A DNA stretch of 64,000 nt from Halobacillus amylolyticus (GTDB taxonomy: Bacteria; Bacillota; Bacilli; Bacillales; Halobacillaceae), in contig NZ_CP095075.1 of the NCBI RefSeq assembly GCF_022921115.1, positions 3,670,001 through 3,734,000 on the forward strand, given 5' to 3'. Positions 1 through 64,000 of this stretch are shown in pieces. Position 1 is the stretch's first letter. Each line of letters starts with the position of its first letter. The notes under the pieces were generated by a model. The model had not been told where the DNA came from and ran no database searches. It saw nothing but the letters and a program-made list of their open reading frames with translations. A program made the position numbers and the translations under genes.

Positions 1-2
1 AT

Positions 3-49
3 AATGCCACCTCAGGTCATCCAATATTTGGATGACCTGAGGTGGCATT
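3..49. repeat. Palindromic intergenic element, full copy 1
   Basis: A perfect 22-bp inverted repeat (3-24 with 28-49) has a 3-nt loop. Its core CCACCTCAGGTCATCCA and complement recur at 9239 and 49663, and as half copies at 31724 and 52711. It lies just past the gapN stop codon and probably ends that transcript. The outer arm bases (AATG/CATT) are specific to this copy. Confidence 0.85.
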
Positions 50-55
50 TTATAG

Positions 56-1450
56 TTACATATTCAGGATGAATAATTTATCTTGTGTCATGGATTCGAT
101 ACTGCGGCGTATTCCTTGTGAACCAAGACCTGAGTTCTTTGCACCTATGAAAGGGAAATGGTCTGGGCCGCGCTCTGTTTTTGCATTGAACTGTACAGAT
201 CCAACGCTTAGCTTTGCGCCAATATCCATTGCTTTTTGAACGTCGGCAGTAAAGATACTTGCTTGCAAGCCATAGTCTGATTCATTCGCCAGTGATACAA
301 ATTCAGTTTCATTTTTAACGCGAATGATAGGGAGTACAGGACCAAAAGGCTCTTCCCAGGCGACCTTCATGTTTGGCGTTACATGATCGAGTAGTGTTGG
401 GTAAATCAAGTTGTTTTTACGTTTATTTCCTGTAATGAGTTCAGCACCGTTTTGTAAGGCATCATCGATTAACTCTTGAACAAAGTCGGCTGCACCTTCA
501 TCAATCAAAGGGGTGATGGTTGCATCGTCTTCCGGCTTCCCAACAGTAAGGTCATTAACCTTTTGCTTGATTTTCTCGGTGAGTGCATCAGCCACCACGT
601 CATCGACCAACACGCGTTTAATCGCTGTACAGCGCTGCCCTGAATAGGAAAAAGCACCACTTACGATTTGTCCTGCAGCTAAGTCGAGGTCGGCATCGTT
701 AAGTACAATGGCTGGATCTTTGCCGCCTAATTCAAGAACGACAGGAATCATTTTCGCCTTCTTCGAAATAGATTGACCTGTAGCCGTACTTCCTGTGAAT
801 GTAATCATATTAATTTGGGGGTGGGTGACAAGAAAGTCGCCAATTTCAGAACCCTTTCCGGTGACACATTGTACGGTATCCTCGGGCAGGTCTGTCTCAA
901 GCAGGGCTTCAATCATTAATTGACCACTTAAAGCTCCTTGGGAGGCAGGCTTGAAAACGACCGCATTTCCAGCCATTAAAGCAGGGGCGATTTTTGAAGC
1001 AGCTAAGTTCACGGGATAGTTAAAGGGTGAAATCGCCAGGACAACACCAAGTGGTTCGCGTTCGACCATGGCCATCTTGCTGGAACTGCCTCCACGGAAA
1101 GAATCCCCGCGCAGCATATCACCATGAATGCGGCAGCCTTCCTCTGCCGTATAACGAATTAAATCCGCCGTACGGACGACCTCTTTCATGGCGGAAGATC
1201 TATTTTTGCCTACTTCTTTAGAGATCATTTCACCGATTTGTTCCTGTTTTTCTACTAAATGATCAGCCCACTCATGCAATACATCTGCACGCTTATATAT
1301 TTCTGTTCCCGCCCAATCAGTTTGAGCTTGATTTGCTTTCTGAATGGACTGATCTACTTCTTCCTGTGACATCAATGGAAGGGCACCAAGGACTTCATTT
1401 CCAGAAACTGAATAAACTTTCTTTTCCTTTGTGATTGTAATGCTGATAAT
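56..1450 (-). CDS. gapN: NADP-dependent non-phosphorylating glyceraldehyde-3-phosphate dehydrogenase
   Basis: This aldehyde dehydrogenase superfamily enzyme would oxidise glyceraldehyde-3-phosphate directly to 3-phosphoglycerate, making NADPH in the cytoplasm. The conserved Glu (ELGGKDP, about residue 240) and catalytic Cys (SGQRCTA, about residue 274) are present. The KTERGPDHFPF segment near the C-terminus is typical of GapN rather than other ALDHs. The start is unusual. The first TTG/ATG (1375/1372) would remove about 25 conserved N-terminal residues. The open frame continues upstream to an ATT at 1450-1448, six bases after a good AAAAGGAG site (1464-1457), and I chose that, giving 464 residues. 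An ATG at 1454 is out of frame by one base, so an overcalled G there is the alternative. Two cre-like sites lie upstream. The family is confident; the start is not. Confidence 0.88.
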   Translation of the reverse strand: MISITITKEKKVYSVSGNEVLGALPLMSQEEVDQSIQKANQAQTDWAGTEIYKRADVLHEWADHLVEKQEQIGEMISKEVGKNRSSAMKEVVRTADLIRYTAEEGCRIHGDMLRGDSFRGGSSSKMAMVEREPLGVVLAISPFNYPVNLAASKIAPALMAGNAVVFKPASQGALSGQLMIEALLETDLPEDTVQCVTGKGSEIGDFLVTHPQINMITFTGSTATGQSISKKAKMIPVVLELGGKDPAIVLNDADLDLAAGQIVSGAFSYSGQRCTAIKRVLVDDVVADALTEKIKQKVNDLTVGKPEDDATITPLIDEGAADFVQELIDDALQNGAELITGNKRKNNLIYPTLLDHVTPNMKVAWEEPFGPVLPIIRVKNETEFVSLANESDYGLQASIFTADVQKAMDIGAKLSVGSVQFNAKTERGPDHFPFIGAKNSGLGSQGIRRSIESMTQDKLFILNM

Positions 1451-1518
1451 CCATCACTCCTTTTCAATAATTAGACTATTCTGATTATTGGGGAAAAAAG
1501 ATAGAATATCAAACTCGA

Positions 1519-1553
1519 TAAAAGCGTTAACATTGTCCATTTAAGCGTTTGCA
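1519..1553. promoter_or_regulatory. Two adjacent cre-like sites upstream of gapN
   Basis: TAAAAGCGTTAACA (1519-1532) and TTTAAGCGTTTGCA (1540-1553) each match the CcpA operator pattern TGNAANCGNWWNCA except at the second base. Their centres are 21 bp apart, about two helical turns, so side-by-side CcpA binding is plausible. They lie about 70-100 bp upstream of the proposed gapN start. Carbon catabolite control is inferred. Confidence 0.55.
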
Positions 1554-1733
1554 GTTAGCTTATAATCTAATATACAGGCCCATTCTTCTTTTTTCACATT
1601 AATGTGATGAAGTTAGTCAACTGAAAATTATATAACTTAGAGATATAATGGAAACAAGAGAGTGTACAAAAATTAGAAATGTTGAATCAGCGGTTAAATG
1701 CTTTCGACATCAACTAGAAGGGAATGAACTAGA

Positions 1734-2525
1734 ATGGATTTAGGACTAAAAGGTAAATCAGCCGTGATAACAGCTGCAAGTAAAGGGTTAGGAAAAGCAA
1801 CTGCGTTAGAATTTGCAAAAGAAGGTGCGCACATTTTAATTTCAAGCAGAGATGAAACGGAACTTCAAAAAACGCAAGCTGAGATCAAGAAAATCAGCGG
1901 AAATCCTCATATTGAGTATACCGTTTGTGACGTGATGAATGCTGAAGAGATCCAACAATTGGCTAGGAAGGCTGTCAGCTTGAACGGCACAATTGATGTG
2001 TTGGTTAATAACGCGGGCGGTCCTCCAGCGGGGACCTTTGAAGACTTTGAGGATGAGGACTGGAGTCGTGCATTTGAACTGAATCTATTAAGCTTTGTTC
2101 GCACGATCCGAGAAGTGCTGCCCTCGATGAAAAAACAACAAAGCGGACGAATTATAAATATTGCCTCTTCTTCGATTAAACAAACACTGGATAATCTGAT
2201 TCTGTCTAATACTTTTCGTGCCGGAATAGTGGGGCTGTCCAAAAGTTTATCTCAAGAGCTGGCTCGAGATAACATCCTAATTAACACGGTCGGACCGGGA
2301 AGAATTGCAACGGACCGCGTCGCTTCTCTTGATGAAAAAAATGCTGAGAAATTAGGCATGACTTCCGAAGAAATTAGAAAAAAAGCTGAGCAATCAATTC
2401 CCATCGGACGTTATGGTGAACCTGAAGAGTTTGCTAGAGCAGTTGTTTTTCTGGCCTCTGAAGGCAACACATATTTGACGGGGCAATCACTGGTCGTAGA
2501 TGGCGGACTAGTGAAAGCACTTTAA
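1734..2525 (+). CDS. SDR-family oxidoreductase lacking the YxxxK pair
   Basis: A 263-residue Rossmann-fold short-chain dehydrogenase/reductase. It has the N-terminal cofactor motif (TAASKGLG, residues 13-20), NNAG (92-95) and the C-terminal GQSLVVDGG signature. At the place of the catalytic YxxxK it reads SNTFR (158-162), so both the Tyr and the Lys are replaced. The Ser cluster at 145-147 is kept. Some SDR subfamilies have diverged this way, so either the chemistry has changed or the protein is not a standard reductase. AGAAGGGA precedes the ATG by about 10 bases. It is transcribed alone, with a strong terminator after it, and the substrate cannot be inferred from neighbours. Confidence 0.85.
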   Translation: MDLGLKGKSAVITAASKGLGKATALEFAKEGAHILISSRDETELQKTQAEIKKISGNPHIEYTVCDVMNAEEIQQLARKAVSLNGTIDVLVNNAGGPPAGTFEDFEDEDWSRAFELNLLSFVRTIREVLPSMKKQQSGRIINIASSSIKQTLDNLILSNTFRAGIVGLSKSLSQELARDNILINTVGPGRIATDRVASLDEKNAEKLGMTSEEIRKKAEQSIPIGRYGEPEEFARAVVFLASEGNTYLTGQSLVVDGGLVKAL

Positions 2526-2543
2526 TGACTTTGTAAAATGAGG

Positions 2544-2586
2544 AACCCTTAAGTTTGATGAGCAAACTTAAGGGTTTGTCTTTTTA
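2544..2586 (+). terminator. Rho-independent terminator after the SDR gene
   Basis: A 13-bp perfect stem (2544-2556 with 2564-2576) with a 7-nt loop is followed by GTCTTTTT. Confidence 0.85.
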
Positions 2587-2590
2587 CTAA

Positions 2591-2655
2591 TTGACAAAGC
2601 ATCTGTATAAGGATATGATCACAATTGATAATGATAATCTTTATCAATTGTGATC
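2591..2655 (+). promoter_or_regulatory. Sigma-A promoter overlapped by a Fur box
   Basis: TTGACA (2591-2596), 17 bases, then TATGAT (2614-2619) is a near-consensus sigma-A promoter. A Fur-type box, GATAATGATAATCTTTATC (2627-2645), follows at once. It sits inside a larger inverted repeat with 15-bp arms (2617-2631 and 2641-2655). Binding there would block the start of transcription, so the next gene should be repressed when iron is plentiful. Confidence 0.85.
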
Positions 2656-2725
2656 TGGGGAGTACATACACAGTCTCTTCCTGTGATTTTAATTGAATAA
2701 GTAAAATAGGGATGGGGATACGGAG

Positions 2726-3721
2726 ATGAAAAAGTTCAGAATCGTTGTGTTTATTAGTTTACTAATGGTTTTAGCTGCTTGTAACGAGGAGTCTAGTAAA
2801 GGCCAAACATCAAATGCTTCAGGGGAGCTAGGCGCACAGGAAACACATACCGTAACGATTGAAGATGGAATCGGTGAACAAACGATTGAAGGAGTTCCAA
2901 AAAGAGTCGTTGTTCTGGAGTGGACTTATGTAGAACATTTGCTGCCGTTAGGAATTAAACCTGTAGGTGTATCAGACGTTGAAGGCTATAATAAATGGGT
3001 GAATGTAGGTGAACCACTATTGGATTCCACTGTGGACGTTGGCACACGAGCGGAACCTAATTTAGAAGCGATTGCTAGACTTAAGCCAGATATCATTATA
3101 GGTGCAAAATATCGTCATGAAGGAATTATAGCCGAATTAGAGTCGATTGCTCCGACAGTCTTATTTGCTCCATACTCAGAAGAAGGTGCCGGTAACCAAT
3201 ATCAACATTTGCTTGGCGAATTTAACACCGTCGCTAAAATTTTTAATAAACAAGAGCAAGCGGCAGAAGTGAAGAAGAATCTGGAACAAACCTTCAAACA
3301 GCAGGGCACACGCATAAAAGAAGCTGGGTATAAAAATATCAAGGTCGTGGTTACTCAAGCTTTCACATCACAAAACACACCGATCATGAGACTTTTCACG
3401 GATAACTCTGTAGTTGCAGGGGTATTAGAAAAAATGGATGTTGGAAATGCAGTTGAAAGTGAGCAGCCAGAAGTCTACGGATTCATTTCAACTACAGTTG
3501 AGGCTCTGCAAAATTATCAAAATGCCCACTTTTTCTACCTCGTTCAAGAGGATGATAACATCTTCAGTAATCAATTTGCAGATAATCCTGCTTGGACAAA
3601 CCTCGGTTTTGTAAAAGAAAACCGAACATATAAATTGCCAGGCGATATGGGTACGTTTGCCGGCCCTTTATCTGCTGAAAGACTTGCTAAAGAGATAGCT
3701 GATACGTTGGTAGAAAAATGA
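2726..3721 (+). CDS. Iron-siderophore ABC transporter substrate-binding lipoprotein
   Basis: A 331-residue class III periplasmic-binding-type protein of the FecB/YfmC/YhfQ group. It has a signal peptide with a lipobox (LAAC, Cys19), so it should be tethered to the outer face of the membrane and deliver a ferric siderophore or ferric citrate to a FecCD-type permease. The N-lobe pattern (KRVVVLEWTYVEHLLPLGIKP) and the LKPDIIIG strand are typical. The Fur box immediately upstream supports iron acquisition. No permease or ATPase gene is adjacent, so it must share a transporter encoded elsewhere. The precise ligand cannot be read from sequence. Confidence 0.88.
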   Translation: MKKFRIVVFISLLMVLAACNEESSKGQTSNASGELGAQETHTVTIEDGIGEQTIEGVPKRVVVLEWTYVEHLLPLGIKPVGVSDVEGYNKWVNVGEPLLDSTVDVGTRAEPNLEAIARLKPDIIIGAKYRHEGIIAELESIAPTVLFAPYSEEGAGNQYQHLLGEFNTVAKIFNKQEQAAEVKKNLEQTFKQQGTRIKEAGYKNIKVVVTQAFTSQNTPIMRLFTDNSVVAGVLEKMDVGNAVESEQPEVYGFISTTVEALQNYQNAHFFYLVQEDDNIFSNQFADNPAWTNLGFVKENRTYKLPGDMGTFAGPLSAERLAKEIADTLVEK

Positions 3722-3752
3722 ATATTTCCGCATTCTTAAGTACATGAGAGTT

Positions 3753-3919
3753 AAAAAACGGTCTATCGTAGGAGAGGCCGCTGAAAAATTCTAATAAGGA
3801 ATCCACTCGACATATTGACAAATAAAAGAAGATGACCACCTATATATAGTAGGTGGTCATCTTCTTTTTCGCTATAAACAGACTTTTTCAGTGCTCTCTC
3901 GTAGGATGGACCGTTTTTT
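3753..3919. repeat. Nested inverted-repeat element (possible MITE)
   Basis: About 167 bp bounded by imperfect inverted repeats: AAAAAACGGTCTATC at 3753-3767 pairs with GATGGACCGTTTTTT at 3905-3919. A second pair, CTGAAAAA (3781-3788) and TTTTTCAG (3884-3891), lies inside it, and a perfect 18-bp hairpin is in the centre. It fills most of the 424-bp gap between the siderophore-binding gene and the next gene. No coding sequence is visible, and 3920-4145 shows nothing further that I can support. Confidence 0.5.
3825..3870. terminator. Strong hairpin terminator in the centre of the nested element
   Basis: An 18-bp perfect stem (3825-3842 with 3850-3867) with a 7-nt loop has A-rich and T-rich ends, so it could work in both directions. 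It probably ends the siderophore-binding protein transcript. Confidence 0.75.
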
Positions 3920-4145
3920 GCATCTTGAGTTATAAATTGAAGTGGTTCGTTCTTTCAATAATTTGATCGGATCACATTCATCATCATCTATTTAACTCAA
4001 TCCACCTTTTGTCCTATCCCCTCCCAATCATTCCCAAACGATGACCTTAGGTTCATTTTTTCACTTTTGAAACTTTTTAATTTCCAATGTTTTGGTTTTA
4101 GGATAAGCTGAGAAGACGTAATCTTTTTTAGAAAGAAGGAGTGTT

Positions 4146-4781
4146 ATGAGGTTCAACTTACTCTTCTTTGCATCAGGCCTCATTTTATTTAGTTACGGAA
4201 TCTCAGTGGCCATCCAAGTTCAGTATCTCGGCATTCATCCCTGGGATGTACTGAATGTTGCACTATTCGACAAGTTCGGCGTTACGATTGGTGTGTGGAA
4301 TTTGGCTATTGGCTTACTGTTGGTGCTCGTTTCATTGATCGTGGATCGCAAGTACATAAGGATAGGCACCTTGATTAACGCCATGTCTATCGGACCGTTG
4401 ATTGATCTCTTCTTATTCATCGATGTCTTTCCAGAGTCCTCCTCAACTGTGATGGATATTGCTGTCCTATTATTAGGGATTGTATTCATGGGGATAGGAG
4501 GGGGCATGTACTCAGCTGCCGGTTTTGGTGCAGGTCCACGGGATGGCTTCATGCTGTCGCTATCAGATAAACTAGGATATTCCATCAGCAGGACGCGAAT
4601 TGCTGTCGAGAGTCTTGTGCTTGTTATTGGGCTATTGATAGGTGGCCCCGTCTTTATCTTTACTTTGATTTATACGTTGATTCAAAGCCCGATCTTCCAG
4701 TTCTCTTTTGTAAAGGTAACTGAATTTCTGAAGAAAACAGCATCTGTCGATCATTCGGATGAAAAGGTGAAATCTGTTTAG
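4146..4781 (+). CDS. YczE/YyaS/YitT-family integral membrane protein
   Basis: A 211-residue polytopic membrane protein with about five hydrophobic segments. GIHPWDVLN near the N-terminus and GAGPRDGFMLSLS near residue 133 are the repeated signature of the YczE group. AAGGAG precedes the ATG by a normal distance. The family has no settled biochemical function; transport or membrane homeostasis is often assumed. The next gene, a DMT exporter, follows after about 75 bases and may be co-transcribed. Confidence 0.8.
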   Translation: MRFNLLFFASGLILFSYGISVAIQVQYLGIHPWDVLNVALFDKFGVTIGVWNLAIGLLLVLVSLIVDRKYIRIGTLINAMSIGPLIDLFLFIDVFPESSSTVMDIAVLLLGIVFMGIGGGMYSAAGFGAGPRDGFMLSLSDKLGYSISRTRIAVESLVLVIGLLIGGPVFIFTLIYTLIQSPIFQFSFVKVTEFLKKTASVDHSDEKVKSV

Positions 4782-4856
4782 TTGGCGGGATGGATCTGCC
4801 CCCCGATGGTAACCTTCCAATTGGTAAGTTAAAGAAGGTAAAACTGAAGAATCTTG

Positions 4857-5771
4857 GTGATAAAATTGAAAAGAATCTACTTTCTGCTAATGATCGTTAT
4901 GATGATGTGGGGGTTCAATGTCTCCGCCATCAAAATTCTCGTCTCAAATATTGACCCGATCCTGTTAACTTCAGTAAGGATCTTCACAGCTGGAATAGCA
5001 GTGTTGGCCATTCTTGCGTTCATGAAAATGTTAAGGCTGCCTACGAAGAAGGAAGCCTGGATCATCTTTTACATCTCCATCTTTAATGTGATCGCTCATC
5101 ACAGTTTCATGGCCCTTGGTCTCCTATATACGTCAGGCGTAAATGCTGGATTAATTGTCGGTATGGGGCCACTGCTCACTATGGTGCTATCTACAATTTT
5201 GTTAAGTAAAAAGGTGACATTTTTTAAAAGTTTCGGTTTCTTATTAGGGTTTATCGGGGTGATTGCCACGACACTTACGGGAGCAGGTGGAATGACAGCT
5301 GTGTCGATAGGAGATGTGATGGTGTTCATTTCTATTGCTGTCCAGGCCTTCAGCTTTATTCTAATCAGTAAAATGAATCCTGAACTTGATCCGAGGTTGT
5401 TGACAGGGTACATGATGGTTCTTGGTTCGATATTCATTTTCGTCATCAGCATGATGGTGGAAACGGATCCAGGGCAGATCACCCAGCTGTTCGATGTGAA
5501 ACTGATGCTGATCTTTTTATTTAGTGCTCTCATTTGCACGGCTTTCGGGCACATGGTTTACAATTTTGCTATTCAACAGGTCGGTCCGGCTGAGTCTGCG
5601 ATATTTATTAACTTCAATACATTTTTTGCTCTTGTAGGTGCTGCATTATTCCTGAATGAAAGGATTATGGCCAGTCATATCGCGGGTCTTCTGCTGATTG
5701 TTTGCGGTGTGCTGATTGGGACGGGGGCGTTTGAGTACATTGTTGGAAGAAGACGGGCTAGATCCGCGTGA
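4857..5771 (+). CDS. EamA/DMT-superfamily transporter
   Basis: About 304 residues with ten predicted transmembrane helices arranged as two EamA repeats. The first (about residues 8-140) begins with the typical MMWGFNVSAIKIL entry helix, and the second contains FGHMVYNFAIQQVGPAESA and a LNERI motif before the last helix pair. Such proteins export small metabolites or amino acids; the substrate cannot be assigned. There is no ATG: GTG at 4857 or TTG at 4854 or 4866 are candidates, none with a strong ribosome binding site, so the start is uncertain. Confidence 0.82.
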   Translation: MIKLKRIYFLLMIVMMMWGFNVSAIKILVSNIDPILLTSVRIFTAGIAVLAILAFMKMLRLPTKKEAWIIFYISIFNVIAHHSFMALGLLYTSGVNAGLIVGMGPLLTMVLSTILLSKKVTFFKSFGFLLGFIGVIATTLTGAGGMTAVSIGDVMVFISIAVQAFSFILISKMNPELDPRLLTGYMMVLGSIFIFVISMMVETDPGQITQLFDVKLMLIFLFSALICTAFGHMVYNFAIQQVGPAESAIFINFNTFFALVGAALFLNERIMASHIAGLLLIVCGVLIGTGAFEYIVGRRRARSA

Positions 5772-5805
5772 ATGGGGTATAGTGTTTGAGAAGGCGCCTC
5801 GCTTC

Positions 5806-6657
5806 CTATGTGTAAATGCGTGGGGAGCGGGCATTATTTTGTGAAGGTGTCTGCTTTCGTGATTTTATAGTGATCATTGGAAAGCTGTCATTGATACGCT
5901 CCTGTTTTTCTACTAACTCCTTACTTCTTGCCTCAAAGGCTTCAAGGGCAACACTCACCCCTTCTATACAAATCTCATCGATGATTTTGCATTGATTTAC
6001 CCAATTAAGCTGATCAAAAAGATGGTTAATCTCTTCTAGTACTTTTTTAGTTAAGAGCCATGTTTGATGAGTAAAAGGCTTAGGTAATTCACTATCTCCA
6101 AGAATAAGCTGAAGAATATATAATTCAGTTTTCCCTTTTAAAAAATGATTTTTCCTCATGAACATAACTGCATCTTCCATAGAGGTTCTCGCTCTTTTCT
6201 TTCTAGCTAAATCAAGATAGGGTTTATACTTATCCTCCCGGTAATTAAATTTAAGCAACTCACTTACAGGGATGTTGATCTGATTCGAAATGGTGATGAG
6301 CGTTAGATGGCTTAGGCGGAGTTTATCCATAATGTAATATTTATCATTAAATGATGAGTTCGCTTTGCCATCGATCAAATGTTTAAAAACTTCCAAGTAG
6401 CGTTCTGTATCATTCGAAAAAGATTTCAGCGCGCAGATGAATGATTCGTTTTTATAATGTGTTCTGTAAAGCTCCAGGTTTTCCTTACATGTAATCAGCC
6501 GGTATTCCCCGATCCCTATTTCCTCGATAATTGGATCGCCTTCCATAAAACCAAAATAATCATAAAACCGATGTAACCTCATGGCTCCTCTATTGCTGTA
6601 TTCATAATCATAGAATGTTTCCACAATTTGTTCTGACTGAACACGGATGTAAACCAG
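5806..6657 (-). CDS. Hypothetical ParB-like protein, probable CTG start
   Basis: I do not recognise this gene with certainty. The N-terminal 60 residues (LVYIRVQSEQIVETF, later IGEYRLITCKENLELY) resemble the strand-helix-strand start of ParB/sulfiredoxin-type domains. A middle segment (TLITISNQINIPVSELLKF) looks like a helix-turn-helix, which suggests a DNA-binding regulator or adaptor, and the C-terminus is basic. The GTG at 6624 has no ribosome binding site and would cut into the first predicted strand. The frame is open to a CTG at 6657-6655, eight bases after a perfect AAAGGAGG (6673-6666), so I chose that (about 283 residues). It is transcribed away from the small gene at 6806. No partition or phage genes are nearby. 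Confidence 0.6.
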   Translation of the reverse strand: MVYIRVQSEQIVETFYDYEYSNRGAMRLHRFYDYFGFMEGDPIIEEIGIGEYRLITCKENLELYRTHYKNESFICALKSFSNDTERYLEVFKHLIDGKANSSFNDKYYIMDKLRLSHLTLITISNQINIPVSELLKFNYREDKYKPYLDLARKKRARTSMEDAVMFMRKNHFLKGKTELYILQLILGDSELPKPFTHQTWLLTKKVLEEINHLFDQLNWVNQCKIIDEICIEGVSVALEAFEARSKELVEKQERINDSFPMITIKSRKQTPSQNNARSPRIYT

Positions 6658-6805
6658 TTTGATCTCCTCCTTTGTAATGGTCTATGCAAAAAGGAGTTCG
6701 TCTTATGATTGCCGTCGTCTCGTCCTTCGATCAAAATTATTTCTTACCCGAATGTATAAAATGAGCAGAAAAAACAAAAGTATGAGTAAGACAGGAGGGA
6801 AAGAA

Positions 6806-7042
6806 ATGAATTTTGACCATGTCAACAATCAATTGTCCAATGCCAAGCGAGCCGTAGAGAGAGCCCAGGAAGATCGAGCAGGGTTTGTAGAAGCTCAAGC
6901 CCAGGTAAAACTCGCCGAAGAGGAACTGGCCAAAGCGAAACACGATCCGTCGGTCAATACGGAGGAAAATGCTCAGCAAATTCAACGTGCCACTGATTTA
7001 TTAAGATTGATTGAAGAGACTAACCAGGCTAATAATCGATAG
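6806..7042 (+). CDS. Small alpha-helical protein (78 aa)
   Basis: A highly charged protein, mostly helical (NQLSNAKRAVERAQED, AQVKLAEEELAKAK), with alternating Ala/Glu/Lys that could form a coiled coil. It resembles the small uncharacterised DUF2564/DUF2524-type proteins of Bacillus, but I cannot confirm membership. The frame is open further upstream, but only the ATG at 6806 has a good ribosome binding site (AGGAGGG, 6793-6799), and the longer version would be an unconvincing basic extension. A clear terminator follows. Confidence 0.72.
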   Translation: MNFDHVNNQLSNAKRAVERAQEDRAGFVEAQAQVKLAEEELAKAKHDPSVNTEENAQQIQRATDLLRLIEETNQANNR

Positions 7043-7050
7043 ACGAAAAG

Positions 7051-7081
7051 AACACATTGTGAAGCTGGCAATGTGTTTTTT
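7051..7081 (+). terminator. Terminator after the small helical protein gene
   Basis: A 9-bp stem (AACACATTG 7051-7059 with CAATGTGTT 7069-7077) is followed by a T run. Confidence 0.8.
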
Positions 7082-7203
7082 GGTGCGCGTAAAACGGGAC
7101 AAGGAGGGCCTATCTCCTTTGAAAATACGGTAAAGTAATATTGTTCACTGCTAATGAATACACTTGGTACAAGCTAGTCCTACTAATAGAGGAGTGAAAA
7201 GTA

Positions 7204-7833
7204 TTGGGTGTATTCTTGAGTTATATTTTCCTTGGATTATCACTAGCAGCACCACTAGGCCCGATCAATGCGGCCCAAATAGATCAGGGCATTAAAAATG
7301 GCTTTTTCCATTCGTGGATTATTGGACTAGGTTCTCTGGTTGCAGAACTGCTTTATATCCTGGCCGTTTTCTTTGGCGTCATTCACTTTTTGGAAATCCC
7401 ATTCATGAAAACTTTTCTATGGTCGTTCGGTGCCTTCGTCCTAATCTACACAGGCTTTGAGAGTATTGCCAGTTCGCAGAAATTGGAAATCAATCATAGC
7501 CGAAACAAAGACCCCTTAAAGAAAACGTTCGTATCCGGCTTTTTACTATCAATTTCTAACCCACTTTCGATTTTGTTTTGGCTCGGCATTTACGGCTCTG
7601 TGCTAGCCAATACAATTACCCGCTATGACCAGTTCCATTTAGTATTGTACGGTGCAGCGATTATCATCGGCTTGATGATATGGGACGTTACGATGGCGTT
7701 TGTATCGAGCGGGTTTAGGAGATTTCTAAACACTCGTACGTTAAAAGGAATTTCTGTTTTGTCCGGATTTTGTATGTTTGGCTTTGCAGGTTATTTTGGC
7801 TACCAAGCAGTTAAGTTACTTTTTCATTTATAA
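7204..7833 (+). CDS. LysE/RhtB-family amino-acid exporter
   Basis: A 209-residue protein with about six transmembrane helices. The LysE signature near the N-terminus (LGLSLAAPLGPINAAQ) and the later GFLLSISNPLSILFWLG segment are diagnostic. It should export an amino acid or related metabolite by proton exchange; the substrate is unknown. It starts at TTG (7204), nine bases after GAGGAG. Only 11 bases separate its stop from the convergent permease gene, with no room for a separate terminator. Confidence 0.85.
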   Translation: MGVFLSYIFLGLSLAAPLGPINAAQIDQGIKNGFFHSWIIGLGSLVAELLYILAVFFGVIHFLEIPFMKTFLWSFGAFVLIYTGFESIASSQKLEINHSRNKDPLKKTFVSGFLLSISNPLSILFWLGIYGSVLANTITRYDQFHLVLYGAAIIIGLMIWDVTMAFVSSGFRRFLNTRTLKGISVLSGFCMFGFAGYFGYQAVKLLFHL

Positions 7834-7844
7834 AAGGGACAGGC

Positions 7845-9167
7845 CTAACCTGAAGCTTGCCGCCACCTTTTTCCCATCAAAAAGGTAATTGTACCAATCA
7901 CTAACAGAAACACTAGGCTGATAAAAAAGCCGATTCTGCTTGTGGAATCAAAAAGCGTTCCACTAACGGCGGCAGCAATAAGCAAGATTCCTACAAACCG
8001 CTTTACACGGTCAGCTTTTGTCAGCTCCATTAATTTTTTATAAGAGAAAAGGATAAATAACCAGTTATATAAAAGCATTAGTCCTGCTGCAGTCGTTAAA
8101 TATTCGAAAATCTTTTCAGGTAGCAGCAGAGCTACAAGGATGGATAAGCCTAAGCCGCCAATCGTTAGATAAAGAGAGTGAATAGGCACATCTCTTTTAC
8201 CTTTAGCAGCAAAAAAAGCTGGTGCATCTCCGTCTTCCGACAAGGTAGCTAAGATTGTAGTGATTGCATAAAGTGATGCGACCATTGTGGAGAAGCCTGC
8301 AATGATCAATGCCCCGTTAAATACGTGTGGAACAAATGCCAAATCAGATTGACTTAACGCTGTAATGAAAGGACTTTCGTCCGCATTGAACTTATCCCAT
8401 GTTATGAGAAATAAGGCTAGTCCTAATGAAACGACATAAATGATGCCGAGAAGGATGAGCATGACTCTCCCAGACTTTGATGCATCTTTAGGATTTTTTA
8501 ATTCGTTTGCCATAATGCCCATGACTTCAATCCCGCCAAACGCATAAAAGGCGTATAGCAAGGCAGCCCAAACTCCTGTTAAACCTTCAGGAAACAAACC
8601 ATCAAAGCTCATACGCACGGTTCGCTCGGGAGGGCTTCCATCGATGACTCCCGATAATGCTAGGACGGCAATTACGATAAACATGAAGATGGCAGCCGTT
8701 TTAATGACAGCGAAAATATTCTCAACTCGTTCAAAACCTGATACTCCTGTAAAGATGACACCGATTCCCAGCACACCAAATATCGTCGACAACAGCCATA
8801 AAGGAAGGTTTGGAAACCAATACTGTGAGAAGATGGCAAGGGCCGTCAATTGACTGCCCATAATTAATAATTCAGATGACCAATAGACCCATCCATTACT
8901 GAAGCCAGCCCATCTTCCATAAGCCTTTTTCGCATATGAACGAAAAGATCCTTTTTCAGGATGCTCAGCCGTCATTTTCGCTAAAGCTTGAAACACGATA
9001 TAAGTACCGATGGCTGCTAATATAAAAACAAAGACAACAGCAGGTCCACTACTCTCGATTGCAAGTGAGGATCCCAGGAAAAAGCCTGTACCAATCGTGC
9101 ATCCCACACCAATAAGTGAAAGCTGCCACCATTGAAGTTTTTTATCTTTCTTTGTTTGCTTATTCAT
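7845..9167 (-). CDS. APC-superfamily amino-acid permease
   Basis: About 440 residues with 12 hydrophobic segments. The first helix carries the APC signature (GVGCTIGTGFFLGSSLA), helix 3 has a GWVYWSSELL-type segment, and helix 6 has FYAFGGIEVMGIMANELKNP. It should take up an amino acid with a coupled cation. I chose the ATG at 9167. A longer frame reaches 9314, but that extension would be translated from the palindromic element at 9239-9297 and has no family similarity. The ribosome binding site upstream of 9167 is weak. It is convergent with the LysE-type gene. Confidence 0.85.
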   Translation of the reverse strand: MNKQTKKDKKLQWWQLSLIGVGCTIGTGFFLGSSLAIESSGPAVVFVFILAAIGTYIVFQALAKMTAEHPEKGSFRSYAKKAYGRWAGFSNGWVYWSSELLIMGSQLTALAIFSQYWFPNLPLWLLSTIFGVLGIGVIFTGVSGFERVENIFAVIKTAAIFMFIVIAVLALSGVIDGSPPERTVRMSFDGLFPEGLTGVWAALLYAFYAFGGIEVMGIMANELKNPKDASKSGRVMLILLGIIYVVSLGLALFLITWDKFNADESPFITALSQSDLAFVPHVFNGALIIAGFSTMVASLYAITTILATLSEDGDAPAFFAAKGKRDVPIHSLYLTIGGLGLSILVALLLPEKIFEYLTTAAGLMLLYNWLFILFSYKKLMELTKADRVKRFVGILLIAAAVSGTLFDSTSRIGFFISLVFLLVIGTITFLMGKRWRQASG

Positions 9168-9238
9168 GATCTTAAGGCCCACCCATCTTGACTGTAACTG
9201 AATAGATAGTTTAAACCTTACACAAAAAAATACTCCTG

Positions 9239-9297
9239 CCAAAAACCCCCACCTCAGGTCATCCAGAAATTGGATGACCTGAGGTGGGGGTTTTTGG
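9239..9297. repeat. Palindromic intergenic element, full copy 2 / terminator
   Basis: A perfect 27-bp stem (9239-9265 with 9271-9297) with a 5-nt loop. It has the same 17-bp core as copies 1 and 3, extended by C5/G5 and A5/T5 tracts that are unique here. It sits between the end of the membrane hydrolase-like gene and the permease start, and its T tract after a GC-rich stem makes it a strong terminator on either strand. Confidence 0.88.
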
Positions 9298-9303
9298 AAT
9301 GTG

Positions 9304-10002
9304 CTAATGGTCAAGTATATGGTTGATTTCTATATCGTTTAGCCATATTGGAGATGTGCCTTTGATCAATTCTTGATCGGTGACTACGGAAAAGTTCCAG
9401 TACAAACCTAAGTTCGCTTCGGGCTTAGTTACTAATAAGTGTATAGTTTCTTCCTCATATTTGGCTTGAAGACGATTCTCAAGCTCAATTTTTGAATAAG
9501 CTTTGCCGGCCAATAGCACGCCTGTTATCAATAAACTGATAATCAGTAAAAGCTTGTTGTTATAAAGTAAAGTTACGAAAAAGATAACAAGCAGCAAGAA
9601 GATCAGCCAGAGCTCTTTTTGGATGATCGTGAATGAAACGATTCGCCCGTTAAATGGGGATAGAGGTCGTGCTCCGTTACCGATAAGATCAATAAACAAT
9701 GCTCCTAATCCGAGAGTAATCATAGTTGCAACCCACGATTTCAGTAAGGGCTCTTTAGTGATCTTTTTTACAAGAAAAGCTAAACCGAAAGCTAAGAGAG
9801 GCAAGACAAAAAGAGAATGTCCAATTGTACCACCAGTCAATTTTGGAATATCCGGGATTAAGACCAGAATTCCCAGGCTGAAAATCTTCACACGCTCTCG
9901 AAAGGGGGAGGTTTTTTTTCCGAAAAAACTGTACATAATCAGTGATCCCGCCAGTAGATGCAAGAGTGTAGAGGGAATGTGATTGATGAGGATGTTTACC
10001 AT
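9304..10002 (-). CDS. Membrane protein resembling YdjM/DUF457 metal-dependent hydrolases
   Basis: A 232-residue membrane protein with about five hydrophobic segments in the first 150 residues and a soluble tail. Histidine and aspartate positions resemble the YdjM/DUF457 pattern: HLLAG near residue 15, LIPDIPKL near 52, GGTIGHSLF near 58-66, and IDLIGNGARPLSPF near 105. Some expected ligands are absent, so catalysis is uncertain. The C-terminal 70 residues (ATYEEE-like to NHILDH) look extracellular or cytoplasmic and unfamiliar. The ATG at 10002 follows GAAGGGG by four bases. Terminated by the palindrome at 9239. Confidence 0.6.
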   Translation of the reverse strand: MVNILINHIPSTLLHLLAGSLIMYSFFGKKTSPFRERVKIFSLGILVLIPDIPKLTGGTIGHSLFVLPLLAFGLAFLVKKITKEPLLKSWVATMITLGLGALFIDLIGNGARPLSPFNGRIVSFTIIQKELWLIFLLLVIFFVTLLYNNKLLLIISLLITGVLLAGKAYSKIELENRLQAKYEEETIHLLVTKPEANLGLYWNFSVVTDQELIKGTSPIWLNDIEINHILDH

Positions 10003-10121
10003 GCGACCCCTTCTTTCAAAATTGGTGTGCCTATACTTAATTCACTCATCCTCAGAAAAGTAAACGTATAATAAATTACACTTTTAGAACAGAATAAGAA
10101 GGTGGGAAGGAGGCACATTCA

Positions 10122-10958
10122 ATGAAAGATCGATTAATTCCCGTTACCTCAATTGCAAGCGGACTCGAGCAGTCGGTAGCGAATGATATTCATTGCTTGC
10201 CAATTCAAGTAGTAAACGTCTGTTTAATCGGAAATCCGGAACGACCGGGAGATTGGGTGTTGGTCGATACGGGCATGCCGAAGTCTGCCGACGATATCAT
10301 TGATGTAGCAGGAGGACTTTTTGGCAAAAGGTATAATCCAAAGGCCATTATTCTTACACACGGACACTTTGATCACGTCGGAGCGGTGGAAGAGCTTGCA
10401 GATTATTGGGACGTTCCCGTTTATGCCCATACATCAGAAATGCCGTATTTGACTGGACAAAAAGATTACCCAGAACCAGATACTACAGTTGAAGGCGGTA
10501 TGGTGTCAAAAATGTCACGCATGTTCCCTAACGAAGGAATTGATTTAGGGGAGCGTGTCCAACCCTTGCCGCAAGACGGGACGATTCCACATTTGTCTGA
10601 ATGGAAATGGATCCACACCCCTGGGCATACGGAAGGTCACATCTCCCTTTTTCGTGAAACAGACCGCATATTGATCGCTGGCGATGCGTTTGTCACAGTC
10701 AAACAAGAATACTTGTTCAAAGTACTGACCCAACAACAGGAAATCAGCGGCCCTCCGCGCTATTTAACACCTGATTGGGAAGCCGCTTGGGAATCGGTAA
10801 GAAAACTTGAAGCTTTAAAACCAAATGTAGCGATCACAGGGCATGGGTTCCCGATGGCTGGAGAAGAATTAACAAATAACTTGGCCAAACTGAGTAGTGA
10901 TTTCGACCGGATTGCGATACCTGAACACGGAAGATTTGTAGATGGTAAAAAGGAATGA
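10122..10958 (+). CDS. Metallo-beta-lactamase-fold hydrolase
   Basis: A 278-residue cytoplasmic MBL-fold protein. The zinc-binding residues are visible in order: HGHFDH (80-85), His169 in HTPGHTEGH, Asp188 in AGDAF and His241 in TGHGFP. All dinuclear-site ligands are present, so it should be active, probably on an ester, lactone or thioester. The sequence is not diagnostic of a lactonase, glyoxalase II or RNase Z. AAGGAGG lies about eight bases before the ATG. It stands alone, and the next 130 bases hold no gene. Confidence 0.85.
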   Translation: MKDRLIPVTSIASGLEQSVANDIHCLPIQVVNVCLIGNPERPGDWVLVDTGMPKSADDIIDVAGGLFGKRYNPKAIILTHGHFDHVGAVEELADYWDVPVYAHTSEMPYLTGQKDYPEPDTTVEGGMVSKMSRMFPNEGIDLGERVQPLPQDGTIPHLSEWKWIHTPGHTEGHISLFRETDRILIAGDAFVTVKQEYLFKVLTQQQEISGPPRYLTPDWEAAWESVRKLEALKPNVAITGHGFPMAGEELTNNLAKLSSDFDRIAIPEHGRFVDGKKE

Positions 10959-11301
10959 GGAAGATCTTTAAGGTTCGGGCTCGTTGTGTGGGGCCCTTGA
11001 TTAGAATGAACTATGTACGCTGGACTAGAATTTAGAATTCTAATTATTATTATGCGACTACTCTAATTTGGAATTCTCATCCTAAAACATATTTTAGTTA
11101 GAGAACAATCTTTCCTAGTTAGGGAACAATTAGTTGAGGACGGGAACAATCCTTGGCGCTTGAGGAACAATCTGGAGATCTGTCAATATAGTGGACATTC
11201 ATAGACCGGTATTTGAACCATTCTTTTTCTTCCGCGCGTCCTCTTTCGAGACGCTTGGATGCCTCCGCCTAAAGGAAAGAATCAAAAACCAATTCATTCC
11301 T

Positions 11302-12213
11302 TTAGGCAGAGGACATTCGGTTCTTTTTGAGCTTTTTATCATGGTTCATTTTATAGCTCTTTTCTTTTTCTAACGGAGTTAAATAGTCCAATGTAGAATG
11401 GATTCGTTTTTGGTTATAAAAATTGATGTAAAACTGAATGGCTAGTTTGGCTTCTGCTTTTGTCTCATAAACATGTTTGTACAGGTATTCTTTTTTCAGA
11501 GAGGCAAAGAAACTCTCTGCACATGCATTGTCGTAGGGGTTTCCCTTCCGACTCATACTTATGGTCGCTCCTGCCTCCTTAAGTGTATCTAAATAAGCCT
11601 TAGAACAGTACTGAGAGCCACGATCTGAATGGTGAATCCAACCCGACTTAGGGTTACGAATGGCCAAAGCCTTTTCTAAAGCTTTTAAGCACAGGGTGTG
11701 ATCCATATGATCGTCTAACTGATAACTTATGATCCGTCGGGAAGCAAGATCAATGACAGGATTCAGATATAAAAAGCCTTCTCCTGTGTGAATATAAGTA
11801 ATATCAGTAGCCCAAACCTGGTCTGGGGCCTCTGGAAGAAAGTCACGGTTTAAATGGTTTGAGTGAATGGTTTCATCGTGATCAGAGTCTGTCGTATTGA
11901 TGAACTTTTTAGGTGGTGTGGCATAAAGGTCCAGTTCTCTCATTCGATTCGTCACTTTCTTTTGAGAAACCTCCACCTGATCCACTTCTCGAAGCATAAA
12001 GTGGATGCGAGGGCTGCCGTAACACCCATAATTATCATGATAATGGAAGAGGATCCGTTCATCGATATAACGGTTCCAAGCCTCTCTTTTCGTTTCTTCT
12101 CTGTCCAGGCGATTCAAATAATCATAATAACCAGATTTAGACACACCAAGAACTTGGCACATCCTCGAAATGGTGTGTTCGTGTCGGTGTTCATGAATGA
12201 ACTCGAACTTCAC
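11302..12213 (-). CDS. IS3-family transposase OrfB (DDE integrase domain)
   Basis: A 303-residue protein. An N-terminal helix-turn-helix (RMCQVLGVSKSGYYDYL, about 17-33) is followed by the rve integrase core with the catalytic triad Asp137 (WATDITY), Asp197 (HHSDRGS) and Glu233 (ACAESFF). It starts at GTG overlapping the orfA stop (TAGTG), in the -1 frame of orfA. The active product is expected to be the OrfAB fusion made by frameshifting at 12243-12249. It has no stop codons or indels, so the element is probably functional. Confidence 0.95.
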   Translation of the reverse strand: MKFEFIHEHRHEHTISRMCQVLGVSKSGYYDYLNRLDREETKREAWNRYIDERILFHYHDNYGCYGSPRIHFMLREVDQVEVSQKKVTNRMRELDLYATPPKKFINTTDSDHDETIHSNHLNRDFLPEAPDQVWATDITYIHTGEGFLYLNPVIDLASRRIISYQLDDHMDHTLCLKALEKALAIRNPKSGWIHHSDRGSQYCSKAYLDTLKEAGATISMSRKGNPYDNACAESFFASLKKEYLYKHVYETKAEAKLAIQFYINFYNQKRIHSTLDYLTPLEKEKSYKMNHDKKLKKNRMSSA

Positions 12214-12578
12214 TACTTTTCCTGATTGAAGATGTGCATGGCCTTTTTTAAAATGTCGACTTCCTCCTGGAGCTCTACGTTACTTTTTTTCTCTTTTTCA
12301 TACATTTCCTTGTACTCAGAGGCGGTCAACAGTTGATTCTGTGCTTCTTTTTCTTCCTTCTTTTTTTGGTCACGATACTCCGTCTTCCATCTTTTAAGGT
12401 TACCGTAGGGAATATCGAGTTTCTGACTAAGGTCCGTCATTTTGTGTCCGTCCAATTCCATTAACTTCACAACATAAAGCTTAAACTCAGGGTCATAATT
12501 TCTGTACTTTTGGGTCAATGTGAACACGTCCTTTAATGCTTTGTGATGATTAAAACATGGTTCAATACTTGTGTCCAC
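12213..12578 (-). CDS. IS3-family OrfA with A6G frameshift signal
   Basis: Up to 121 residues with a helix-turn-helix (HKMTDLSQKLDIPYGNLKRW) and a C-terminal leucine-zipper-like region that pairs with OrfAB. The frame opens at a GTG inside the terminal repeat, but a TTG about 40 bases downstream (MTQKYRNYDPEF start) has AAAGGA ten bases before it and is the likelier start. On the minus strand, AAAAAAG (12249-12243) lies exactly in the A_AAA_AAG phase, and the -1 frame is open from there into orfB. That is the standard programmed frameshift of this family. Confidence 0.9.
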   Translation of the reverse strand: MDTSIEPCFNHHKALKDVFTLTQKYRNYDPEFKLYVVKLMELDGHKMTDLSQKLDIPYGNLKRWKTEYRDQKKKEEKEAQNQLLTASEYKEMYEKEKKSNVELQEEVDILKKAMHIFNQEK

Positions 12579-12665
12579 TTTTTATACTAACTCTAAATCA
12601 TGCGAAGTTAAGGACCAATCCCGATTCGTTAGAGAACAATCAATCATTATAAAAGTGAAAAAGAA

Positions 12666-12695
12666 ATGCCCCAGTTAAATGTTTAGCTGGGGCAT
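12666..12695 (-). terminator. Terminator after the GntP-like gene
   Basis: ATGCCCCAG (12666-12674) pairs with CTGGGGCAT (12687-12695). On the minus strand it is followed by a T-rich stretch (TTTCTTTTTC). Confidence 0.75.
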
Positions 12696-12737
12696 AGACC
12701 TTTTGAGTTAAGCGCTAGGGAACTTTTTTAATCGCTG

Positions 12738-14159
12738 TTAAAAAATGAACAAAGCAACTGTTGTTGATAAAATTAATCCTAATATGACCGGAATGAAGTT
12801 CTTCCTCACAAGATCCATGACGGATATACCACAGAAACCGGCGATCGCAATCATCGAAGACCAGGCAATGATCGTTCCTCCACCCGTCCAGATCGATCCC
12901 ATTTGTCCAATAGCTGCTAAAGTGGCTGGATCAATATGGGAATTGGCCAGGGACGCTGATAGAGCCCCAGTTAGTGGCAGGCCTGAGAATCCTGATCCGT
13001 CCAGTCCTGTAATAATCCCAATGAGTAAAACACTAAAGGCTGCTAAAAAAGCACTTTGCGGCAGAAAGTCTTGTGTGGATTCAACTAAATCAAACAACAG
13101 AGCTGGGGCAGTATCTGCGGAAACGGAAAGGATATCACCTGCAAAATCCGGACTTCCTAAAAAGAAGAATCCCGCGATCGGAATGACTGGCCCCATCGCT
13201 TTAAAAGCAAAAACGAATCCGTCCGTGATATGATCACTAATATAATCAAGCGCCCGATGTCTTCCAAACGCTACCGTTGAAAGCAGGAGAAGGACTACAG
13301 CAACACCACCGATAAATGCAGCTCCATTACCACCTTCAAATCCTCCCATCCTACCAGAGCCAAGTTTTGTCGAAACCATATAAATCATGACGGCAAGCAT
13401 GGAAAGTGGTACGATTACCGCAAAAATTTTACTCCATCTGTTCATATTTTTATTTTGATTTTTGTGCCCTTCTTTTAAACCTTGCATAGCCCTTATCTCA
13501 AGTTCGTTTTGCGGATCAAACTTGGAGCGGAAAGACTTTTTGTTCAAAATATAAGCAAGACCAATTGCCAGAAAACCTGTAATCAAAGATAAAACTAATG
13601 CTTTATCCATGACCGCAGTTATATCTACTCCGGCAGACTTTGCTGATAAGCCAGGTGCAACTTGCACGACATAGTCTGATGATAAAGCCATCCCCTGCCC
13701 GGCAAGTGCTACAGCCACAGCTGCCATCATTGCCGGAAGACCAGATCTGATCGCGGCAGGCACAAGTAACGCACAAATAAGCGGTACTGCCGGCGTTGGC
13801 CAAAAGAATAGGGAAATTACATATGTGACCCCTATCAAAACAAAAAAAGACACGTGACTATTGACCATAACCTTTTGAACCGGCTCAATCATCCGTTTGT
13901 CTGCACCAAGATCCTTTAATGAATGCAAAAGAGCCACCATGAATGTAATGATAAGGAATATATTGAATAATTCTTTAGCAGCCACTAAATTCGCATTAAA
14001 AATACCCATGAAGCCACTGATTAAACTGCCATTATAAACCCATGCGACAATAAAGGTACCAAGTAAGGTAGGTAGTACAACACCTTTGCGGAATACCATG
14101 GTAATGATAATCAGCAACGTGAACAATCCATATAACCAATGGGAAAGTGTTAATTCCAC
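12738..14159 (-). CDS. GntP-like (ion transporter superfamily) permease
   Basis: A 473-residue protein with about 12 hydrophobic segments and Gly/Pro-rich half-helix loops (FFWPTPAVPLICALLVPAA, and GLDGSGFSGLPLTGALSASLA near residue 380), typical of the gluconate/citrate-type ion transporter superfamily. The assignment to GntP is by overall pattern and is tentative; the substrate is probably an organic anion. It starts at GTG, nine bases after GAGGAGG. The 350-bp gap to the mel regulator contains two operator-like palindromes (14199, 14271). The adjacent divergent mel operon is probably unrelated in function. Confidence 0.65.
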   Translation of the reverse strand: MELTLSHWLYGLFTLLIIITMVFRKGVVLPTLLGTFIVAWVYNGSLISGFMGIFNANLVAAKELFNIFLIITFMVALLHSLKDLGADKRMIEPVQKVMVNSHVSFFVLIGVTYVISLFFWPTPAVPLICALLVPAAIRSGLPAMMAAVAVALAGQGMALSSDYVVQVAPGLSAKSAGVDITAVMDKALVLSLITGFLAIGLAYILNKKSFRSKFDPQNELEIRAMQGLKEGHKNQNKNMNRWSKIFAVIVPLSMLAVMIYMVSTKLGSGRMGGFEGGNGAAFIGGVAVVLLLLSTVAFGRHRALDYISDHITDGFVFAFKAMGPVIPIAGFFFLGSPDFAGDILSVSADTAPALLFDLVESTQDFLPQSAFLAAFSVLLIGIITGLDGSGFSGLPLTGALSASLANSHIDPATLAAIGQMGSIWTGGGTIIAWSSMIAIAGFCGISVMDLVRKNFIPVILGLILSTTVALFIF

Positions 14160-14198
14160 GGGACAAAGCCTCCTCGATTCGCCTCACCTGCGCGGCGT

Positions 14199-14289
14199 TC
14201 TACAATGTAGACTATGCTCTATTAGGTTAATGGGTGTATTTCTCAATAACTGCTTAAAGATGATTTTTATTTTAGTGATATTTACTAAA
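14199..14289. promoter_or_regulatory. Two operator-like palindromes between the permease and melR
   Basis: TCTACAATGTAGA (14199-14211) is a perfect 13-base palindrome located about 40 bases before the permease start. TTTAGT and ACTAAA flank a 7-base centre at 14271-14289. Either may be a binding site for an unknown regulator. No classical riboswitch fold is visible in this gap. Confidence 0.35.
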
Positions 14290-14420
14290 TATAAAGCGGG
14301 ATGAAACCTTGTTATTTATTAAGATTACTTTCCTTGAGAGTAACTATACACAAGTATTATCGTATATATAAAGGATTTAAAATAAAGTGTTTATTTTTCT
14401 AAAAATTTTGTATTTTATAT

Positions 14421-14434
14421 TGAAAGCGCTTAAT
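14421..14434. promoter_or_regulatory. cre/LacI-type operator before melR
   Basis: TGAAAGCGCTTAAT matches the CcpA operator pattern except in the last two positions and has the central CG step of LacI-family operators. It is 76 bases upstream of the melR ATG, so it may serve catabolite repression or autoregulation. Confidence 0.5.
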
Positions 14435-14509
14435 GAATTTGGTAGCATTCATTTAAGGGTAGTTAATTTTACTAAAATATTTAGGTTTAACCAAAGAAGG
14501 GGTTCCTTT

Positions 14510-15577
14510 ATGGCAACTATAAAAGAGATAGCAGCAAGGGCTAATTTTTCAAATACAACAGTATCCAGAGTTCTAAACAATGATAAAACTTTTTCAGTGG
14601 GGACAGAGACACGTCAAAAAATATTAGATGTGGCCAAAGAAATGGGATATAAAACGTTACAAGAACGTAGGAAGGAGAGACAAGCCTCTGAAGATATTTC
14701 TGCATCCAAAATTGGAATTTTACTCTGTCACTCCGTGGAAGAGGAATTAAATGATGCTTATTTCTTATCAATAAGACAAGGGGTTGAGCATGAATGTCTT
14801 GAGAGAGGTCTTACTACAACAGAGTTGCTTCGACTTACCAATTTGAATTCTAATGGAATTAGCAGTGATATTAATAACTTGATTGTAGTAGGGAGAATCA
14901 ATGCGGATATTCTTAATCAAATTAGTGACCAATTACAAAACATTGTCTACATCAACCATACAGTGGATGAGGACAAGTATGATTCAGTAGTTATTGATTT
15001 TGAAAAGGCCACGAATCGAGCAATAGACCATTTGCTTGATCTTGGTTATAAAAAGGTAGGGTTTATTGGCGGCAAGGAAAGAGAGCATTTAAATGATAGC
15101 AAAGTAGATTTTGAAGATGAAAGAAAGTCTACCTTCAAAAAAACAATGATAGATAGAGGGTTGTTCAATCCGAAGTTATTTTTCGTTGGGGAGTTTACGA
15201 TGGCTGACGGCTATGAACTGATGAAGTCGGCGATTCAACAAGGAGATTTACCTGAGGCGTTGTTTATAGCTAGTGATGCAATGGCGATCGGAGCAATGCG
15301 GGCCTTACAAGAGAATCAATATAGGGTCCCAGAAGATGTAGCCATTGTGAGTTTCAATGATATTGAATTAGCTCAATTTGCCAGTACCCCCTTAACCACA
15401 GTAAAAGTACAAACAGAAGAGATGGGGAGGTTAGGTGTTAAATTGATGGTTGATCGGTTAAAGGGAAGGGAGATTCCGTTAAAAGTGACCGTTCCAACAG
15501 CATTAGTTGTCCGTGATAGTTGCGGTGCACCTCATATATCGAATGACGTCGAACGAAAGAAAGGGGTGGTATCATAA
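14510..15577 (+). CDS. melR: LacI-family regulator of the melibiose-type operon
   Basis: A 355-residue regulator. An N-terminal LacI helix-turn-helix (ATIKEIAARANFSNTTVSRV, residues 2-21) is followed by a hinge and a periplasmic-binding-like sensor domain (GFIGG near 187, FIASDAMAIGAMRAL near 262, AIVSFNDIELAQF near 284). Gene order regulator, binding protein, two permeases, GH4 enzyme matches the B. subtilis melREDCA operon. I chose the ATG at 14510, eight bases after GAAGGGG. The frame is open upstream to 14387 but adds an unlikely hydrophobic leader. The inducer is probably an alpha-galactoside. Confidence 0.87.
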   Translation: MATIKEIAARANFSNTTVSRVLNNDKTFSVGTETRQKILDVAKEMGYKTLQERRKERQASEDISASKIGILLCHSVEEELNDAYFLSIRQGVEHECLERGLTTTELLRLTNLNSNGISSDINNLIVVGRINADILNQISDQLQNIVYINHTVDEDKYDSVVIDFEKATNRAIDHLLDLGYKKVGFIGGKEREHLNDSKVDFEDERKSTFKKTMIDRGLFNPKLFFVGEFTMADGYELMKSAIQQGDLPEALFIASDAMAIGAMRALQENQYRVPEDVAIVSFNDIELAQFASTPLTTVKVQTEEMGRLGVKLMVDRLKGREIPLKVTVPTALVVRDSCGAPHISNDVERKKGVVS

Positions 15578-15582
15578 CTAAA

Positions 15583-15754
15583 ATTTCCCGGGAAATAAAG
15601 GAGGTGATGTCGAATAGAGAAGAGCGAAGTTGAAGTGTATAGGGTAGTTCTTGTAAAAGGGATAAGGCTGTACACCTGCCTCACGGTTTGAAAGGATGGC
15701 AGGTGCACAAGGAAGTCTGCTGAAGGTTTATTCTGCGAAAATAAACTCTTTCAG
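15583..15754 (+). promoter_or_regulatory. Operator-like palindrome and two-hairpin leader before melE
   Basis: ATTTCCCGGGAAAT (15583-15596) is a perfect palindrome and a candidate operator. Directly after it is a complete Shine-Dalgarno (AAAGGAGGTGATG) that opens only an eight-codon frame (MSNREERS). Two hairpins follow: 15670-15680 with 15698-15708 (GTACACCTGCC type arms) and 15719-15732 with 15738-15754. Neither has a T run. The segment could be an attenuating or mRNA-stabilising leader. I cannot match it to a known riboswitch. Confidence 0.45.
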
Positions 15755-15832
15755 CATGTAAAATTATAACTGAACTGACTTATGACTACAATTATTTGAG
15801 ATTATACATGAACAAGTTTAAGGAGGATTTTG

Positions 15833-17089
15833 ATGAGAAAAAGATGGTTGGTCCTATTACTTGTTATAGTTGTCGGTGTGGTTACGGCTGGATGTTCCAG
15901 TAATGAAACTTCAGGTGATGGAGGTGGTACGACTTTGACATTTTATTCAACAGCTACTTCTGAAGAAGATAAAAAGGTTATGTCGGAAGCTGTTGCAGCA
16001 TTTGAAGAGGAGTACCCCGAAATTAATATAGAAGACAATTACCCAGGAGATGGGTATGAAGACATGCTGCGCGTAAAGATGGCAGCTAATGATTTGCCTG
16101 ACCTGTTTGATACCCATGGATGGGCAAAACAGCGGTATGGAGAGTACGTAGCTGACCTGAGTGGGATGGATTGGGTGAAAAACTTGGATCCTGCCCTTGA
16201 CACAATTCTTAAAGATGATGAAGGAAAGGTTTACGCTTATCCTCTAAATCAGGCCAAAGATGGAATATCTTATAATGCTACCTTATTAAAGGAATACGGT
16301 ATTGAACCTCCTACAACATTTGAAGGTTTTATGAAAGCACTAATAGAAATAAAAGAAAAAAGTGATGGCACAGTCACACCTTTTTGGTTCAATGGTTCGG
16401 ACAAGTCAGCTTTTGGGCAGTATTTCGATCAATTTGCAACACCTCTGCTAGTGACAGATAAGGAACATAATTATGAAGAAGAACTGTTGAACGGGAGATT
16501 TGATTGGTCCCACTACACATTCCTCCCTGAAAAGCTAAAAGAAATGCAGGAAAAAGGGCTACTTAATAAGGACGTATTAACGGCACAAATTCAACAGCAA
16601 GCCCAGTTAATGGCACAGAGTAAAATTGGATTCACCTTGGCCAGCGGCTCACTTGGTCCTGCAGTGGAAGAGCTAAATCCTGAGGTGCAGGTCGGAGTTG
16701 TTCCGATGCCAGTTATTCACGAAGGAGATGAGCCGAGCTGGATCGGTGGTGAACGCCATACTGTGGCGATCTGGAAAGACACAGAGTACATGGAAGAAGC
16801 GAAGAAGTTTATTGAGTTTTTAGCTCAACCAGAAATTGCAAAGAAAATTGCGGAAGGGACGTCTCTTCCAGCTGGGTTGAAAAGTATTGAAGCTGAAAAT
16901 TACTACTCCGAATACTATAAGAGGTATGAAGATGTGAAGGTCCAGCCATATTTTGATCGCATTTACTTGCCGAGTGGAATGTGGAATGTTATGGGATCAA
17001 CTGGACAACAATTGCTTTCAGGTAAGATGACACCAGAAGAAGTTTCTGAAAAAATGGCCGAAGAATATGAGAGGTTAAGAGAACAATAG
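15833..17089 (+). CDS. melE: ABC transporter sugar-binding lipoprotein (alpha-galactoside)
   Basis: A 418-residue family 1 extracellular solute-binding protein with a signal peptide and lipobox (VTAGC, about residue 21). It is the receptor of a CUT1-type importer with the two permeases that follow, and probably binds melibiose, raffinose or similar alpha-galactosides, as in the B. subtilis mel operon. ATG at 15833 has AGGAGG six bases upstream; a TTG one codon earlier is less likely. The ATPase is not encoded here, and CUT1 systems in Bacillus commonly share MsmX. A weak stem-loop lies in the gap to melD. Confidence 0.87.
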   Translation: MRKRWLVLLLVIVVGVVTAGCSSNETSGDGGGTTLTFYSTATSEEDKKVMSEAVAAFEEEYPEINIEDNYPGDGYEDMLRVKMAANDLPDLFDTHGWAKQRYGEYVADLSGMDWVKNLDPALDTILKDDEGKVYAYPLNQAKDGISYNATLLKEYGIEPPTTFEGFMKALIEIKEKSDGTVTPFWFNGSDKSAFGQYFDQFATPLLVTDKEHNYEEELLNGRFDWSHYTFLPEKLKEMQEKGLLNKDVLTAQIQQQAQLMAQSKIGFTLASGSLGPAVEELNPEVQVGVVPMPVIHEGDEPSWIGGERHTVAIWKDTEYMEEAKKFIEFLAQPEIAKKIAEGTSLPAGLKSIEAENYYSEYYKRYEDVKVQPYFDRIYLPSGMWNVMGSTGQQLLSGKMTPEEVSEKMAEEYERLREQ

Positions 17090-17103
17090 TTGAATTAAAT
17101 GAG

Positions 17104-17132
17104 AGGGGCGGTAGTTAGAATCACTGCCCTTT
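17104..17132 (+). other. Intercistronic stem-loop after melE
   Basis: AGGGGCGGTAG (17104-17114) pairs imperfectly, with G-U pairs, with CACTGCCCTTT (17122-17132). It has no long T run, so it may stabilise the 3' end of the melE message rather than end transcription. Confidence 0.4.
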
Positions 17133-17173
17133 CCATATTCTAACAGACCAAGCTTATAGGAGTGGTTTCTAAT

Positions 17174-18106
17174 ATGAGTGAATTGGTTAATAAATCACAG
17201 CGCGCCATTGCTCACAAGGGAGTGGTCAAGCCGCGTAAGGTGAAAAAGCAAAAATCTTTATGGTGGATGTATCTTCCGGCATTAATTGTTGTCAGTGTGT
17301 TTATTATTTACCCTTTTTTAAATGGTATTCGAGTGTCTTTTACTGATTGGAATGGATTTTCGCAAACGAAAAATTGGGTAGGCCTGGAGCAATATAAGCG
17401 AATGTTCCAGGACTCTAATACATGGTTAGTTGTAAAAAATACGCTGCTTTATGGGATTGGAAGTACAATTTTTCAAAATGTGATCGGGTTGCTTTATGCT
17501 TTACTGCTCAATAAAAGCATCCGGCTGAAGTCGTTAACACGAACGATTATTTATCTTCCTGTTATTATCAGCCCGCTCGTCATGGGCTATATTTGGTATT
17601 TCTTTTTTGCCTACCAGGGAGGGGCATTAAATGACGTTTTAATGCTGTTCGGTCTAAATAAAATCAATGCTTTAGGCAACCCTGATGTGAACCCATGGAT
17701 CATTGTTTTTGTTAATACCTATCAATTTGTTGGTATTGCCATGATTATTTATTTAGCAGGCTTGCAAAGTATTTCAAAAGATTTCTATGAAGCAGCGGAT
17801 ATCGATGGGGCTTCTGTATTCCAAAAATTCAAAAATATCACACTGCCTTTATTGATGCCTGCGATTACAATTAATGTTGTGTTGAACATCATTGGAGGAT
17901 TAAAGCTGTTTGATGTCATTCTCGCACTCACCGGTGGAGGACCAGGAAATGCTTCACAGTCGATGTCAACGTTTATGTACTCTCTTTATTTTAGTAGACA
18001 GGATGCTGGTTATGCAGCCACTCAAGGTGTGTTGATGGCTTTCATCACATTGGTTTTCAGTCTGCTTGCACTTGCTTACTTTAAACGCAAGGAGGTCGAT
18101 GCTTAA
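17174..18106 (+). CDS. melD: CUT1 sugar ABC permease, MelD type
   Basis: A 310-residue inner-membrane permease with six helices. The first ([19 protein letters not shown]) follows a basic cytoplasmic tail, and the EAA loop ([20 protein letters not shown]) contacts the ATPase. It pairs with MelC to form the channel. The ATG at 17174 is preferred to the GTG at 17162, which overlaps the ribosome binding site AGGAG. Its stop overlaps the melC start by one base (TAATG), indicating translational coupling. Confidence 0.87.
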
Positions 18107-18936
18107 TGAAGAATAAGGAAAGGAGATCGAGGAGATTTTTCACCACCGTAGCTATTGTCGTGACATTGTTTCATTTAATCCCTTTCTATATTTTAATTAC
18201 CACCTCATTAAAAGCAAATAATGATTTTAGTTCAAAATGGGCCCTGCCAAGCTCGGTCCATTTTGAAAACTTCATGAAGGCATGGGAACAAGCAAGTTTA
18301 GGAAATGCGTTTATCAACACTGCCATCATTACGGCTGGTGCAGCTTTGTTATTGATTGTATTCGGATCACTTGCTGCCTATCCGTTAGCAAGGATGAATA
18401 CAAGGTTGAACAAATTCGTCTACTTTTTGTTTATAGCGATTATGATTATTCCTCCGCTGACTGCTCTCGTTCCTTTGTACAAAATGGTTGTTGATATGGG
18501 AATGATGAATACACATGAGATTGCGATTCTAAACAATATGGCTGCATTTTTACCTTTAACGATTTTCCTCTATGCCGGCTTTATTCGCTCAACTATTCCG
18601 AAAGAGCTTGAGGAAGCGGCAAAAATTGATGGAGCAAGTACGTTAAGGATTTTCTTCAAAATCGTTTTTCCATTACTGAAGCCGATCACAGCAACCGTGC
18701 TGATTATTTCTTGTGTATTTATCTGGAATGATTATCAATTTGCAATTTTCTTCCTACAGGATGAAAGTGTTCAAACATTAACGGTGGCATTGGCGGGCTT
18801 CTTCGGACAAAATCAAAGCAACTTGAATTTAGTTGCATCAGCTGCCATTATGTCAATGCTGCCAATGACGATTTTGTTTCTCTTTTTACAAAAATACTTT
18901 GTGGCAGGTCTTTCTTCCGGGTCTGTTAAAGGATAA
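18106..18936 (+). CDS. melC: CUT1 sugar ABC permease, MelC type
   Basis: A 276-residue permease with six helices and the EAA loop EEAAKIDGASTLRIFFKIVFP near residue 175. It has a short N-terminal tail, as is usual for the second permease of CUT1 systems. AAGGAGG lies inside the end of melD and the start overlaps the melD stop. It acts with MelE and MelD in alpha-galactoside import. Confidence 0.87.
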   Translation: MKNKERRSRRFFTTVAIVVTLFHLIPFYILITTSLKANNDFSSKWALPSSVHFENFMKAWEQASLGNAFINTAIITAGAALLLIVFGSLAAYPLARMNTRLNKFVYFLFIAIMIIPPLTALVPLYKMVVDMGMMNTHEIAILNNMAAFLPLTIFLYAGFIRSTIPKELEEAAKIDGASTLRIFFKIVFPLLKPITATVLIISCVFIWNDYQFAIFFLQDESVQTLTVALAGFFGQNQSNLNLVASAAIMSMLPMTILFLFLQKYFVAGLSSGSVKG

Positions 18937-18965
18937 TAAACTTTTATATCGATAGGAGAGTGTTT

Positions 18966-20285
18966 ATGTCAAAAATTACATTTCTAGGTGCAGGCAGTAC
19001 AATTTTCGCGAAAAATGTTCTAGGAGATTGCATGTTAACACCAAGTATTCAAGAGTTCGAATTTGCTCTCTATGATATTGATCTTCAAAGATTAAAAGAC
19101 TCTGAAAATATGTTAAACAACCTGAAAAAAAGTCTCGGTAGTAACGTCACAGTTAAAGCTTATACAGATCGAAAAGAGGCGTTAAGGGATGCGAAATACA
19201 TCGTTAATGCGATTCAGGTCGGCGGCTATAAACCGAGTACTGTAATCGACTTTGAAATTCCGAAAAAATACGGACTTCGTCAAACGATAGGCGATACAAT
19301 AGGGATCGGAGGAATCTTCAGAACGCTTAGAACCATTCCTGTTATGCTTGATTTTGCAAAAGATATGAAGGAAGTATGCCCGGATGCCTGGTTCTTGAAT
19401 TATACAAATCCAATGGCTTCACTGACTGGCGCCATGCTGCGTTATACAGGAATAAAAACGGTCGGACTATGCCACAGTGTGCAAGGGGCGGTTCCAGATT
19501 TGTTCAAATTCCTTGAAATGGATACAAAAGGTGTTCAATGGAAAATTGCTGGCATTAACCACCTGGCATGGCTGTTAGAAGTAACCAAAGACGGAAAGGA
19601 TTTGTATCCTGAAATTAAGAAACGAGCTGCAGTCAAACAGCAGGGAAAACATGACGACATGGTTCGCTTTGAATTGATGAACCGTTTTGGTTACTATGTG
19701 ACAGAATCATCAGAGCACAATGCAGAATACCATCCCTATTTTATTAAGAGCAATTATCCAGAACTGATTAGCAGATTCAATATTCCGCTTGATGAATATC
19801 CACGACGCTGTGTAGAGCAGATTGAGGATTGGGAGAAAATGCGTGAAGATGTTGTTAATAATCAGAACCTTACACATGAACGCACCCATGAATATGCATC
19901 TTATATTATCGAAGCTATGGAGATGGATCAACCATACAGAATTCACGGGAACGTCCTTAACACGGGGGGATTAATTAGTAATTTACCAACGAATGCTGTG
20001 GTTGAAGTTCCATGTCTTGTAGATAGAAATGGGGTAAATCCATGCCATGTAGGTGATCTTCCGGAGCAATTGGCTGCCTTAAATCGTACCAATATTAACA
20101 CTCAGCTGTTAACCATTGAAGCGGCTATGACGGGAAAGCGGGAACATATCTACCACGCTGCGATGCTTGATCCTCATACAGCTGCAGAATTATCGATTGA
20201 CGACATTGTATCTCTTTGTGATGACCTTATTGAAGCACATGGGGAGATGCTGCCGAATTTTGATCGCGAAAGAGTGACGGTTTAA
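18966..20285 (+). CDS. melA: Alpha-galactosidase, glycoside hydrolase family 4
   Basis: A 439-residue cytoplasmic GH4 enzyme, which uses NAD+ and Mn2+ to cleave alpha-galactosides by oxidation-elimination rather than simple hydrolysis. The N-terminal Rossmann loop (FLGAGSTIFAKN, 6-17), the NYTNPM motif (145-150) and the metal ligands Cys169 (GLCHS) and His199 (GINHLAW) are present. The ATG at 18966 follows TAGGAGAG; an in-frame GTG at 18960 overlaps that site. As last gene of the mel operon it would release galactose intracellularly. That galactose could feed the galKET genes at the far end of the window. Confidence 0.92.
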   Translation: MSKITFLGAGSTIFAKNVLGDCMLTPSIQEFEFALYDIDLQRLKDSENMLNNLKKSLGSNVTVKAYTDRKEALRDAKYIVNAIQVGGYKPSTVIDFEIPKKYGLRQTIGDTIGIGGIFRTLRTIPVMLDFAKDMKEVCPDAWFLNYTNPMASLTGAMLRYTGIKTVGLCHSVQGAVPDLFKFLEMDTKGVQWKIAGINHLAWLLEVTKDGKDLYPEIKKRAAVKQQGKHDDMVRFELMNRFGYYVTESSEHNAEYHPYFIKSNYPELISRFNIPLDEYPRRCVEQIEDWEKMREDVVNNQNLTHERTHEYASYIIEAMEMDQPYRIHGNVLNTGGLISNLPTNAVVEVPCLVDRNGVNPCHVGDLPEQLAALNRTNINTQLLTIEAAMTGKREHIYHAAMLDPHTAAELSIDDIVSLCDDLIEAHGEMLPNFDRERVTV

Positions 20286-20469
20286 TAAGATTCGTTTTTC
20301 TGCAGATTTTTTTGTAAAACATATTGGCTGGTTAGTGTGCACGGCACAATTTAATGAGTGCCCATTTTTCTAAACACTTTTATCTTGAGGTGTTAAAGCA
20401 TTGCATTATGCCGCCCGTATCACCTATACAACCCATGTCTCTAAACATAGTAAAATCATCTAATATAGA

Positions 20470-20515
20470 AATAAACAAAGCTCCCGCTTCAATTTTTGCG
20501 GGAGCTTTGTTTATT
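20470..20515. terminator. Bidirectional terminator between melA and the AtoE-type gene
   Basis: An 18-bp perfect stem (20470-20487 with 20498-20515) has AATAAACAAA/TTTGTTTATT outer arms and a GC-rich inner part. It separates two convergent genes and can act both ways. The remaining 184 bases after melA show no gene. Confidence 0.85.
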
Positions 20516-21850
20516 TTAAAAGAACAATAGACCGATAGAAATAGGGATAAAACTCCATAGCAAGACGATCACGCAAAAACCCATAATATCTTTTACCTTT
20601 AGCCCTGCTATGGCAAGAAGCGGGAGCGCCCAAAACGGCTGAATCATGTTCGTCCACGCGTCCCCCCAAGCTACGGCCATCGCCGTTTTCGCTGTATCCA
20701 CTCCAAGATCAAGGGCTGCGGGGATCATAATCGGTGCTTGTACCGCCCACTGTCCACCGCCTGAAGGAACAAAGAAATTAACGATGCCGGCACTGATAAA
20801 CGTAAATAACGGGAAAGTGAAGTCGCTTGAGATACTGACAAACCATAAGGACATCTGTTCAGATAATCCCGAAGCAACCATCATGCCCATAATCCCAGCG
20901 TAGAATGGGAACTGTATGATGATTCCTCCTGCATTTTTTACGGCATCCGAAACACTATCAAGGAACTGTCTTGGAGTTTGATGAAAAATAATGCCGAGAA
21001 ATAGGAAGATGAAGTTGACGATATTAATATTTAAGTCGAGACCATTTTTAGCGAAATGGTAGATAACGAAAGCTAAGCCCAACAATCCAATAACTAGGGA
21101 AAGGAGTTTACTATTTTCTAGTCGTTCAGCAGGTGTCATATTTTCTTGTACGGGTGTAGTTTCCGGTTCCTGTGTGTAAGTCTCACTCTTCAATAAATCG
21201 GGGTTATTTTTGGCTAAGTCATCGGTAGAATTCATCAATAAGCGGTTTAACAGGGGAAGACTCACTAGCAAAATCCCTACAATGAACAGGTTCATCCCAC
21301 TGAAGATCGTTTCTGTAATGGGGATGATCCCTATTGAATCCGCCATAAAATGGCCCTCAGTCGCAATAGTTAAAGGAATGGAACCAGATAATCCCCCATG
21401 CCAAAGCAGGAAACCGCTATAGGCACTAGCCATTAAGAGCCGGTAATCGACGGAAGGAACTCGCTTGGCTACATGAATGGCGAGTAGTGCTCCGACAACT
21501 AAACCGAAACCGTAATTGATTAAACAAGCGACGGCTGCTGTAAACGTGACCAACACGATGGCTTGACCTGGGGTAGTGGCTAACTTGCTGAGCCTCGTTA
21601 ATAATGATTTTATGATCGGACTGTTTGCCAAAATATACCCTGTAACCACAATCAAGGACATCTGCATGGCGAAAGCGAGGAGATCCCAGAATCCATCTCC
21701 CCAATACTGGACCATTTTAGCCGGTGAACTGCCTGTAAAGCCTATACCTAGACCAAAAACGATTAAAGTTAAAATAATAGCGAATAAGAAGGCATCAGGT
21801 AAATAACGCTGAACTAAACGATTAAAGAACAAAGTCATCGATCGCAACAC
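20516..21850 (-). CDS. AtoE-family short-chain fatty acid transporter
   Basis: A 444-residue protein with about 12 helices. The LWHGGLSGSIPLTIA segment (about 170-185), the NFFVPSGGGQWAVQAP motif (about 355) and the WGDAWTNMIQPFWALP motif near the C-terminus are diagnostic of AtoE, the short-chain fatty acid uptake family. A hydrophilic insert (about 215-245) lies between two halves. The GTG at 21850 is 12 bases after AAGGGGG; an in-frame ATG at 21838 is the alternative. No fatty-acid metabolism genes are adjacent. Confidence 0.88.
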   Translation of the reverse strand: MLRSMTLFFNRLVQRYLPDAFLFAIILTLIVFGLGIGFTGSSPAKMVQYWGDGFWDLLAFAMQMSLIVVTGYILANSPIIKSLLTRLSKLATTPGQAIVLVTFTAAVACLINYGFGLVVGALLAIHVAKRVPSVDYRLLMASAYSGFLLWHGGLSGSIPLTIATEGHFMADSIGIIPITETIFSGMNLFIVGILLVSLPLLNRLLMNSTDDLAKNNPDLLKSETYTQEPETTPVQENMTPAERLENSKLLSLVIGLLGLAFVIYHFAKNGLDLNINIVNFIFLFLGIIFHQTPRQFLDSVSDAVKNAGGIIIQFPFYAGIMGMMVASGLSEQMSLWFVSISSDFTFPLFTFISAGIVNFFVPSGGGQWAVQAPIMIPAALDLGVDTAKTAMAVAWGDAWTNMIQPFWALPLLAIAGLKVKDIMGFCVIVLLWSFIPISIGLLFF

Positions 21851-22271
21851 GGTAATTTATTCCCCCTTAACTGTTTTGCTAACACCTACAAAAGGGGAGT
21901 TGTCCCCCTATGATATATATTATATAGTAAAGTGTTTTATACTCAGGAAAATCCTCAATATTATTAATTTGATAGAAAATTCATGAAGGTATGAAAGGTC
22001 AAGAAGAAACTGCCCGATTCTAACAGGAAGAATAGGCAGTTTATGAGTTAGGGAACAATCTGTTATAGATAAGGAACAATCCTTGTGACTTAGGGAACAA
22101 TCAGATCAGTTAAGGAACAATCTTATATCAGTAGGGAACATTTGGAGATCTGTCAATATAGTGGACATTCATAGACCGGTATTTGAACCATTCTTTTTCT
22201 TCCGCGCGTCCTCTTTCGAGACGCTTGGATGCCTCCGCCTAAAGGAAAGAATCAAAAACCAATTCATTCCT

Positions 22272-23183
22272 TTAGGCAGAGGACATTTGGTTCTTTTTGA
22301 GCTTTTTATCATGGTTCATTTTATAGCTCTTTTCTTTTTCTAACGGAGTTAAATAGTCCAATGTAGAATGGATTCGTTTTTGGTTATAAAAATTGATGTA
22401 AAACTGAATGGCTAGTTTGGCTTCTGCTTTTGTCTCATAAACATGTTTGTACAGGTATTCTTTTTTCAGAGAGGCAAAGAAACTCTCTGCACATGCATTG
22501 TCGTAGGGGTTTCCCTTCCGACTCATACTTATGGTCGCTCCTGCCTCCTTAAGTGTATCTAAATAAGCCTTAGAACAGTACTGAGAGCCACGATCTGAAT
22601 GGTGAATCCAACCCGACTTAGGGTTACGAATGGCCAAAGCCTTTTCTAAAGCTTTTAAGCACAGGGTGTGATCCATATGATCGTCTAACTGATAACTTAT
22701 GATCCGTCGGGAAGCAAGATCAATAACAGGATTCAGATATAAAAAGCCTTCTCCTGTGTGAATATAAGTAATATCAGTAGCCCAAACCTGGTCTGGGGCC
22801 TCTGGAAGAAAGTCACGGTTTAAATGGTTTGAGTGAATGGTTTCATCGTGATCAGAGTCTGTCGTATTGATGAACTTTTTAGGTGGTGTGGCATAAAGGT
22901 CCAGTTCTCTCATTCGATTCGTCACTTTCTTTTGAGAAACCTCCACCTGATCCACTTCTCGAAGCATAAAGTGGATGCGAGGGCTGCCGTAACACCCATA
23001 ATTATCATGATAATGGAAGAGGATCCGTTCATCGATATAACGGTTCCAAGCCTCTCTTTCCGTTTCTTCTCTGTCCAGACGATTCAAATAATCATAATAA
23101 CCAGATTTAGACACACCAAGAACTTGGCACATCCTCGAAATGGTGTGTTCGTGTCGGTGTTCATGAATGAACTTGAACTTCAC
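22272..23183 (-). CDS. IS3-family transposase OrfB, copy B
   Basis: A 303-residue DDE transposase with three substitutions relative to copy A (Glu4 to Lys, Lys42 to Glu, and Arg to Gln near the C-terminus). Asp137, Asp197 and Glu233 are conserved. It starts at GTG overlapping the orfA stop, and is expected to be produced as OrfAB by -1 frameshifting. Confidence 0.95.
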   Translation of the reverse strand: MKFKFIHEHRHEHTISRMCQVLGVSKSGYYDYLNRLDREETEREAWNRYIDERILFHYHDNYGCYGSPRIHFMLREVDQVEVSQKKVTNRMRELDLYATPPKKFINTTDSDHDETIHSNHLNRDFLPEAPDQVWATDITYIHTGEGFLYLNPVIDLASRRIISYQLDDHMDHTLCLKALEKALAIRNPKSGWIHHSDRGSQYCSKAYLDTLKEAGATISMSRKGNPYDNACAESFFASLKKEYLYKHVYETKAEAKLAIQFYINFYNQKRIHSTLDYLTPLEKEKSYKMNHDKKLKKNQMSSA

Positions 23184-23548
23184 TACTTTTCCTGATTGAA
23201 GATGTGCATGGCCTTTTTTAAAATGTCGACTTCCTCCTGGAGCTCTACGTTACTTTTTTTCTCTTTTTCATACATTTCCTTGTACTCAGAGGCGGTCAAC
23301 AGTTGATTCTGTGCTTCTTTTTCTTCCTTCTTTTTTTGGTCACGATACTCCGTCTTCCATCTTTTAAGGTTACCGTAGGGAATATCGAGTTTCTGACTAA
23401 GGTCCGTCATTTTGTGTCCGTCCAATTCCATTAACTTCACAACATAAAGCTTAAACTCAGGGTCATAATTTCTGTACTTTTGGGTCAATGTGAACACGTC
23501 CTTTAATGCTTTGTGATGATTAAAACATGGTTCAATACTAGTGTCCAC
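23183..23548 (-). CDS. IS3-family OrfA, copy B
   Basis: Identical at protein level to copy A. The helix-turn-helix, the coiled-coil C-terminus and the A6G slippery heptamer (23213-23219) are all retained, so the element appears intact. The same uncertainty applies between the terminal-repeat GTG and the internal TTG start. Confidence 0.9.
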   Translation of the reverse strand: MDTSIEPCFNHHKALKDVFTLTQKYRNYDPEFKLYVVKLMELDGHKMTDLSQKLDIPYGNLKRWKTEYRDQKKKEEKEAQNQLLTASEYKEMYEKEKKSNVELQEEVDILKKAMHIFNQEK

Positions 23549-23678
23549 TTTTTATACTAACTCTACATTCACCTTGAGAACGGGAACAATCCAAGACTTT
23601 TAATGCTATTTTAGTGTGACCCAAATGTGGCTGTTAGAGAGGTGTGTCCTCGTGTTAGCTAGGTTGCCGTCACCTCTA

Positions 23679-24818
23679 TTAAACAGTTCTCTTCCGCTCC
23701 CGAATTACTTCTTTAATACAATCCGCCAATCCCCGAACATCTTCCAAAGTTCGATCAAAGCCAAACGAAATCCGGATGAATGTTTTTGCCTCCGCTTCTG
23801 AAATCCCCATCGCTAGCAAGGTTTTTGGAGGCCCCCCGCTTCTGACTTGACACGCACTTCCGGTTGAAAAAAAGTAGCCTCTACGGTTTCCTTCAAGCAT
23901 CATGTGCTGGCCGTCAGTTTCGTGAATGCAGAGCCCGAGTACAGGAATGCAAGAGTCGGAGCCTGAGCCTGCCACTTTAATGAAGTCGTCCATATCTTCT
24001 AAGGCATTCAAAAATTCTCCTTTTAACGATTTGATGTACTGTTGATGTGGAGCAAGCTTCGTCAAACTTGTTTCCGCAGCTGTGGTAAAGGCAGCAATTC
24101 CTGGTGTGTTCAAGGTACCTTGACGGATACCGCTTTCGTGGGAACCGTTAGGAAAAAAGGGGGAGAAGGAAAGCGATGGACGAATATACAACGCACCGAC
24201 CCCTTTTGGTCCGTAAATTTTGTGGCTTGAAATTGAGAAACTGTCAACCAAGGAAGCGATTCGACTAAGATCAATTTTTCCAAAAGATTGAACGCAATCA
24301 CTATGGAGCAAAATCCCACCCGCTCTGCATAGCTCATAAATTTTTTCAATCGGTTGAATGGTTCCGATATCGGAATTGACATGCTGGATCGAAACGAGTA
24401 CGGTATCTTCGCGCATCAGAACCTCTAACTCTTCTAAGTCAACTATTCCTTCTTCAGTCAACGACACTTCACTTACTTTAAATCCCTTTTCTTCAACAAG
24501 CTTCGTCGTTATATTATGTATCGATGAATGTTCACCTGCGGAAATAACAATATGCTTGCCTGGAGCCGCCGCATTAGTTAGTGCGTATAAAGCTAGCATA
24601 TTGCTTTCGGTACCTCCACTCGTAAAGGTGATTCCTGCAGCATCCACTTGGAAATGATTTGCCAATCTATCTCTGCAATGCTCTGCTAGTGAATCAGCTT
24701 TTGTGCCAATATCATGAACGCTGCGAGTATTACCAAAGTACTCCTTAGATGCCTGTATGTAAGTTTGTAAAGCCTTCTCACTAATCGGACAAGTTGCTGC
24801 ATAATCAAAGTATTTCAT
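23679..24818 (-). CDS. nifS: Cysteine desulfurase for NAD synthesis (NifS-like)
   Basis: A 379-residue class V aminotransferase-fold PLP enzyme. The PLP lysine is Lys200 (SSHKIYGPKG), with His97 in GEHSSIHN and the persulfide-forming Cys323 in TGSACQVRSGG. It would pass sulfur for the Fe-S cluster of NadA, as proposed for the B. subtilis NifS encoded beside nadBCA. I chose the ATG at 24818, seven bases after GGAGG, over an upstream start at 24833 that overlaps the binding site. It is divergent from nadB across a shared 99-bp control region. Confidence 0.9.
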   Translation of the reverse strand: MKYFDYAATCPISEKALQTYIQASKEYFGNTRSVHDIGTKADSLAEHCRDRLANHFQVDAAGITFTSGGTESNMLALYALTNAAAPGKHIVISAGEHSSIHNITTKLVEEKGFKVSEVSLTEEGIVDLEELEVLMREDTVLVSIQHVNSDIGTIQPIEKIYELCRAGGILLHSDCVQSFGKIDLSRIASLVDSFSISSHKIYGPKGVGALYIRPSLSFSPFFPNGSHESGIRQGTLNTPGIAAFTTAAETSLTKLAPHQQYIKSLKGEFLNALEDMDDFIKVAGSGSDSCIPVLGLCIHETDGQHMMLEGNRRGYFFSTGSACQVRSGGPPKTLLAMGISEAEAKTFIRISFGFDRTLEDVRGLADCIKEVIRERKRTV

Positions 24819-24858
24819 AGGTGATCCTCCCATTTTTTATAAAAAGACCTTGTATTCA

Positions 24859-24903
24859 ATTAAAATATATGTAAATATAGTTGTCAATACACATGTAAAT
24901 ATA
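24859..24903. promoter_or_regulatory. Divergent nifS/nadB promoter region with paired repeats
   Basis: On the minus strand, TTGACA (24887-24882), 17 bases, then TTTAAT (24864-24859) is a good sigma-A promoter for nifS. Two exact copies of ATGTAAATATA (24869-24879 and 24893-24903) lie 24 bp apart and overlap the promoters in both directions. They are candidate sites for the nicotinate-responsive repressor NiaR (YrxA), whose gene is not in this window. The regulator assignment is inferred from context. Confidence 0.6.
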
Positions 24904-24917
24904 AGGTGGGGTTCATT

Positions 24918-26477
24918 TTGAATAGAGCGGACGTAATTATTGTGGGAAGCGGGATCGCTGCATTACAGCTTGCCGTTCATCTTCCCAGAAATTTTCATGT
25001 GATTGTTCTCACAAAGTCACAGATGAAAAAGAGCAATTCATCATTGGCTCAAGGGGGAATTGCTGCTGCGATTGGGGCTGAGGATGATCCTACTTTTCAC
25101 TATAAAGATACGATGGAAGCGGGCAGGAATGTGAATAATCAACTGGCTGTTCATCGGTTAACGGACAAGGCGCCGGAGACTATTCAAGAGCTTGTCAATG
25201 ATCAATGTCCATTTGATCGTGACCAAAACGGCAGCCTTCAGCTTGGAAGGGAAGGAGCACATAGCCACTCAAGAATCGTGCATAGCGGAGGAGATCAGAC
25301 TGGCCGCATGATGATTGATTGTTTAGTAGAAAAGTTGGGTTCAAACGTACATATTTATGAGAATCAATGTGTGTATGATCTACACATGGAGAAAGAGGGC
25401 CGTTGTTATGGGGTCAAAAGTAAAACAGGAGATGAATTGTCCCATAGCATCTTTGCTCCTCACGTTGTTTTGGCCACAGGCGGCTGCGGACAGCTTTATT
25501 CGTTTACCTCAAATGCAAAGGAAGTAACCGGGGACGGGATCGCGCTAGCTTACTGGGCTGGAGCGAGAGTGAAAAATATGGAGTTTGTACAATTTCATCC
25601 GACGTTACTTTTTTGCAATGGAAAAACGGAAGGACTTGTATCAGAAGCCATTCGTGGGGAAGGGGCACAGCTCGTGGATGACAAAGGGAAGCAGATAATG
25701 GCTGGCGTTCACCCAATGCGCGATTTAGCACCAAGACATGTTGTCGCTCAAACGATTTTTAACTCGATACAAAAGGGCCGACCTGTGTATTTAGATATCT
25801 CATCGATCCCCGAATTTAAAAAAAGATTTCCAACAGCCGCCCAGCTATGTCAACGAAATCAAGTGAGTGGGAGCATTCCTGTTGCCCCAGGTTGTCATTT
25901 TCTTATGGGAGGAATTGAAGTCGATGATGTGGGGAGGACGAATGTTCCTGGTCTTTACGCGGTTGGGGAGGCCGCTTGTACAGATGTTCACGGAGCAAAT
26001 CGACTCGCCAGCAACTCTTTACTTGAAGGATTAGTCTACGGTAAAAAACTTGCTAAGCATATTGCAGAACAGGCTTTAACGCCCTTTTTCCAAGAGCCGC
26101 CAAGTTGTAATCATCATGAGAATGTATCTGGCCTAACGCTGCCGACAGTAGAAGAAATTCAATGCCATATGATGGATCGGGCAGGGATTGTTCGAGAGGA
26201 AAAATCACTGCTTACCCAACTCAAATGGATTGAATCGTTTAAGCTTGAAAAATGGGTGAGAACAGACTTTAGCCAGCTTACAATAAAGCAATGGTCCATT
26301 TTGTCAATGCTACAAACATCCTGGCTGATCACAAACGCAGCTTTGAAACGAACAGAAAGCCGCGGAGGTCATTTCCGAAGCGATTTTCCATATGAAAGAG
26401 ATGAATGGCAAGGGAAGCATACAACAGAAATTAGATGTTCAGAAAAGAGGAGATCACTTGAATCAGTTAAAGCTTAA
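24918..26477 (+). CDS. nadB: L-aspartate oxidase
   Basis: A 519-residue FAD enzyme that oxidises L-aspartate to iminoaspartate, the first step of de novo NAD synthesis. The FAD-binding GSGIAAL loop is at the N-terminus, then SSLAQGGIAAAIG, TGGCGQLY and the substrate-site segment HPMRDLAPRHVV. The C-terminal helical domain is present and the length is normal. TTG at 24918, six bases after AAGGTGGGG, gives the expected N-terminus (MNRADVIIVGSG); the GTG at 24906 lies within that binding site. nadC overlaps its end by 20 bases. Confidence 0.9.
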   Translation: MNRADVIIVGSGIAALQLAVHLPRNFHVIVLTKSQMKKSNSSLAQGGIAAAIGAEDDPTFHYKDTMEAGRNVNNQLAVHRLTDKAPETIQELVNDQCPFDRDQNGSLQLGREGAHSHSRIVHSGGDQTGRMMIDCLVEKLGSNVHIYENQCVYDLHMEKEGRCYGVKSKTGDELSHSIFAPHVVLATGGCGQLYSFTSNAKEVTGDGIALAYWAGARVKNMEFVQFHPTLLFCNGKTEGLVSEAIRGEGAQLVDDKGKQIMAGVHPMRDLAPRHVVAQTIFNSIQKGRPVYLDISSIPEFKKRFPTAAQLCQRNQVSGSIPVAPGCHFLMGGIEVDDVGRTNVPGLYAVGEAACTDVHGANRLASNSLLEGLVYGKKLAKHIAEQALTPFFQEPPSCNHHENVSGLTLPTVEEIQCHMMDRAGIVREEKSLLTQLKWIESFKLEKWVRTDFSQLTIKQWSILSMLQTSWLITNAALKRTESRGGHFRSDFPYERDEWQGKHTTEIRCSEKRRSLESVKA

Positions 26478-27306
26478 ACAGGCTCTGGAGCATTTTTTCA
26501 TTGAAGACATTGGTGATATCGATGTAACTAGTGATTATTTATTTGCAGGAGTTCATGGAGGGGAAGTTGTTTTTGAGGCGAAGCAATCGGGAGTTTTAAG
26601 TGGAACAGCCGTGATCGTAATCGGTTTTCAAATGCTTGATCCATCGATTAGCGTTCAATTACTGAAAAAGGATGGTGATGTGATTTCTCAAGGGGAGACA
26701 ATTGCTATCGCTAATGGGGAATGGGCGAGTTTGTTAAAAGGAGAGCGTGTGATCTTAAATCTCGTTCAGCGAATGAGTGGAATTGCGACAATGACAAATA
26801 AGGCTGTTACAAGTTTAAATAGTGCACACACAAGGATATGCGATACTAGAAAGACGATCCCGGGACTTCGGATGTTTGAAAAGTATGCTGTCAGGACAGG
26901 CGGCGGCTTTAATCATCGGAATGGGTTGTATGATGCTGTCATGATTAAAGATAACCACATTACTTTTGCCGGATCTATTAAGGAAGCAGTTAGGCAAGTG
27001 CGGAAGCGAGTCGGTCATATGGTGAAGGTTGAAGTCGAAACAGAAACTGAAGAACAGGTGCTTGAGACAGTCGAAGCGGGGGCGGATTGTATTATGTTCG
27101 ATAATCGCAGTGTTGAGGAAATTCAGAGATTCGTAAAGCTTGTCCCACCACATATTATGACCGAAGCATCTGGAGGGATTACATTAAAGGACCTTTCAAA
27201 ATACAGCGATTGCGGTGTTGATTACATTTCCTTAGGATGTTTGACCCACTCTACGCCCTCGCTTGACATCAGTGCCAACGTACATATGAATGAGAGGAGG
27301 GATTAA
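26458..27306 (+). CDS. nadC: Nicotinate-nucleotide pyrophosphorylase (quinolinate phosphoribosyltransferase)
   Basis: A 282-residue enzyme converting quinolinate and PRPP to nicotinate mononucleotide. [17 protein letters not shown] with its Arg/Lys/His residues is the substrate-binding signature, followed by [30 protein letters not shown] and the EASGGI barrel end. TTG at 26458 follows AAGAGGAG and matches the family N-terminus; the frame extends back to 26392 inside nadB. Third enzyme of the pathway although second in gene order. Confidence 0.92.
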
Positions 27307-27307
27307 G

Positions 27308-28414
27308 ATGAACATCTTAGAAACAATGAAAAGTTCTTCACCAACGATTCCGGAAAAATATATGCAAATGGAAAGCAGCGAGCTTACTAAGCGTGTCCGG
27401 AAGGTAAAGGATCAAATGGGAACTAGACTTTTTTTACCCGGCCATCACTATCAAAAAGATGAAGTCATTGAATTTGCGGATGCACGCGGGGATTCGTTGA
27501 AGCTTGCCCAAATTTCAGCGTCGCAGCATGAAGCAGAAGCGATTGTCTTTTGCGGTGTCCATTTTATGGCCGAAACAGCGGATATCCTGACAAGAGATGA
27601 TCAAAAAGTTTACCTCCCGGATATGCGAGCAGGCTGTACGATGGCCGATATGGCCAACTTCACCCAAACAGAAAAAGCATGGGAACAGTTGATGTCTGAT
27701 TTCGGGGACACCATTTTACCATTGACTTATGTCAACTCAACAGCTGCCATTAAAGCATTTGTCGGAAAACATGGAGGGGCAACGGTCACCTCATCGAACG
27801 CTGCGGAAATGATCCAGTGGGCTCTTACTCAAAAAGAGCGGATTCTATTTTTGCCTGATCAACATCTTGGTCGTAATACCGCTTACGACCTTGGTATCTC
27901 TCTGGATGACATGGCTGTCTGGGATCCTATTAAAGAAGAGCTTATGTATGTGGGGGATGTTGAGGATGTAAAAGTAATCTTATGGAAAGGGCATTGTTCA
28001 GTGCATGAAAATTTCACCGTATCAAACGTCCTTCAAATACGGGAAAAACATCCATATATGAAAATCATTGTCCACCCTGAATGCCGAAGAGAAGTGGTCG
28101 CCTTGTCTGATGAAGCAGGATCCACAAACCATATTATAAAAACGATCGAGCAGGCTCCACCTGGCAGCTCATGGGCGATCGGTACAGAAATGAATCTTGT
28201 CAATCGAATCATACAGGATCATCCGGATAAGCAGATCGTTTCCCTGAATCCAAATATGTGCCCATGTTTGACAATGAACCGAATCGACCTGCCTCATCTT
28301 GCATGGTCACTTGAATCGCTCGCACAGGGAAAAACTGTCAATCTGATAGAGGTAAATAAAGAGATTGCGATCGATGCGAAGCAGGCTCTCGACCGCATGC
28401 TTGCAAGAGCGTAA
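27308..28414 (+). CDS. nadA: Quinolinate synthase
   Basis: A 368-residue 4Fe-4S enzyme that condenses iminoaspartate with dihydroxyacetone phosphate to form quinolinate. The candidate cluster ligands Cys110 (RAGCTMAD), Cys230 (KGHCSVHE) and Cys318/Cys320 (NMCPCL) correspond to the positions in the B. subtilis enzyme. GHHYQKDEV near 45-53 is also conserved. ATG at 27308 has GAGGAGGG upstream inside the end of nadC. The cluster requirement explains the neighbouring nifS. Confidence 0.93.
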
Positions 28415-28432
28415 ATGTTTGAGATGAATTTA

Positions 28433-28463
28433 GGCCGAGTGTCCCCCACTCGGCCGTCTTATT
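28433..28463 (+). terminator. Terminator of the nad operon
   Basis: GGCCGAGTG (28433-28441) pairs with CACTCGGCC (28447-28455), followed by GTCTTATTTTA. The 140 bases after it show no gene. Confidence 0.8.
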
Positions 28464-28600
28464 TTATAAAAGAAGGTAGCTTGTAATTATGCTCTATTAA
28501 CAAAGTGCACTTAAAAGAAATAGGTGATTCGATTCCTCTCAAGGAGGGTAGAGGTCGCTTAACGTTTGGCGTCATTCCTGCCAACTAATTCCCGGAAAAA

Positions 28601-29695
28601 TTACTCCAGGCTACTCGCTTTCTTTCCTACCTCCAGATGAAGCTTTTCAAAAATTTTATCAGTTACTGAGTTATCTACAGCATCCTTATAGATTGATTGG
28701 AGCTCATCATCATGTTGTTTTGCTTCTTTTAAATAAGCGACGCCTTCTTTCATGTAAGATTTATAACCACGGGTGAGATTATCAATTTCATCTGCATACT
28801 TTTCGTCTGTACCAGGAGTGACGGCTTCGGCATAGACATCAACGATTTCATCGCCTTCTCGATCCGGGAAATACTCATGCGGGTCTGTGCTGTCAAAAAC
28901 GCAAAATCCTAATTCGCGGACGATTACCATATCTAGACTCAAGGGATCAAACCCACAATGGTAAATCTCTACATCAAAGCCAAGACTTTCACCAGCTGCA
29001 GCTATTTGCTTGAGGATAGTAGACTTCCCTGTTCCTGCGCGCCCTTTTATGAAATAGCGTTTATCTAAGTCTTCTGTTAAATTCGGAATATAATCAACCA
29101 CTCCCTGTGGTGTAGAAGCACCGAAGAAGCGACGTTTGACTACAGCATCATTACTTGCAGCTTTTCGATTGTTAAATAACTGATGTATCAATTGAGTGGT
29201 TAACTGATTTGCTTTGGTAAAATTCATCTGATTAATGTAAATATCCTCAAGGTCATCATGGATCTCAAGACCAGCTTTAAATGAGTTCTGTGCTTCCTGG
29301 TATGCATTTTTTATTTTCTCTTTCAGTTGAATAATGGTATCTTTTTTACCGTTTAAACTGTCAAAATTTACGGTAGTATCCATATTGATGTATTCCAAGT
29401 TTTCATCATTAAAAACATATAACGGGGTGTCCCCGCCATAAATACCAAGCTTCAACTGCTGGATAATTACTCCGTCTATTGCTTGATTATCTGAAGAGGA
29501 ATGAATCACTTCTATATCGAAACCCTCACCTTTCCATTCATCTGCCAGCTTCTCCATAAGACTTGATTTACCTGTATAAGGTAAACCTTGCAGTATAAAT
29601 ACACGCTCAAGTCCCTGATAATTGAAAGCATACAAAGGATAAAAGCCTTTTGCTGTATGATCTCCCGCAAAAAAATGATGTACTTTCCCCGCCAT
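28601..29695 (-). CDS. Tandem P-loop NTPase of unknown function (PRK06851-like)
   Basis: A 364-residue cytoplasmic protein with two P-loops: GLPYTGKS (37-44) and GRAGTGKST (217-225). Each begins a similar half containing an equivalent strand (FDIEVIHSSSD and FDVEIYHCGFD), which indicates internal duplication. This matches an uncharacterised Bacillales/Clostridia ATPase family known as PRK06851. The function is unknown; a role in sporulation or stress could be imagined but nothing here shows it. ATG at 29695 follows AGGGAGAG, and an upstream frame to 29746 is less likely. It stands alone and ends without an obvious hairpin. Confidence 0.78.
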   Translation of the reverse strand: MAGKVHHFFAGDHTAKGFYPLYAFNYQGLERVFILQGLPYTGKSSLMEKLADEWKGEGFDIEVIHSSSDNQAIDGVIIQQLKLGIYGGDTPLYVFNDENLEYINMDTTVNFDSLNGKKDTIIQLKEKIKNAYQEAQNSFKAGLEIHDDLEDIYINQMNFTKANQLTTQLIHQLFNNRKAASNDAVVKRRFFGASTPQGVVDYIPNLTEDLDKRYFIKGRAGTGKSTILKQIAAAGESLGFDVEIYHCGFDPLSLDMVIVRELGFCVFDSTDPHEYFPDREGDEIVDVYAEAVTPGTDEKYADEIDNLTRGYKSYMKEGVAYLKEAKQHDDELQSIYKDAVDNSVTDKIFEKLHLEVGKKASSLE

Positions 29696-29912
29696 TTTAT
29701 CACTCTCCCTAAAACAATTGTCAATCCTGTTACTTAAGGTATGCAAAAATCATGTGTGGGTGATTGACTAGGTTCTTTTTAGAAAAATATAGATCGTCAA
29801 AAAATGATAAAAAGTAGTTCTTTACATGGTAGCTCTATTCTTAAATTTGGTACACTAAGGAAAACATCAGGTGTGATGCTTAAGTTCTTACAATAATGGG
29901 GGGATGAAAAAA

Positions 29913-30194
29913 ATGGCTGCAAAGGAACAAGACCATCGCTTTACCATAGCAAACCGTGAAGCCTTAATTGGCGTTACTTTGGCCGTGGTCAATTTTGTTT
30001 GGTGGTTCGCCTTTGCATATGGATTAGGGAGTAAACCACCAGAAGAATATAGTTATGTCTTTGGGCTGCCAGCGTGGTTTTTTTATAGTTGTGTAGTTGG
30101 ATTTATTCTAATGGCAGCGCTAGTCTTTTTTGTTGTGAGGTTTTTATTTGTGGAGGTATCGTTTGAGGAGGAACGGAGCGGTAATCAATCATGA
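29913..30194 (+). CDS. yhdT: YhdT-family small membrane protein, PanF partner
   Basis: A 93-residue protein with two hydrophobic helices (about 14-34 and 53-78) and the NFVWWFAFAYGLG motif of the YhdT/DUF997 family. In many bacteria yhdT precedes panF, as it does here, with a four-base overlap (ATGA). It is thought to assist the sodium/pantothenate symporter. ATG at 29913 is nine bases after a GGGGGG tract; the ATG at 29904 directly touches that tract. Confidence 0.85.
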   Translation: MAAKEQDHRFTIANREALIGVTLAVVNFVWWFAFAYGLGSKPPEEYSYVFGLPAWFFYSCVVGFILMAALVFFVVRFLFVEVSFEEERSGNQS

Positions 30195-31670
30195 ATTTGG
30201 CTGTCATTGTACCATTGTTGATTTTTCTAGTTGTTATTTTCATTGTAGGGTTTGTAGCAAGTGGCTCATTAAAAAAGGCCAATCATGATTTCCTAGAGGA
30301 ATATTTCCTTGGCGGGCGTCAGCTAGGTGGATTTATTTTAGCTATGACGATGATCGCTACTTACGGAAGTGCTAGCAGTTTTGTAGGCGGCCCCGGGGTT
30401 GCTTATACAGAGGGATTAGGCTGGGTTTTACTATCCATGTCTCAAGTGGTTACCGGTTATTTTGTTCTCATGATTTTAGGTAAAAAGTTTGCCATTATGT
30501 CAAGAAGATATAATGCTGTTACGTTAACCGACTTTTTAAGAGGTCGTTACCAAAGTAAATGGGTTGTCTTGATGGCAGCTTTTAGTATCATTATCTTTCT
30601 ATTTTCAGCGATGGCAGCCCAGTGGGTTGGAGGGGCTAGATTAATAGAGTCATTAACTGGATTACCTTATCATACAGCTTTATTTATTTTTGCAATCTCA
30701 GTACTTATCTATGTAATTATTGGGGGTTTAAGGCAGTCGCGTTAACGGATGCTGTCCAGGGTGTAGTTATGTTTGGTGGGACACTCATCCTTCTCATAGC
30801 AACAATTATTGCGGGCGGGGCATTTCTAACATTATGGATGGATTGGCAGCAGAGAATCCCAATTTAATAACCCCGTTTGGTGCAGATGGCAGCCTGACCC
30901 CTGCCTATGTTTCCTCCTTTTGGATCCTCGTTGGTGTAGCTGTTGTCGGGCTTCCCCAAATAACAGTGCGGGCGATGTCTTATAAAAGTTCGAAGGCGAT
31001 GCACCGGGCTTTGATTATTGGAACAGTTGTTGTTGGATTCATCATGTTAAATATGCATTTGATAGGAGTGTTTGCCCGACCGATCTTACCCGGGATTGAA
31101 GTAGGGGATAAGGTGATGCCGCTAATAGCCTTAGAAGTGTTGCCTGCATGGCTCGCTGGTGTCGTGTTAGCTGCTCCCATGGCCGCGATCATGTCAACAG
31201 TAGACTCATTATTGCTTTTAGTCAGCTCTTCTGTTGTGAAAGATGTTTACGTCAACTATGTTAAACCAGACGCTTCGTACCAAAGGATAAAAACGTTAAG
31301 CTTTGGAGTGACAGCTGTCCTTGGGATACTAGTATTTTTAATGGCCATCAATCCACCAGATCTACTAATCTGGCTTAATTTATTTGCATTTGGCGGCTTG
31401 GAAGCAACGTTTATTTGGCCTGTTGTGATGGGGCTTTACTGGAAAAGGGGAAACAAATATGGCGCACTATCCTCGATGGTTGTTGGTGTCGGGTCCTACA
31501 TTATTATAGAGCAATTCTTCACGACACCTTTTGGTATGCATAGTGTCGTCTTACCGATTATCCTCTCGTTTATTGCCTATGTTGCTGTTAGTTTAGCTAC
31601 AAAACAATTGGGTGATTATATTGCCCAACAGCAAATCGAAGAAGATATATTCAAAGCAGGACAAGAATGA
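30191..31670 (+). pseudogene. panF: Sodium/pantothenate symporter, two frameshifts
   Basis: A sodium:solute symporter of the SSS family that would import pantothenate. The first part (30191-30745) carries the N-terminal helices with FLGGRQLGGFILAMTMIATYGSASSF, and the rest (to 31670) carries the remaining helices. Two single-base losses separate them. Adding one G to the run at 30722-30726 gives GGFKAVALTDAVQG. Adding one G to the run at 30817-30820 gives AGGGISNIMDGLAAE. Both restorations produce the expected family sequence, and there is no other damage. Either the gene was inactivated recently or, more likely, these are homopolymer errors. Confidence 0.85.
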
Positions 31671-31712
31671 AAAAAAGGTCGTCTCTCGTACTTGTGAGAG
31701 ACGACCTTTTTT
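31671..31712 (+). terminator. Terminator after panF
   Basis: AAAAAAGGTCGTCTCTC (31671-31687) pairs with GAGAGACGACCTTTTTT (31696-31712), an almost complete stem with an 8-nt loop. Confidence 0.88.
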
Positions 31713-31723
31713 AGACCATATAT

Positions 31724-31752
31724 TACCACCTCAGGTCATCCAAAAATTGGAT
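31724..31752. repeat. Palindromic element, half copy (left arm)
   Basis: TACCACCTCAGGTCATCCA, a 5-nt loop and TTGGAT match the full palindromes. The right arm then stops after GGAT and unrelated sequence follows. It lies just after the panF terminator, in the same orientation as the other copies. Confidence 0.8.
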
Positions 31753-31811
31753 TTGAATTTAGTGTATTACTTAATTAGTGTAATAAAAGACTAAAATTTT
31801 CCATATAACCA

Positions 31812-31840
31812 TTGACAGACAATTAAGAAAACGTTTACAA
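31812..31840 (+). promoter_or_regulatory. hut promoter with overlapping cre site
   Basis: TTGACA (31812-31817), 17 bases, then TTACAA (31835-31840). The -10 region is overlapped by AGAAAACGTTTACA (31826-31839), which matches the CcpA operator at all but one position. Catabolite repression of histidine utilisation is the expected role. Confidence 0.7.
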
Positions 31841-31892
31841 TTTATTTAGTTAGTAGTGAATAGTTGATTATAAGCTGAATTAGGTGAAGTAA

Positions 31893-32333
31893 ATGACGCA
31901 GAAGATTCCAATTGGGAAGTTAGCTATGCTAGTGGCCTCATTAACACCGGTAGAGTTGGAACCATTTTCTGCACAGTTAAAAGATGTGGAGTATTGTCAG
32001 GGTAAAGCAGGTTCCATGAATATGCAGAAAGTGATTTCAGCGGTAGAAACTGCCGGGAAGAGAAACCATATTATTTCTGAAGTGTTGTATCGTGAAACAC
32101 ACGCTTTGTATCATGCCATTCTAGAAGCGTTAGAAGGCGTGATGCGCGGTCAAATTGGTGCGGGAGACATGATGCGGACGGTAGGATTGCGTTTTGCTAT
32201 TGTTCGAGGATCTCCATATGAGCAGTTTGATGAAGGTGAGTGGCTGGCAGTCGCTTTTTATGGAACGATTGGCGCGCCAGTGAAAGGGCTTGAACATGAA
32301 ACGTTCGGGCTTGGAATTAATCATATAGGGTAA
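31893..32333 (+). CDS. hutP: HutP, RNA-binding antiterminator of the hut operon
   Basis: A 146-residue homologue of the L-histidine- and Mg2+-dependent HutP hexamer, which binds NAG triplets in the leader RNA and prevents termination before hutH. Family landmarks include the [10 protein letters not shown] start, [32 protein letters not shown] and the C-terminal [15 protein letters not shown] precedes the ATG. Its probable RNA target lies directly downstream at 32344. Confidence 0.93.
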
Positions 32334-32343
32334 CAGCTGCCTA

Positions 32344-32404
32344 TAGTCAAAAGTTTTGAGGAGGCGGCAATGGTATTTCGTATGCCATTGTCGTCTCTTT
32401 TTTT
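32344..32404 (+). promoter_or_regulatory. HutP-binding triplets and regulated terminator
   Basis: TAG (32344), AAG (32351) and GAG (32358) are separated by exactly four bases, the spacing HutP requires. They run directly into a 16-bp stem with G-U pairs (32361-32376 with 32382-32397), followed by a run of seven T. HutP bound with histidine should keep this terminator open so that hutH is transcribed. Confidence 0.85.
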
Positions 32405-32426
32405 ATTATGGAGAGGAGAAATTTTT

Positions 32427-33944
32427 ATGATTCAATTAAATGGTTCGGACTTAACATTAAAGCAAATGAAAAGCATTATTTATGGTAAAGAAATCATCGC
32501 CATTAACCCAGAGAGTATGAAAAAGGTGCGGAAAAGCAGGGCTGCCGTAGAGAGGATTGTTTCAAATGGGGAAACGGTTTATGGCATTAACACGGGGTTC
32601 GGAAAATTTAGTGATGTTCGTATTAAAGATGAAGATGTCGATAACTTACAGCTTCATTTGATTCGCTCTCATGCTTGTGGTGTGGGGGAGAATTTCCCTG
32701 CAGTTGTCAGCAAAGCAATGGTGGTACTAAGGCTCAATGCGTTACTCAAAGGATTCTCAGGCGTACGTCCATGTGTGGTGGAACGTTTGCGTGACATGGT
32801 TAATGAGAATATTTTTCCAGTCATTCCTAGTCAAGGCTCACTTGGCGCTTCAGGTGATCTTGCACCGCTTTCACACCTTGCTTTAGTACTAGTGGGGGAA
32901 GGAGAAGTCCATTATCGTGGCAAAATCAGGCCAACACAGGAAGCTTATCAAAAGCTTGGCTATGAATCTCTTACACTGAAAGCCAAAGAAGGCCTTGCTC
33001 TTATTAATGGGACACAGGCGATGACAGCTATGGGGGTGATCAATTATATTGAAGCAGAACGTCTAGTCGACCAAAGTGACTGGGTTTCATCCATGACGTT
33101 AGAATCACTTGAAGGAATTATTGATGCCTTCCATCCAGCTATTCATGAAGCACGAGGCTATCCTGAACAAATGGAAGTGGCAGAAAGAGTTCGTACGATT
33201 ACGAGTGACAGTAAACTGATCACACACCAAGGGGAAAAAAGGGTGCAAGACGCCTATTCCCTCCGATGTATCCCGCAGGTCCACGGTGCTTCAAGGCAGA
33301 GCCTTGCTTATGTCAAAGAAAAGCTTGAGATTGAAATGAATGCGGCAACAGATAACCCACTTATTTTTGACGATGGGGAGACTGTGGTATCAGGCGGGAA
33401 CTTCCACGGACAGCCGATTGCCCTTGCCATGGACTTCTTGAAAATCGCAGTAGCGGAAATAGCTAATATCTCAGAACGTCGGGTGGAGCGGCTCGTTAAC
33501 CCGCAGTTAAATGACCTGCCAGGCTTCTTAAGTCCGGATCCTGGTCTACAATCTGGGGCGATGATCATGCAATATGTTGCTGCCTCCCTCGTTTCGGAAA
33601 ATAAAACGTTGGCCCATCCAGCCAGTGTGGACTCGATCCCATCCTCTGCAAACCAGGAGGACCATGTCAGTATGGGAACCATCGGGGCTCGCCATGCGTA
33701 TCAAATCATTGTGAATGCGCAAAAAGTAGTTTCCATTGAAATGATTTGTGCTATGCAGGCTCTTGAATATCGCGGTATCTCGTTAGCGTCATCTTCCATT
33801 CAAAGACTTTTTGCAAAAGGGAGAGAAGTGGTGCCATCGATAACGGAGGATCGTATTTTTTCAAAAGATATCGAAACCCTTTCGAAATGGTTGAGCTGTG
33901 ATCAATTTGATTGGACAATACAACGGAAGACCATATCTAGTTAA
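32427..33944 (+). CDS. hutH: Histidine ammonia-lyase
   Basis: A 505-residue enzyme that deaminates L-histidine to urocanate. The Ala141-Ser142-Gly143 triplet in [14 protein letters not shown] forms the MIO electrophile, and YGINTGFGK (52-60) supplies the active-site Tyr loop. Length and sequence are normal throughout. ATG at 32427 follows GGAGAGGAG; the open frame from 32370 runs through the regulated terminator. No hutU, hutI or hutG follows, so urocanate must be processed by genes elsewhere or not at all. Confidence 0.95.
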
Positions 33945-33969
33945 GAAAAGAAAAAGAGGGGGGAATTAG

Positions 33970-35301
33970 ATGTTCACAAATGCTGTGATCATAAGTGTGT
34001 TAGTCATGGTCATATTGAGCCTGGTTCGCGTCAATGTCATTTTTGCCATATTGATCGCGGCCATTACAGCAGGGGTAGTTTCAGGAATGAATGTTTCGGA
34101 ATCCGTGTCAGTCATCGTTTCGGGGATGGGCGGTCAATCGAATACGGCGCTTAGTTATATACTACTCGGAATATTTGCAGTCATGATTGGCTTATCAGGG
34201 ATAACGAGCATCTTGGTGAATAAAATGCTCAAGGTGATAGGTGATCGGAAACTTGTCCTCGTTTTTACCATTGCGGGACTAGCTTGTCTTTCACAAAACG
34301 TCATTCCTGTCCATATCGCTTTTATTCCGATCTTAATCCCGCCATTGCTCTCATTATTTGACCGAATTAAATTGGACAGAAGAGCCGTAGCGTCTGCCCT
34401 GACGTTCGGATTGAAAGCACCTTATATTATGATACCTGCAGGGTTTGGGCTGATATTTCAGGGGATTATTCGTGATGAGATGAAGGCAAATGGAATGGAA
34501 ATTGCTTTAAATAAGGTGACGCTTGCGATGCTGTTTCCTGGTGCAGGAATGATTGTTGGATTATTTATTGCCCTGCTCATTTCTTATCGAAAAGATCGGG
34601 TTAGTCAAAATGGAAAGCCTGATCCCAAAATATCTGATGATGAGAATGTTCCTGAAGATGTTTTCCATCGAAAAGACATTAAGTGGGGAATGGAGCACTG
34701 GATGACGATCCTGGCCATTGTGGTGGCTCTTGCTCTGCAGCTTTATACGGACTCCCTCGTGATCGGTGCCTTGGCCGGTATCATCGTTATGTTTCTAACT
34801 AGAGTTGTTAAATTCTATCAAGGTGAGCAAGTTGTTCAGGAGGGGATCGGGATGATGGGTATGATCGCCTTTGTCATGCTGATTGCTTCTGGTTACGCTA
34901 CGATTTTAAAAGAAACGGGATCCGTTCAAGCACTTGTTGATCAAACTGAAGGGCTTTTAGGTGGATCTCACTTACTGATCGCGATTGTTATGCTCCTAGT
35001 CGGTTTGCTGATCACCATGGGGATTGGCTCTTCATTTGGTACGATACCAGTGATTGCGGCACTTTATGTTCCTATTTGTCTAACAGCCGGATTTTCACCG
35101 ATGGCTACTGCTGCCTTAATTGGAACAGCTGGTGCGCTCGGGGACGCAGGTTCTCCCGCTTCAGACAGTACACTTGGACCAACATCGGGATTAAATGCAG
35201 ACGGTAAACACCATCATATTTGGGAAACATGTGTGCCAACATTCTTGCATTATAATATCCCACTGTTCATATTCGGGGTTATTGCAGCGGTCATCCTTTA
35301 A
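33970..35301 (+). CDS. NhaC/YuiF-like antiporter-family permease, probable histidine transporter
   Basis: A 443-residue protein with about 11-12 helices. It has the Na+/H+ antiporter-family pattern also found in B. subtilis YuiF, with the late motif IGTAGALGDAGSPASDSTLGPTSGLN and a HHHIWETCVPTF segment. Position 25 bases after hutH, inside the same terminator-bounded unit, suggests histidine uptake (or exchange). The family also contains true Na+/H+ antiporters, so the substrate is inferred. GAGGGGGG precedes the ATG. Confidence 0.78.
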   Translation: MFTNAVIISVLVMVILSLVRVNVIFAILIAAITAGVVSGMNVSESVSVIVSGMGGQSNTALSYILLGIFAVMIGLSGITSILVNKMLKVIGDRKLVLVFTIAGLACLSQNVIPVHIAFIPILIPPLLSLFDRIKLDRRAVASALTFGLKAPYIMIPAGFGLIFQGIIRDEMKANGMEIALNKVTLAMLFPGAGMIVGLFIALLISYRKDRVSQNGKPDPKISDDENVPEDVFHRKDIKWGMEHWMTILAIVVALALQLYTDSLVIGALAGIIVMFLTRVVKFYQGEQVVQEGIGMMGMIAFVMLIASGYATILKETGSVQALVDQTEGLLGGSHLLIAIVMLLVGLLITMGIGSSFGTIPVIAALYVPICLTAGFSPMATAALIGTAGALGDAGSPASDSTLGPTSGLNADGKHHHIWETCVPTFLHYNIPLFIFGVIAAVIL

Positions 35302-35313
35302 TGTAGTAAAATT

Positions 35314-35346
35314 GAAGCTATCCTGTTTGGGTGGCTTCTTTATTTT
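35314..35346 (+). terminator. Terminator of the hut operon
   Basis: GAAGCTATCC (35314-35323) pairs with GGGTGGCTTC (35329-35338), followed by TTTATTTT. Confidence 0.75.
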
Positions 35347-35357
35347 ACAAAAAACAT

Positions 35358-35483
35358 TTTCCGGTTAAGTCGCTATTTCTCGGAGCTAGGACGCTATTCC
35401 CATGAGCTAGGTCGTTATCTACTAGAGATCCGTCCTTATCACCGTGAGTTAAGTCGAAATTCGCTGAGGTTAAGGAAATAAGA
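35358..35483. repeat. 21-nt repeat array D (six units, variant motif)
   Basis: Six consecutive 21-nt units end at 35378, 35399, 35420, 35441, 35462 and 35483. The approximate motif is GAGYTARGTCGYTATTC. It has the same unit length and unit number as arrays A-C, but the 3' half differs (GTCGCTATTC in place of GGAACAATC). It lies between the hut terminator and the YitT-family gene. Confidence 0.75.
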
Positions 35484-35535
35484 GTTTTGTCGAGATATAT
35501 GTTAGAATAATGGAGTTCGTGTGAGAAAGGATGGG

Positions 35536-36411
35536 ATGAACATGACCCAGCGATCACCTCAAATCAAACTAATTATTGAATACTGTTATATTATGATCGG
35601 TTCGGCTTTTGTTGGTTTATCATTTAACATGTTTTTACTGCCAGCTAAATTAGCTTCAGGCGGTGTTTCTGGGATAAGTACCATTTTATATGAGTTGTAC
35701 AAGTTTAATCCGGCTTTTGTCCAGTGGGCGATTAATATTCCACTGTTTATTTTGGGAATTCTTCTTCTTGGGAAAGACTTTAGCTTAAAAACGTTAGTGG
35801 GAACATTATTTGTACCATTTGTCATCTGGCTTACGGCTGATCTCCCCTTTAAAGTGGACAATCCTTTGCTGGCTGCGATTTATGGTGGAATTCTGTTAGG
35901 GGTTGGTCTCGGAACAGTTTATCGAGGAAAAGGATCAACCGGAGGCACAGCGATGATTGCTCAGGCATTGAAAAAGTATACAGGTTTTTCGAGTGGTTTT
36001 TCCCAATTAATCGTAGATGGATTTGTCGTGATTACTTCTGCGATCGTGTTTAACCTGGAGCTTGCTTTATTTGCGATGATGTCCATTTATGTGACAAGTA
36101 AAGTGATCGACTTTGTTCAACTACAAACATCGCCATCGAAACTTGTCCTGATTATTTCTGAAAAGGAAGAACTAATTCAGTCGATCATTAAAGATGAAAT
36201 TGATCGAGGTCTGACGAAAATCCGTACAGTCGGAGGTCATTCAAATACCGAAAAGACAATGATTCTTTGTGTTGTTGAGCAGGAGGAAGCGATTTATTTA
36301 AAAAAAGCACTACAGGAAAAAGAACCGACTTCTTTCATTGTCTTCCTTAACGCTTCTGAAATTCTTGGACGAGGTTTTTCTTTATCAAAATTTTATGAAA
36401 CAGGAAAGTAG
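35536..36411 (+). CDS. YitT-family membrane protein (DUF161-DUF2179)
   Basis: About 291 residues with five or six transmembrane helices in the first 190 residues (GISTILYELYKFNPAFVQWAI; GTVYRGKGSTGGTAMIA) and a soluble C-terminal DUF2179 domain ending FLNASEILGRGFS. The family is widespread in Firmicutes with unknown biochemical role. ATG at 35536 is five bases after AAAGG; GTG at 35521 and ATG at 35542 are alternatives. Monocistronic, with its own terminator. Confidence 0.85.
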   Translation: MNMTQRSPQIKLIIEYCYIMIGSAFVGLSFNMFLLPAKLASGGVSGISTILYELYKFNPAFVQWAINIPLFILGILLLGKDFSLKTLVGTLFVPFVIWLTADLPFKVDNPLLAAIYGGILLGVGLGTVYRGKGSTGGTAMIAQALKKYTGFSSGFSQLIVDGFVVITSAIVFNLELALFAMMSIYVTSKVIDFVQLQTSPSKLVLIISEKEELIQSIIKDEIDRGLTKIRTVGGHSNTEKTMILCVVEQEEAIYLKKALQEKEPTSFIVFLNASEILGRGFSLSKFYETGK

Positions 36412-36415
36412 CAGG

Positions 36416-36467
36416 AACCCCTCACGCCAGGCCAGGTCGCCCATTGATCTAACGTAAGGGGTTTTTG
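36416..36467 (+). terminator. Terminator after the YitT-family gene
   Basis: AACCCCTCACG (36416-36426) pairs, with one G-U, with CGTAAGGGGTT (36453-36463), followed by TTTTG. The loop is long (26 nt). Confidence 0.65.
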
Positions 36468-36562
36468 TATGTCAATTCTATTTCAATTGCTTTACTCCCC
36501 CCGGTTGATAAAGATTTAGAGCGAATAGATATCTCATGAAAACGCTAGTGAGTGAGGTATGA

Positions 36563-37603
36563 ATGATGAAACGAATCTCTTCCATCGATTTTGTGAAATT
36601 TATAGCCATGTTTTTTATTGTATATATTCATTCGCATTCATTTAAAGAGGTCGACCTCTTCGGTATTGAGGGCGGTAGGATAGATTTCCTAATCGATACC
36701 TTTGCCCGGTTTGGAGTCCCTTTTTTCTTTATGGTCTCTGGTTACCTTGTTGTCAAACAGGTGGAACGTAAAGGCGGGGGCTATTTCCCAAAGTATGTGG
36801 GAACGTTGATTAACTTGTATGTAGCCTGGTTCTTATTTTTCTTCCTTTATGATTTAGTGATGGTCATTCTCGATAAAGGGTTTAAAAGTGAACCCATCAT
36901 TGAGTATATCAGTACATTTTTGACCTTTGATATCTTCTATTACGGTGCAGGCCATACCCAGTACCATCTTTGGTATTTGCTGGCTGCGACCTGGGCTATG
37001 ATCTTATTTGCTCTGTTTTATTACTTTGGAAAAATTGAGCTTCTGTTAGTGATCAGTTTTGTTTTATACGTAGTTGGGCTCTTTGATCAATCCTATTCAG
37101 GGATTTATGATCTTAGCTTCGAATCCCGTGAGGGGGCATTTTTTGGTATATTTTATATAACGTTAGGCGGGATGTTTGGAAAATATCAATCCCCATTCAC
37201 TCAAATTTCACGACGATTTAAGCCGTGGGTATGGGTATTGGTGTTTATTGGGTTTTCCTTATTACAAATGATCGAAAGGGAAATCACAGCCCATGCTCTC
37301 GGTGGGGATAGCGGAAATTATTTTATTTCAACGATTCTTGTCGCGGCCGCATTATTTATGTTTATATTCAGCATGCCTAACATTGGAGAGGAAACCCTCA
37401 TTAATAAAATTGGGAAAAACACTGTAGGGATTTATGTCATTCACACGGTTATTTTGGATCTAACCAATCGTTTGGTCAATTTTGCTGGATTAAGTGTTAT
37501 ACGTGAGCATTTATTGTGGGGACTTTTGTTTACACCTTATCTGTTTATTGTATCTTATTTGCTTTATATGAGCCTTCAGCGCCTCAAACCTAAATTCGGA
37601 TAA
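36563..37603 (+). CDS. Acyltransferase family 3 membrane protein
   Basis: A 346-residue protein with about ten transmembrane helices. The N-terminal SSIDFVKFIAMFFIVYIHSHSF contains the conserved acyltransferase-3 His, and GVPFFFMVSGYL follows. QYHLWYLLA near 137 and IGKNTVGIYVIHT near 288 are further signatures. Such enzymes O-acetylate surface polysaccharides or other glycans; the acceptor is unknown. GAGG lies seven bases before ATG 36563. It stands alone. Confidence 0.85.
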   Translation: MMKRISSIDFVKFIAMFFIVYIHSHSFKEVDLFGIEGGRIDFLIDTFARFGVPFFFMVSGYLVVKQVERKGGGYFPKYVGTLINLYVAWFLFFFLYDLVMVILDKGFKSEPIIEYISTFLTFDIFYYGAGHTQYHLWYLLAATWAMILFALFYYFGKIELLLVISFVLYVVGLFDQSYSGIYDLSFESREGAFFGIFYITLGGMFGKYQSPFTQISRRFKPWVWVLVFIGFSLLQMIEREITAHALGGDSGNYFISTILVAAALFMFIFSMPNIGEETLINKIGKNTVGIYVIHTVILDLTNRLVNFAGLSVIREHLLWGLLFTPYLFIVSYLLYMSLQRLKPKFG

Positions 37604-37649
37604 CTTCATCCAGGGAAAATGACATTCTAAAAAAGAACATAATACTCGT

Positions 37650-37682
37650 ACCTCATACTTAAACTCCAAGTATGGGGTTTTT
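37650..37682 (+). terminator. Terminator after the acyltransferase gene
   Basis: ACCTCATACTT (37650-37660) pairs with AAGTATGGGGT (37668-37678), with one G-U, then TTTTT. Confidence 0.75.
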
Positions 37683-37834
37683 CATGTTTGATGAAAGTAG
37701 GGGATAGGATAAAATCTCAAAAAACACATGCATTACTTTTTTCTTAAAAAAATGCTATAACATTGGATGCCTAAACATATATAAGTACTATGCATCAAAC
37801 TTTCAAATGGTCAAAAAGATGGGAGATGAATCGT

Positions 37835-39241
37835 TTGTCCTACTGTCAACAATGTGGAAACTCTTTAGCAGAAGAAGAACAGTATTGTACATCTTGTGGA
37901 ACAAAGCAGCCGGGCCCAACAAAGGAAGCTGAGACGAACAGCCATAAGGTCACCACTCGAGAGAAGCCTGTTTCAAGAAAGACAATGTCGAAAAGGTCAA
38001 AGGTTTTGATCGGCAGCTTTGTTGGATTAGCCTTATTAATATTTGGAGCGCATGTTGCCCTTTCATCTTTCTTAGATCCCGTTAAACAAATTCAAGCGAT
38101 GGATCGTGCGGTATCTGAGCAAAATAGCGAGGCTTTCTTACAGCATGTCAATATTGATGAAGAGGCACTTATGAACCCTGACGAATATGTGAGTTCCCTT
38201 GCGAATGCCGGCTGGGAGTCGATGCGGGAACAGTTTACAGTCTATATGGAAGACGAAGCGGGAGATTTTGATCAAACCGTTACGGGCAATGATGGACAGG
38301 ACCGTTTTATAGTGAAGAAAAACGATATCGCTTTAGGCCTTTATACTACATATGAAATTGAGGCTCTTCCTTTCCGTGTTTCGATTACATCAAATTATGA
38401 TCAATCTGACTTTGCTATTGAGGATGTCAAGCTTCATGTTGAAAAGGCAAATGAGCCAAGCAAGTCCATTGAAGCCTACCCAGGCACGTACCATGTGACT
38501 GGTTTAATGAAAAATGCTTTTGGCGAAGTGACTTTGTCAGAAGACATTACGGTTGACTCTTCAGAAGGAAACTACCAATTGAATTTTGCTGTGGCCAATG
38601 CTTGGCCTACGTCTGATGTCGAAGGAGCCATTTTATTTATTAATGGGGAAAGTACAGGGAAAACGGTAGAAGAGTTTGAAACACTTGGACCCTTCCCTGA
38701 AGACAAAGAAGTATCCATGCACGCTGAGTGGAAGACACCGGACGGCGAAATGATAAAATCGGACCCCATCACACAAGATGGAGATGATTTTGGAAATTAT
38801 CATTTCGCATTTGAACTTCCTGTTATGGAAAACAAGGAGGAACCAGTAGAAACAAATAGGGAAGCTCCCTTAGACGACGTAGAAGAATTTGTCTTGGATT
38901 TTAGGGATGCCTATGAGGTCGCCTTGAATAACCGTGATTATTCTTATATTGAAGATTACTTATTAGATGGCAGTGACGCAGATGCTGGATTGTCCAAATA
39001 TGTTGGAGATTTAAAAGATGAAAATTATACTTATGAATTTAACGAAAATCTCATTACAGGAGCGGAGCAAGTGAAGGAGGGCATATTTAAAATTTTTACC
39101 AATGAAAAGTTTCTGTTTACAAACCATCTTGGTGATCAAATCGATTACGACCGCGAAAAAATCTACACAGTCGTTACGCACGGAAGTGGCTTACAGATTA
39201 GGAAAATTGACATCAATGAAACGAATCGAAATGAACTTTAA
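37835..39241 (+). CDS. TcaA/YvbJ-like zinc-ribbon membrane protein
   Basis: About 468 residues. A zinc ribbon at the N-terminus (Cys4, Cys7, Cys18, Cys21) is followed by a Lys/Arg-rich linker, one transmembrane helix (about 55-76) and a large extracellular region of TcaA-type domains (FLDPVKQIQAMDRAV onward). The C-terminal NTF2-like part begins near VEEFVLDFRDAYEVALN. Staphylococcal TcaA affects glycopeptide susceptibility and wall homeostasis; the role here is inferred by family. TTG at 37835 is nine bases after GGGAG; ATG at 37826 is also possible. The next gene starts 22 bases after its stop. Confidence 0.75.
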   Translation: MSYCQQCGNSLAEEEQYCTSCGTKQPGPTKEAETNSHKVTTREKPVSRKTMSKRSKVLIGSFVGLALLIFGAHVALSSFLDPVKQIQAMDRAVSEQNSEAFLQHVNIDEEALMNPDEYVSSLANAGWESMREQFTVYMEDEAGDFDQTVTGNDGQDRFIVKKNDIALGLYTTYEIEALPFRVSITSNYDQSDFAIEDVKLHVEKANEPSKSIEAYPGTYHVTGLMKNAFGEVTLSEDITVDSSEGNYQLNFAVANAWPTSDVEGAILFINGESTGKTVEEFETLGPFPEDKEVSMHAEWKTPDGEMIKSDPITQDGDDFGNYHFAFELPVMENKEEPVETNREAPLDDVEEFVLDFRDAYEVALNNRDYSYIEDYLLDGSDADAGLSKYVGDLKDENYTYEFNENLITGAEQVKEGIFKIFTNEKFLFTNHLGDQIDYDREKIYTVVTHGSGLQIRKIDINETNRNEL

Positions 39242-39263
39242 TGAGGAAAGGAAGTCGTTCTAC

Positions 39264-40097
39264 ATGATCTGTCCCAACTGTAATCACGAACAAGAGTCAG
39301 GGAGGTTTTGCGGCGTCTGCGGCACAGAGATTTCAACGGAACAGCCGGTACATCAATTAGATAAATCGGCCGACCAACAACAGCAGCAACAACAATTCCA
39401 ATCTGCAGCAACAGAAGTGCAGCCGCAATCTGATAGTATGGCAAAGGCGAAACAAGCTTCCAGCCAATTTGGCAAAAATGCCCTGCAACTGCTTAAACGG
39501 CCGTCCATCGCTTTTACATCGACAGAAAACCATTTCGTTTCAGGGCTTGTTACGATGGCCATCTATATTACAGCCTTTACGTTGAGTCTTTATCTTTTAG
39601 CGAATAAATTTTACAAATTGACCATGGGAGGATTCAGTTCCCTAATGGGAGAATCCAGTACGCAGCAATCTCTTCCCTTCTTCAAAGTAGTATCGCCGAT
39701 TTTTCTCTTTGTCTTACTCTTCCTTGCAGCAGCAACAGTTACCATTTTTGTGGCGATCAAAATGATGAACATAAACTTCTCTTTTCAAAAAGCTGTTGCC
39801 CAATATGGAGGATTAATCATCCCCTTTACTACATTAAATATAGCAGCTATCGTCTTTGGGTACAGCGGTTCAATTGGATTCACTCTGGTATCCCTAAACG
39901 CATCCCTTGTATTCACCGTCTTTATTTTGCCAGCAATTATGGTCTATCATTACGGAATGAATAGTCCCCATAAATCAAGAAATATCTACTGGGGCGTGGG
40001 TACAAGTGCTGTAATTATGTTAATCACCTATTTCATCGTTCGTACATTTGCGCTTGATTTCATCGAACGTATGCAAGAGTTTACTAATATCTTGTAG
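39264..40097 (+). CDS. Zinc-ribbon membrane protein, operon partner of the TcaA-like gene
   Basis: A 277-residue protein. It begins with a zinc ribbon (Cys3, Cys6, Cys16, Cys19), then a Gln-rich linker (seven consecutive Gln near 40-46), and then five or so transmembrane helices (FVSGLVTMAIYITAFTLSLY to TYFIVRTFALDF). I do not know its function. The shared architecture and 22-base spacing suggest it works with the TcaA-like protein at the membrane. ATG at 39264 gives a normal zinc-ribbon start; the frame is open earlier inside the upstream gene. Confidence 0.75.
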   Translation: MICPNCNHEQESGRFCGVCGTEISTEQPVHQLDKSADQQQQQQQFQSAATEVQPQSDSMAKAKQASSQFGKNALQLLKRPSIAFTSTENHFVSGLVTMAIYITAFTLSLYLLANKFYKLTMGGFSSLMGESSTQQSLPFFKVVSPIFLFVLLFLAAATVTIFVAIKMMNINFSFQKAVAQYGGLIIPFTTLNIAAIVFGYSGSIGFTLVSLNASLVFTVFILPAIMVYHYGMNSPHKSRNIYWGVGTSAVIMLITYFIVRTFALDFIERMQEFTNIL

Positions 40098-40179
40098 TTG
40101 CGTTATTATCTTCAACTTCAACGGGGAGGGAACGACTGCCCCGTAGCCATTTTCAGTAAGCTGAGTTTGACTAGATATA

Positions 40180-40214
40180 TAGAGTCCATAAACTGGCAAT
40201 GGACTCTATTTTAT
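40180..40214 (+). terminator. Terminator after the zinc-ribbon gene pair
   Basis: TAGAGTCCAT (40180-40189) pairs with ATGGACTCTA (40199-40208), followed by TTTTATT. Confidence 0.8.
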
Positions 40215-40218
40215 TGTG

Positions 40219-40343
40219 AAAAAACGTTAAAGAACAATCCCGGTGAGATAGGGAACAATGATGCCGAGATAGGGACCAATGACAGCGCGTTAGCGAACAA
40301 TCCTAGAAGATAGGGACCAATGACAGAACGTTAAGGAACAATC
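40219..40343. repeat. 21-nt repeat array C (six units, uninterrupted)
   Basis: Six units end at 40239, 40260, 40281, 40302, 40322 and 40343. All are 21 nt except the fifth (20 nt). The motif is TTAGGGAACAATC or TAGGGACCAATG, with a variable first part. It lies between the zinc-ribbon gene terminator and the promoter of the next operon. This is the only array of the GGGAACAATC type here without an IS. Confidence 0.85.
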
Positions 40344-40520
40344 GTTTTGGAAAAACGATCTATAAAGAGAAAATTTGTTTGATGTATAGTTTTACGTCTC
40401 GAAATCTATTATCGAGGGATGCGCCTCCTCGTGCTTAATGCTATCAATCAAACTGTATATAAAAATCAACCCTTACGTAAGAGAACATCATTCGGATAAA
40501 TAAAATTCTGAAAAATTAGG

Positions 40521-40723
40521 TTGCCATACCATAATCCCCGTGATATGATTTGTTTAATGAATTTTGTGCAAACGTATTCACGAATGCAATTGATATATTA
40601 TTTATTCTCTAAAAGACGTTCTCATGGTACATAAAGGACGTTGTTTGCATCAAAGTGCAAACGTATGCACCTTAGTACATCAGCAACAGCAAAAATTTTT
40701 AGTGAATTATGGAAGCGCATTCA
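40521..40723 (+). promoter_or_regulatory. Promoter, paired LacI-type operators and cre site
   Basis: TTGCCA (40521-40526), 17 bases, then TATGAT (40544-40549) is a good sigma-A promoter. GTGCAAACGTATTCAC (40566-40581) and GTGCAAACGTATGCAC (40655-40670) are near-palindromes with their centres 89 bp apart, suited to looping by a LacI-family repressor. TGGAAGCGCATTCA (40710-40723) resembles a cre site. The cognate repressor is probably the one encoded at 43969. The remainder of the 40098-40758 gap holds the terminator and array C. Confidence 0.7.
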
Positions 40724-40758
40724 TTCATTGATTAAAATCATACTAGGGAGTGGATCAA

Positions 40759-42060
40759 ATGAATAAGAAGAAGTTTTATTCAGGAATTGCTACTGCTTTG
40801 TTAGCATCCAGCGTTGCGTTAACAGGGTGTTCGTTTTCTTCTGGTGATGAGGAAGCAAGTGGTTCGTCCGAAGATGCAGTAACGGTAGATGTATTCCAGT
40901 TTAAAGTGGAATTTAAAGAGCAGTTTGAGGAATTAGTTGCCATGTATGAGGAAGAAAATCCGGATGTAAATATCAACGTTAAAACAGTTGGCGGGGGAAA
41001 TGATTACGGTGCTTCCTTGAAAACATCTTTCTCTTCCGGTGAAGAGCCAGACATTTTCAATATCGGTGGTCCGACAGATGTTGATGAGTATGAAAAGTAT
41101 TTAGCTGATCTTTCAGATACGAAGGCTGCTGATGCTGCACTTGATGGTACGCTTACAAGTGTCAAAAGAGATGGTAAAATCTTAGGGCTTCCGTTTAACC
41201 AAGAAGGTTACGGATTGCTTTACAATAAGAAAGTTTTTGAAGAAGCAGGAATCAATCCTGATGAGATTAAAACATTTGAAGAATTGAAAAAGGCCGTTGA
41301 AACGCTTGATAGTAAAAAGGACGAGCTTGGCATTAAAGCACCATTCGCTTTTCCGGCTAAAGAAAAGTGGGTAATTGGTAATCATATGGCTAATGCCTAC
41401 TTGGCTGATGAATTTAATCACGATGTAATGGAAGCTTATAATGCAGACACTGTTGAATTCACAATGGGTGACCAACTGAAGCGTTTCTTAGATCTACAAA
41501 ATAATTACTCTGTTCAACCGACATTGAGCCTTGACTATTCTCAACAAGTGGAAGAATATTTCTCACTTGGCAAAGTAGCCATGATCCAACAAGGGAACTG
41601 GGTATATAACACTATTGCATCAATGGATGAAGAATTCGCTCAAAATAATGTGGGACTTCTTCCAATACCTGTAGAAGGGTATGAGGGAAGTATTCCGGTT
41701 GGTGTTCCAAACTATTGGGTCGTTAATAAAGAGTCAGGAGATGAAGTGGTACAAGCTAGTAAAGAGTTCTTAGATTGGATGTACACTTCTGAAACAGGCA
41801 AGAAATTTGTAACAGAAAAATTCAAATTCATCCCCGCGTATGAAGGTTACGAGGACCTTGAAATCGCTGACCCTATTTCCAAGGAAATTTATGAATATGT
41901 AAAAGAAGGAAATACAATGGGATGGGTATTCTTAGGAGCGCCAATTGCTTGGACTGAAGGCGCATTTGGTGTAGCCGTCCAGGAGTATATTGCTGGTAAT
42001 ATCACTTGGGAAGAAGTAATCCAGCAATCGAAGGAAGCTTGGGAAGAAGCTCGTCAGTAA
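40759..42060 (+). CDS. ABC transporter sugar-binding lipoprotein (ThuA cluster)
   Basis: A 433-residue family 1 solute-binding protein with a signal peptide and lipobox (ALTGC, about residue 23). It is strongly acidic. It would capture a sugar or glycoside for the CUT1 permeases at 42250 and 43110. GNHMANAYLADEF and QGNWVYNTIASMDEEF are typical binding-cleft segments. ATG at 40759 is nine bases after AGGGAG. First gene of an operon under LacI-type operators. The ligand is unknown; downstream oxidoreductases suggest a glycoside rather than a simple sugar. Confidence 0.85.
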   Translation: MNKKKFYSGIATALLASSVALTGCSFSSGDEEASGSSEDAVTVDVFQFKVEFKEQFEELVAMYEEENPDVNINVKTVGGGNDYGASLKTSFSSGEEPDIFNIGGPTDVDEYEKYLADLSDTKAADAALDGTLTSVKRDGKILGLPFNQEGYGLLYNKKVFEEAGINPDEIKTFEELKKAVETLDSKKDELGIKAPFAFPAKEKWVIGNHMANAYLADEFNHDVMEAYNADTVEFTMGDQLKRFLDLQNNYSVQPTLSLDYSQQVEEYFSLGKVAMIQQGNWVYNTIASMDEEFAQNNVGLLPIPVEGYEGSIPVGVPNYWVVNKESGDEVVQASKEFLDWMYTSETGKKFVTEKFKFIPAYEGYEDLEIADPISKEIYEYVKEGNTMGWVFLGAPIAWTEGAFGVAVQEYIAGNITWEEVIQQSKEAWEEARQ

Positions 42061-42071
42061 GAAATGATAAC

Positions 42072-42107
42072 AGCTGACAAGGGTGTTTAAAGACATGCTT
42101 GTCAGCT
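42072..42107 (+). other. Intercistronic stem-loop after the binding-protein gene
   Basis: AGCTGACAAG (42072-42081) pairs perfectly with CTTGTCAGCT (42098-42107). It is followed by A-rich, not T-rich, sequence, so it is more likely an mRNA-protecting hairpin or processing site than a terminator. Confidence 0.65.
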
Positions 42108-42249
42108 AAAAAAGTATCTCCTCTATTAGATAGGATCGTAGCCTGATAGATGAGATGTTTTATTTTACTAGATGACTGAAATCGATATCATATCCACATG
42201 CATAAACTTAGTTAGCAACACTATTGTATCAGCATTGGAGGGCGTGCAC

Positions 42250-43110
42250 ATGCATAATCGCAATATTTGGTTTTGGCTTTTTCTCACCCCGGTTATTCTC
42301 GGGTTGGGTCTTGTTGTTGTCATTCCATTCATCTACGGCTTCATCTTTTCCTTTACCGACTGGAATGGGCTGACGGCCACCAAGTTTTTAGGATTTGAAC
42401 ATTATATCAATCTATTTCAAGAAGACGAATTCATGAGCTCGATTTGGTTTACCGTTAAGTTTGCCGTTGTTACGGTCATTCTGCTGAATATCATGGGGCT
42501 TGGACTTGCGCTACTCGTAACCCGCAATATTAAAACCAATAACTTACTTCGGACGGTATTCTTTATGCCAAACTTGATCGGCGGTCTGATCCTCGGATTC
42601 ATCTGGCAGTTTATTTTCGTCAGTGTGTTCGACGATATCGGCACAATGTTCGGCATCGAGAATTTGCAAGGCTGGCTTTCGACGACGAGTACAGGGTTCT
42701 GGGGGCTTGTGATCCTGACAGCCTGGCAGATGGCAGGTTACATTATGATCATTTACATTGCTTACTTAGAAAATATTCCAAAGGACTTGATCGAAGCGGC
42801 AAAAATCGATGGGGCCAATGGATTGCAGCGGTTTAAGAGTATTACCTTCCCGCTTGTAGCCCCAGCCTTTACCGTCAGTATGTTCCTGACATTGTCGATG
42901 GCTTTCAAGATTTATGACCAAAACTTATCCCTGACCAATGGCGGGCCGTTCAACTCCACGCAAATGGTTGCGATGGAAATTGTTCGCACAGCCTTTTCAG
43001 ACAATCAGATGGCCTATGCCCAAGCCAAAGCGGTGATTTTCTTCTTAATCGTTGCCGTTATTGCGCTGACCCAGGTGTACTACAACAAGAAACGGGAGGT
43101 TGAGATGTAA
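42250..43110 (+). CDS. CUT1 sugar ABC permease (ThuA cluster, first subunit)
   Basis: A 286-residue permease with six helices and the EAA loop IEAAKIDGANGLQRFKSITFP near residue 195. GGAGGG lies seven bases before ATG 42250; a longer frame from 42172 adds an unlikely leader. Its stop overlaps the next start (TAATG). It forms the channel with the next gene product. Confidence 0.87.
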   Translation: MHNRNIWFWLFLTPVILGLGLVVVIPFIYGFIFSFTDWNGLTATKFLGFEHYINLFQEDEFMSSIWFTVKFAVVTVILLNIMGLGLALLVTRNIKTNNLLRTVFFMPNLIGGLILGFIWQFIFVSVFDDIGTMFGIENLQGWLSTTSTGFWGLVILTAWQMAGYIMIIYIAYLENIPKDLIEAAKIDGANGLQRFKSITFPLVAPAFTVSMFLTLSMAFKIYDQNLSLTNGGPFNSTQMVAMEIVRTAFSDNQMAYAQAKAVIFFLIVAVIALTQVYYNKKREVEM

Positions 43111-43961
43111 TGAAGAAGAACAAAGAAAAACGGAATTTATTCTCAATCGAAATCCTCGGTATTGCCTTAGGGTTACTGTGGATTGCGCCGTTCTATCTGA
43201 TGATTGTCAATGCGTTTAAAACGAAGCGGGAAATTTTCGAAGGGGTTCTAGGCATCCCAGACTCGTTGGCACTTGAAAACTTTGTGCAAGCGTTTATTGA
43301 TTTGGAGTTCCTAAAATCTCTCTTCAACTCGGTGTTGATCACAGGATTGAGTATTGCCGTCATCATCTTGTTCTCTTCGATGGCAGGATATGCCTTGGCT
43401 CGTAACAAAAGTAAGCTTAGTGGCATCATCTTTTTCACCTTTGTAGCTGCGATGTTGATTCCCTTCCAATCGGTGATGATTCCGCTTGTATCGATTTTTG
43501 GTCAAGCGAATATGTTGAATGCGGGTGGGTTAGTTTTCATGTACCTTGGCTTTGGGTGCAGTTTATCGATCTTCCTTTACCATGGGGCGATGACAGGTGT
43601 TTCTAAAACGATGGATGAAGCGGCGATCATTGATGGGGCCAACCGTTTTCAATTGTTTTGGTATATCATTTTCCCTCTACTGAAACCAATTTCCGTGACG
43701 GTGGGGATCTTAAATACAATCTGGATCTGGAACGACTATCTGTTGCCTTCTCTTGTTCTTAGTGAAGCCAATGCCACGATTCCTTTGAAAATGTTTTATT
43801 TCTTCGGCCAGTATACGAAGCAGTGGCATTTGGCATTGGCAGGGCTGACGATCGCGATCATCCCAGTCATCATCGGTTACTTCTTTGCACAGAAGCAAAT
43901 TATCAAAGGGGTTTCTGAAGGGCTGTCAAGTAGGCTTAAGGCAAATATGATTAAGGAGTAG
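43110..43961 (+). CDS. CUT1 sugar ABC permease (ThuA cluster, second subunit)
   Basis: A 283-residue permease with six helices and the EAA loop DEAAIIDGANRFQLFWYIIFP near residue 172. Coupled to the preceding permease by a one-base overlap. As with the other importers in this window no ATPase is encoded, so a shared MsmX-type ATPase is expected. Confidence 0.87.
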   Translation: MKKNKEKRNLFSIEILGIALGLLWIAPFYLMIVNAFKTKREIFEGVLGIPDSLALENFVQAFIDLEFLKSLFNSVLITGLSIAVIILFSSMAGYALARNKSKLSGIIFFTFVAAMLIPFQSVMIPLVSIFGQANMLNAGGLVFMYLGFGCSLSIFLYHGAMTGVSKTMDEAAIIDGANRFQLFWYIIFPLLKPISVTVGILNTIWIWNDYLLPSLVLSEANATIPLKMFYFFGQYTKQWHLALAGLTIAIIPVIIGYFFAQKQIIKGVSEGLSSRLKANMIKE

Positions 43962-43968
43962 ATAGAAC

Positions 43969-45002
43969 GTGTCGGTCACAATTAAAGATGTTGCAAAACA
44001 GGCGAACGTGGCTCCGTCCACGGTCTCTCGTGTCATTTCAAATAATCCGAGAATTAGTGAGAAAACGAAACGTAAAGTACGCAAGGTTATGGAAGAGATG
44101 GGATATCATCTTAATTTGAATGCTCGTGTGCTCGTCAGCCAATCCACCCAGACAATTGGTATTGTTATGAAGAATTCAGCGAGTCATTCATTTGAGAATC
44201 CCTTTTTCTCAGAATTACTGCGAGGGATCAGCAGGGCTTGTCATGAAAAAGATTACAGTATCAATCTAACAACAGGTGAGTCAGAGGAAGCGATTTATAA
44301 TGATGTGGTCAAAATGGTCCAGGGAAAGAGGGTAGATGGAGTTATTGTCCTTTATTCTAAAAAGGATGATAAAGTAGTTCCTTATTTAATGGAACATGAT
44401 TTCCCGTTTGTGTTGATTGGGAAGCCACTTGTCGATTCATCCAATGTGATGTATGTAGATAATGACAACGTCCAGGCCTGTCGAGACGCGACCAACTTCT
44501 TAATTAATCTTGGTCATGAGAAAATTGGTCTTATCGGGGGGATTCCCACTTTGAAGTTGCGAATGCCCGATTGGAAGGATTCAAGTATGCAATAAATGAA
44601 CACAATTTGAATTTACCTGACAGCTATTTAAAAAATATAGAAATTGAAAATGGAGATAGCAAACAGATCATCAATGAATTGATGGACTTGCCTGAACCGC
44701 CTACTGGGTTAGTGATTACAGACGATTTTAATGCCTTGAAAGTTATGGCGACATTGCAAGAGCGGAACATTAAGATGCCAGAAGAGGTAAGCATAATCGG
44801 GTTTAATAATACGGTGATTGCCAAATTGTCTAATCCGCCATTAACGACGGTAGATACGAACTCTTACCAGTTAGGATACGAGTCCTGTCATAGTTTGATT
44901 CAATTGCTGCATGATCCTAAGATGCTAAAACGAAGCGTAATTGTGCCAACAACAATTGTAGAAAGAGAATCTTGTATTAAAAAAGACCTTGTTAACTTTT
45001 GA
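43969..45002 (+). pseudogene. LacI-family repressor of the ThuA cluster, one frameshift
   Basis: The first frame (43969-44595, GTG start after AAGGAG) encodes the helix-turn-helix (VTIKDVAKQANVAPSTVSRV) and the N-lobe of the sensor domain. The second (to 45002) encodes the rest (TGLVITDDFNALKVM, VSIIGFNNTVIAKL). Adding one G to the run of six at 44536-44541 gives GGDSHFEVANARLEGFKYA, the normal LacI junction. No other lesion is visible. It probably binds the operators at 40566, 40655 and 45031. If the frameshift is real, the operon would be constitutive. Confidence 0.85.
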
Positions 45003-45030
45003 GTACATACGCTTTTTCCTATGGGGAAAG

Positions 45031-45046
45031 ATGCAAACGTTTGCCA
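45031..45046. promoter_or_regulatory. Third LacI-type operator before the ThuA gene
   Basis: ATGCAAACGTTTGCCA contains the perfect palindrome GCAAACGTTTGC (45033-45044) and resembles the two operators at 40566 and 40655. It lies between the repressor gene and thuA, so the metabolic genes may have an extra repressed promoter or a roadblock. Confidence 0.6.
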
Positions 45047-45074
45047 CTTTAGTAATGAAAAAGGAGCGAATACA

Positions 45075-45794
45075 ATGAATATTACAGTATGGAACGAATA
45101 TCGCCATGAAAAAGAAAATCCAGTCGTTACAGACATTTATCCTGAAGGGATTCATACATGTATAGCAGAATTCCTTGAAGGAGATGACCATGTCGTTAAA
45201 ACCGCGACACTTGATGAAGAAGAACACGGTCTGACGGATGAGGTACTTGCCAATACGGACGTACTAGTCTGGTGGGGACATAAAGCTCATGACGAGGTGA
45301 AAGATGAAGTCGCTGAAAAAGTGAAACAACGCGTCTTAGATGGGATGGGACTCGTTGTGTTGCACTCTGGCCATTTTTCCAAAGTATTCAAAAAGCTGAT
45401 GGGGACGTCATGTGATCTGAAATGGCGTGAGGCTGATGACCGTGAGCGTATGTGGGTGGTTGACCCAACACATCCGATCACAGAGGGGCTTGGCGAATAT
45501 ATCGAAATCGAGAAGGAAGAAATGTACGGGGAACACTTTGATATTCCGGCACCTGATGAACTTGTCTTTTTAAGCTGGTTTGAGGGTGGCGAAGTATTCC
45601 GCAGCGGAGCAACGTTCAAGCGTGGCCGCGGCAAGGTCTTCTACTTCCGCCCAGGGCACGAAACGTATCCGACTTACTATCATAAAGATGTACAAAAAGT
45701 AATTCAAAATGGTGTGAAGTGGGCCAATAATGAAGGCACACCGAAGAATGTATATGGCAATTCCCAACCTTTAGAGGATATTTCTGAAAAGTAG
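45075..45794 (+). CDS. ThuA-domain protein
   Basis: A 239-residue ThuA-family protein with a glutamine-amidotransferase-like fold. [28 protein letters not shown] (about 70-81) and [11 protein letters not shown] (about 101) are family landmarks; the C-terminal segment [19 protein letters not shown] is also conserved. In rhizobia ThuA acts with a Gfo/Idh dehydrogenase (ThuB) on 3-keto derivatives of disaccharides. The neighbours here suggest a similar role with a glycoside. ATG at 45075 is nine bases after AAAAAGGAG; the upstream frame from 45021 runs through the operator. Confidence 0.82.
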
Positions 45795-45805
45795 GAGGAG
45801 AATCA

Positions 45806-46837
45806 ATGGCTAATTTGAAAGTAGCAATTATCGGGTGTGGAAGTATCGCACAAAATCGTCATTTGATGGAGTATGAAGCGAATGATCAAGTGGAGATCAT
45901 AGCGGTTTGTGACATTGTAGAAGAGCGTGCCATGGTAACTGCGGAAGCGTTTGGTGCCCGTTCTTACACGAATTACGAGGATCTTTTGCAAAAGGAAGAT
46001 GTAGATGCCGTTAGCGTATGCTTGCCAAACTACTTACATGCACCGGTATCAATTGCGGCATTGAACGCAGGAGCACATGTCTTGTGTGAAAAGCCGATGG
46101 CGACGTCACGTGAAGAAGCGGAAGAGATGATTGCTGCGGCTGAGCGTAATGACAAGAAACTAATGATCGCACATAACCAGCGGTTTGTGGCTTCCCATGA
46201 AAAAGCTCGTCAGTTGATTGAATCAGGAGAGGTCGGGAAAGTTTATAGCTTCCGAACTACGTTTGGACACGGCGGCCCTGAAGGCTGGAGTGCAGATGGG
46301 ACGGATAGCTGGTTCTTCAAAAAAGATCAGGCCTTTATCGGTGCGATGGGCGATCTTGGTGTACATAAAGCCGATTTGCTTCGCTACCTGCTGGGAGAAG
46401 AATTCGTTAATGTCGCTGGGTTTATTGAAAATAACGCTAAGGAAGGAATTTCAGTCGATGATAACGCGGTTTGTATATTGCGTACCGAATCTGGTGTAAT
46501 TGGAACGCTTACAGCCAGCTGGGCATACAAGCCTGAAGAGGATAACTCAACAATTATTTATGGAGAAAAAGCTACATTACGTTTAGAGGACGATGCCGTT
46601 CATTCACTTGTTGCTCAGTATGCTACTGGTGAGATCGTAAAATATGAGCTTGGTCAAATTCAGTCAAATGAGGAAGGTGGTCAGACGAATACACATGTGA
46701 TCGATCATTTTGTTGATTGTGTTTTGAATAATAAGCAGCCGCTGATCGATGGACATGAAGGAAAACGTTCGCTAGAAGTAATTTTGGCTGCACTTGAATC
46801 AGGTGAAACACGCAAAATTTCAAAGTTAGAGAAGTGA
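45806..46837 (+). CDS. Gfo/Idh/MocA-family dehydrogenase 1
   Basis: A 343-residue NAD(P)-dependent oxidoreductase. A Rossmann domain (IIGCGSIAQNRH) leads to LCEKPMA (about 94-100), containing the conserved Lys. A C-terminal Gfo/Idh domain carries the MGDLGVHKADLLRYLLG motif (about 178-194), with the catalytic Asp and His. AGGAGGAG precedes the ATG. It sits in a tight series with thuA, a second dehydrogenase and a TIM-barrel protein, so a paired oxidation-reduction of a sugar, possibly at C3, is plausible. Confidence 0.87.
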   Translation: MANLKVAIIGCGSIAQNRHLMEYEANDQVEIIAVCDIVEERAMVTAEAFGARSYTNYEDLLQKEDVDAVSVCLPNYLHAPVSIAALNAGAHVLCEKPMATSREEAEEMIAAAERNDKKLMIAHNQRFVASHEKARQLIESGEVGKVYSFRTTFGHGGPEGWSADGTDSWFFKKDQAFIGAMGDLGVHKADLLRYLLGEEFVNVAGFIENNAKEGISVDDNAVCILRTESGVIGTLTASWAYKPEEDNSTIIYGEKATLRLEDDAVHSLVAQYATGEIVKYELGQIQSNEEGGQTNTHVIDHFVDCVLNNKQPLIDGHEGKRSLEVILAALESGETRKISKLEK

Positions 46838-46843
46838 TGTCGT

Positions 46844-47884
46844 ATGAATAAATTGAAAATGGGAGTGATCGGTGTCGGTGGGATTGCCCAGCAGCGGCAT
46901 ATTCCTGCTTTTGCCGAAATGACGGAGACAGTAGAGCTGACAGCGATCCAGGATATAAATATCGATCGGGCTGAATCAGTGGCGACGATGTTTGATATCC
47001 CGCACGTTTTTGAAAAATATGAGCAGCTTTTTGAAGTGGTCGATGCCGTGACAATCTGTACACCAAACAAGTTTCATGCGGAAATTGCTGTAGCTGCGCT
47101 TAATGCAGGCATTCACGTCCTGTGTGAAAAGCCAATGGCAATGACGACAAAAGAATGTGAAGCCATGATTGAAGCAGCAGAGAAAAATAATCGTCTGCTA
47201 TCGATCGCCTACCACTACCGCTACACACCAGAGGCGAAGTTAGCAAAGGAAGCGATTTTTAACGGTGAAATCGGTGATCCATTAGTGACACGCGTACAAG
47301 CGATGCGCCGCCGTAAAGTGCCGGGTTGGGGCGTATTTACGAATAAAGACTTGCAAGGCGGCGGTAGCTTAATCGATTTTGGCTGCCACTTGCTTGATTT
47401 AGCGTTATGGCTGCTTGACGATCCTAAACCTGTTGAAGTCATCGGGAAAACATATGATCGTTTAAGCAAAACACCTGGCCAGGTGAACGATTGGGGCGTT
47501 TTCGATCATGAAACATTCAATGTCGATGACCATGTAACAGGCTACATTACTTTTGAAAACGGCCTGTCGATGCAATTTGAATGTTCATGGGCAGCCAATA
47601 TCCGGGAAGATCACACAACATTAAGCATTTCTGGTGTCGATGGCGGCATGGATGTCTACCCGTTTGCACTTTATCAGACGAAGTACGGAACGGTTTGGAA
47701 TACCGAAGCCAAGCTGCCTGAAGATAACCTCAGTCCGGGATTTTTACAAGCGAAGAATTTTGTTGATAGCTGTTTAGGGGAGTCAGAATTAATCGTCAAA
47801 CCTGAACAGGCACTAAGGGTGACCCAACTGATGGAAGCGATTTATAAAAGCAGTGCAACAAGTTCAAGTATTAAACTAGCATAA
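46844..47884 (+). CDS. Gfo/Idh/MocA-family dehydrogenase 2
   Basis: A 346-residue paralogue of the preceding protein, with GVGGIAQQRHIPAF, LCEKPMAMTTKE and LIDFGCHLLDLALWLL. The last motif is the active-site Asp/His helix. An insert with KTYDRLSKTPGQVNDWGVFDHETFNVDDH is longer than in dehydrogenase 1, implying a different substrate pocket. It begins six bases after the previous stop, with GAAGTGATG as a weak binding site. Confidence 0.87.
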   Translation: MNKLKMGVIGVGGIAQQRHIPAFAEMTETVELTAIQDINIDRAESVATMFDIPHVFEKYEQLFEVVDAVTICTPNKFHAEIAVAALNAGIHVLCEKPMAMTTKECEAMIEAAEKNNRLLSIAYHYRYTPEAKLAKEAIFNGEIGDPLVTRVQAMRRRKVPGWGVFTNKDLQGGGSLIDFGCHLLDLALWLLDDPKPVEVIGKTYDRLSKTPGQVNDWGVFDHETFNVDDHVTGYITFENGLSMQFECSWAANIREDHTTLSISGVDGGMDVYPFALYQTKYGTVWNTEAKLPEDNLSPGFLQAKNFVDSCLGESELIVKPEQALRVTQLMEAIYKSSATSSSIKLA

Positions 47885-47905
47885 TTTCGAATGGAGGAGA
47901 TTGTC

Positions 47906-48874
47906 ATGAAACTAGGCGTATTTACTGTGCTTTTTGCCGATAAATCATTTGAAGACATGCTCGATCATGTGAAAGATTCCGGCCTGAAAGCCGTTGAAAT
48001 CGGGACAGGAGGTTATCCTGGGACAGTCCATTGTAACGTAGATGAACTGCTTGAAAGCGAAGACAAACGCTCCGAATTCCTGGAAAAGGTTCACTCTCGT
48101 GGGCTGACGATCAGTGCGTTCAGCTGTCATGGAAACCCGATTTCTCCAGATGAAAAATTTGCTCAGGAGTCACACGATTCTTTTGTTAAGTCGATCAAAT
48201 TAGCTAATCTACTTGATGTACCAGTCGTCAATACGTTTTCGGGAACACCAGGAGGGTCTGAAGCGGACAGGTCGCCGAACTGGCCCGTCACTCCATGGCC
48301 CGCTGAGTATTCTGAGGTGTTAGAGTGGCAGTGGAATGAGAAATTGATTCCCTATTGGAAGGAACAAGGTAAATTTGCTGAAGAACATGGTGTTAAGGTA
48401 GGACTTGAACTGCATGCGGGGTTCCTTGTGCATACACCGTACACAATGTTGAAACTACGCGAAGCTACGAATGATACGATAGGTGCCAACCTTGACCCGA
48501 GTCATCTGTGGTGGCAAGGTATCGATCCTGTTGCTGCTATTAAAATATTAGGGAATGCTGGGGCGATCCACCATTTTCATGCAAAAGATACGTACATTGA
48601 TCAGGAGAACGTTAATATGTACGGATTGACAGACATGCAGCCATATTCTAAAGTCAAAACGCGTGCATGGAGTTTCCGTTCGGTCGGTTATGGACACGGA
48701 ATACAGGAATGGTCTAACATTGTAAGTGCGCTTCGCACATATGGTTACGATCATGTAATCAGTATCGAACATGAAGATCCGATCATGTCGATCAGTGAAG
48801 GGTTCAATCAAGCAGTGAAAAACTTGAAGGCTGTTAATATTGAAGAACCACCTGCCGATATGTGGTGGGCATAA
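47906..48874 (+). CDS. Sugar phosphate isomerase/epimerase-type TIM-barrel protein
   Basis: A 322-residue xylose-isomerase-like (AP endonuclease 2 fold) protein. Candidate metal ligands are Glu in GLELHAG, Asp/His in NLDPSHLWW, His in HFHAKD and Glu in SIEHEDP. Members associated with ThuA and Gfo/Idh proteins include enzymes that isomerise or cleave 3-keto-glycosides, and that is the most attractive idea here; a simple keto-sugar isomerase is the alternative. ATG at 47906 follows GGAGGAG. Its end overlaps neither neighbour; the next start is 31 bases on. Confidence 0.82.
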   Translation: MKLGVFTVLFADKSFEDMLDHVKDSGLKAVEIGTGGYPGTVHCNVDELLESEDKRSEFLEKVHSRGLTISAFSCHGNPISPDEKFAQESHDSFVKSIKLANLLDVPVVNTFSGTPGGSEADRSPNWPVTPWPAEYSEVLEWQWNEKLIPYWKEQGKFAEEHGVKVGLELHAGFLVHTPYTMLKLREATNDTIGANLDPSHLWWQGIDPVAAIKILGNAGAIHHFHAKDTYIDQENVNMYGLTDMQPYSKVKTRAWSFRSVGYGHGIQEWSNIVSALRTYGYDHVISIEHEDPIMSISEGFNQAVKNLKAVNIEEPPADMWWA

Positions 48875-48905
48875 TTTAGCTGGTATAGGAAGGAGGAGGT
48901 TGATC

Positions 48906-49595
48906 GTGAAAAGCAATACTGGTGTAATGGGCGGGTTTTATGTGATCAGTGAATGGATCATGCGATTTTCACTGTCAAACTTGCTGTGGGCGCTGTACAA
49001 TTTACCGATCGGACTTCTCCTTCTCAGTTTATTATACTTAGAAAATAATGCTGGGACGCTGTATTTAATGGTCCCGTTGATTGTGCTGCTGCCATTTTTG
49101 TTTTTCCCTGCTACTACAGCGCTATTTGCGAAAGCTCGTGAATGGGTGAGAAAAGAAGAGGACGCGGGTCATACACGAGCATTCCTCAGCTACTATAAAG
49201 AAAATTACAAGACTAGTTTCGTCGGCGGTTTGATTTTGGTCATTGTATGGGGAGTACTGATTGCTGATATCTATTATTTTTCCAGCCGAAATGAATTATT
49301 AATGAATCTGTTTATGATTATGGGTATTCTCGTCTTCGTATGGACGTTGAATCTTTTTTCGGTAATTGTTCATTATGATATGAATCTAGGTGCCATGTTC
49401 AAACATTCATTCTTGATTACGATAGGAAGTCCACTGCTGTTTATTGCGGTTGCGATCAGCTCGGGGATTATACTGTATATCAGTCTCTATGTTTTTCCCT
49501 TAATGATCCCACTATTTACGGGATCACTCGTTTCCTTCTTATCATTTTCAGCATTTTACCGACTGCATTTAAAGGTGTCGAGTAAGACATCCTGA
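48906..49595 (+). CDS. YesL-family (DUF624) membrane protein
   Basis: A 229-residue protein with five hydrophobic helices, starting SNLLWALYNLPIGLLLLSLLY and including FFPATTALFAKAREWVR, typical of YesL/DUF624. The family is commonly found with CUT1 sugar importers and carbohydrate catabolic genes in Bacillales, but its function is unknown. GTG at 48906 follows AAGGAGGAGG; the frame to 48840 is inside the previous gene. Last gene of the operon. Confidence 0.82.
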   Translation: MKSNTGVMGGFYVISEWIMRFSLSNLLWALYNLPIGLLLLSLLYLENNAGTLYLMVPLIVLLPFLFFPATTALFAKAREWVRKEEDAGHTRAFLSYYKENYKTSFVGGLILVIVWGVLIADIYYFSSRNELLMNLFMIMGILVFVWTLNLFSVIVHYDMNLGAMFKHSFLITIGSPLLFIAVAISSGIILYISLYVFPLMIPLFTGSLVSFLSFSAFYRLHLKVSSKTS

Positions 49596-49596
49596 A

Positions 49597-49641
49597 AAAA
49601 GCCTGCTATCCGAGCTATTGTAGCTCAAATAGCAGGCTTTT
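49597..49641 (+). terminator. Terminator of the ThuA operon
   Basis: AAAAGCCTGCTAT (49597-49609) pairs with ATAGCAGGCTTTT (49629-49641), with an inner GAGCTA/TAGCTC stem (49612-49617 with 49621-49626). Confidence 0.85.
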
Positions 49642-49662
49642 CATATTTTCAGATAATCCAAT

Positions 49663-49711
49663 AACTTCCACCTCAGGTCATCCATTTTATGGATGACCTG
49701 AGGTGGAAGTT
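49663..49711. repeat. Palindromic intergenic element, full copy 3
   Basis: A perfect 22-bp stem (49663-49684 with 49690-49711) with a 5-nt loop. It has the common core extended here by AACTT/AAGTT. It lies about 20 bases past a complete terminator, so a termination role is redundant at this site. Confidence 0.85.
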
Positions 49712-49883
49712 TATTACATAATTCTATTTACCTATAAATTACTTTAATACTTTAAATTGGTATTTAGGTAATATTAATTATTTGTAAATTATTTCTATTC
49801 AAGCGATTGATTATTCTGAATAAATTGCTATATTTGTATATAGTGATTTCATATCATTAAGTCTAGAAAGGGGAGAAATAATT

Positions 49884-52271
49884 TTGAAGAAGTCTAGTAA
49901 AATTGTTACCTCAGCCCTGGCTCTGACATTAGCGTTTGGTCCATTAAGCGCAAGTGCCCTTGAAAGCCCTGGCAAAGTTCAGTCAGATGTACATAAGTCC
50001 CACGCTCATAATAAGGGAGGTTCACCTTTTGACGTCGCGATCGCCAATGATGAGCGATTAATAGAGATGTTGAAAGAAAGCGGTCAACTATCAAAAAATG
50101 CTTCACCAGCTGAAGCAAAAGAAGTGTTGAATAGCTACTTAAAATCTAAAGCGGATGCAGCCTCTGAAAAAGCCAAAAAAGACAATAAAGGAAAAATGTA
50201 CAAAGAGAAGCAGGAGAATCGTGCCAAGCTACAAGACAATGCGAAGAATAATAGTATGACGAATGGCAAAGGTAATAAGCTGGGACAAGCGAAGAAGAAC
50301 AAAGTAGATTCAGTAGAAGAAGAAGCTTGGAACGGTGAAAAACGTACGGATAATGTTTTAGTTTTACTAGTCGAATATCCGGACAAGCCTCATAATTCTA
50401 TGTCAGCAAGTGAAACAGACATGTATTATGATGGTGAGAACGCCTATTCTAAAGAGCATTACGAGGATATGTTGTTTGGTGATGGCGGCTGGACAGGTCC
50501 AGACGGAAAAAACTATGTATCTATGCAGCAATACTATGAACAGCAGTCTGGCGGAAGTTATTCTGTTGAGGGAACCGTTGCAGGATGGTACACAGCTGAA
50601 CACGAGGCTGCTTATTACGGTGCAAATGATCCGGATCCAGATGGAAGTGATGTAAACCCCCGTGGTCTTGTTAAAGAAGCATTGAATGCTGCGGCTCAAG
50701 ACCCTAAAGTAGATTTGAGTGATTTTGATGAATGGGATCGTTATGACCTTGATGGTGATGGAAACTATCTGGAACCAGACGGACTAGTCGACCATCTTAT
50801 GGTTATCCACTCAGGTGTTGGTGAAGAAGCGGGTGGCGGATCACTAGGTTCAGATGCCATTTGGTCTCACCGCTGGAGTCTTGCAAAGCCTACTCCAATT
50901 GAAGGTACAGAGTCAACTGTAAATAGATGGGGCGGACAGATGGCTGCATTTGATTACACAATTGAGCCTGAGGATGGTGCAGTTGGGGTAATGGCGCATG
51001 AATTTGGTCACGACCTTGGTCTCCCAGATGAGTATGACACGCAGTATTCAGGTACTGGTGAACCAGTAGCCTACTGGTCTATTATGGCAAGCGGCAGCTG
51101 GGCAGGCGATATTCCTGGAACAATGCCAACAGGTTTTAGTCCTTATGCAAAAGAAATGCTTCAAGGTACTGCTGGCGGGAACTGGTTGACCGGTACTGAA
51201 ATCAGTTTAGATGAGGTTTCCGAGCAAGGTGTTGAAGTATTACTTGATGAAGGTGTTACCAAAGGAACAAATAGTGACGCCGTGAAAGTAACATTACCAG
51301 ATAAGAAAACAGTCGTGAATGAACCGTTTAGTGGTCAGTATGAATACTTTAGTGGCAGTGACAACAGTTTGGAAAACACGATGACAAAAACTGTTGATCT
51401 TACAAATGCTTCAAACGCAGAGTTGACATTTCAAGCGTGGTATGACATTGAGAACAACTGGGATTATGCTTATGTGACAGTGGATGGTGAGCCAATTAAA
51501 GGTGCTATCACAACTACTGAAAATCCACACGGAAATAATCTTGGAAATGGAATTACCGGATCTTCTGAGGGATGGATAGAAGTTAGCTTCGACCTTTCCG
51601 CCTATGTAGGACAAGAAGTGGAAGTAGGCTTTAAGTACAAAACAGATGCGGCAGCTATTTTGCCAGGATTCTACGCAGACGATATCAGTATTCAAGCTGA
51701 TGGGGAAGAAGTTGTGTTTGATGATGCAGAAAGCGAAAGCAGCTTCGAATTAAACGGCTTTACTAAATCTGACGGTGCGAAAACTTCTGAACATTATTAT
51801 TTACTAGAATGGCGTAGCCACAACGGTGTCGATCGAGGACTTGCTAATCTTCGCCGTGGAAACAGTCTAATGGAATATGATCCAGGTTTAGTTGTATGGT
51901 ATGTTGATGATAAGTATACTGAAAACTGGACAGGTATCCATCCAGGTGACGGTTTCCTTGGTGTAGTAGATGCTGATCAGCACACACTTAACTGGAGTGA
52001 CGGTACAGTGGCTTCCACTCGTTACCAGATCCATGATGCTGCCTTTAGTCTAGATAAGACAGAGAAAATGTTCATTGACTACAGTGATCTTCTCGGCAGA
52101 ACAATGAAAGACAACTTTACGAAACGTACACCGTTATTTGATGATAGCGCGAACTACCTGAACGAAGGTATGGTTGATGCTGGACGTGATGTCCCAGAGC
52201 ATGGTCTTAAGTTCCGTGTTGCAGGGCAAAGTAAGGATGGTACAGTAGGTAAAGTGCTTATTTATAAATAA
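49884..52271 (+). CDS. InhA-type secreted M6 metalloprotease
   Basis: A 795-residue immune-inhibitor-A-like protease. A signal peptide (about 1-26) is followed by a propeptide rich in Lys/Asn/Asp (to about 145) and the M6 catalytic domain with the zinc motif HEFGHDLGLPDEYD starting at His372. A C-terminal beta-sandwich region (FQAWYDIENNWDYAYV; GFYADDISI) and a VEG-like end follow. It is acidic and secreted. It would degrade extracellular proteins. TTG at 49884 is about ten bases after AAAGGGGAG. Transcribed alone between terminators; 49712-49870 is AT-rich promoter sequence. Confidence 0.9.
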   Translation: MKKSSKIVTSALALTLAFGPLSASALESPGKVQSDVHKSHAHNKGGSPFDVAIANDERLIEMLKESGQLSKNASPAEAKEVLNSYLKSKADAASEKAKKDNKGKMYKEKQENRAKLQDNAKNNSMTNGKGNKLGQAKKNKVDSVEEEAWNGEKRTDNVLVLLVEYPDKPHNSMSASETDMYYDGENAYSKEHYEDMLFGDGGWTGPDGKNYVSMQQYYEQQSGGSYSVEGTVAGWYTAEHEAAYYGANDPDPDGSDVNPRGLVKEALNAAAQDPKVDLSDFDEWDRYDLDGDGNYLEPDGLVDHLMVIHSGVGEEAGGGSLGSDAIWSHRWSLAKPTPIEGTESTVNRWGGQMAAFDYTIEPEDGAVGVMAHEFGHDLGLPDEYDTQYSGTGEPVAYWSIMASGSWAGDIPGTMPTGFSPYAKEMLQGTAGGNWLTGTEISLDEVSEQGVEVLLDEGVTKGTNSDAVKVTLPDKKTVVNEPFSGQYEYFSGSDNSLENTMTKTVDLTNASNAELTFQAWYDIENNWDYAYVTVDGEPIKGAITTTENPHGNNLGNGITGSSEGWIEVSFDLSAYVGQEVEVGFKYKTDAAAILPGFYADDISIQADGEEVVFDDAESESSFELNGFTKSDGAKTSEHYYLLEWRSHNGVDRGLANLRRGNSLMEYDPGLVVWYVDDKYTENWTGIHPGDGFLGVVDADQHTLNWSDGTVASTRYQIHDAAFSLDKTEKMFIDYSDLLGRTMKDNFTKRTPLFDDSANYLNEGMVDAGRDVPEHGLKFRVAGQSKDGTVGKVLIYK

Positions 52272-52278
52272 GCATGAT

Positions 52279-52307
52279 AAAAAGGTCCCGATTTGGGACC
52301 TTTTTTT
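52279..52307 (+). terminator. Terminator after the InhA-type gene
   Basis: AAAAAGGTCCC (52279-52289) pairs with GGGACCTTTTT (52295-52305), then more T. Confidence 0.88.
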
Positions 52308-52451
52308 GTTTTTAATAGTATATTGTTTCCTAAAATAGAATTTATCTATTAAGAAATTTTTGACACATATTGTTTTATTTCCATGGTTTTATATTGTAAT
52401 TATATCAAACATTTACATCTTTTAATTCTATGTCGTAGGAGGAATGATGTC

Positions 52452-52700
52452 ATGGCGAATAAGAGTAAACAGTAAGAAAACTATGGGTTGTTAAGAAGTA
52501 TTTTTGATAGATTCCAAAAGCCAGCTAACGATAGTCCAATTCATGAGCAACTTCAATTTTACGCTTCACTGCTCCACTGCTCGACAATCACCCAGACATG
52601 ATTTACATCCTTGACCATGAAATAATGTGGAAATCCCTGACACCCCAGTAACCTACGAAGATCCTGATATGTATGTAAATAAACACTCGCTCTAGTCTTT
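52452..52700 (+). pseudogene. Degraded 5' fragment of a PAS-domain gene
   Basis: A ribosome binding site (GTAGGAGG) and ATG (52452) begin MANKSKQ, then an in-frame TAA (52473-52475), then ENYGLLRSIFDRF continuing to LQFYASLL in the same frame. An 8-bp tandem duplication (CACTGCTC at 52567-52574 and 52575-52582) shifts the frame. Removing one copy continues into LDNHPDMIYILDHEIMW, which looks like the first strand of a PAS sensory domain. A further shift leads to VTYEDPDMYVNKHS. The rest is missing. It fills most of the 52308-52710 gap. Confidence 0.6.
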
Positions 52701-52710
52701 GTGAATAATT

Positions 52711-52740
52711 ACCACCTCAGGTCATCCAGTATTTAGGATG
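52711..52740. repeat. Palindromic element, second half copy
   Basis: ACCACCTCAGGTCATCCA plus a loop and a degenerate TAGGATG, after which the right arm is missing. The break falls at nearly the same point as in the half copy at 31724. Confidence 0.75.
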
Positions 52741-52752
52741 TTATAAGCCGGG

Positions 52753-52789
52753 AAAAGGACTGCAGATCAGTTGGTCTGCAGTCCTTTTT
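52753..52789. terminator. Terminator after the ROK regulator gene
   Basis: AAAAGGACTGCAGA (52753-52766) pairs with TCTGCAGTCCTTTT (52775-52788). The arms have A and T ends, so it can act on the minus-strand ROK transcript. Confidence 0.85.
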
Positions 52790-52790
52790 C

Positions 52791-54002
52791 TTATTTGGTA
52801 AATAGTTCAACTAACACTAAGGAAACGGCGCCTAAGGCTGTGCCATAATCACCAAGCATGGATAAGGCAATTTCTGTTTCTTTGGCCTCTTTGGTTAACG
52901 ATCTCTTTTGTATTGTTTCTTTTATAGGGTTGAGAATAAAATCTCCGGCATTTGAAACTCCTCCCCCTACCACAATACGATCGGGATTAAGAGTATGGAT
53001 AATATTTGTAAGCCCAATACCTAAGTAAACACCTGTCTCATAAAGGATATCTTTGCTAAAGATGTCCCCTGCTTTAGCAGCTTGAAAAATATCATTGCCC
53101 GATAACTCTTCTAAATCAATATTTTCAATAAAGTCGGGTATCGTAGTAGAGGTTCCCATAGACATCCCTCTTAAAGCCCTTTTTACTAAAGCAGGTCCGG
53201 CAGCAAGTGTCTGTAGACAGCCGTGATTTCCACAGTCACATTGCGGTCCTGCAATATCGACGGTCATATGACCGACCTCACCAGCGATTTGATTTTTACC
53301 TCGAAACAACTTGCCATCAATGACAATTCCTGCACCTATACCTCTTCCCACATTAACAGTAATTACATTCTGGGTGCCGTTCCCGTTCCCAAACCATGAT
53401 TCTCCTAAAGCAAGTGCACGTGCATCATTTTCTACTTTCACTAACAGGTTGAATTCCTCTTCAAATATTTCTTTTAGAGAGATGTTTCTTAGTTGGAGGG
53501 AGGGAGCATATAAGGAAATGCCCTTATCTACGTCAACTACACCATGCATCCCAATACCAATGCCAATGAACTTCTCCTTGCTATCTTGATTTGATTCGGT
53601 AATAGAGTGAACAGCCTCTTTCATCATCTCAACAAGCTTTGTAATAGTAACTTGTTCAGGAATCTTTACAATATCGGATGAAAGAATGGTCCCATTTAAA
53701 TCAGATAAGATTGATCGCAAAAACTTAGGTCCTACATCAAGACCTATTACGTAAAAGTTTTGGGCATTAATTTCAAGCATCGTAGGCTTTCGCCCGCCGC
53801 TGGATTCACCCTGTGTGCTTTCGATGACCAGCTGACTTTCCAGTAATTCTTTAACTATATTACTTACAGTTGGCGGCGTGAGCTGTGTTTGTTTAGCGAT
53901 CTTTGCTCTGCTGATTGGACCCTCCAGACGAACTTTATTTAAAATAATTGATTTATTTAACGATTTCATCCACTGGAAGCTGCCTCTGATTTGGGTGTTC
54001 AT
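52791..54002 (-). CDS. ROK-family (XylR/NagC-like) transcriptional regulator
   Basis: A 403-residue repressor. A winged helix-turn-helix (RAKIAKQTQLTPPTVSNIVKELL, about 32-54) is followed by a ROK sugar-kinase-like domain with IGLDVGPKFLR, GIGAGIVIDG, GEVGHMTVD and the zinc motif CDCGNHGCLQ. Kinase-like residues suggest sugar binding, with galactose or an oligosaccharide as the likely inducer given the divergent galactoside operon. ATG at 54002 is seven bases after GGAGGG. Candidate operators are the TTAATTAACT motifs at 54076 and 56262. Confidence 0.88.
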   Translation of the reverse strand: MNTQIRGSFQWMKSLNKSIILNKVRLEGPISRAKIAKQTQLTPPTVSNIVKELLESQLVIESTQGESSGGRKPTMLEINAQNFYVIGLDVGPKFLRSILSDLNGTILSSDIVKIPEQVTITKLVEMMKEAVHSITESNQDSKEKFIGIGIGMHGVVDVDKGISLYAPSLQLRNISLKEIFEEEFNLLVKVENDARALALGESWFGNGNGTQNVITVNVGRGIGAGIVIDGKLFRGKNQIAGEVGHMTVDIAGPQCDCGNHGCLQTLAAGPALVKRALRGMSMGTSTTIPDFIENIDLEELSGNDIFQAAKAGDIFSKDILYETGVYLGIGLTNIIHTLNPDRIVVGGGVSNAGDFILNPIKETIQKRSLTKEAKETEIALSMLGDYGTALGAVSLVLVELFTK

Positions 54003-54031
54003 GTGTTTCCCTCCAAAGCTAAATAAATGTC

Positions 54032-54085
54032 TTGAATGTTTTGGTAATAATAGTATAACATATTACATAATTAATTTAATTAACT
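54032..54085 (+). promoter_or_regulatory. Promoter and ROK operator half-site before the GH43 gene
   Basis: TTGAAT (54032-54037), 16 bases, then TATAAC (54054-54059). TAATTAA then TTAATTAACT (54076-54085) follows, sharing its right half with the fuller operator at 56262-56286. Confidence 0.55.
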
Positions 54086-54113
54086 AACTTTTACAAAAAG
54101 GAGGGGGAAACGT

Positions 54114-55129
54114 ATGTTAAGAAAAAGTGTCATCATTTTTTTAGGGTTGGGAGTGGTTCTGTTGATTAGTGGGTGCATTCAAGAAAAAAATTACACAAAT
54201 CCAGTATTTGAACCTGTATTAGCAGACCCGACAGTAATAAAAGCCGATGATGGATCTTTCTATGCTTATGGAACTGAAGACGCATGGGGAGAAGAAACAG
54301 ACACTAAACTTATTCCCATTGTCCGTTCGCAAAATTTAACAGATTGGGAATATGTGGGGGAAGCCTTTGAACAAAAACCTGACTGGAAACAGACTGGAGG
54401 ATTATGGGCTCCAGATATTACAAAAATCAACAATCAATACTATTTATATTACTCCTATTCAGTATGGGGGACCCCAATCCGGGAATTGGTGTAGCCACAG
54501 CTGAATCACCTCAAGGCCCATTCAAGGACAAGGGAAAGATTTTCGACAGTAAGGAAATAGGTGTGAACAATTCTATAGACCCGTTTTTCTATAAAGATGA
54601 TGAAGGCAGGAATTACTTATTTTGGGGCAGCTTTCACGGAATTTATGGAATTGAAATGAGCCAAGATGGACTTCAAACCCAGGGGGAAAAGTTTCAAATT
54701 GCAGGAGATGCCTATGAAGCCCCTTATATTATTGAAAAGGAGGGTGCTTTTTATTTCTTTGGTTCACGGGGATCCTGCTGCGAAGGTGAAAATAGTACAT
54801 ACAATGTGGCTGTTGCAAGATCAGACGAGCTCAAAGGCCACTATGTCGATAAAGATGGTAAAGACTTATTAAATAATGGAGGCACAGAGATATTAGCAGG
54901 ATATGAAGATTCAAAATTTGTTGGCCCTGGCCACAACGCCATTATTCAAGATGACGAAGGAAGGGACTGGATTTTGTATCATGCCATTGACCGTACTGAT
55001 CCTCTGCTATGGACAGGTGCGTCACGGAGGCCCCTCATGCTTGATCCGATTATTTGGGAAGAAGGGTGGCCGACTGTACAACGAAAAACGCCAAGTGAAA
55101 ATGATATAGAAAGCCCTCAATTCAATTAA
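54114..55129 (+). pseudogene. GH43 lipoprotein glycosidase, one frameshift
   Basis: A glycoside hydrolase family 43 five-bladed propeller enzyme, tethered by a lipobox (LISGC, Cys21). Catalytic residues appear as Asp38 (LADPTVIK), the Asp of NSIDPFFYKDD and the Glu of YEAPYIIEKE. The first frame ends at 54494. Adding one G to the run at 54466-54470 gives YSVWGDPNPGIGVAT and joins it to the second frame, ending at 55129. It is otherwise intact, so a sequencing error is likely. Probably an arabinanase, arabinofuranosidase or galactanase acting outside the cell; operon context favours arabinogalactan-like substrates. Start ATG 54114 follows AAGGAGGGGG. Confidence 0.85.
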
Positions 55130-55144
55130 AGGGAGAGAAGATGG

Positions 55145-56221
55145 ATGAAACCAATGAATAAAGTAAAACAATTCTTGAGCGACCATAATTATGAAGGTAT
55201 TTTATTAAGACAGAAAAATAACTTTTCTTGGTTAACGGAGGGAAAGAGGAACCATATTGTTTTACAGACCTCCTTAGGTGTAGCTGACTTATTAGTTTTA
55301 AGGGACAAAGTGGTTGTCTTTACGGCAAATATGGAAAAAGATCGCATTGTAGACGAGGAACTAAGTGATTTCCCGGCAGAAGTTGTGAGTGTTAATTGGT
55401 ATGACGATTTGGATCAGGTGATAGGGAATTATACAAAAGGAATGAGCGTGGCGGCAGATACCCCTTTTCTTAACTTTGAGGTCGTTGATCACAAGTTGGC
55501 ATTGATCCGATCTGTTCTTTCTGAATCGGAGCTATCTCGATATCGAACGCTTTGCTTTGAAGCTGCACAGGCATTAGAAAGTACAGCCATGGAAGTTCAA
55601 CCTGGACAAACGGAATATGAAATAGCTGCACAACTTATGAAGAAAAGTGTATCTAAGGGGATGAATATCGATGTTGCCTTAGTCGCAACCGATGAGCGTA
55701 TTTACAAGTATCGTCATCCAATAGCCACGGGGAAAAAGTTAGAAAAGCATGCTTTGCTCGTTTTATGTGCCGAAAGAGGAGGACTTGTTGCTAATGTAAC
55801 TCGGGTGGTTCATTTTGGAGAAATGGATCGTGATTTAAAAGAAAGAGCGGAAAAGGTAGCTTATATCGACGCTGTTTATAATCAATCAACTAAACCAGGT
55901 GTAACTATAGGCAGTATCGTTAGCAAAGGGATAGAAGCGTACAAGGAAACTGGCTACCCCGAAGATTGGAAGAAGCTTCACCAGGGAGGACTGACTGGCT
56001 ATTCATCAAGAGAATTCCTAGCAACTCCTACTTCAACAGAAAACGTTCAAGTGAATCAAACCTTTACTTGGAATCCGGCATTACCGGGAGTGAAATCTGA
56101 AGATACGATCGCTGTCACTGAGAATGGGACGGAATTTTTAACGTACACAGGAGACTGGGTGTACAAAGATATCGAAATAAATGGGCAAGTATTTAAACGA
56201 CCAGATATTTTAATTCGATAA
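55145..56221 (+). CDS. M24-fold protein with degenerate metal site
   Basis: A 358-residue pita-bread-fold (Xaa-Pro aminopeptidase/creatinase) protein: an N-terminal creatinase-like domain (1-145) and a C-terminal M24 domain. Of the five usual metal ligands, the first Asp is absent (VLCAERGGLVANV), the second appears as Asn in NVTR, and the Glu of the TIEPG-type motif is Asn (TWNPALPG). The His region (LHQGGLTGY) and the last Glu (SEDTIAVTENG) remain. It is therefore probably not a standard metallopeptidase. It lies between GH43 and the sugar-binding protein, so a carbohydrate-related or creatinase-like metal-independent role is possible. Confidence 0.78.
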   Translation: MKPMNKVKQFLSDHNYEGILLRQKNNFSWLTEGKRNHIVLQTSLGVADLLVLRDKVVVFTANMEKDRIVDEELSDFPAEVVSVNWYDDLDQVIGNYTKGMSVAADTPFLNFEVVDHKLALIRSVLSESELSRYRTLCFEAAQALESTAMEVQPGQTEYEIAAQLMKKSVSKGMNIDVALVATDERIYKYRHPIATGKKLEKHALLVLCAERGGLVANVTRVVHFGEMDRDLKERAEKVAYIDAVYNQSTKPGVTIGSIVSKGIEAYKETGYPEDWKKLHQGGLTGYSSREFLATPTSTENVQVNQTFTWNPALPGVKSEDTIAVTENGTEFLTYTGDWVYKDIEINGQVFKRPDILIR

Positions 56222-56224
56222 CTG

Positions 56225-56286
56225 TTGACACTTTTCAGAAAGATGTGTAAACTACAACTTAAGTTAATTAATTTATTTAATTAACT
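56225..56286 (+). promoter_or_regulatory. Promoter and palindromic operator before the gal-cluster binding protein
   Basis: TTGACA (56225-56230), 17 bases, then TAAACT (56248-56253). AGTTAATTAA (56262-56271), five bases, and TTAATTAACT (56277-56286) form a perfect inverted repeat placed for repression. It shares TTAATTAACT with the site near 54076, so the ROK protein encoded at 52791 is the likely binder. Confidence 0.7.
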
Positions 56287-56340
56287 ATCTTTTTGAAGTT
56301 CGTGAAAGCGGTTACTGAAATTAAAAGAGGGGGAATTATT

Positions 56341-57597
56341 ATGAAGACAAAATGGTTTTTAGTTGCAATGGTGGTCTTATTTATTGGTATATTAACAGCT
56401 TGTTCCAGCAACTCCTCAGGAGATGGCGGGAGTAGTGGAAGTGGAGAAACAATTACGTTATGGGGGCCATTCTCTGGACCAGATGGACCAAAAATGAAAG
56501 AAATTGTCGATCAATATAATGAATCCCAAGATGAATATACGGTAGATTTTCAAATTGTACCGCAAACTGAATATTACAAAACAGTTGACCTTGCTGTAAA
56601 CGGTGAACAGAACATGCCAGACGTCATGATTATGCATGGCGATCAAATCATTACATACGCCAAAAAGGACGTATTAATGAACCTTGATGAAGTGGTAGGG
56701 GAAACAGTGAAGAAAGAACAATATCATGAAAAAGGCTGGGAAGGCGCGATGGTAGATGGCAGCCTTTATGGTGTACCGCTTGATATCCACCCTCTTATGC
56801 TCTATTGGAATAAAGATTTGTTCGAAGCGGCTGGGTTAGATCCAAATACACCTCCTAAAAATCGCGAGGAGTTTTTGGAATATGCTAAAAAGTTAACGAA
56901 CAAAGAAAAGAACCAGTATGGATTTGTTGTGCCAACACTTTGGCCGCAGCAATTCATTTTCCCTACAATTGTCGCTCAAAATGGCGGCGAACTTTATAAA
57001 GACGGGCAAGTTAACTTTACTTCAGATCCAGTTGTAGAAGCTCTTAAGTTTCAGGAATCTTTAATTGAAGAGCATGGAGTATCTCCTGCTGACGTACAAC
57101 AAGATGGAGAAGTTACACTTTTCTTACAAGGTAAAAATGCGATGCACTTAAATGGTCCATGGATGATGAAACAGTGGGAAGATGCTGGAATTAACTATGG
57201 TGTTGCTCCTGTACCACAGCTTGGAACGGAACAACAGGCCGTTTTCGCAAACTCACACAACTTCGTGATTCCTAAAGGTGTAGACGATGCGAAAGTGGAA
57301 GGCATTACAAACTTCCTGAAATATGTTGGAGATAACGGAATGGCTTGGGCAGAATCAGGGCAAGCTCCTGCCTCTAAAGCTGTTTATCAAAGTGAGGAGT
57401 TCCAAGAGATGAAGCAACAGCCGCAAGTAGCCAAGCAATTTGATAATGTTGTCTTCTCTCCGGATGTAGTAGGGTGGGGACAGATTAATACCCCATTATT
57501 TGAAGCAATCAACTTAGTACTTCTCGGTGAAGCAGAGGCAGAAGATGCATTGAAGAAGGCACAGAAACAAGCAGAGCAAATAAACGAACAACAATAA
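56341..57597 (+). CDS. ABC transporter sugar-binding lipoprotein (galactoside cluster)
   Basis: A 418-residue family 1 solute-binding protein with signal peptide and lipobox (LTACS, about residue 21). It has an acidic Gly/Ser-rich linker after the Cys, then the binding domain with MPDVMIMHGDQI and LNGPWMMKQWEDAG. It would supply the permeases that follow. The operon context (GH43, GH2, galKET) suggests galacto- or arabinogalacto-oligosaccharides. ATG at 56341 follows GAGGGGG. Confidence 0.87.
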   Translation: MKTKWFLVAMVVLFIGILTACSSNSSGDGGSSGSGETITLWGPFSGPDGPKMKEIVDQYNESQDEYTVDFQIVPQTEYYKTVDLAVNGEQNMPDVMIMHGDQIITYAKKDVLMNLDEVVGETVKKEQYHEKGWEGAMVDGSLYGVPLDIHPLMLYWNKDLFEAAGLDPNTPPKNREEFLEYAKKLTNKEKNQYGFVVPTLWPQQFIFPTIVAQNGGELYKDGQVNFTSDPVVEALKFQESLIEEHGVSPADVQQDGEVTLFLQGKNAMHLNGPWMMKQWEDAGINYGVAPVPQLGTEQQAVFANSHNFVIPKGVDDAKVEGITNFLKYVGDNGMAWAESGQAPASKAVYQSEEFQEMKQQPQVAKQFDNVVFSPDVVGWGQINTPLFEAINLVLLGEAEAEDALKKAQKQAEQINEQQ

Positions 57598-57600
57598 TTG

Positions 57601-57639
57601 AACAAGGAGCAGGTGATCTTTTATTCACCTGCTCTTGTT
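57601..57639 (+). other. Intercistronic stem-loop after the binding-protein gene
   Basis: AACAAGGAGCAGGTGA (57601-57616) pairs, with one bulge, with TCACCTGCTCTTGTT (57625-57639), then TTTC. It may partly terminate or stabilise the binding-protein message. Confidence 0.65.
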
Positions 57640-57669
57640 TTCAATAGAGTACATAAGAGAGGTGAGAAT

Positions 57670-58658
57670 ATGGCTTTGAAGCAGCCAGATGTAGCTACAG
57701 AAGTAAAAGAAGAAGTCAGAGATAATCGATCGAAAAAGGAATACAAATATGAACCTTCTAATAAGAAATGGAAATCGAAATTGACTTCTTCTCTGTTCGT
57801 TCTTCCATATTTCATCATGTTTATGGCATTTTTATTCATTCCATTAATGTATGGGCTTTATATAAGTTTCCATGATTACGGATTATTAGCATCAGAACGA
57901 CCTTTTATCGGATTTGAAAATTACGCTAACATATTTAACCCAGACTCCTATATTAATGAAATTTTTTTCACTGGATTATTTAATACCTTTAAGTTTGTCA
58001 TTTTCTCAGTGCCATTATTAGTATTTATTGGCTTGGGGTTAGCTCTATTATTGAATGCATTACCTGCCAAAATCAGAGGGATATTTAGAACGTTTTATTT
58101 CATGCCATATGCCATTTCTGTGTCTGTTATTTCTGTACTATGGTTATGGTTGCTAGATACGAATTCTGGGCTTATTAATAATTATTTAACTCAATTAGGC
58201 TTTGACCCCATTCCTTGGCTAACCAGCCAGCCTTATGCCTGGATTTCAATTGTCGGAGCAACGATTTGGTGGACGATTGGATTTAATATGATCATATTCA
58301 TCAACGCTTTAAATGAAGTCCCTGAAGAATATTATGAGGCCGCTTCGATTGACGGTGCAGGTGCTTGGCAAAAATTCACTAAGATTACCTTGCCGTCGAT
58401 ACGTCCGATTATGCTTTTTGTTGTCATTACTTCAACAATTGCCTCATTTAATGTTTATGGTCAACCATACTTAATGACTGGGGCGGGCCCGGGGATTCTA
58501 CGAAAGTATTACTGATGGGGATCGTGGATGAAGCCTTTACTCAGCGGCAGCTCGGTTCAGCATCAGCTATGGCGATTGTTATGGCATTAATTATGATTAT
58601 CGTTTCCGTGTTTCAATTCAAGATTTCCAATATGCGCGATAAAAAGGAGGGTAAATAA
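57670..58658 (+). pseudogene. CUT1 sugar ABC permease, one frameshift near the C-terminus
   Basis: The first frame covers 57670-58515 and contains five helices and the EAA loop YEAASIDGAGAWQKFTKITLP. It then runs into a false end, GILRKYY. Adding one G to the run at 58491-58494 gives GPGDSTKVLLMGIVDEAFTQ and the last helix, ending KKEGK at 58658. There the stop overlaps the next start (TAATG). The break removes only the last helix, and the lesion is of the same G-run type as in three other genes. ATG 57670 follows GAGAGGTGAG. Confidence 0.87.
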
Positions 58659-59491
58659 TGAACAATAAAAAGCGAAGATTTCTACTCATTGTTTTAGCCT
58701 CAGTCATTGCGATTCTATTTATCGTTCCATTATTTTGGATGATCTCGACCTCCTTTAAAAATGACTTTGAAGCCATTGCAGGTGGTTTAAATTGGTGGCC
58801 GAAGGAGTTCACCTTCGAGAATTACGCGTACACCCTTTTAGGTGAAGGAGTTAGTGTGCCTGTATTGAAATGGATGTTTAACTCCCTCTTTGTGGGGATT
58901 ACTGGCTCACTGCTTATTGTGTTTATCGATGCCCTTGCAGCGTATGGTCTTGCCCGTCTAGACATTCCTTTTAAGAAGTTTATTTTCACCTTATTTATTA
59001 GTACGTTAATGATCCCATGGGTAATAACATTCTTGCCGCTCTACATGGAGTTTAGCAATTTAGGTTTATTGAACACGTATGCAGCACTTATTCTGCCATA
59101 CTCTGCCAACGCATTTGGTGTGTTCTTACTCTATCAGTTTTTCAAAGGTTTTCCAAAAGAACTAGAAGAAGCAGCTTACCTGGATGGTGCCAACAAGTGG
59201 CAGATTTTTACGAAAGTTGTTGTTCCTAGTGCGAAACCAATTATGTGGACATTAGGCATTTTCTCTTTTATGACCATTTATAATGACTTTCTTTGGCCGC
59301 TCGTTGCCACAAGCTCACCGGAAATGAGGACGATTACCACAGGGATTGCGATTATGCAGCAAGGAAGTTTTGTTTCCTCCTATGGAAAACTAATGGCATT
59401 AACAACGATTGCAACTGTACCCATCCTCATTATTTTCTTAATTGGACAAAAACAACTCATTAAAGGGATTACTCAAACTGGAATAAAATAG
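58658..59491 (+). CDS. CUT1 sugar ABC permease (galactoside cluster, second subunit)
   Basis: A 277-residue permease with six helices and the EAA loop EEAAYLDGANKWQIFTKVVVP near residue 169. AAGGAGGG lies inside the end of the previous gene, and the start overlaps its stop by one base. Works with the preceding permease and the binding protein at 56341. Confidence 0.87.
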   Translation: MNNKKRRFLLIVLASVIAILFIVPLFWMISTSFKNDFEAIAGGLNWWPKEFTFENYAYTLLGEGVSVPVLKWMFNSLFVGITGSLLIVFIDALAAYGLARLDIPFKKFIFTLFISTLMIPWVITFLPLYMEFSNLGLLNTYAALILPYSANAFGVFLLYQFFKGFPKELEEAAYLDGANKWQIFTKVVVPSAKPIMWTLGIFSFMTIYNDFLWPLVATSSPEMRTITTGIAIMQQGSFVSSYGKLMALTTIATVPILIIFLIGQKQLIKGITQTGIK

Positions 59492-59515
59492 AGCAAGTGC
59501 TTGGAGGAATAGGAT

Positions 59516-61273
59516 ATGAACGAAATAAGAAATGAATACCCACGGCCTCAATTTAGAAGGAAAGATTGGGAAAACTTAAACGGGAAATGGAACTTTGCTT
59601 TTGATGATTACAATGTCGGCTTACAAGAACAATGGTATAAGAATTCTGAGAGAATTAATCAGACCATCCAAGTTCCTTTTGCCTATCAAACAGAATTGAG
59701 CGGGATCCATGATCCTTCTTTTCATGATGTTGTCTGGTATCACCGAACATTTGAAATTCCTGAAGGGTGGGAGGATCAGCTAAAGGTGATTCACTTCGGA
59801 GCCGTCGACTATTGGGCAAAGGTTTATGTGAATGGCGAGCTAGTAGGTGAGCATGAAGGGGGAAACACAACATTTTCTATTGATATTACCCATGTCGCAG
59901 CCAAGAAAAATGATGTTGTGGTGCGTGTAGAGGACCCTTCAACAGATGCAACGATCCCTAGGGGAAAACAGTATTGGCACGAAGAATCAGCCTCGATTTT
60001 TTATACGAGGACTACAGGGATTTGGCAAACCGTGTGGCTTGAACCGTTGGATCCTTTACATATGGATCAAATAAGATGGACGCCGCAATTAGATCGTGGG
60101 GATATCGATGTAGAGATTGATGTTTATGGTCATTATGAGGGAGCCACGGCAGAAATCGAAATCACTTATAGGGACCAAATGATTGTAAAAGAAAGGTCCG
60201 ATATTACGAACAGTTATATGAAACGCTCCTTTCATTTACGTAACCGCATAACTGATCGCAGTAATATCCATGGGGCAGGGTGGTATTGGACTCCCGAACA
60301 TCCAAATTTATTTGATGTAACTTTACGTATTGTGAAGGATGATCACCTTAAAGATGAAGTAATAAGCTACTTTGGGATGAGAAAAGTGAGTATTGAAGAT
60401 GGTGTGTTCAAATTGAATAATCAAACTTACTATCAAAAACTTGTATTGGACCAGGGTTATTTTCCAAAAGGCCTACTAACAGCTCCGTCTGATACTGATT
60501 TGAAAAAAGATATTGAACTGTCAAAAGAGATGGGCTTCAACGGAGCAAGAAAGCATCAGAAGGTAGAGGATCCACGGTATTTGTATTGGGCAGATCAACT
60601 AGGGTTCCTGGTTTGGGGGGAAATGGCCAACGCTTCGGAATTTTCAGAGGAAGCTGTCCGCCGTATCACTAAAGAGTGGACAGATGTAGTGAAGCGGGAT
60701 TACAGTCACCCAAGCATTGTAGCATGGCTGCCCCTTAATGAAAGCTGGGGCATCTCGAGAGTAGCGAGAGAAGAACAGCAGCAATATCACTCACTTGGGA
60801 TGTATTATTTAACAAAATCGCTTGATCCAACAAGGCCTGCTTTATCGAATGATGGATGGGAGCATACAGTATCTGATATTTGCGGAATTCACAATTATCG
60901 ATCGGCTGAAAAGATGGCGAAGACTTATGCTACGGTAGAAAATGCGATAACCACGACACCTGCGGATCGTCCGATTTATGCGAAGGGATACGCTTATAAG
61001 GGAGAACCTATTCTCATAACAGAGTACGGTGGCATTGCTTATAAGATGGATGAAACAGAAGGCTGGGGTTATTCTTCTGTTCAATCAGGTGAAGATTTAG
61101 TAGAAGAGTATCGTAAACAAACGTCAGCTTTGTTAGAGTCGTCTGTTATTCAAGGGTTCTGTTATACACAGTTAACCGATGTTGAACAGGAAATCAATGG
61201 CCTACTAACCTATGATCGTGAACCAAAATGCAGCCTAGAAGAAATTAAAAAGATAAATGAATCTGATAAGTAA
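59516..61273 (+). CDS. Glycoside hydrolase family 2 (LacZ-type) enzyme
   Basis: A 585-residue cytoplasmic enzyme. A GH2 sugar-binding domain (about 5-185) begins EYPRPQFRRKDWENLNGKWNF-like; a beta-sandwich (about 190-290) and TIM barrel follow. The probable acid/base is Glu409 (PLNESWG) and the nucleophile Glu503 (ITEYGG). It is shorter than full LacZ and lacks the C-terminal domains, as in many Bacillus/Thermotoga GH2 enzymes. Position between the importer and galK-galE-galT suggests beta-galactosidase activity; arabinopyranosidase or other exo-activity is possible. GGAGG lies before ATG 59516. Confidence 0.87.
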   Translation: MNEIRNEYPRPQFRRKDWENLNGKWNFAFDDYNVGLQEQWYKNSERINQTIQVPFAYQTELSGIHDPSFHDVVWYHRTFEIPEGWEDQLKVIHFGAVDYWAKVYVNGELVGEHEGGNTTFSIDITHVAAKKNDVVVRVEDPSTDATIPRGKQYWHEESASIFYTRTTGIWQTVWLEPLDPLHMDQIRWTPQLDRGDIDVEIDVYGHYEGATAEIEITYRDQMIVKERSDITNSYMKRSFHLRNRITDRSNIHGAGWYWTPEHPNLFDVTLRIVKDDHLKDEVISYFGMRKVSIEDGVFKLNNQTYYQKLVLDQGYFPKGLLTAPSDTDLKKDIELSKEMGFNGARKHQKVEDPRYLYWADQLGFLVWGEMANASEFSEEAVRRITKEWTDVVKRDYSHPSIVAWLPLNESWGISRVAREEQQQYHSLGMYYLTKSLDPTRPALSNDGWEHTVSDICGIHNYRSAEKMAKTYATVENAITTTPADRPIYAKGYAYKGEPILITEYGGIAYKMDETEGWGYSSVQSGEDLVEEYRKQTSALLESSVIQGFCYTQLTDVEQEINGLLTYDREPKCSLEEIKKINESDK

Positions 61274-61337
61274 TAGATGACGACAAAAAAGATAGATTTT
61301 ACATGGAAAAGCGACCTTAAGGGAAAGGATTTTTGCC

Positions 61338-62522
61338 ATGCTAGAAAATTTAATTGGTGAGTTTAAGAAGGTTTATGGCAGTAAGGAAGACGTCTGCTCG
61401 TTTTTTGCTCCTGGACGTGTGAATTTAATAGGAGAACATATTGACTACAATGGCGGCCATGTATTCCCATGCGCTCTCAGTCTGGGTACATATGCGCTCG
61501 TCAGGAAAAGAAAAGACTCACAAATAAGAGTCTTTTCAAAAAACTTTTCCGAAATAGGGGTGATTCGTTCAGATCTATCAACTATTCAATATGAAGAATC
61601 TAATGACTGGGCAAATTACCCATTAGGAGTTATCGATATTTTACAAAAAGAAAACTATCGAATTGATCATGGAATGGATATCTTATTCAATGGAAATATC
61701 CCTAATGGCGCTGGTCTATCATCATCCGCTTCAGTTGAATTAGTGATGGGAGTTGCCCTTAATAACCTATTTCAGTTGAATATCGATCAGGTGGATCTCG
61801 TCAAATATTGCCAGCGAGCTGAGAATGAATTCATTGGTGTCAGTTGTGGGATTATGGATCAGTTTTCTATTGGGTTAGCGAAACAGGATCATGCAATTTT
61901 GTTGAACTGTCAAACACTTGACTATCAACAGACGCCGATCCAATTAGATGAAGAAGTACTTATCATTGCTAATTCCAATAAACGACGAGGGTTAGCTGAC
62001 TCAAAGTATAATGAACGAAGAGCAGAGTGCGAACAGGCCTTGGCCGACTTGAAAGAAACACTTGATATTCATTCTCTCGGCGACTTAAGTATCGATGAAT
62101 TTGAGAATAACAAACACCTTATCAAAAATACAACAGAACTCAAAAGAGCCAAGCATGCGGTTTATGAAAATCAAAGAACCATTGAAGCTGTTCATAGGCT
62201 TAACAATGGCGATTTGATTGGATTTGGCCAGCTTATGAATGAATCACACGTATCTCTGCGGGATGACTATGAAGTCACGGGAAAAGAGCTCGATGCCCTT
62301 GTCGAGGCAGCATGGGAAGAAGGGGCCATTGGTGCGCGAATGACTGGTGCAGGTTTTGGAGGCTGTACCATTAATATTGTGAAAAAGACGGAAGAGGATC
62401 ACTTCATCCAAAAGGTAGGAAAACGTTATAAAGATAAAGTTGGGTTAACAGCAGACTTCTACGTTGTGGAAATCGGAGATGGAGCAAAACAGCTGGAAGG
62501 AGGCGAAAAAGTATGGCAATAA
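61338..62522 (+). CDS. galK: Galactokinase
   Basis: A 394-residue GHMP kinase that phosphorylates galactose at C1. Motif 1 (PGRVNLIGEHIDYNGG, about 25-40) contains the galactokinase signature, motif 2 is PNGAGLSSSAS (about 119-129), and motif 3 is MTGAGFGGC (about 334-342). The catalytic Asp lies in CGIMDQFS. GGGAAAGGA precedes the ATG. The galE start lies ten bases inside its end, so the two are translationally coupled. Confidence 0.94.
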   Translation: MLENLIGEFKKVYGSKEDVCSFFAPGRVNLIGEHIDYNGGHVFPCALSLGTYALVRKRKDSQIRVFSKNFSEIGVIRSDLSTIQYEESNDWANYPLGVIDILQKENYRIDHGMDILFNGNIPNGAGLSSSASVELVMGVALNNLFQLNIDQVDLVKYCQRAENEFIGVSCGIMDQFSIGLAKQDHAILLNCQTLDYQQTPIQLDEEVLIIANSNKRRGLADSKYNERRAECEQALADLKETLDIHSLGDLSIDEFENNKHLIKNTTELKRAKHAVYENQRTIEAVHRLNNGDLIGFGQLMNESHVSLRDDYEVTGKELDALVEAAWEEGAIGARMTGAGFGGCTINIVKKTEEDHFIQKVGKRYKDKVGLTADFYVVEIGDGAKQLEGGEKVWQ

Positions 62523-63508
62523 TGGTATGCGGTGGTGCTGGATATATTGGAAGTCATGCAGTGGCGGAGCTATTATCCAAGCGTGAAGATGTTATTGTCG
62601 TTGATAATTTACAAACAGGTCATCAGGAGGCACTGTTAGAAGGTGCGGATTTCTATCATGGCGATTTAAGGGATCAAAATTTTATTAATGAGGTTTTTGA
62701 ACAAAATTCAGTTGAGGCAGTCATTCATTTTGCAGCAGATTCACTTGTAGGAGAAAGTGTTCAAGATCCCTTAAAGTATTTTGATAATAATGTGAACGGA
62801 ACTATTTCACTGTTAAAAGCAATGAACAAATACGATGTTAAGAATATAGTATTCTCGTCTACCGCAGCTGCTTATGGCGAACCAAAGCAAATACCTATTC
62901 CCGAAGAATCACTAACAAATCCGACGAACCCTTACGGTGAATCAAAGTTGGCTGTAGAGAAGTTACTGTATTGGGCTGAACAAGCCTATGGTCTTCGTTA
63001 CACGATTTTCCGCTACTTTAATGTAGCAGGTGCCGATTTAAAAGGAAGGCTTGGTGAGGATCATGAACCTGAGACCCATTTGATCCCAATCATTCTGCAA
63101 GTGGCTTTAGGTAAAAGAGATCACATTGACATTTATGGGGATGATTACGATACACATGATGGGACTTGCGTAAGGGATTATATTCACGTCAAAGACCTAG
63201 TGGATGCTCATCTGTTAGCTGTGGAATCACTAGAAAAGCATAAACAAAGCAGGATTTATAACCTAGGAAACGGTAGTGGTTTCTCTGTAAAAGAGATAAT
63301 TGAAAGCGCCCGACGTGTGACTGGTAAATCAATACCTGCGCGGATTGCACCCCGGCGTGCGGGAGATCCGGCAAATTTGGTAGCTTCACCGGCTAAAGCG
63401 ATTGAAGAGTTAGGTTGGAACCCTTCCCACTCTAGCATTGATGAAATGATAGAAAGTGCATGGAAATGGTTTCAAGACCATCCTAATGGATATACCAACT
63501 TAGCCTAA
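62513..63508 (+). CDS. galE: UDP-glucose 4-epimerase
   Basis: A 331-residue extended SDR enzyme interconverting UDP-galactose and UDP-glucose. The NAD loop (GGAGYIGS, 7-14), Ser116 (FSSTAAAYG) and the Tyr141/Lys145 pair (NPYGESKL) are present. A normal GalE length. GGAGG lies inside the end of galK, and galT follows after 14 bases. Confidence 0.95.
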   Translation: MAIMVCGGAGYIGSHAVAELLSKREDVIVVDNLQTGHQEALLEGADFYHGDLRDQNFINEVFEQNSVEAVIHFAADSLVGESVQDPLKYFDNNVNGTISLLKAMNKYDVKNIVFSSTAAAYGEPKQIPIPEESLTNPTNPYGESKLAVEKLLYWAEQAYGLRYTIFRYFNVAGADLKGRLGEDHEPETHLIPIILQVALGKRDHIDIYGDDYDTHDGTCVRDYIHVKDLVDAHLLAVESLEKHKQSRIYNLGNGSGFSVKEIIESARRVTGKSIPARIAPRRAGDPANLVASPAKAIEELGWNPSHSSIDEMIESAWKWFQDHPNGYTNLA

Positions 63509-63522
63509 GGGGGTGGATAGTT

Positions 63523-64000
63523 ATGAATATTTTCCAATCGATGAATAAAATGATTAATTATGGCCTGAATCAAAATTTAATAGAGGTTTGGGATATAGAT
63601 TACGTGCGGAATCAATGGCTCGACTTATTTCAATTAGCTGAATTTGATCCTGATGAAAGTTTTGTAATGGATGTAACGATCACAGATCCTGTACCGATTT
63701 TGAACGATATGCTCGATTATGCCGTTGAAAAAGGAGTCATTCCGGAAAATACTATCACAGATCGTGACTTATTTGATCCGCAAATTATGGATCAAATGAT
63801 AGCAAAGCCTTCGGAAATTATTAGGCACTTTTATAAATTATATGAAGAAGGAAGTCCTAAAGCTGCTACTAACTACTATTATCACTTATCACAAGCATCC
63901 TATTACATTCGTACAGACCGGATTGCCAAAAATCTGCACTGGTATTCACATACGGAATATGGGGATTTAGAAATTACCATCAATCTATCTAAACCTGAAA
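63523..64000 (+). CDS. galT: UDP-glucose-hexose-1-phosphate uridylyltransferase, truncated by window end
   Basis: The first 159 residues of a Firmicutes-type (type 2) GalT, open to the last base. MNIFQSMNKMINYGLNQNLI starts the helical N-terminal region, and IAKNLHWYSHTEYGDLEITI is a strongly conserved segment of the family. AAGGGGGTGG precedes the ATG. It would transfer UMP between UDP-glucose and galactose-1-phosphate, completing the Leloir set with galK and galE. The His active site is beyond the window. Confidence 0.9.
   Translation, partial: MNIFQSMNKMINYGLNQNLIEVWDIDYVRNQWLDLFQLAEFDPDESFVMDVTITDPVPILNDMLDYAVEKGVIPENTITDRDLFDPQIMDQMIAKPSEIIRHFYKLYEEGSPKAATNYYYHLSQASYYIRTDRIAKNLHWYSHTEYGDLEITINLSKPE

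Follow-up and report, generated by a model that had tools for sequence, protein, structure and literature searches.

The closest described counterparts of the repeats studied here are the REPtrons, in which, as set out in PMC8266576, an enzyme gene is flanked by cognate repeats, the same repeats are dispersed in intergenic DNA, and enzyme and repeat coevolve. IS elements that insert specifically in dispersed intergenic REPs, among them ISPpu9, ISPpu10, and ISRm22, are described in PMC1525189. The TAACTGA repeats of Beggiatoaceae occur between genes as sets of two to six direct repeats (PMC4679880); their heptamers lie mostly just 5' of start codons, and candidate RNA-binding proteins are named for them. 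Here, we analyze three intergenic repeat arrays (A, B, and C) in a 64,000-nucleotide stretch of the Halobacillus amylolyticus chromosome (the window). We conclude that they are probably dispersed, phased site arrays of a cognate NERD protein, forming a REPtron-like system in which arrays are occasionally copied as modules. The NERD–array system is widespread and apparently undescribed: in the open-access literature, with few subscription papers covered, we found no paper connecting NERD domain (PF08378) genes with repeat arrays.

Arrays A, B, and C each contain six units of a common core, TTAGGGAACAATC (core 1). All 18 units lie at the positions given in the original prediction. Array A comprises units 1-4 at 11090..11172 (forward strand; cores 11098-11110, 11119-11131, 11139-11151, and 11160-11172) and units 5-6 at 12600..12641 (forward; cores 12608-12620 and 12629-12641). 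Array B comprises units 1-5 at 22040..22142 (forward; cores 22048-22060, 22069-22081, 22090-22102, 22110-22122, and 22131-22142) and unit 6 at 23571..23591 (forward; core 23579-23591). Array C runs without interruption at 40219..40343 (forward), with cores starting at 40227, 40248, 40269, 40290, 40310, and 40331. Arrays A and B had been taken for 1.5-kb arrays of six units; the six units stand, but each array is only ~125 bp long once the IS3-family element that splits it is taken out.

The units consist of degenerate 10-13-nt cores and 7-8-nt spacers, and follow each other at steps of 20-21 nt. With the IS and one target duplication removed, the steps are 21,20,21,21,21 in array A and 21,21,20,21,21 in array B; those of array C are 21,21,21,20,21. 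Each array therefore has one 20-nt step, which disrupts the reading frame, and a coding repeat (21 nt being seven codons) was rejected for this reason. Searched for singly, the 13-nt motif has 31 matches in the window (≤3 mismatches) versus 25.4 ± 5.0 in shuffles, which is not above chance. In contrast, phased chains score 18, 21, and 18 for A, B, and C, whereas 60 two-base-block shuffles per array reach at most 9, 10, and 8 (the score of array A includes a weak seventh unit added by the detector). Thus, the signal lies in the phasing.

Core-1 arrays recur across the genome, together with arrays of other cores. A two-unit core-1 pattern has 25 matches in H. amylolyticus versus none for a reversed control, well away from the chance frequency that would have counted against the motif. 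Eight arrays hold 24 of these matches, and the remaining one (C1:1040192) lies outside any recognised array. The genome holds at least eight core-1 arrays; seven of the eight have six units and one has five. At E≤0.01, a sequence-only profile, built from nine arrays of which eight are these core-1 arrays, matched 24 times in the same genome and had matches in 18 of the 61 genomes; the weakest of these may be chance. Many of the weaker matches in H. amylolyticus represent a second family (core 2), with a core like TTTGGGNAGAATC and 16 arrays in this genome, IS-split ones included. The core-4 family, TGTGCAATTA, searched for in this genome only, gave 15 pattern matches at 13 places (control, 0), and one of these places adjoins the cognate NERD gene. 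By eye, the spacers of the core-4 arrays (L239-L250) often end alternately in ATTT-C and ATTA-T, which may point to a sub-period of two units (~41 nt).

The IS3-family element takes the core as a preferred, oriented target, and arrays A and B are split as a result. In array A, a 1423-bp copy (11173..12595, reverse strand) sits at the AATC end of unit 4 between target-site duplications of AATC (left 11169..11172, right 12596-12599). It encodes OrfB (11302..12213, reverse; 303 aa), with an integrase core (rve, PF00665), and OrfA (12213..12578, reverse; 121 aa), with HTH_Tnp_1 (PF01527). The copy in array B (22143..23565, reverse), at the CATT end of unit 5, likewise carries OrfB (22272..23183, reverse; 303 aa) and OrfA (23183..23548, reverse; 121 aa) and is flanked by CATT (left 22139..22142, right 23566-23569). 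The two copies are identical at 1417/1423 bases. Their family features are those of IS3: an HTH in OrfA, an integrase core in OrfB, similar inverted ends (by eye), and a short target duplication. OrfB matches NF033516 at 5.4e-97.

The genome holds nine full copies of the element and one fragment, and a 4-bp target duplication accompanies eight of the nine. Seven full copies lie inside core-1 or core-2 arrays, all in one orientation and within a ~2-bp spread of core position; of the two others, one occupies a TTTGGACCAAAT site that resembles the core, and one has no recognised array near it. Seven insertions of nine into arrays would have a probability of about 5e-21 by area, if the genome is taken to hold 25 arrays of 126 bp. 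The core-4 arrays examined contain no full copy, so the target seems to be the core sequence and not arrays in general. This targeting accounts for a strong IS hot spot.

A role as chromosome-organisation sites, which had also been proposed, finds little support, as array orientation is mixed relative both to replication and to flanking genes. GC skew and coding strand, from 20 samples plus the window, place the origin of C1 at about 2.8 Mb of the contig and its terminus at about 0.6 Mb; on this estimate, 6/8, 6/16, and 11/13 arrays of the three cores are on the leading strand. The genes flanking 37 dispersed arrays fall into the four possible arrangements 14, 10, 7, and 6 times, without bias. 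A Ter/KOPS-like or macrodomain role was rejected on this mixed orientation. Core-4 arrays do cluster, with 8 of the 13 inside 250 kb (C1:3.08-3.33 Mb; 0 of 2000 random placements), and in genome G026 the stretch C5:224855-433903 contains 10 of the 11 pattern places; clustering of core-1 and core-2 arrays is not significant. For core 4 and G026, local spread seems likelier than a macrodomain.

Arrays of this kind are found next to NERD genes. The cognate core-1 gene of H. amylolyticus (C1:1597970-1598971; 334 aa) lies outside the window, on the same chromosome, and has a core-1 array beginning at its stop codon. Another NERD gene, with 55% identity to this one, is followed by an IS-split core-2 array at C1:2.273 Mb. 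Both proteins match PF08378 (71.5 and 71.1 bits versus a gathering score of 22.1), and their other Pfam matches are all below threshold, with no HuH (Y1) and no ToxN among them. Among the matches listed, 50 of the 61 genomes searched, H. amylolyticus counted, have NERD homologues, often in several copies per genome, some of them broken.

We examined 86 NERD loci, chosen among the matches listed, a set that favors long matches, and found an array of 19-23-nt steps near 74 of them. The windows spanned 520 bp upstream and 420 bp downstream, and the score cut-off was 11, the highest of 1260 block shuffles being 10; three weak calls (L284, L311, and L095) may be false. In raw counts, 56 loci have a downstream array, 36 an upstream array, and 18 both. 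Many downstream arrays start at the NERD stop codon or within about 20 nt of it. Two upstream calls (L076 and L077, GAGGAAGAAG type) resemble Glu-rich coding sequence and were dropped, which leaves upstream arrays at 34/86 loci; the total of 74 is unaffected because both loci also carry downstream arrays. These two calls were also left out of the covariation, unit-count, and two-sided comparisons. The 38 control loci gave no array. Of these, 19 are orthologues of the 473-aa gene that adjoins array A, and the others are 19 cysteine-desulfurase homologues; the controls are homologous within each set and so not fully independent, and for one (L265) the downstream sequence extends over about 100 bp only. 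A wider sample, of 299 genomes, yielded a homologue at E≤1e-20 in 14. Among 19 further loci from these 14 genomes, arrays accompany five of the nine whose homologue extends into the C-terminal part and none of the ten that match the NERD part only.

The 90 NERD-adjacent arrays have 4-20 units, with a mode of six (25/90). The equal unit number first noticed in A, B, and C is thus the commonest number and no constant. Phase, however, is kept: the 603 steps include 381 of 21 nt and 196 of 20 nt.

NERD genes differ in their cores. At two-sided loci, one core is common to both sides in 16 of 16 cases (14 direct, 2 inverted). These pairs score 7-13, whereas 240 mismatched pairs average 1.8, their 95th percentile being 4 and their highest score 8. 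The tested cores of G026 and G055 are almost restricted, among 61 genomes, to the genome of their NERD gene. A core pair pattern of G026 has 28 matches there and none in the 60 other genomes. The G055 core has 32 matches in its own genome, 11 in G052 (10 of them within one pure tandem tract), one in G027, and none in 58 others. Core 1 is less private: it also occurs in several relatives within Halobacillus and in two genomes from another genus.

The NERD protein is predicted to have three parts, a PD-(D/E)XK-like domain followed by a zinc ribbon and, at the C-terminus, a winged helix. The predicted fold has a pLDDT of 95.7, with helices at 263-274, 281-288, and 293-303 and a strand at 315-317. 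Across 35 NERD sequences, D77 and K92 are invariant and E90 nearly so; C236, C239, and C253 are invariant and C256 nearly so. A sequence-profile search of the PDB gave nothing meaningful, and Foldseek gave no match at E≤0.001; the nearest folds to the model include restriction and CRISPR-ancillary nucleases.

Judged from sequence comparison, the core covaries with the C-terminal part of the protein, mainly with the predicted winged-helix region. Over 73 NERD-core pairs, the Mantel correlation of core with C-terminal part is 0.282 (0/1000), and the partial correlation given the N-terminal part is 0.236 (0/1000). The reverse partial correlation is 0.034 (198/1000), and the core does not covary with the nuclease-like domain. 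In a reduced set of 58 pairs, which omits two broken proteins (L070 and L089) and close pairs, the partial correlation is 0.266 (0/1000); it is 0.296 (0/1000) for the winged-helix region alone and 0.102 (19/1000) for the zinc-ribbon part. As an example, the proteins of L039 and L085 are 46% identical overall, both contain SRKVAW(K/R)LL, and both have a TTAGGGAACAAT-like core. The association, the cognate specificity of the tested cores, and the C-terminal covariation are well supported. The original suggestion of protein-binding arrays fits the cognate NERD genes and the covariation with the predicted winged-helix part.

Arrays turn over between species. A NERD place adjacent to proA (an NCBIfam match in H. 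amylolyticus; the other four 81-83% identical across the last 200 residues) carries five different cores in five genomes, and the units of each array have changed together. The cores are TTAGGGAACAATC in H. amylolyticus, TTATTTTAGAATCC in G005, AGAATTCGAC type in G044, TTAGGGCACTTT in G049, and, next to a broken NERD copy, TAGGGCGCTA in G052. By eye, array A has no counterpart at the orthologous place in G007, G006, or G008, and where array B would lie, G007 has two degenerate units and G008 none. At the G007 loci orthologous to arrays A and B (L252 and L321), short remnants of a different core, GTTAGG.CG.TATC-like, were seen nearby. Elsewhere arrays persist: they are kept beside an orthologous 159-aa gene, which we take to be rlmH, in H. 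amylolyticus, G007, and G008 (gene 95% and 87% identical). Across eight orthologous NERD-array pairs, 393/419 core bases versus 311/369 spacer bases are kept (p=1.6e-5).

Some arrays have been copied as whole modules. In G055, spacer bases in register agree at 84% between L221 and L222 and at 83% between L219 and L220; each register is the best of 120 orders, and the two pairs are the best of 91 (median 0.61). Their flanks are, on both sides, no more alike than 200 shuffles. Such copies at unrelated sites agree with the earlier idea of substrates of a mobile-repeat system. In H. amylolyticus, L248/L249 have 82% spacer identity (4/120 orders at least as good), and this pair may be a segmental duplication because the left flanks are also alike (0/200 shuffles). 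Other arrays are almost pure tandem repeats, which suggests that arrays may start as tandem duplications of a single site. Upstream of another NERD gene of H. amylolyticus (L071, C1:2443488-2444438) lie ten 21-nt units, mostly identical (GCCGATAAAAGCGGAGTGAGC), possibly a young array; a pure tandem of the 20-nt unit TCGCTGATAAATCCAGTCTT occupies C1:3244770-3244978 in G052.

Computation thus supports the association, the cognate specificity, the C-terminal covariation, some copying, and the IS targeting. From these we infer that NERD proteins bind and cleave at arrays and drive their copying. The winged helix would read the ~10-13-nt core of each unit, the core-1 protein binding GGGAACAAT cores specifically. 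The 20-21-nt step would set successive sites on the same face of the helix, so that several NERD molecules could load side by side, their nuclease domains acting at or close to the array. Array and cognate gene would together form a REPtron-like element. Arrays would now and then be copied whole into intergenic DNA and otherwise be inherited vertically, changing in length by complete units, with drift in the spacers and conservation of the cores. Separately, an IS3-family element inserts into the core, its preferred target, in fixed orientation. In its most far-reaching form, that a NERD nuclease with a zinc ribbon and winged helix mobilises or copies its own phased arrays, with lineage-specific cores read by the recognition helix and several independent systems per chromosome in Bacillaceae and relatives, the proposal is tentative, a serious possibility that could well prove wrong.

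The main rival is a host-serving DNA-binding role, in which NERD is a domesticated DNA-bound factor (a regulator, repair, or nucleoid protein) whose arrays spread and shrink by ordinary recombination and slippage. It would account equally well for the association with NERD genes and for the covariation of the core, and it suits the better conservation of cores than of spacers and the persistence of arrays beside the 159-aa gene in three genomes. A terminator-like hairpin also lies, by eye, beside each window array: at 12667..12694, 3' of array A; at 22007..22042, immediately 5' of array B; and at 40179..40209, with a T-run, 5' of array C. In G007 and G008, in which array B has collapsed or is missing, a hairpin akin to that of array B is seen, by eye, at the orthologous position. 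We nevertheless consider this role unlikely. The core changes between species even at a single place, beside proA (five genomes, five cores), array presence varies among congeneric species, and there is no orientation bias relative to neighboring genes (14/10/7/6); furthermore, NERD copies are numerous, several are broken, and the nuclease-like active-site motif is retained.

Another reading is defence or self-recognition, with a NERD nuclease held or directed by the arrays, as a sink or self mark, and attacking DNA that lacks or carries certain sites. The proteins match the anti-phage proteins PglW and MAD6 weakly, and their nearest folds include restriction and CRISPR-ancillary nucleases. 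However, the PglW and MAD6 matches are far under the curated cut-off where one is given and fall on the NERD region, and most cores do not look like palindromic restriction sites (L108, with ACGCGT, is an exception). We regard this explanation as improbable.

An RNA system, with the arrays as transcribed repeats, is less probable still, and we give it little credence. Type III toxin-antitoxin systems have RNA repeats upstream of a ToxN-like toxin, and 3' UTR regulators offer another parallel; co-transcription is possible for the many downstream arrays that start no more than about 20 nt after the NERD stop codon. Against this, dispersed arrays show no orientation bias, and 34/86 NERD loci have an array upstream. 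Folding z-scores of A, B, and C (-1.35, +1.25, and -1.61) do not stand out, and an Rfam search of the window gave no match at the gathering score. Compared with type III systems in particular, there is no ToxN, folding is ordinary, and arrays are commoner downstream (56) than upstream (36) in the raw count. Finally, chance or a functionless tandem-duplication artefact, which the nearly pure tandem arrays (upstream of L071; G052 C1:3244770-3244978) might recall, is barely credible given arrays at 74/86 NERD loci versus 0/38 controls, the dispersal of cognate cores within the same genome, and core-protein covariation.

Reading A, B, and C as site arrays of a NERD protein joins unexplained intergenic repeats and little-understood nuclease-like genes into one system, and gives many arrays a testable partner. 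The 73 natural NERD-core pairs are a ready set for working out how the C-terminal domain may read DNA. If NERD drives the copying, this would be a new route of bacterial repeat spread, based on none of HuH, DDE, or RNA guidance, and a second independent case of REPtron logic.

Known repeat systems resemble the NERD arrays in part. CRISPR arrays have near-identical repeats and unique spacers of similar or greater length, whereas the arrays here have degenerate cores and 7-8-nt spacers. The TAACTGA repeats of Beggiatoaceae are likewise intergenic direct repeats, but their heptamers sit mostly before start codons. As with the REP-targeting ISs, the element in arrays A and B goes into intergenic repeats; it differs in being of the IS3 family, in entering phased non-palindromic arrays, and in its seven insertions sharing one orientation and, within about two bases, one unit position. 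The REPtron (TnpA-REP/RAYT with REP, BIME, or REPIN), whose enzyme cleaves the repeats cognate to it and rejoins them, is the nearest in logic. In both systems, cognate repeats lie next to the enzyme or NERD gene (here at 74/86 loci, with one core on both sides at 16/16 two-sided loci), and the same type of repeat is dispersed in the intergenic DNA of the genome. Membership fails on enzyme family and repeat structure: the protein here is NERD plus a predicted winged helix and not a HuH (Y1) transposase-like enzyme, and its sites are phased direct repeats, unlike the REP, a 20-50-nt palindromic hairpin after a tetranucleotide, mostly GTAG. Several NERD genes with different cores also share a single genome, a further departure from the REPtron.
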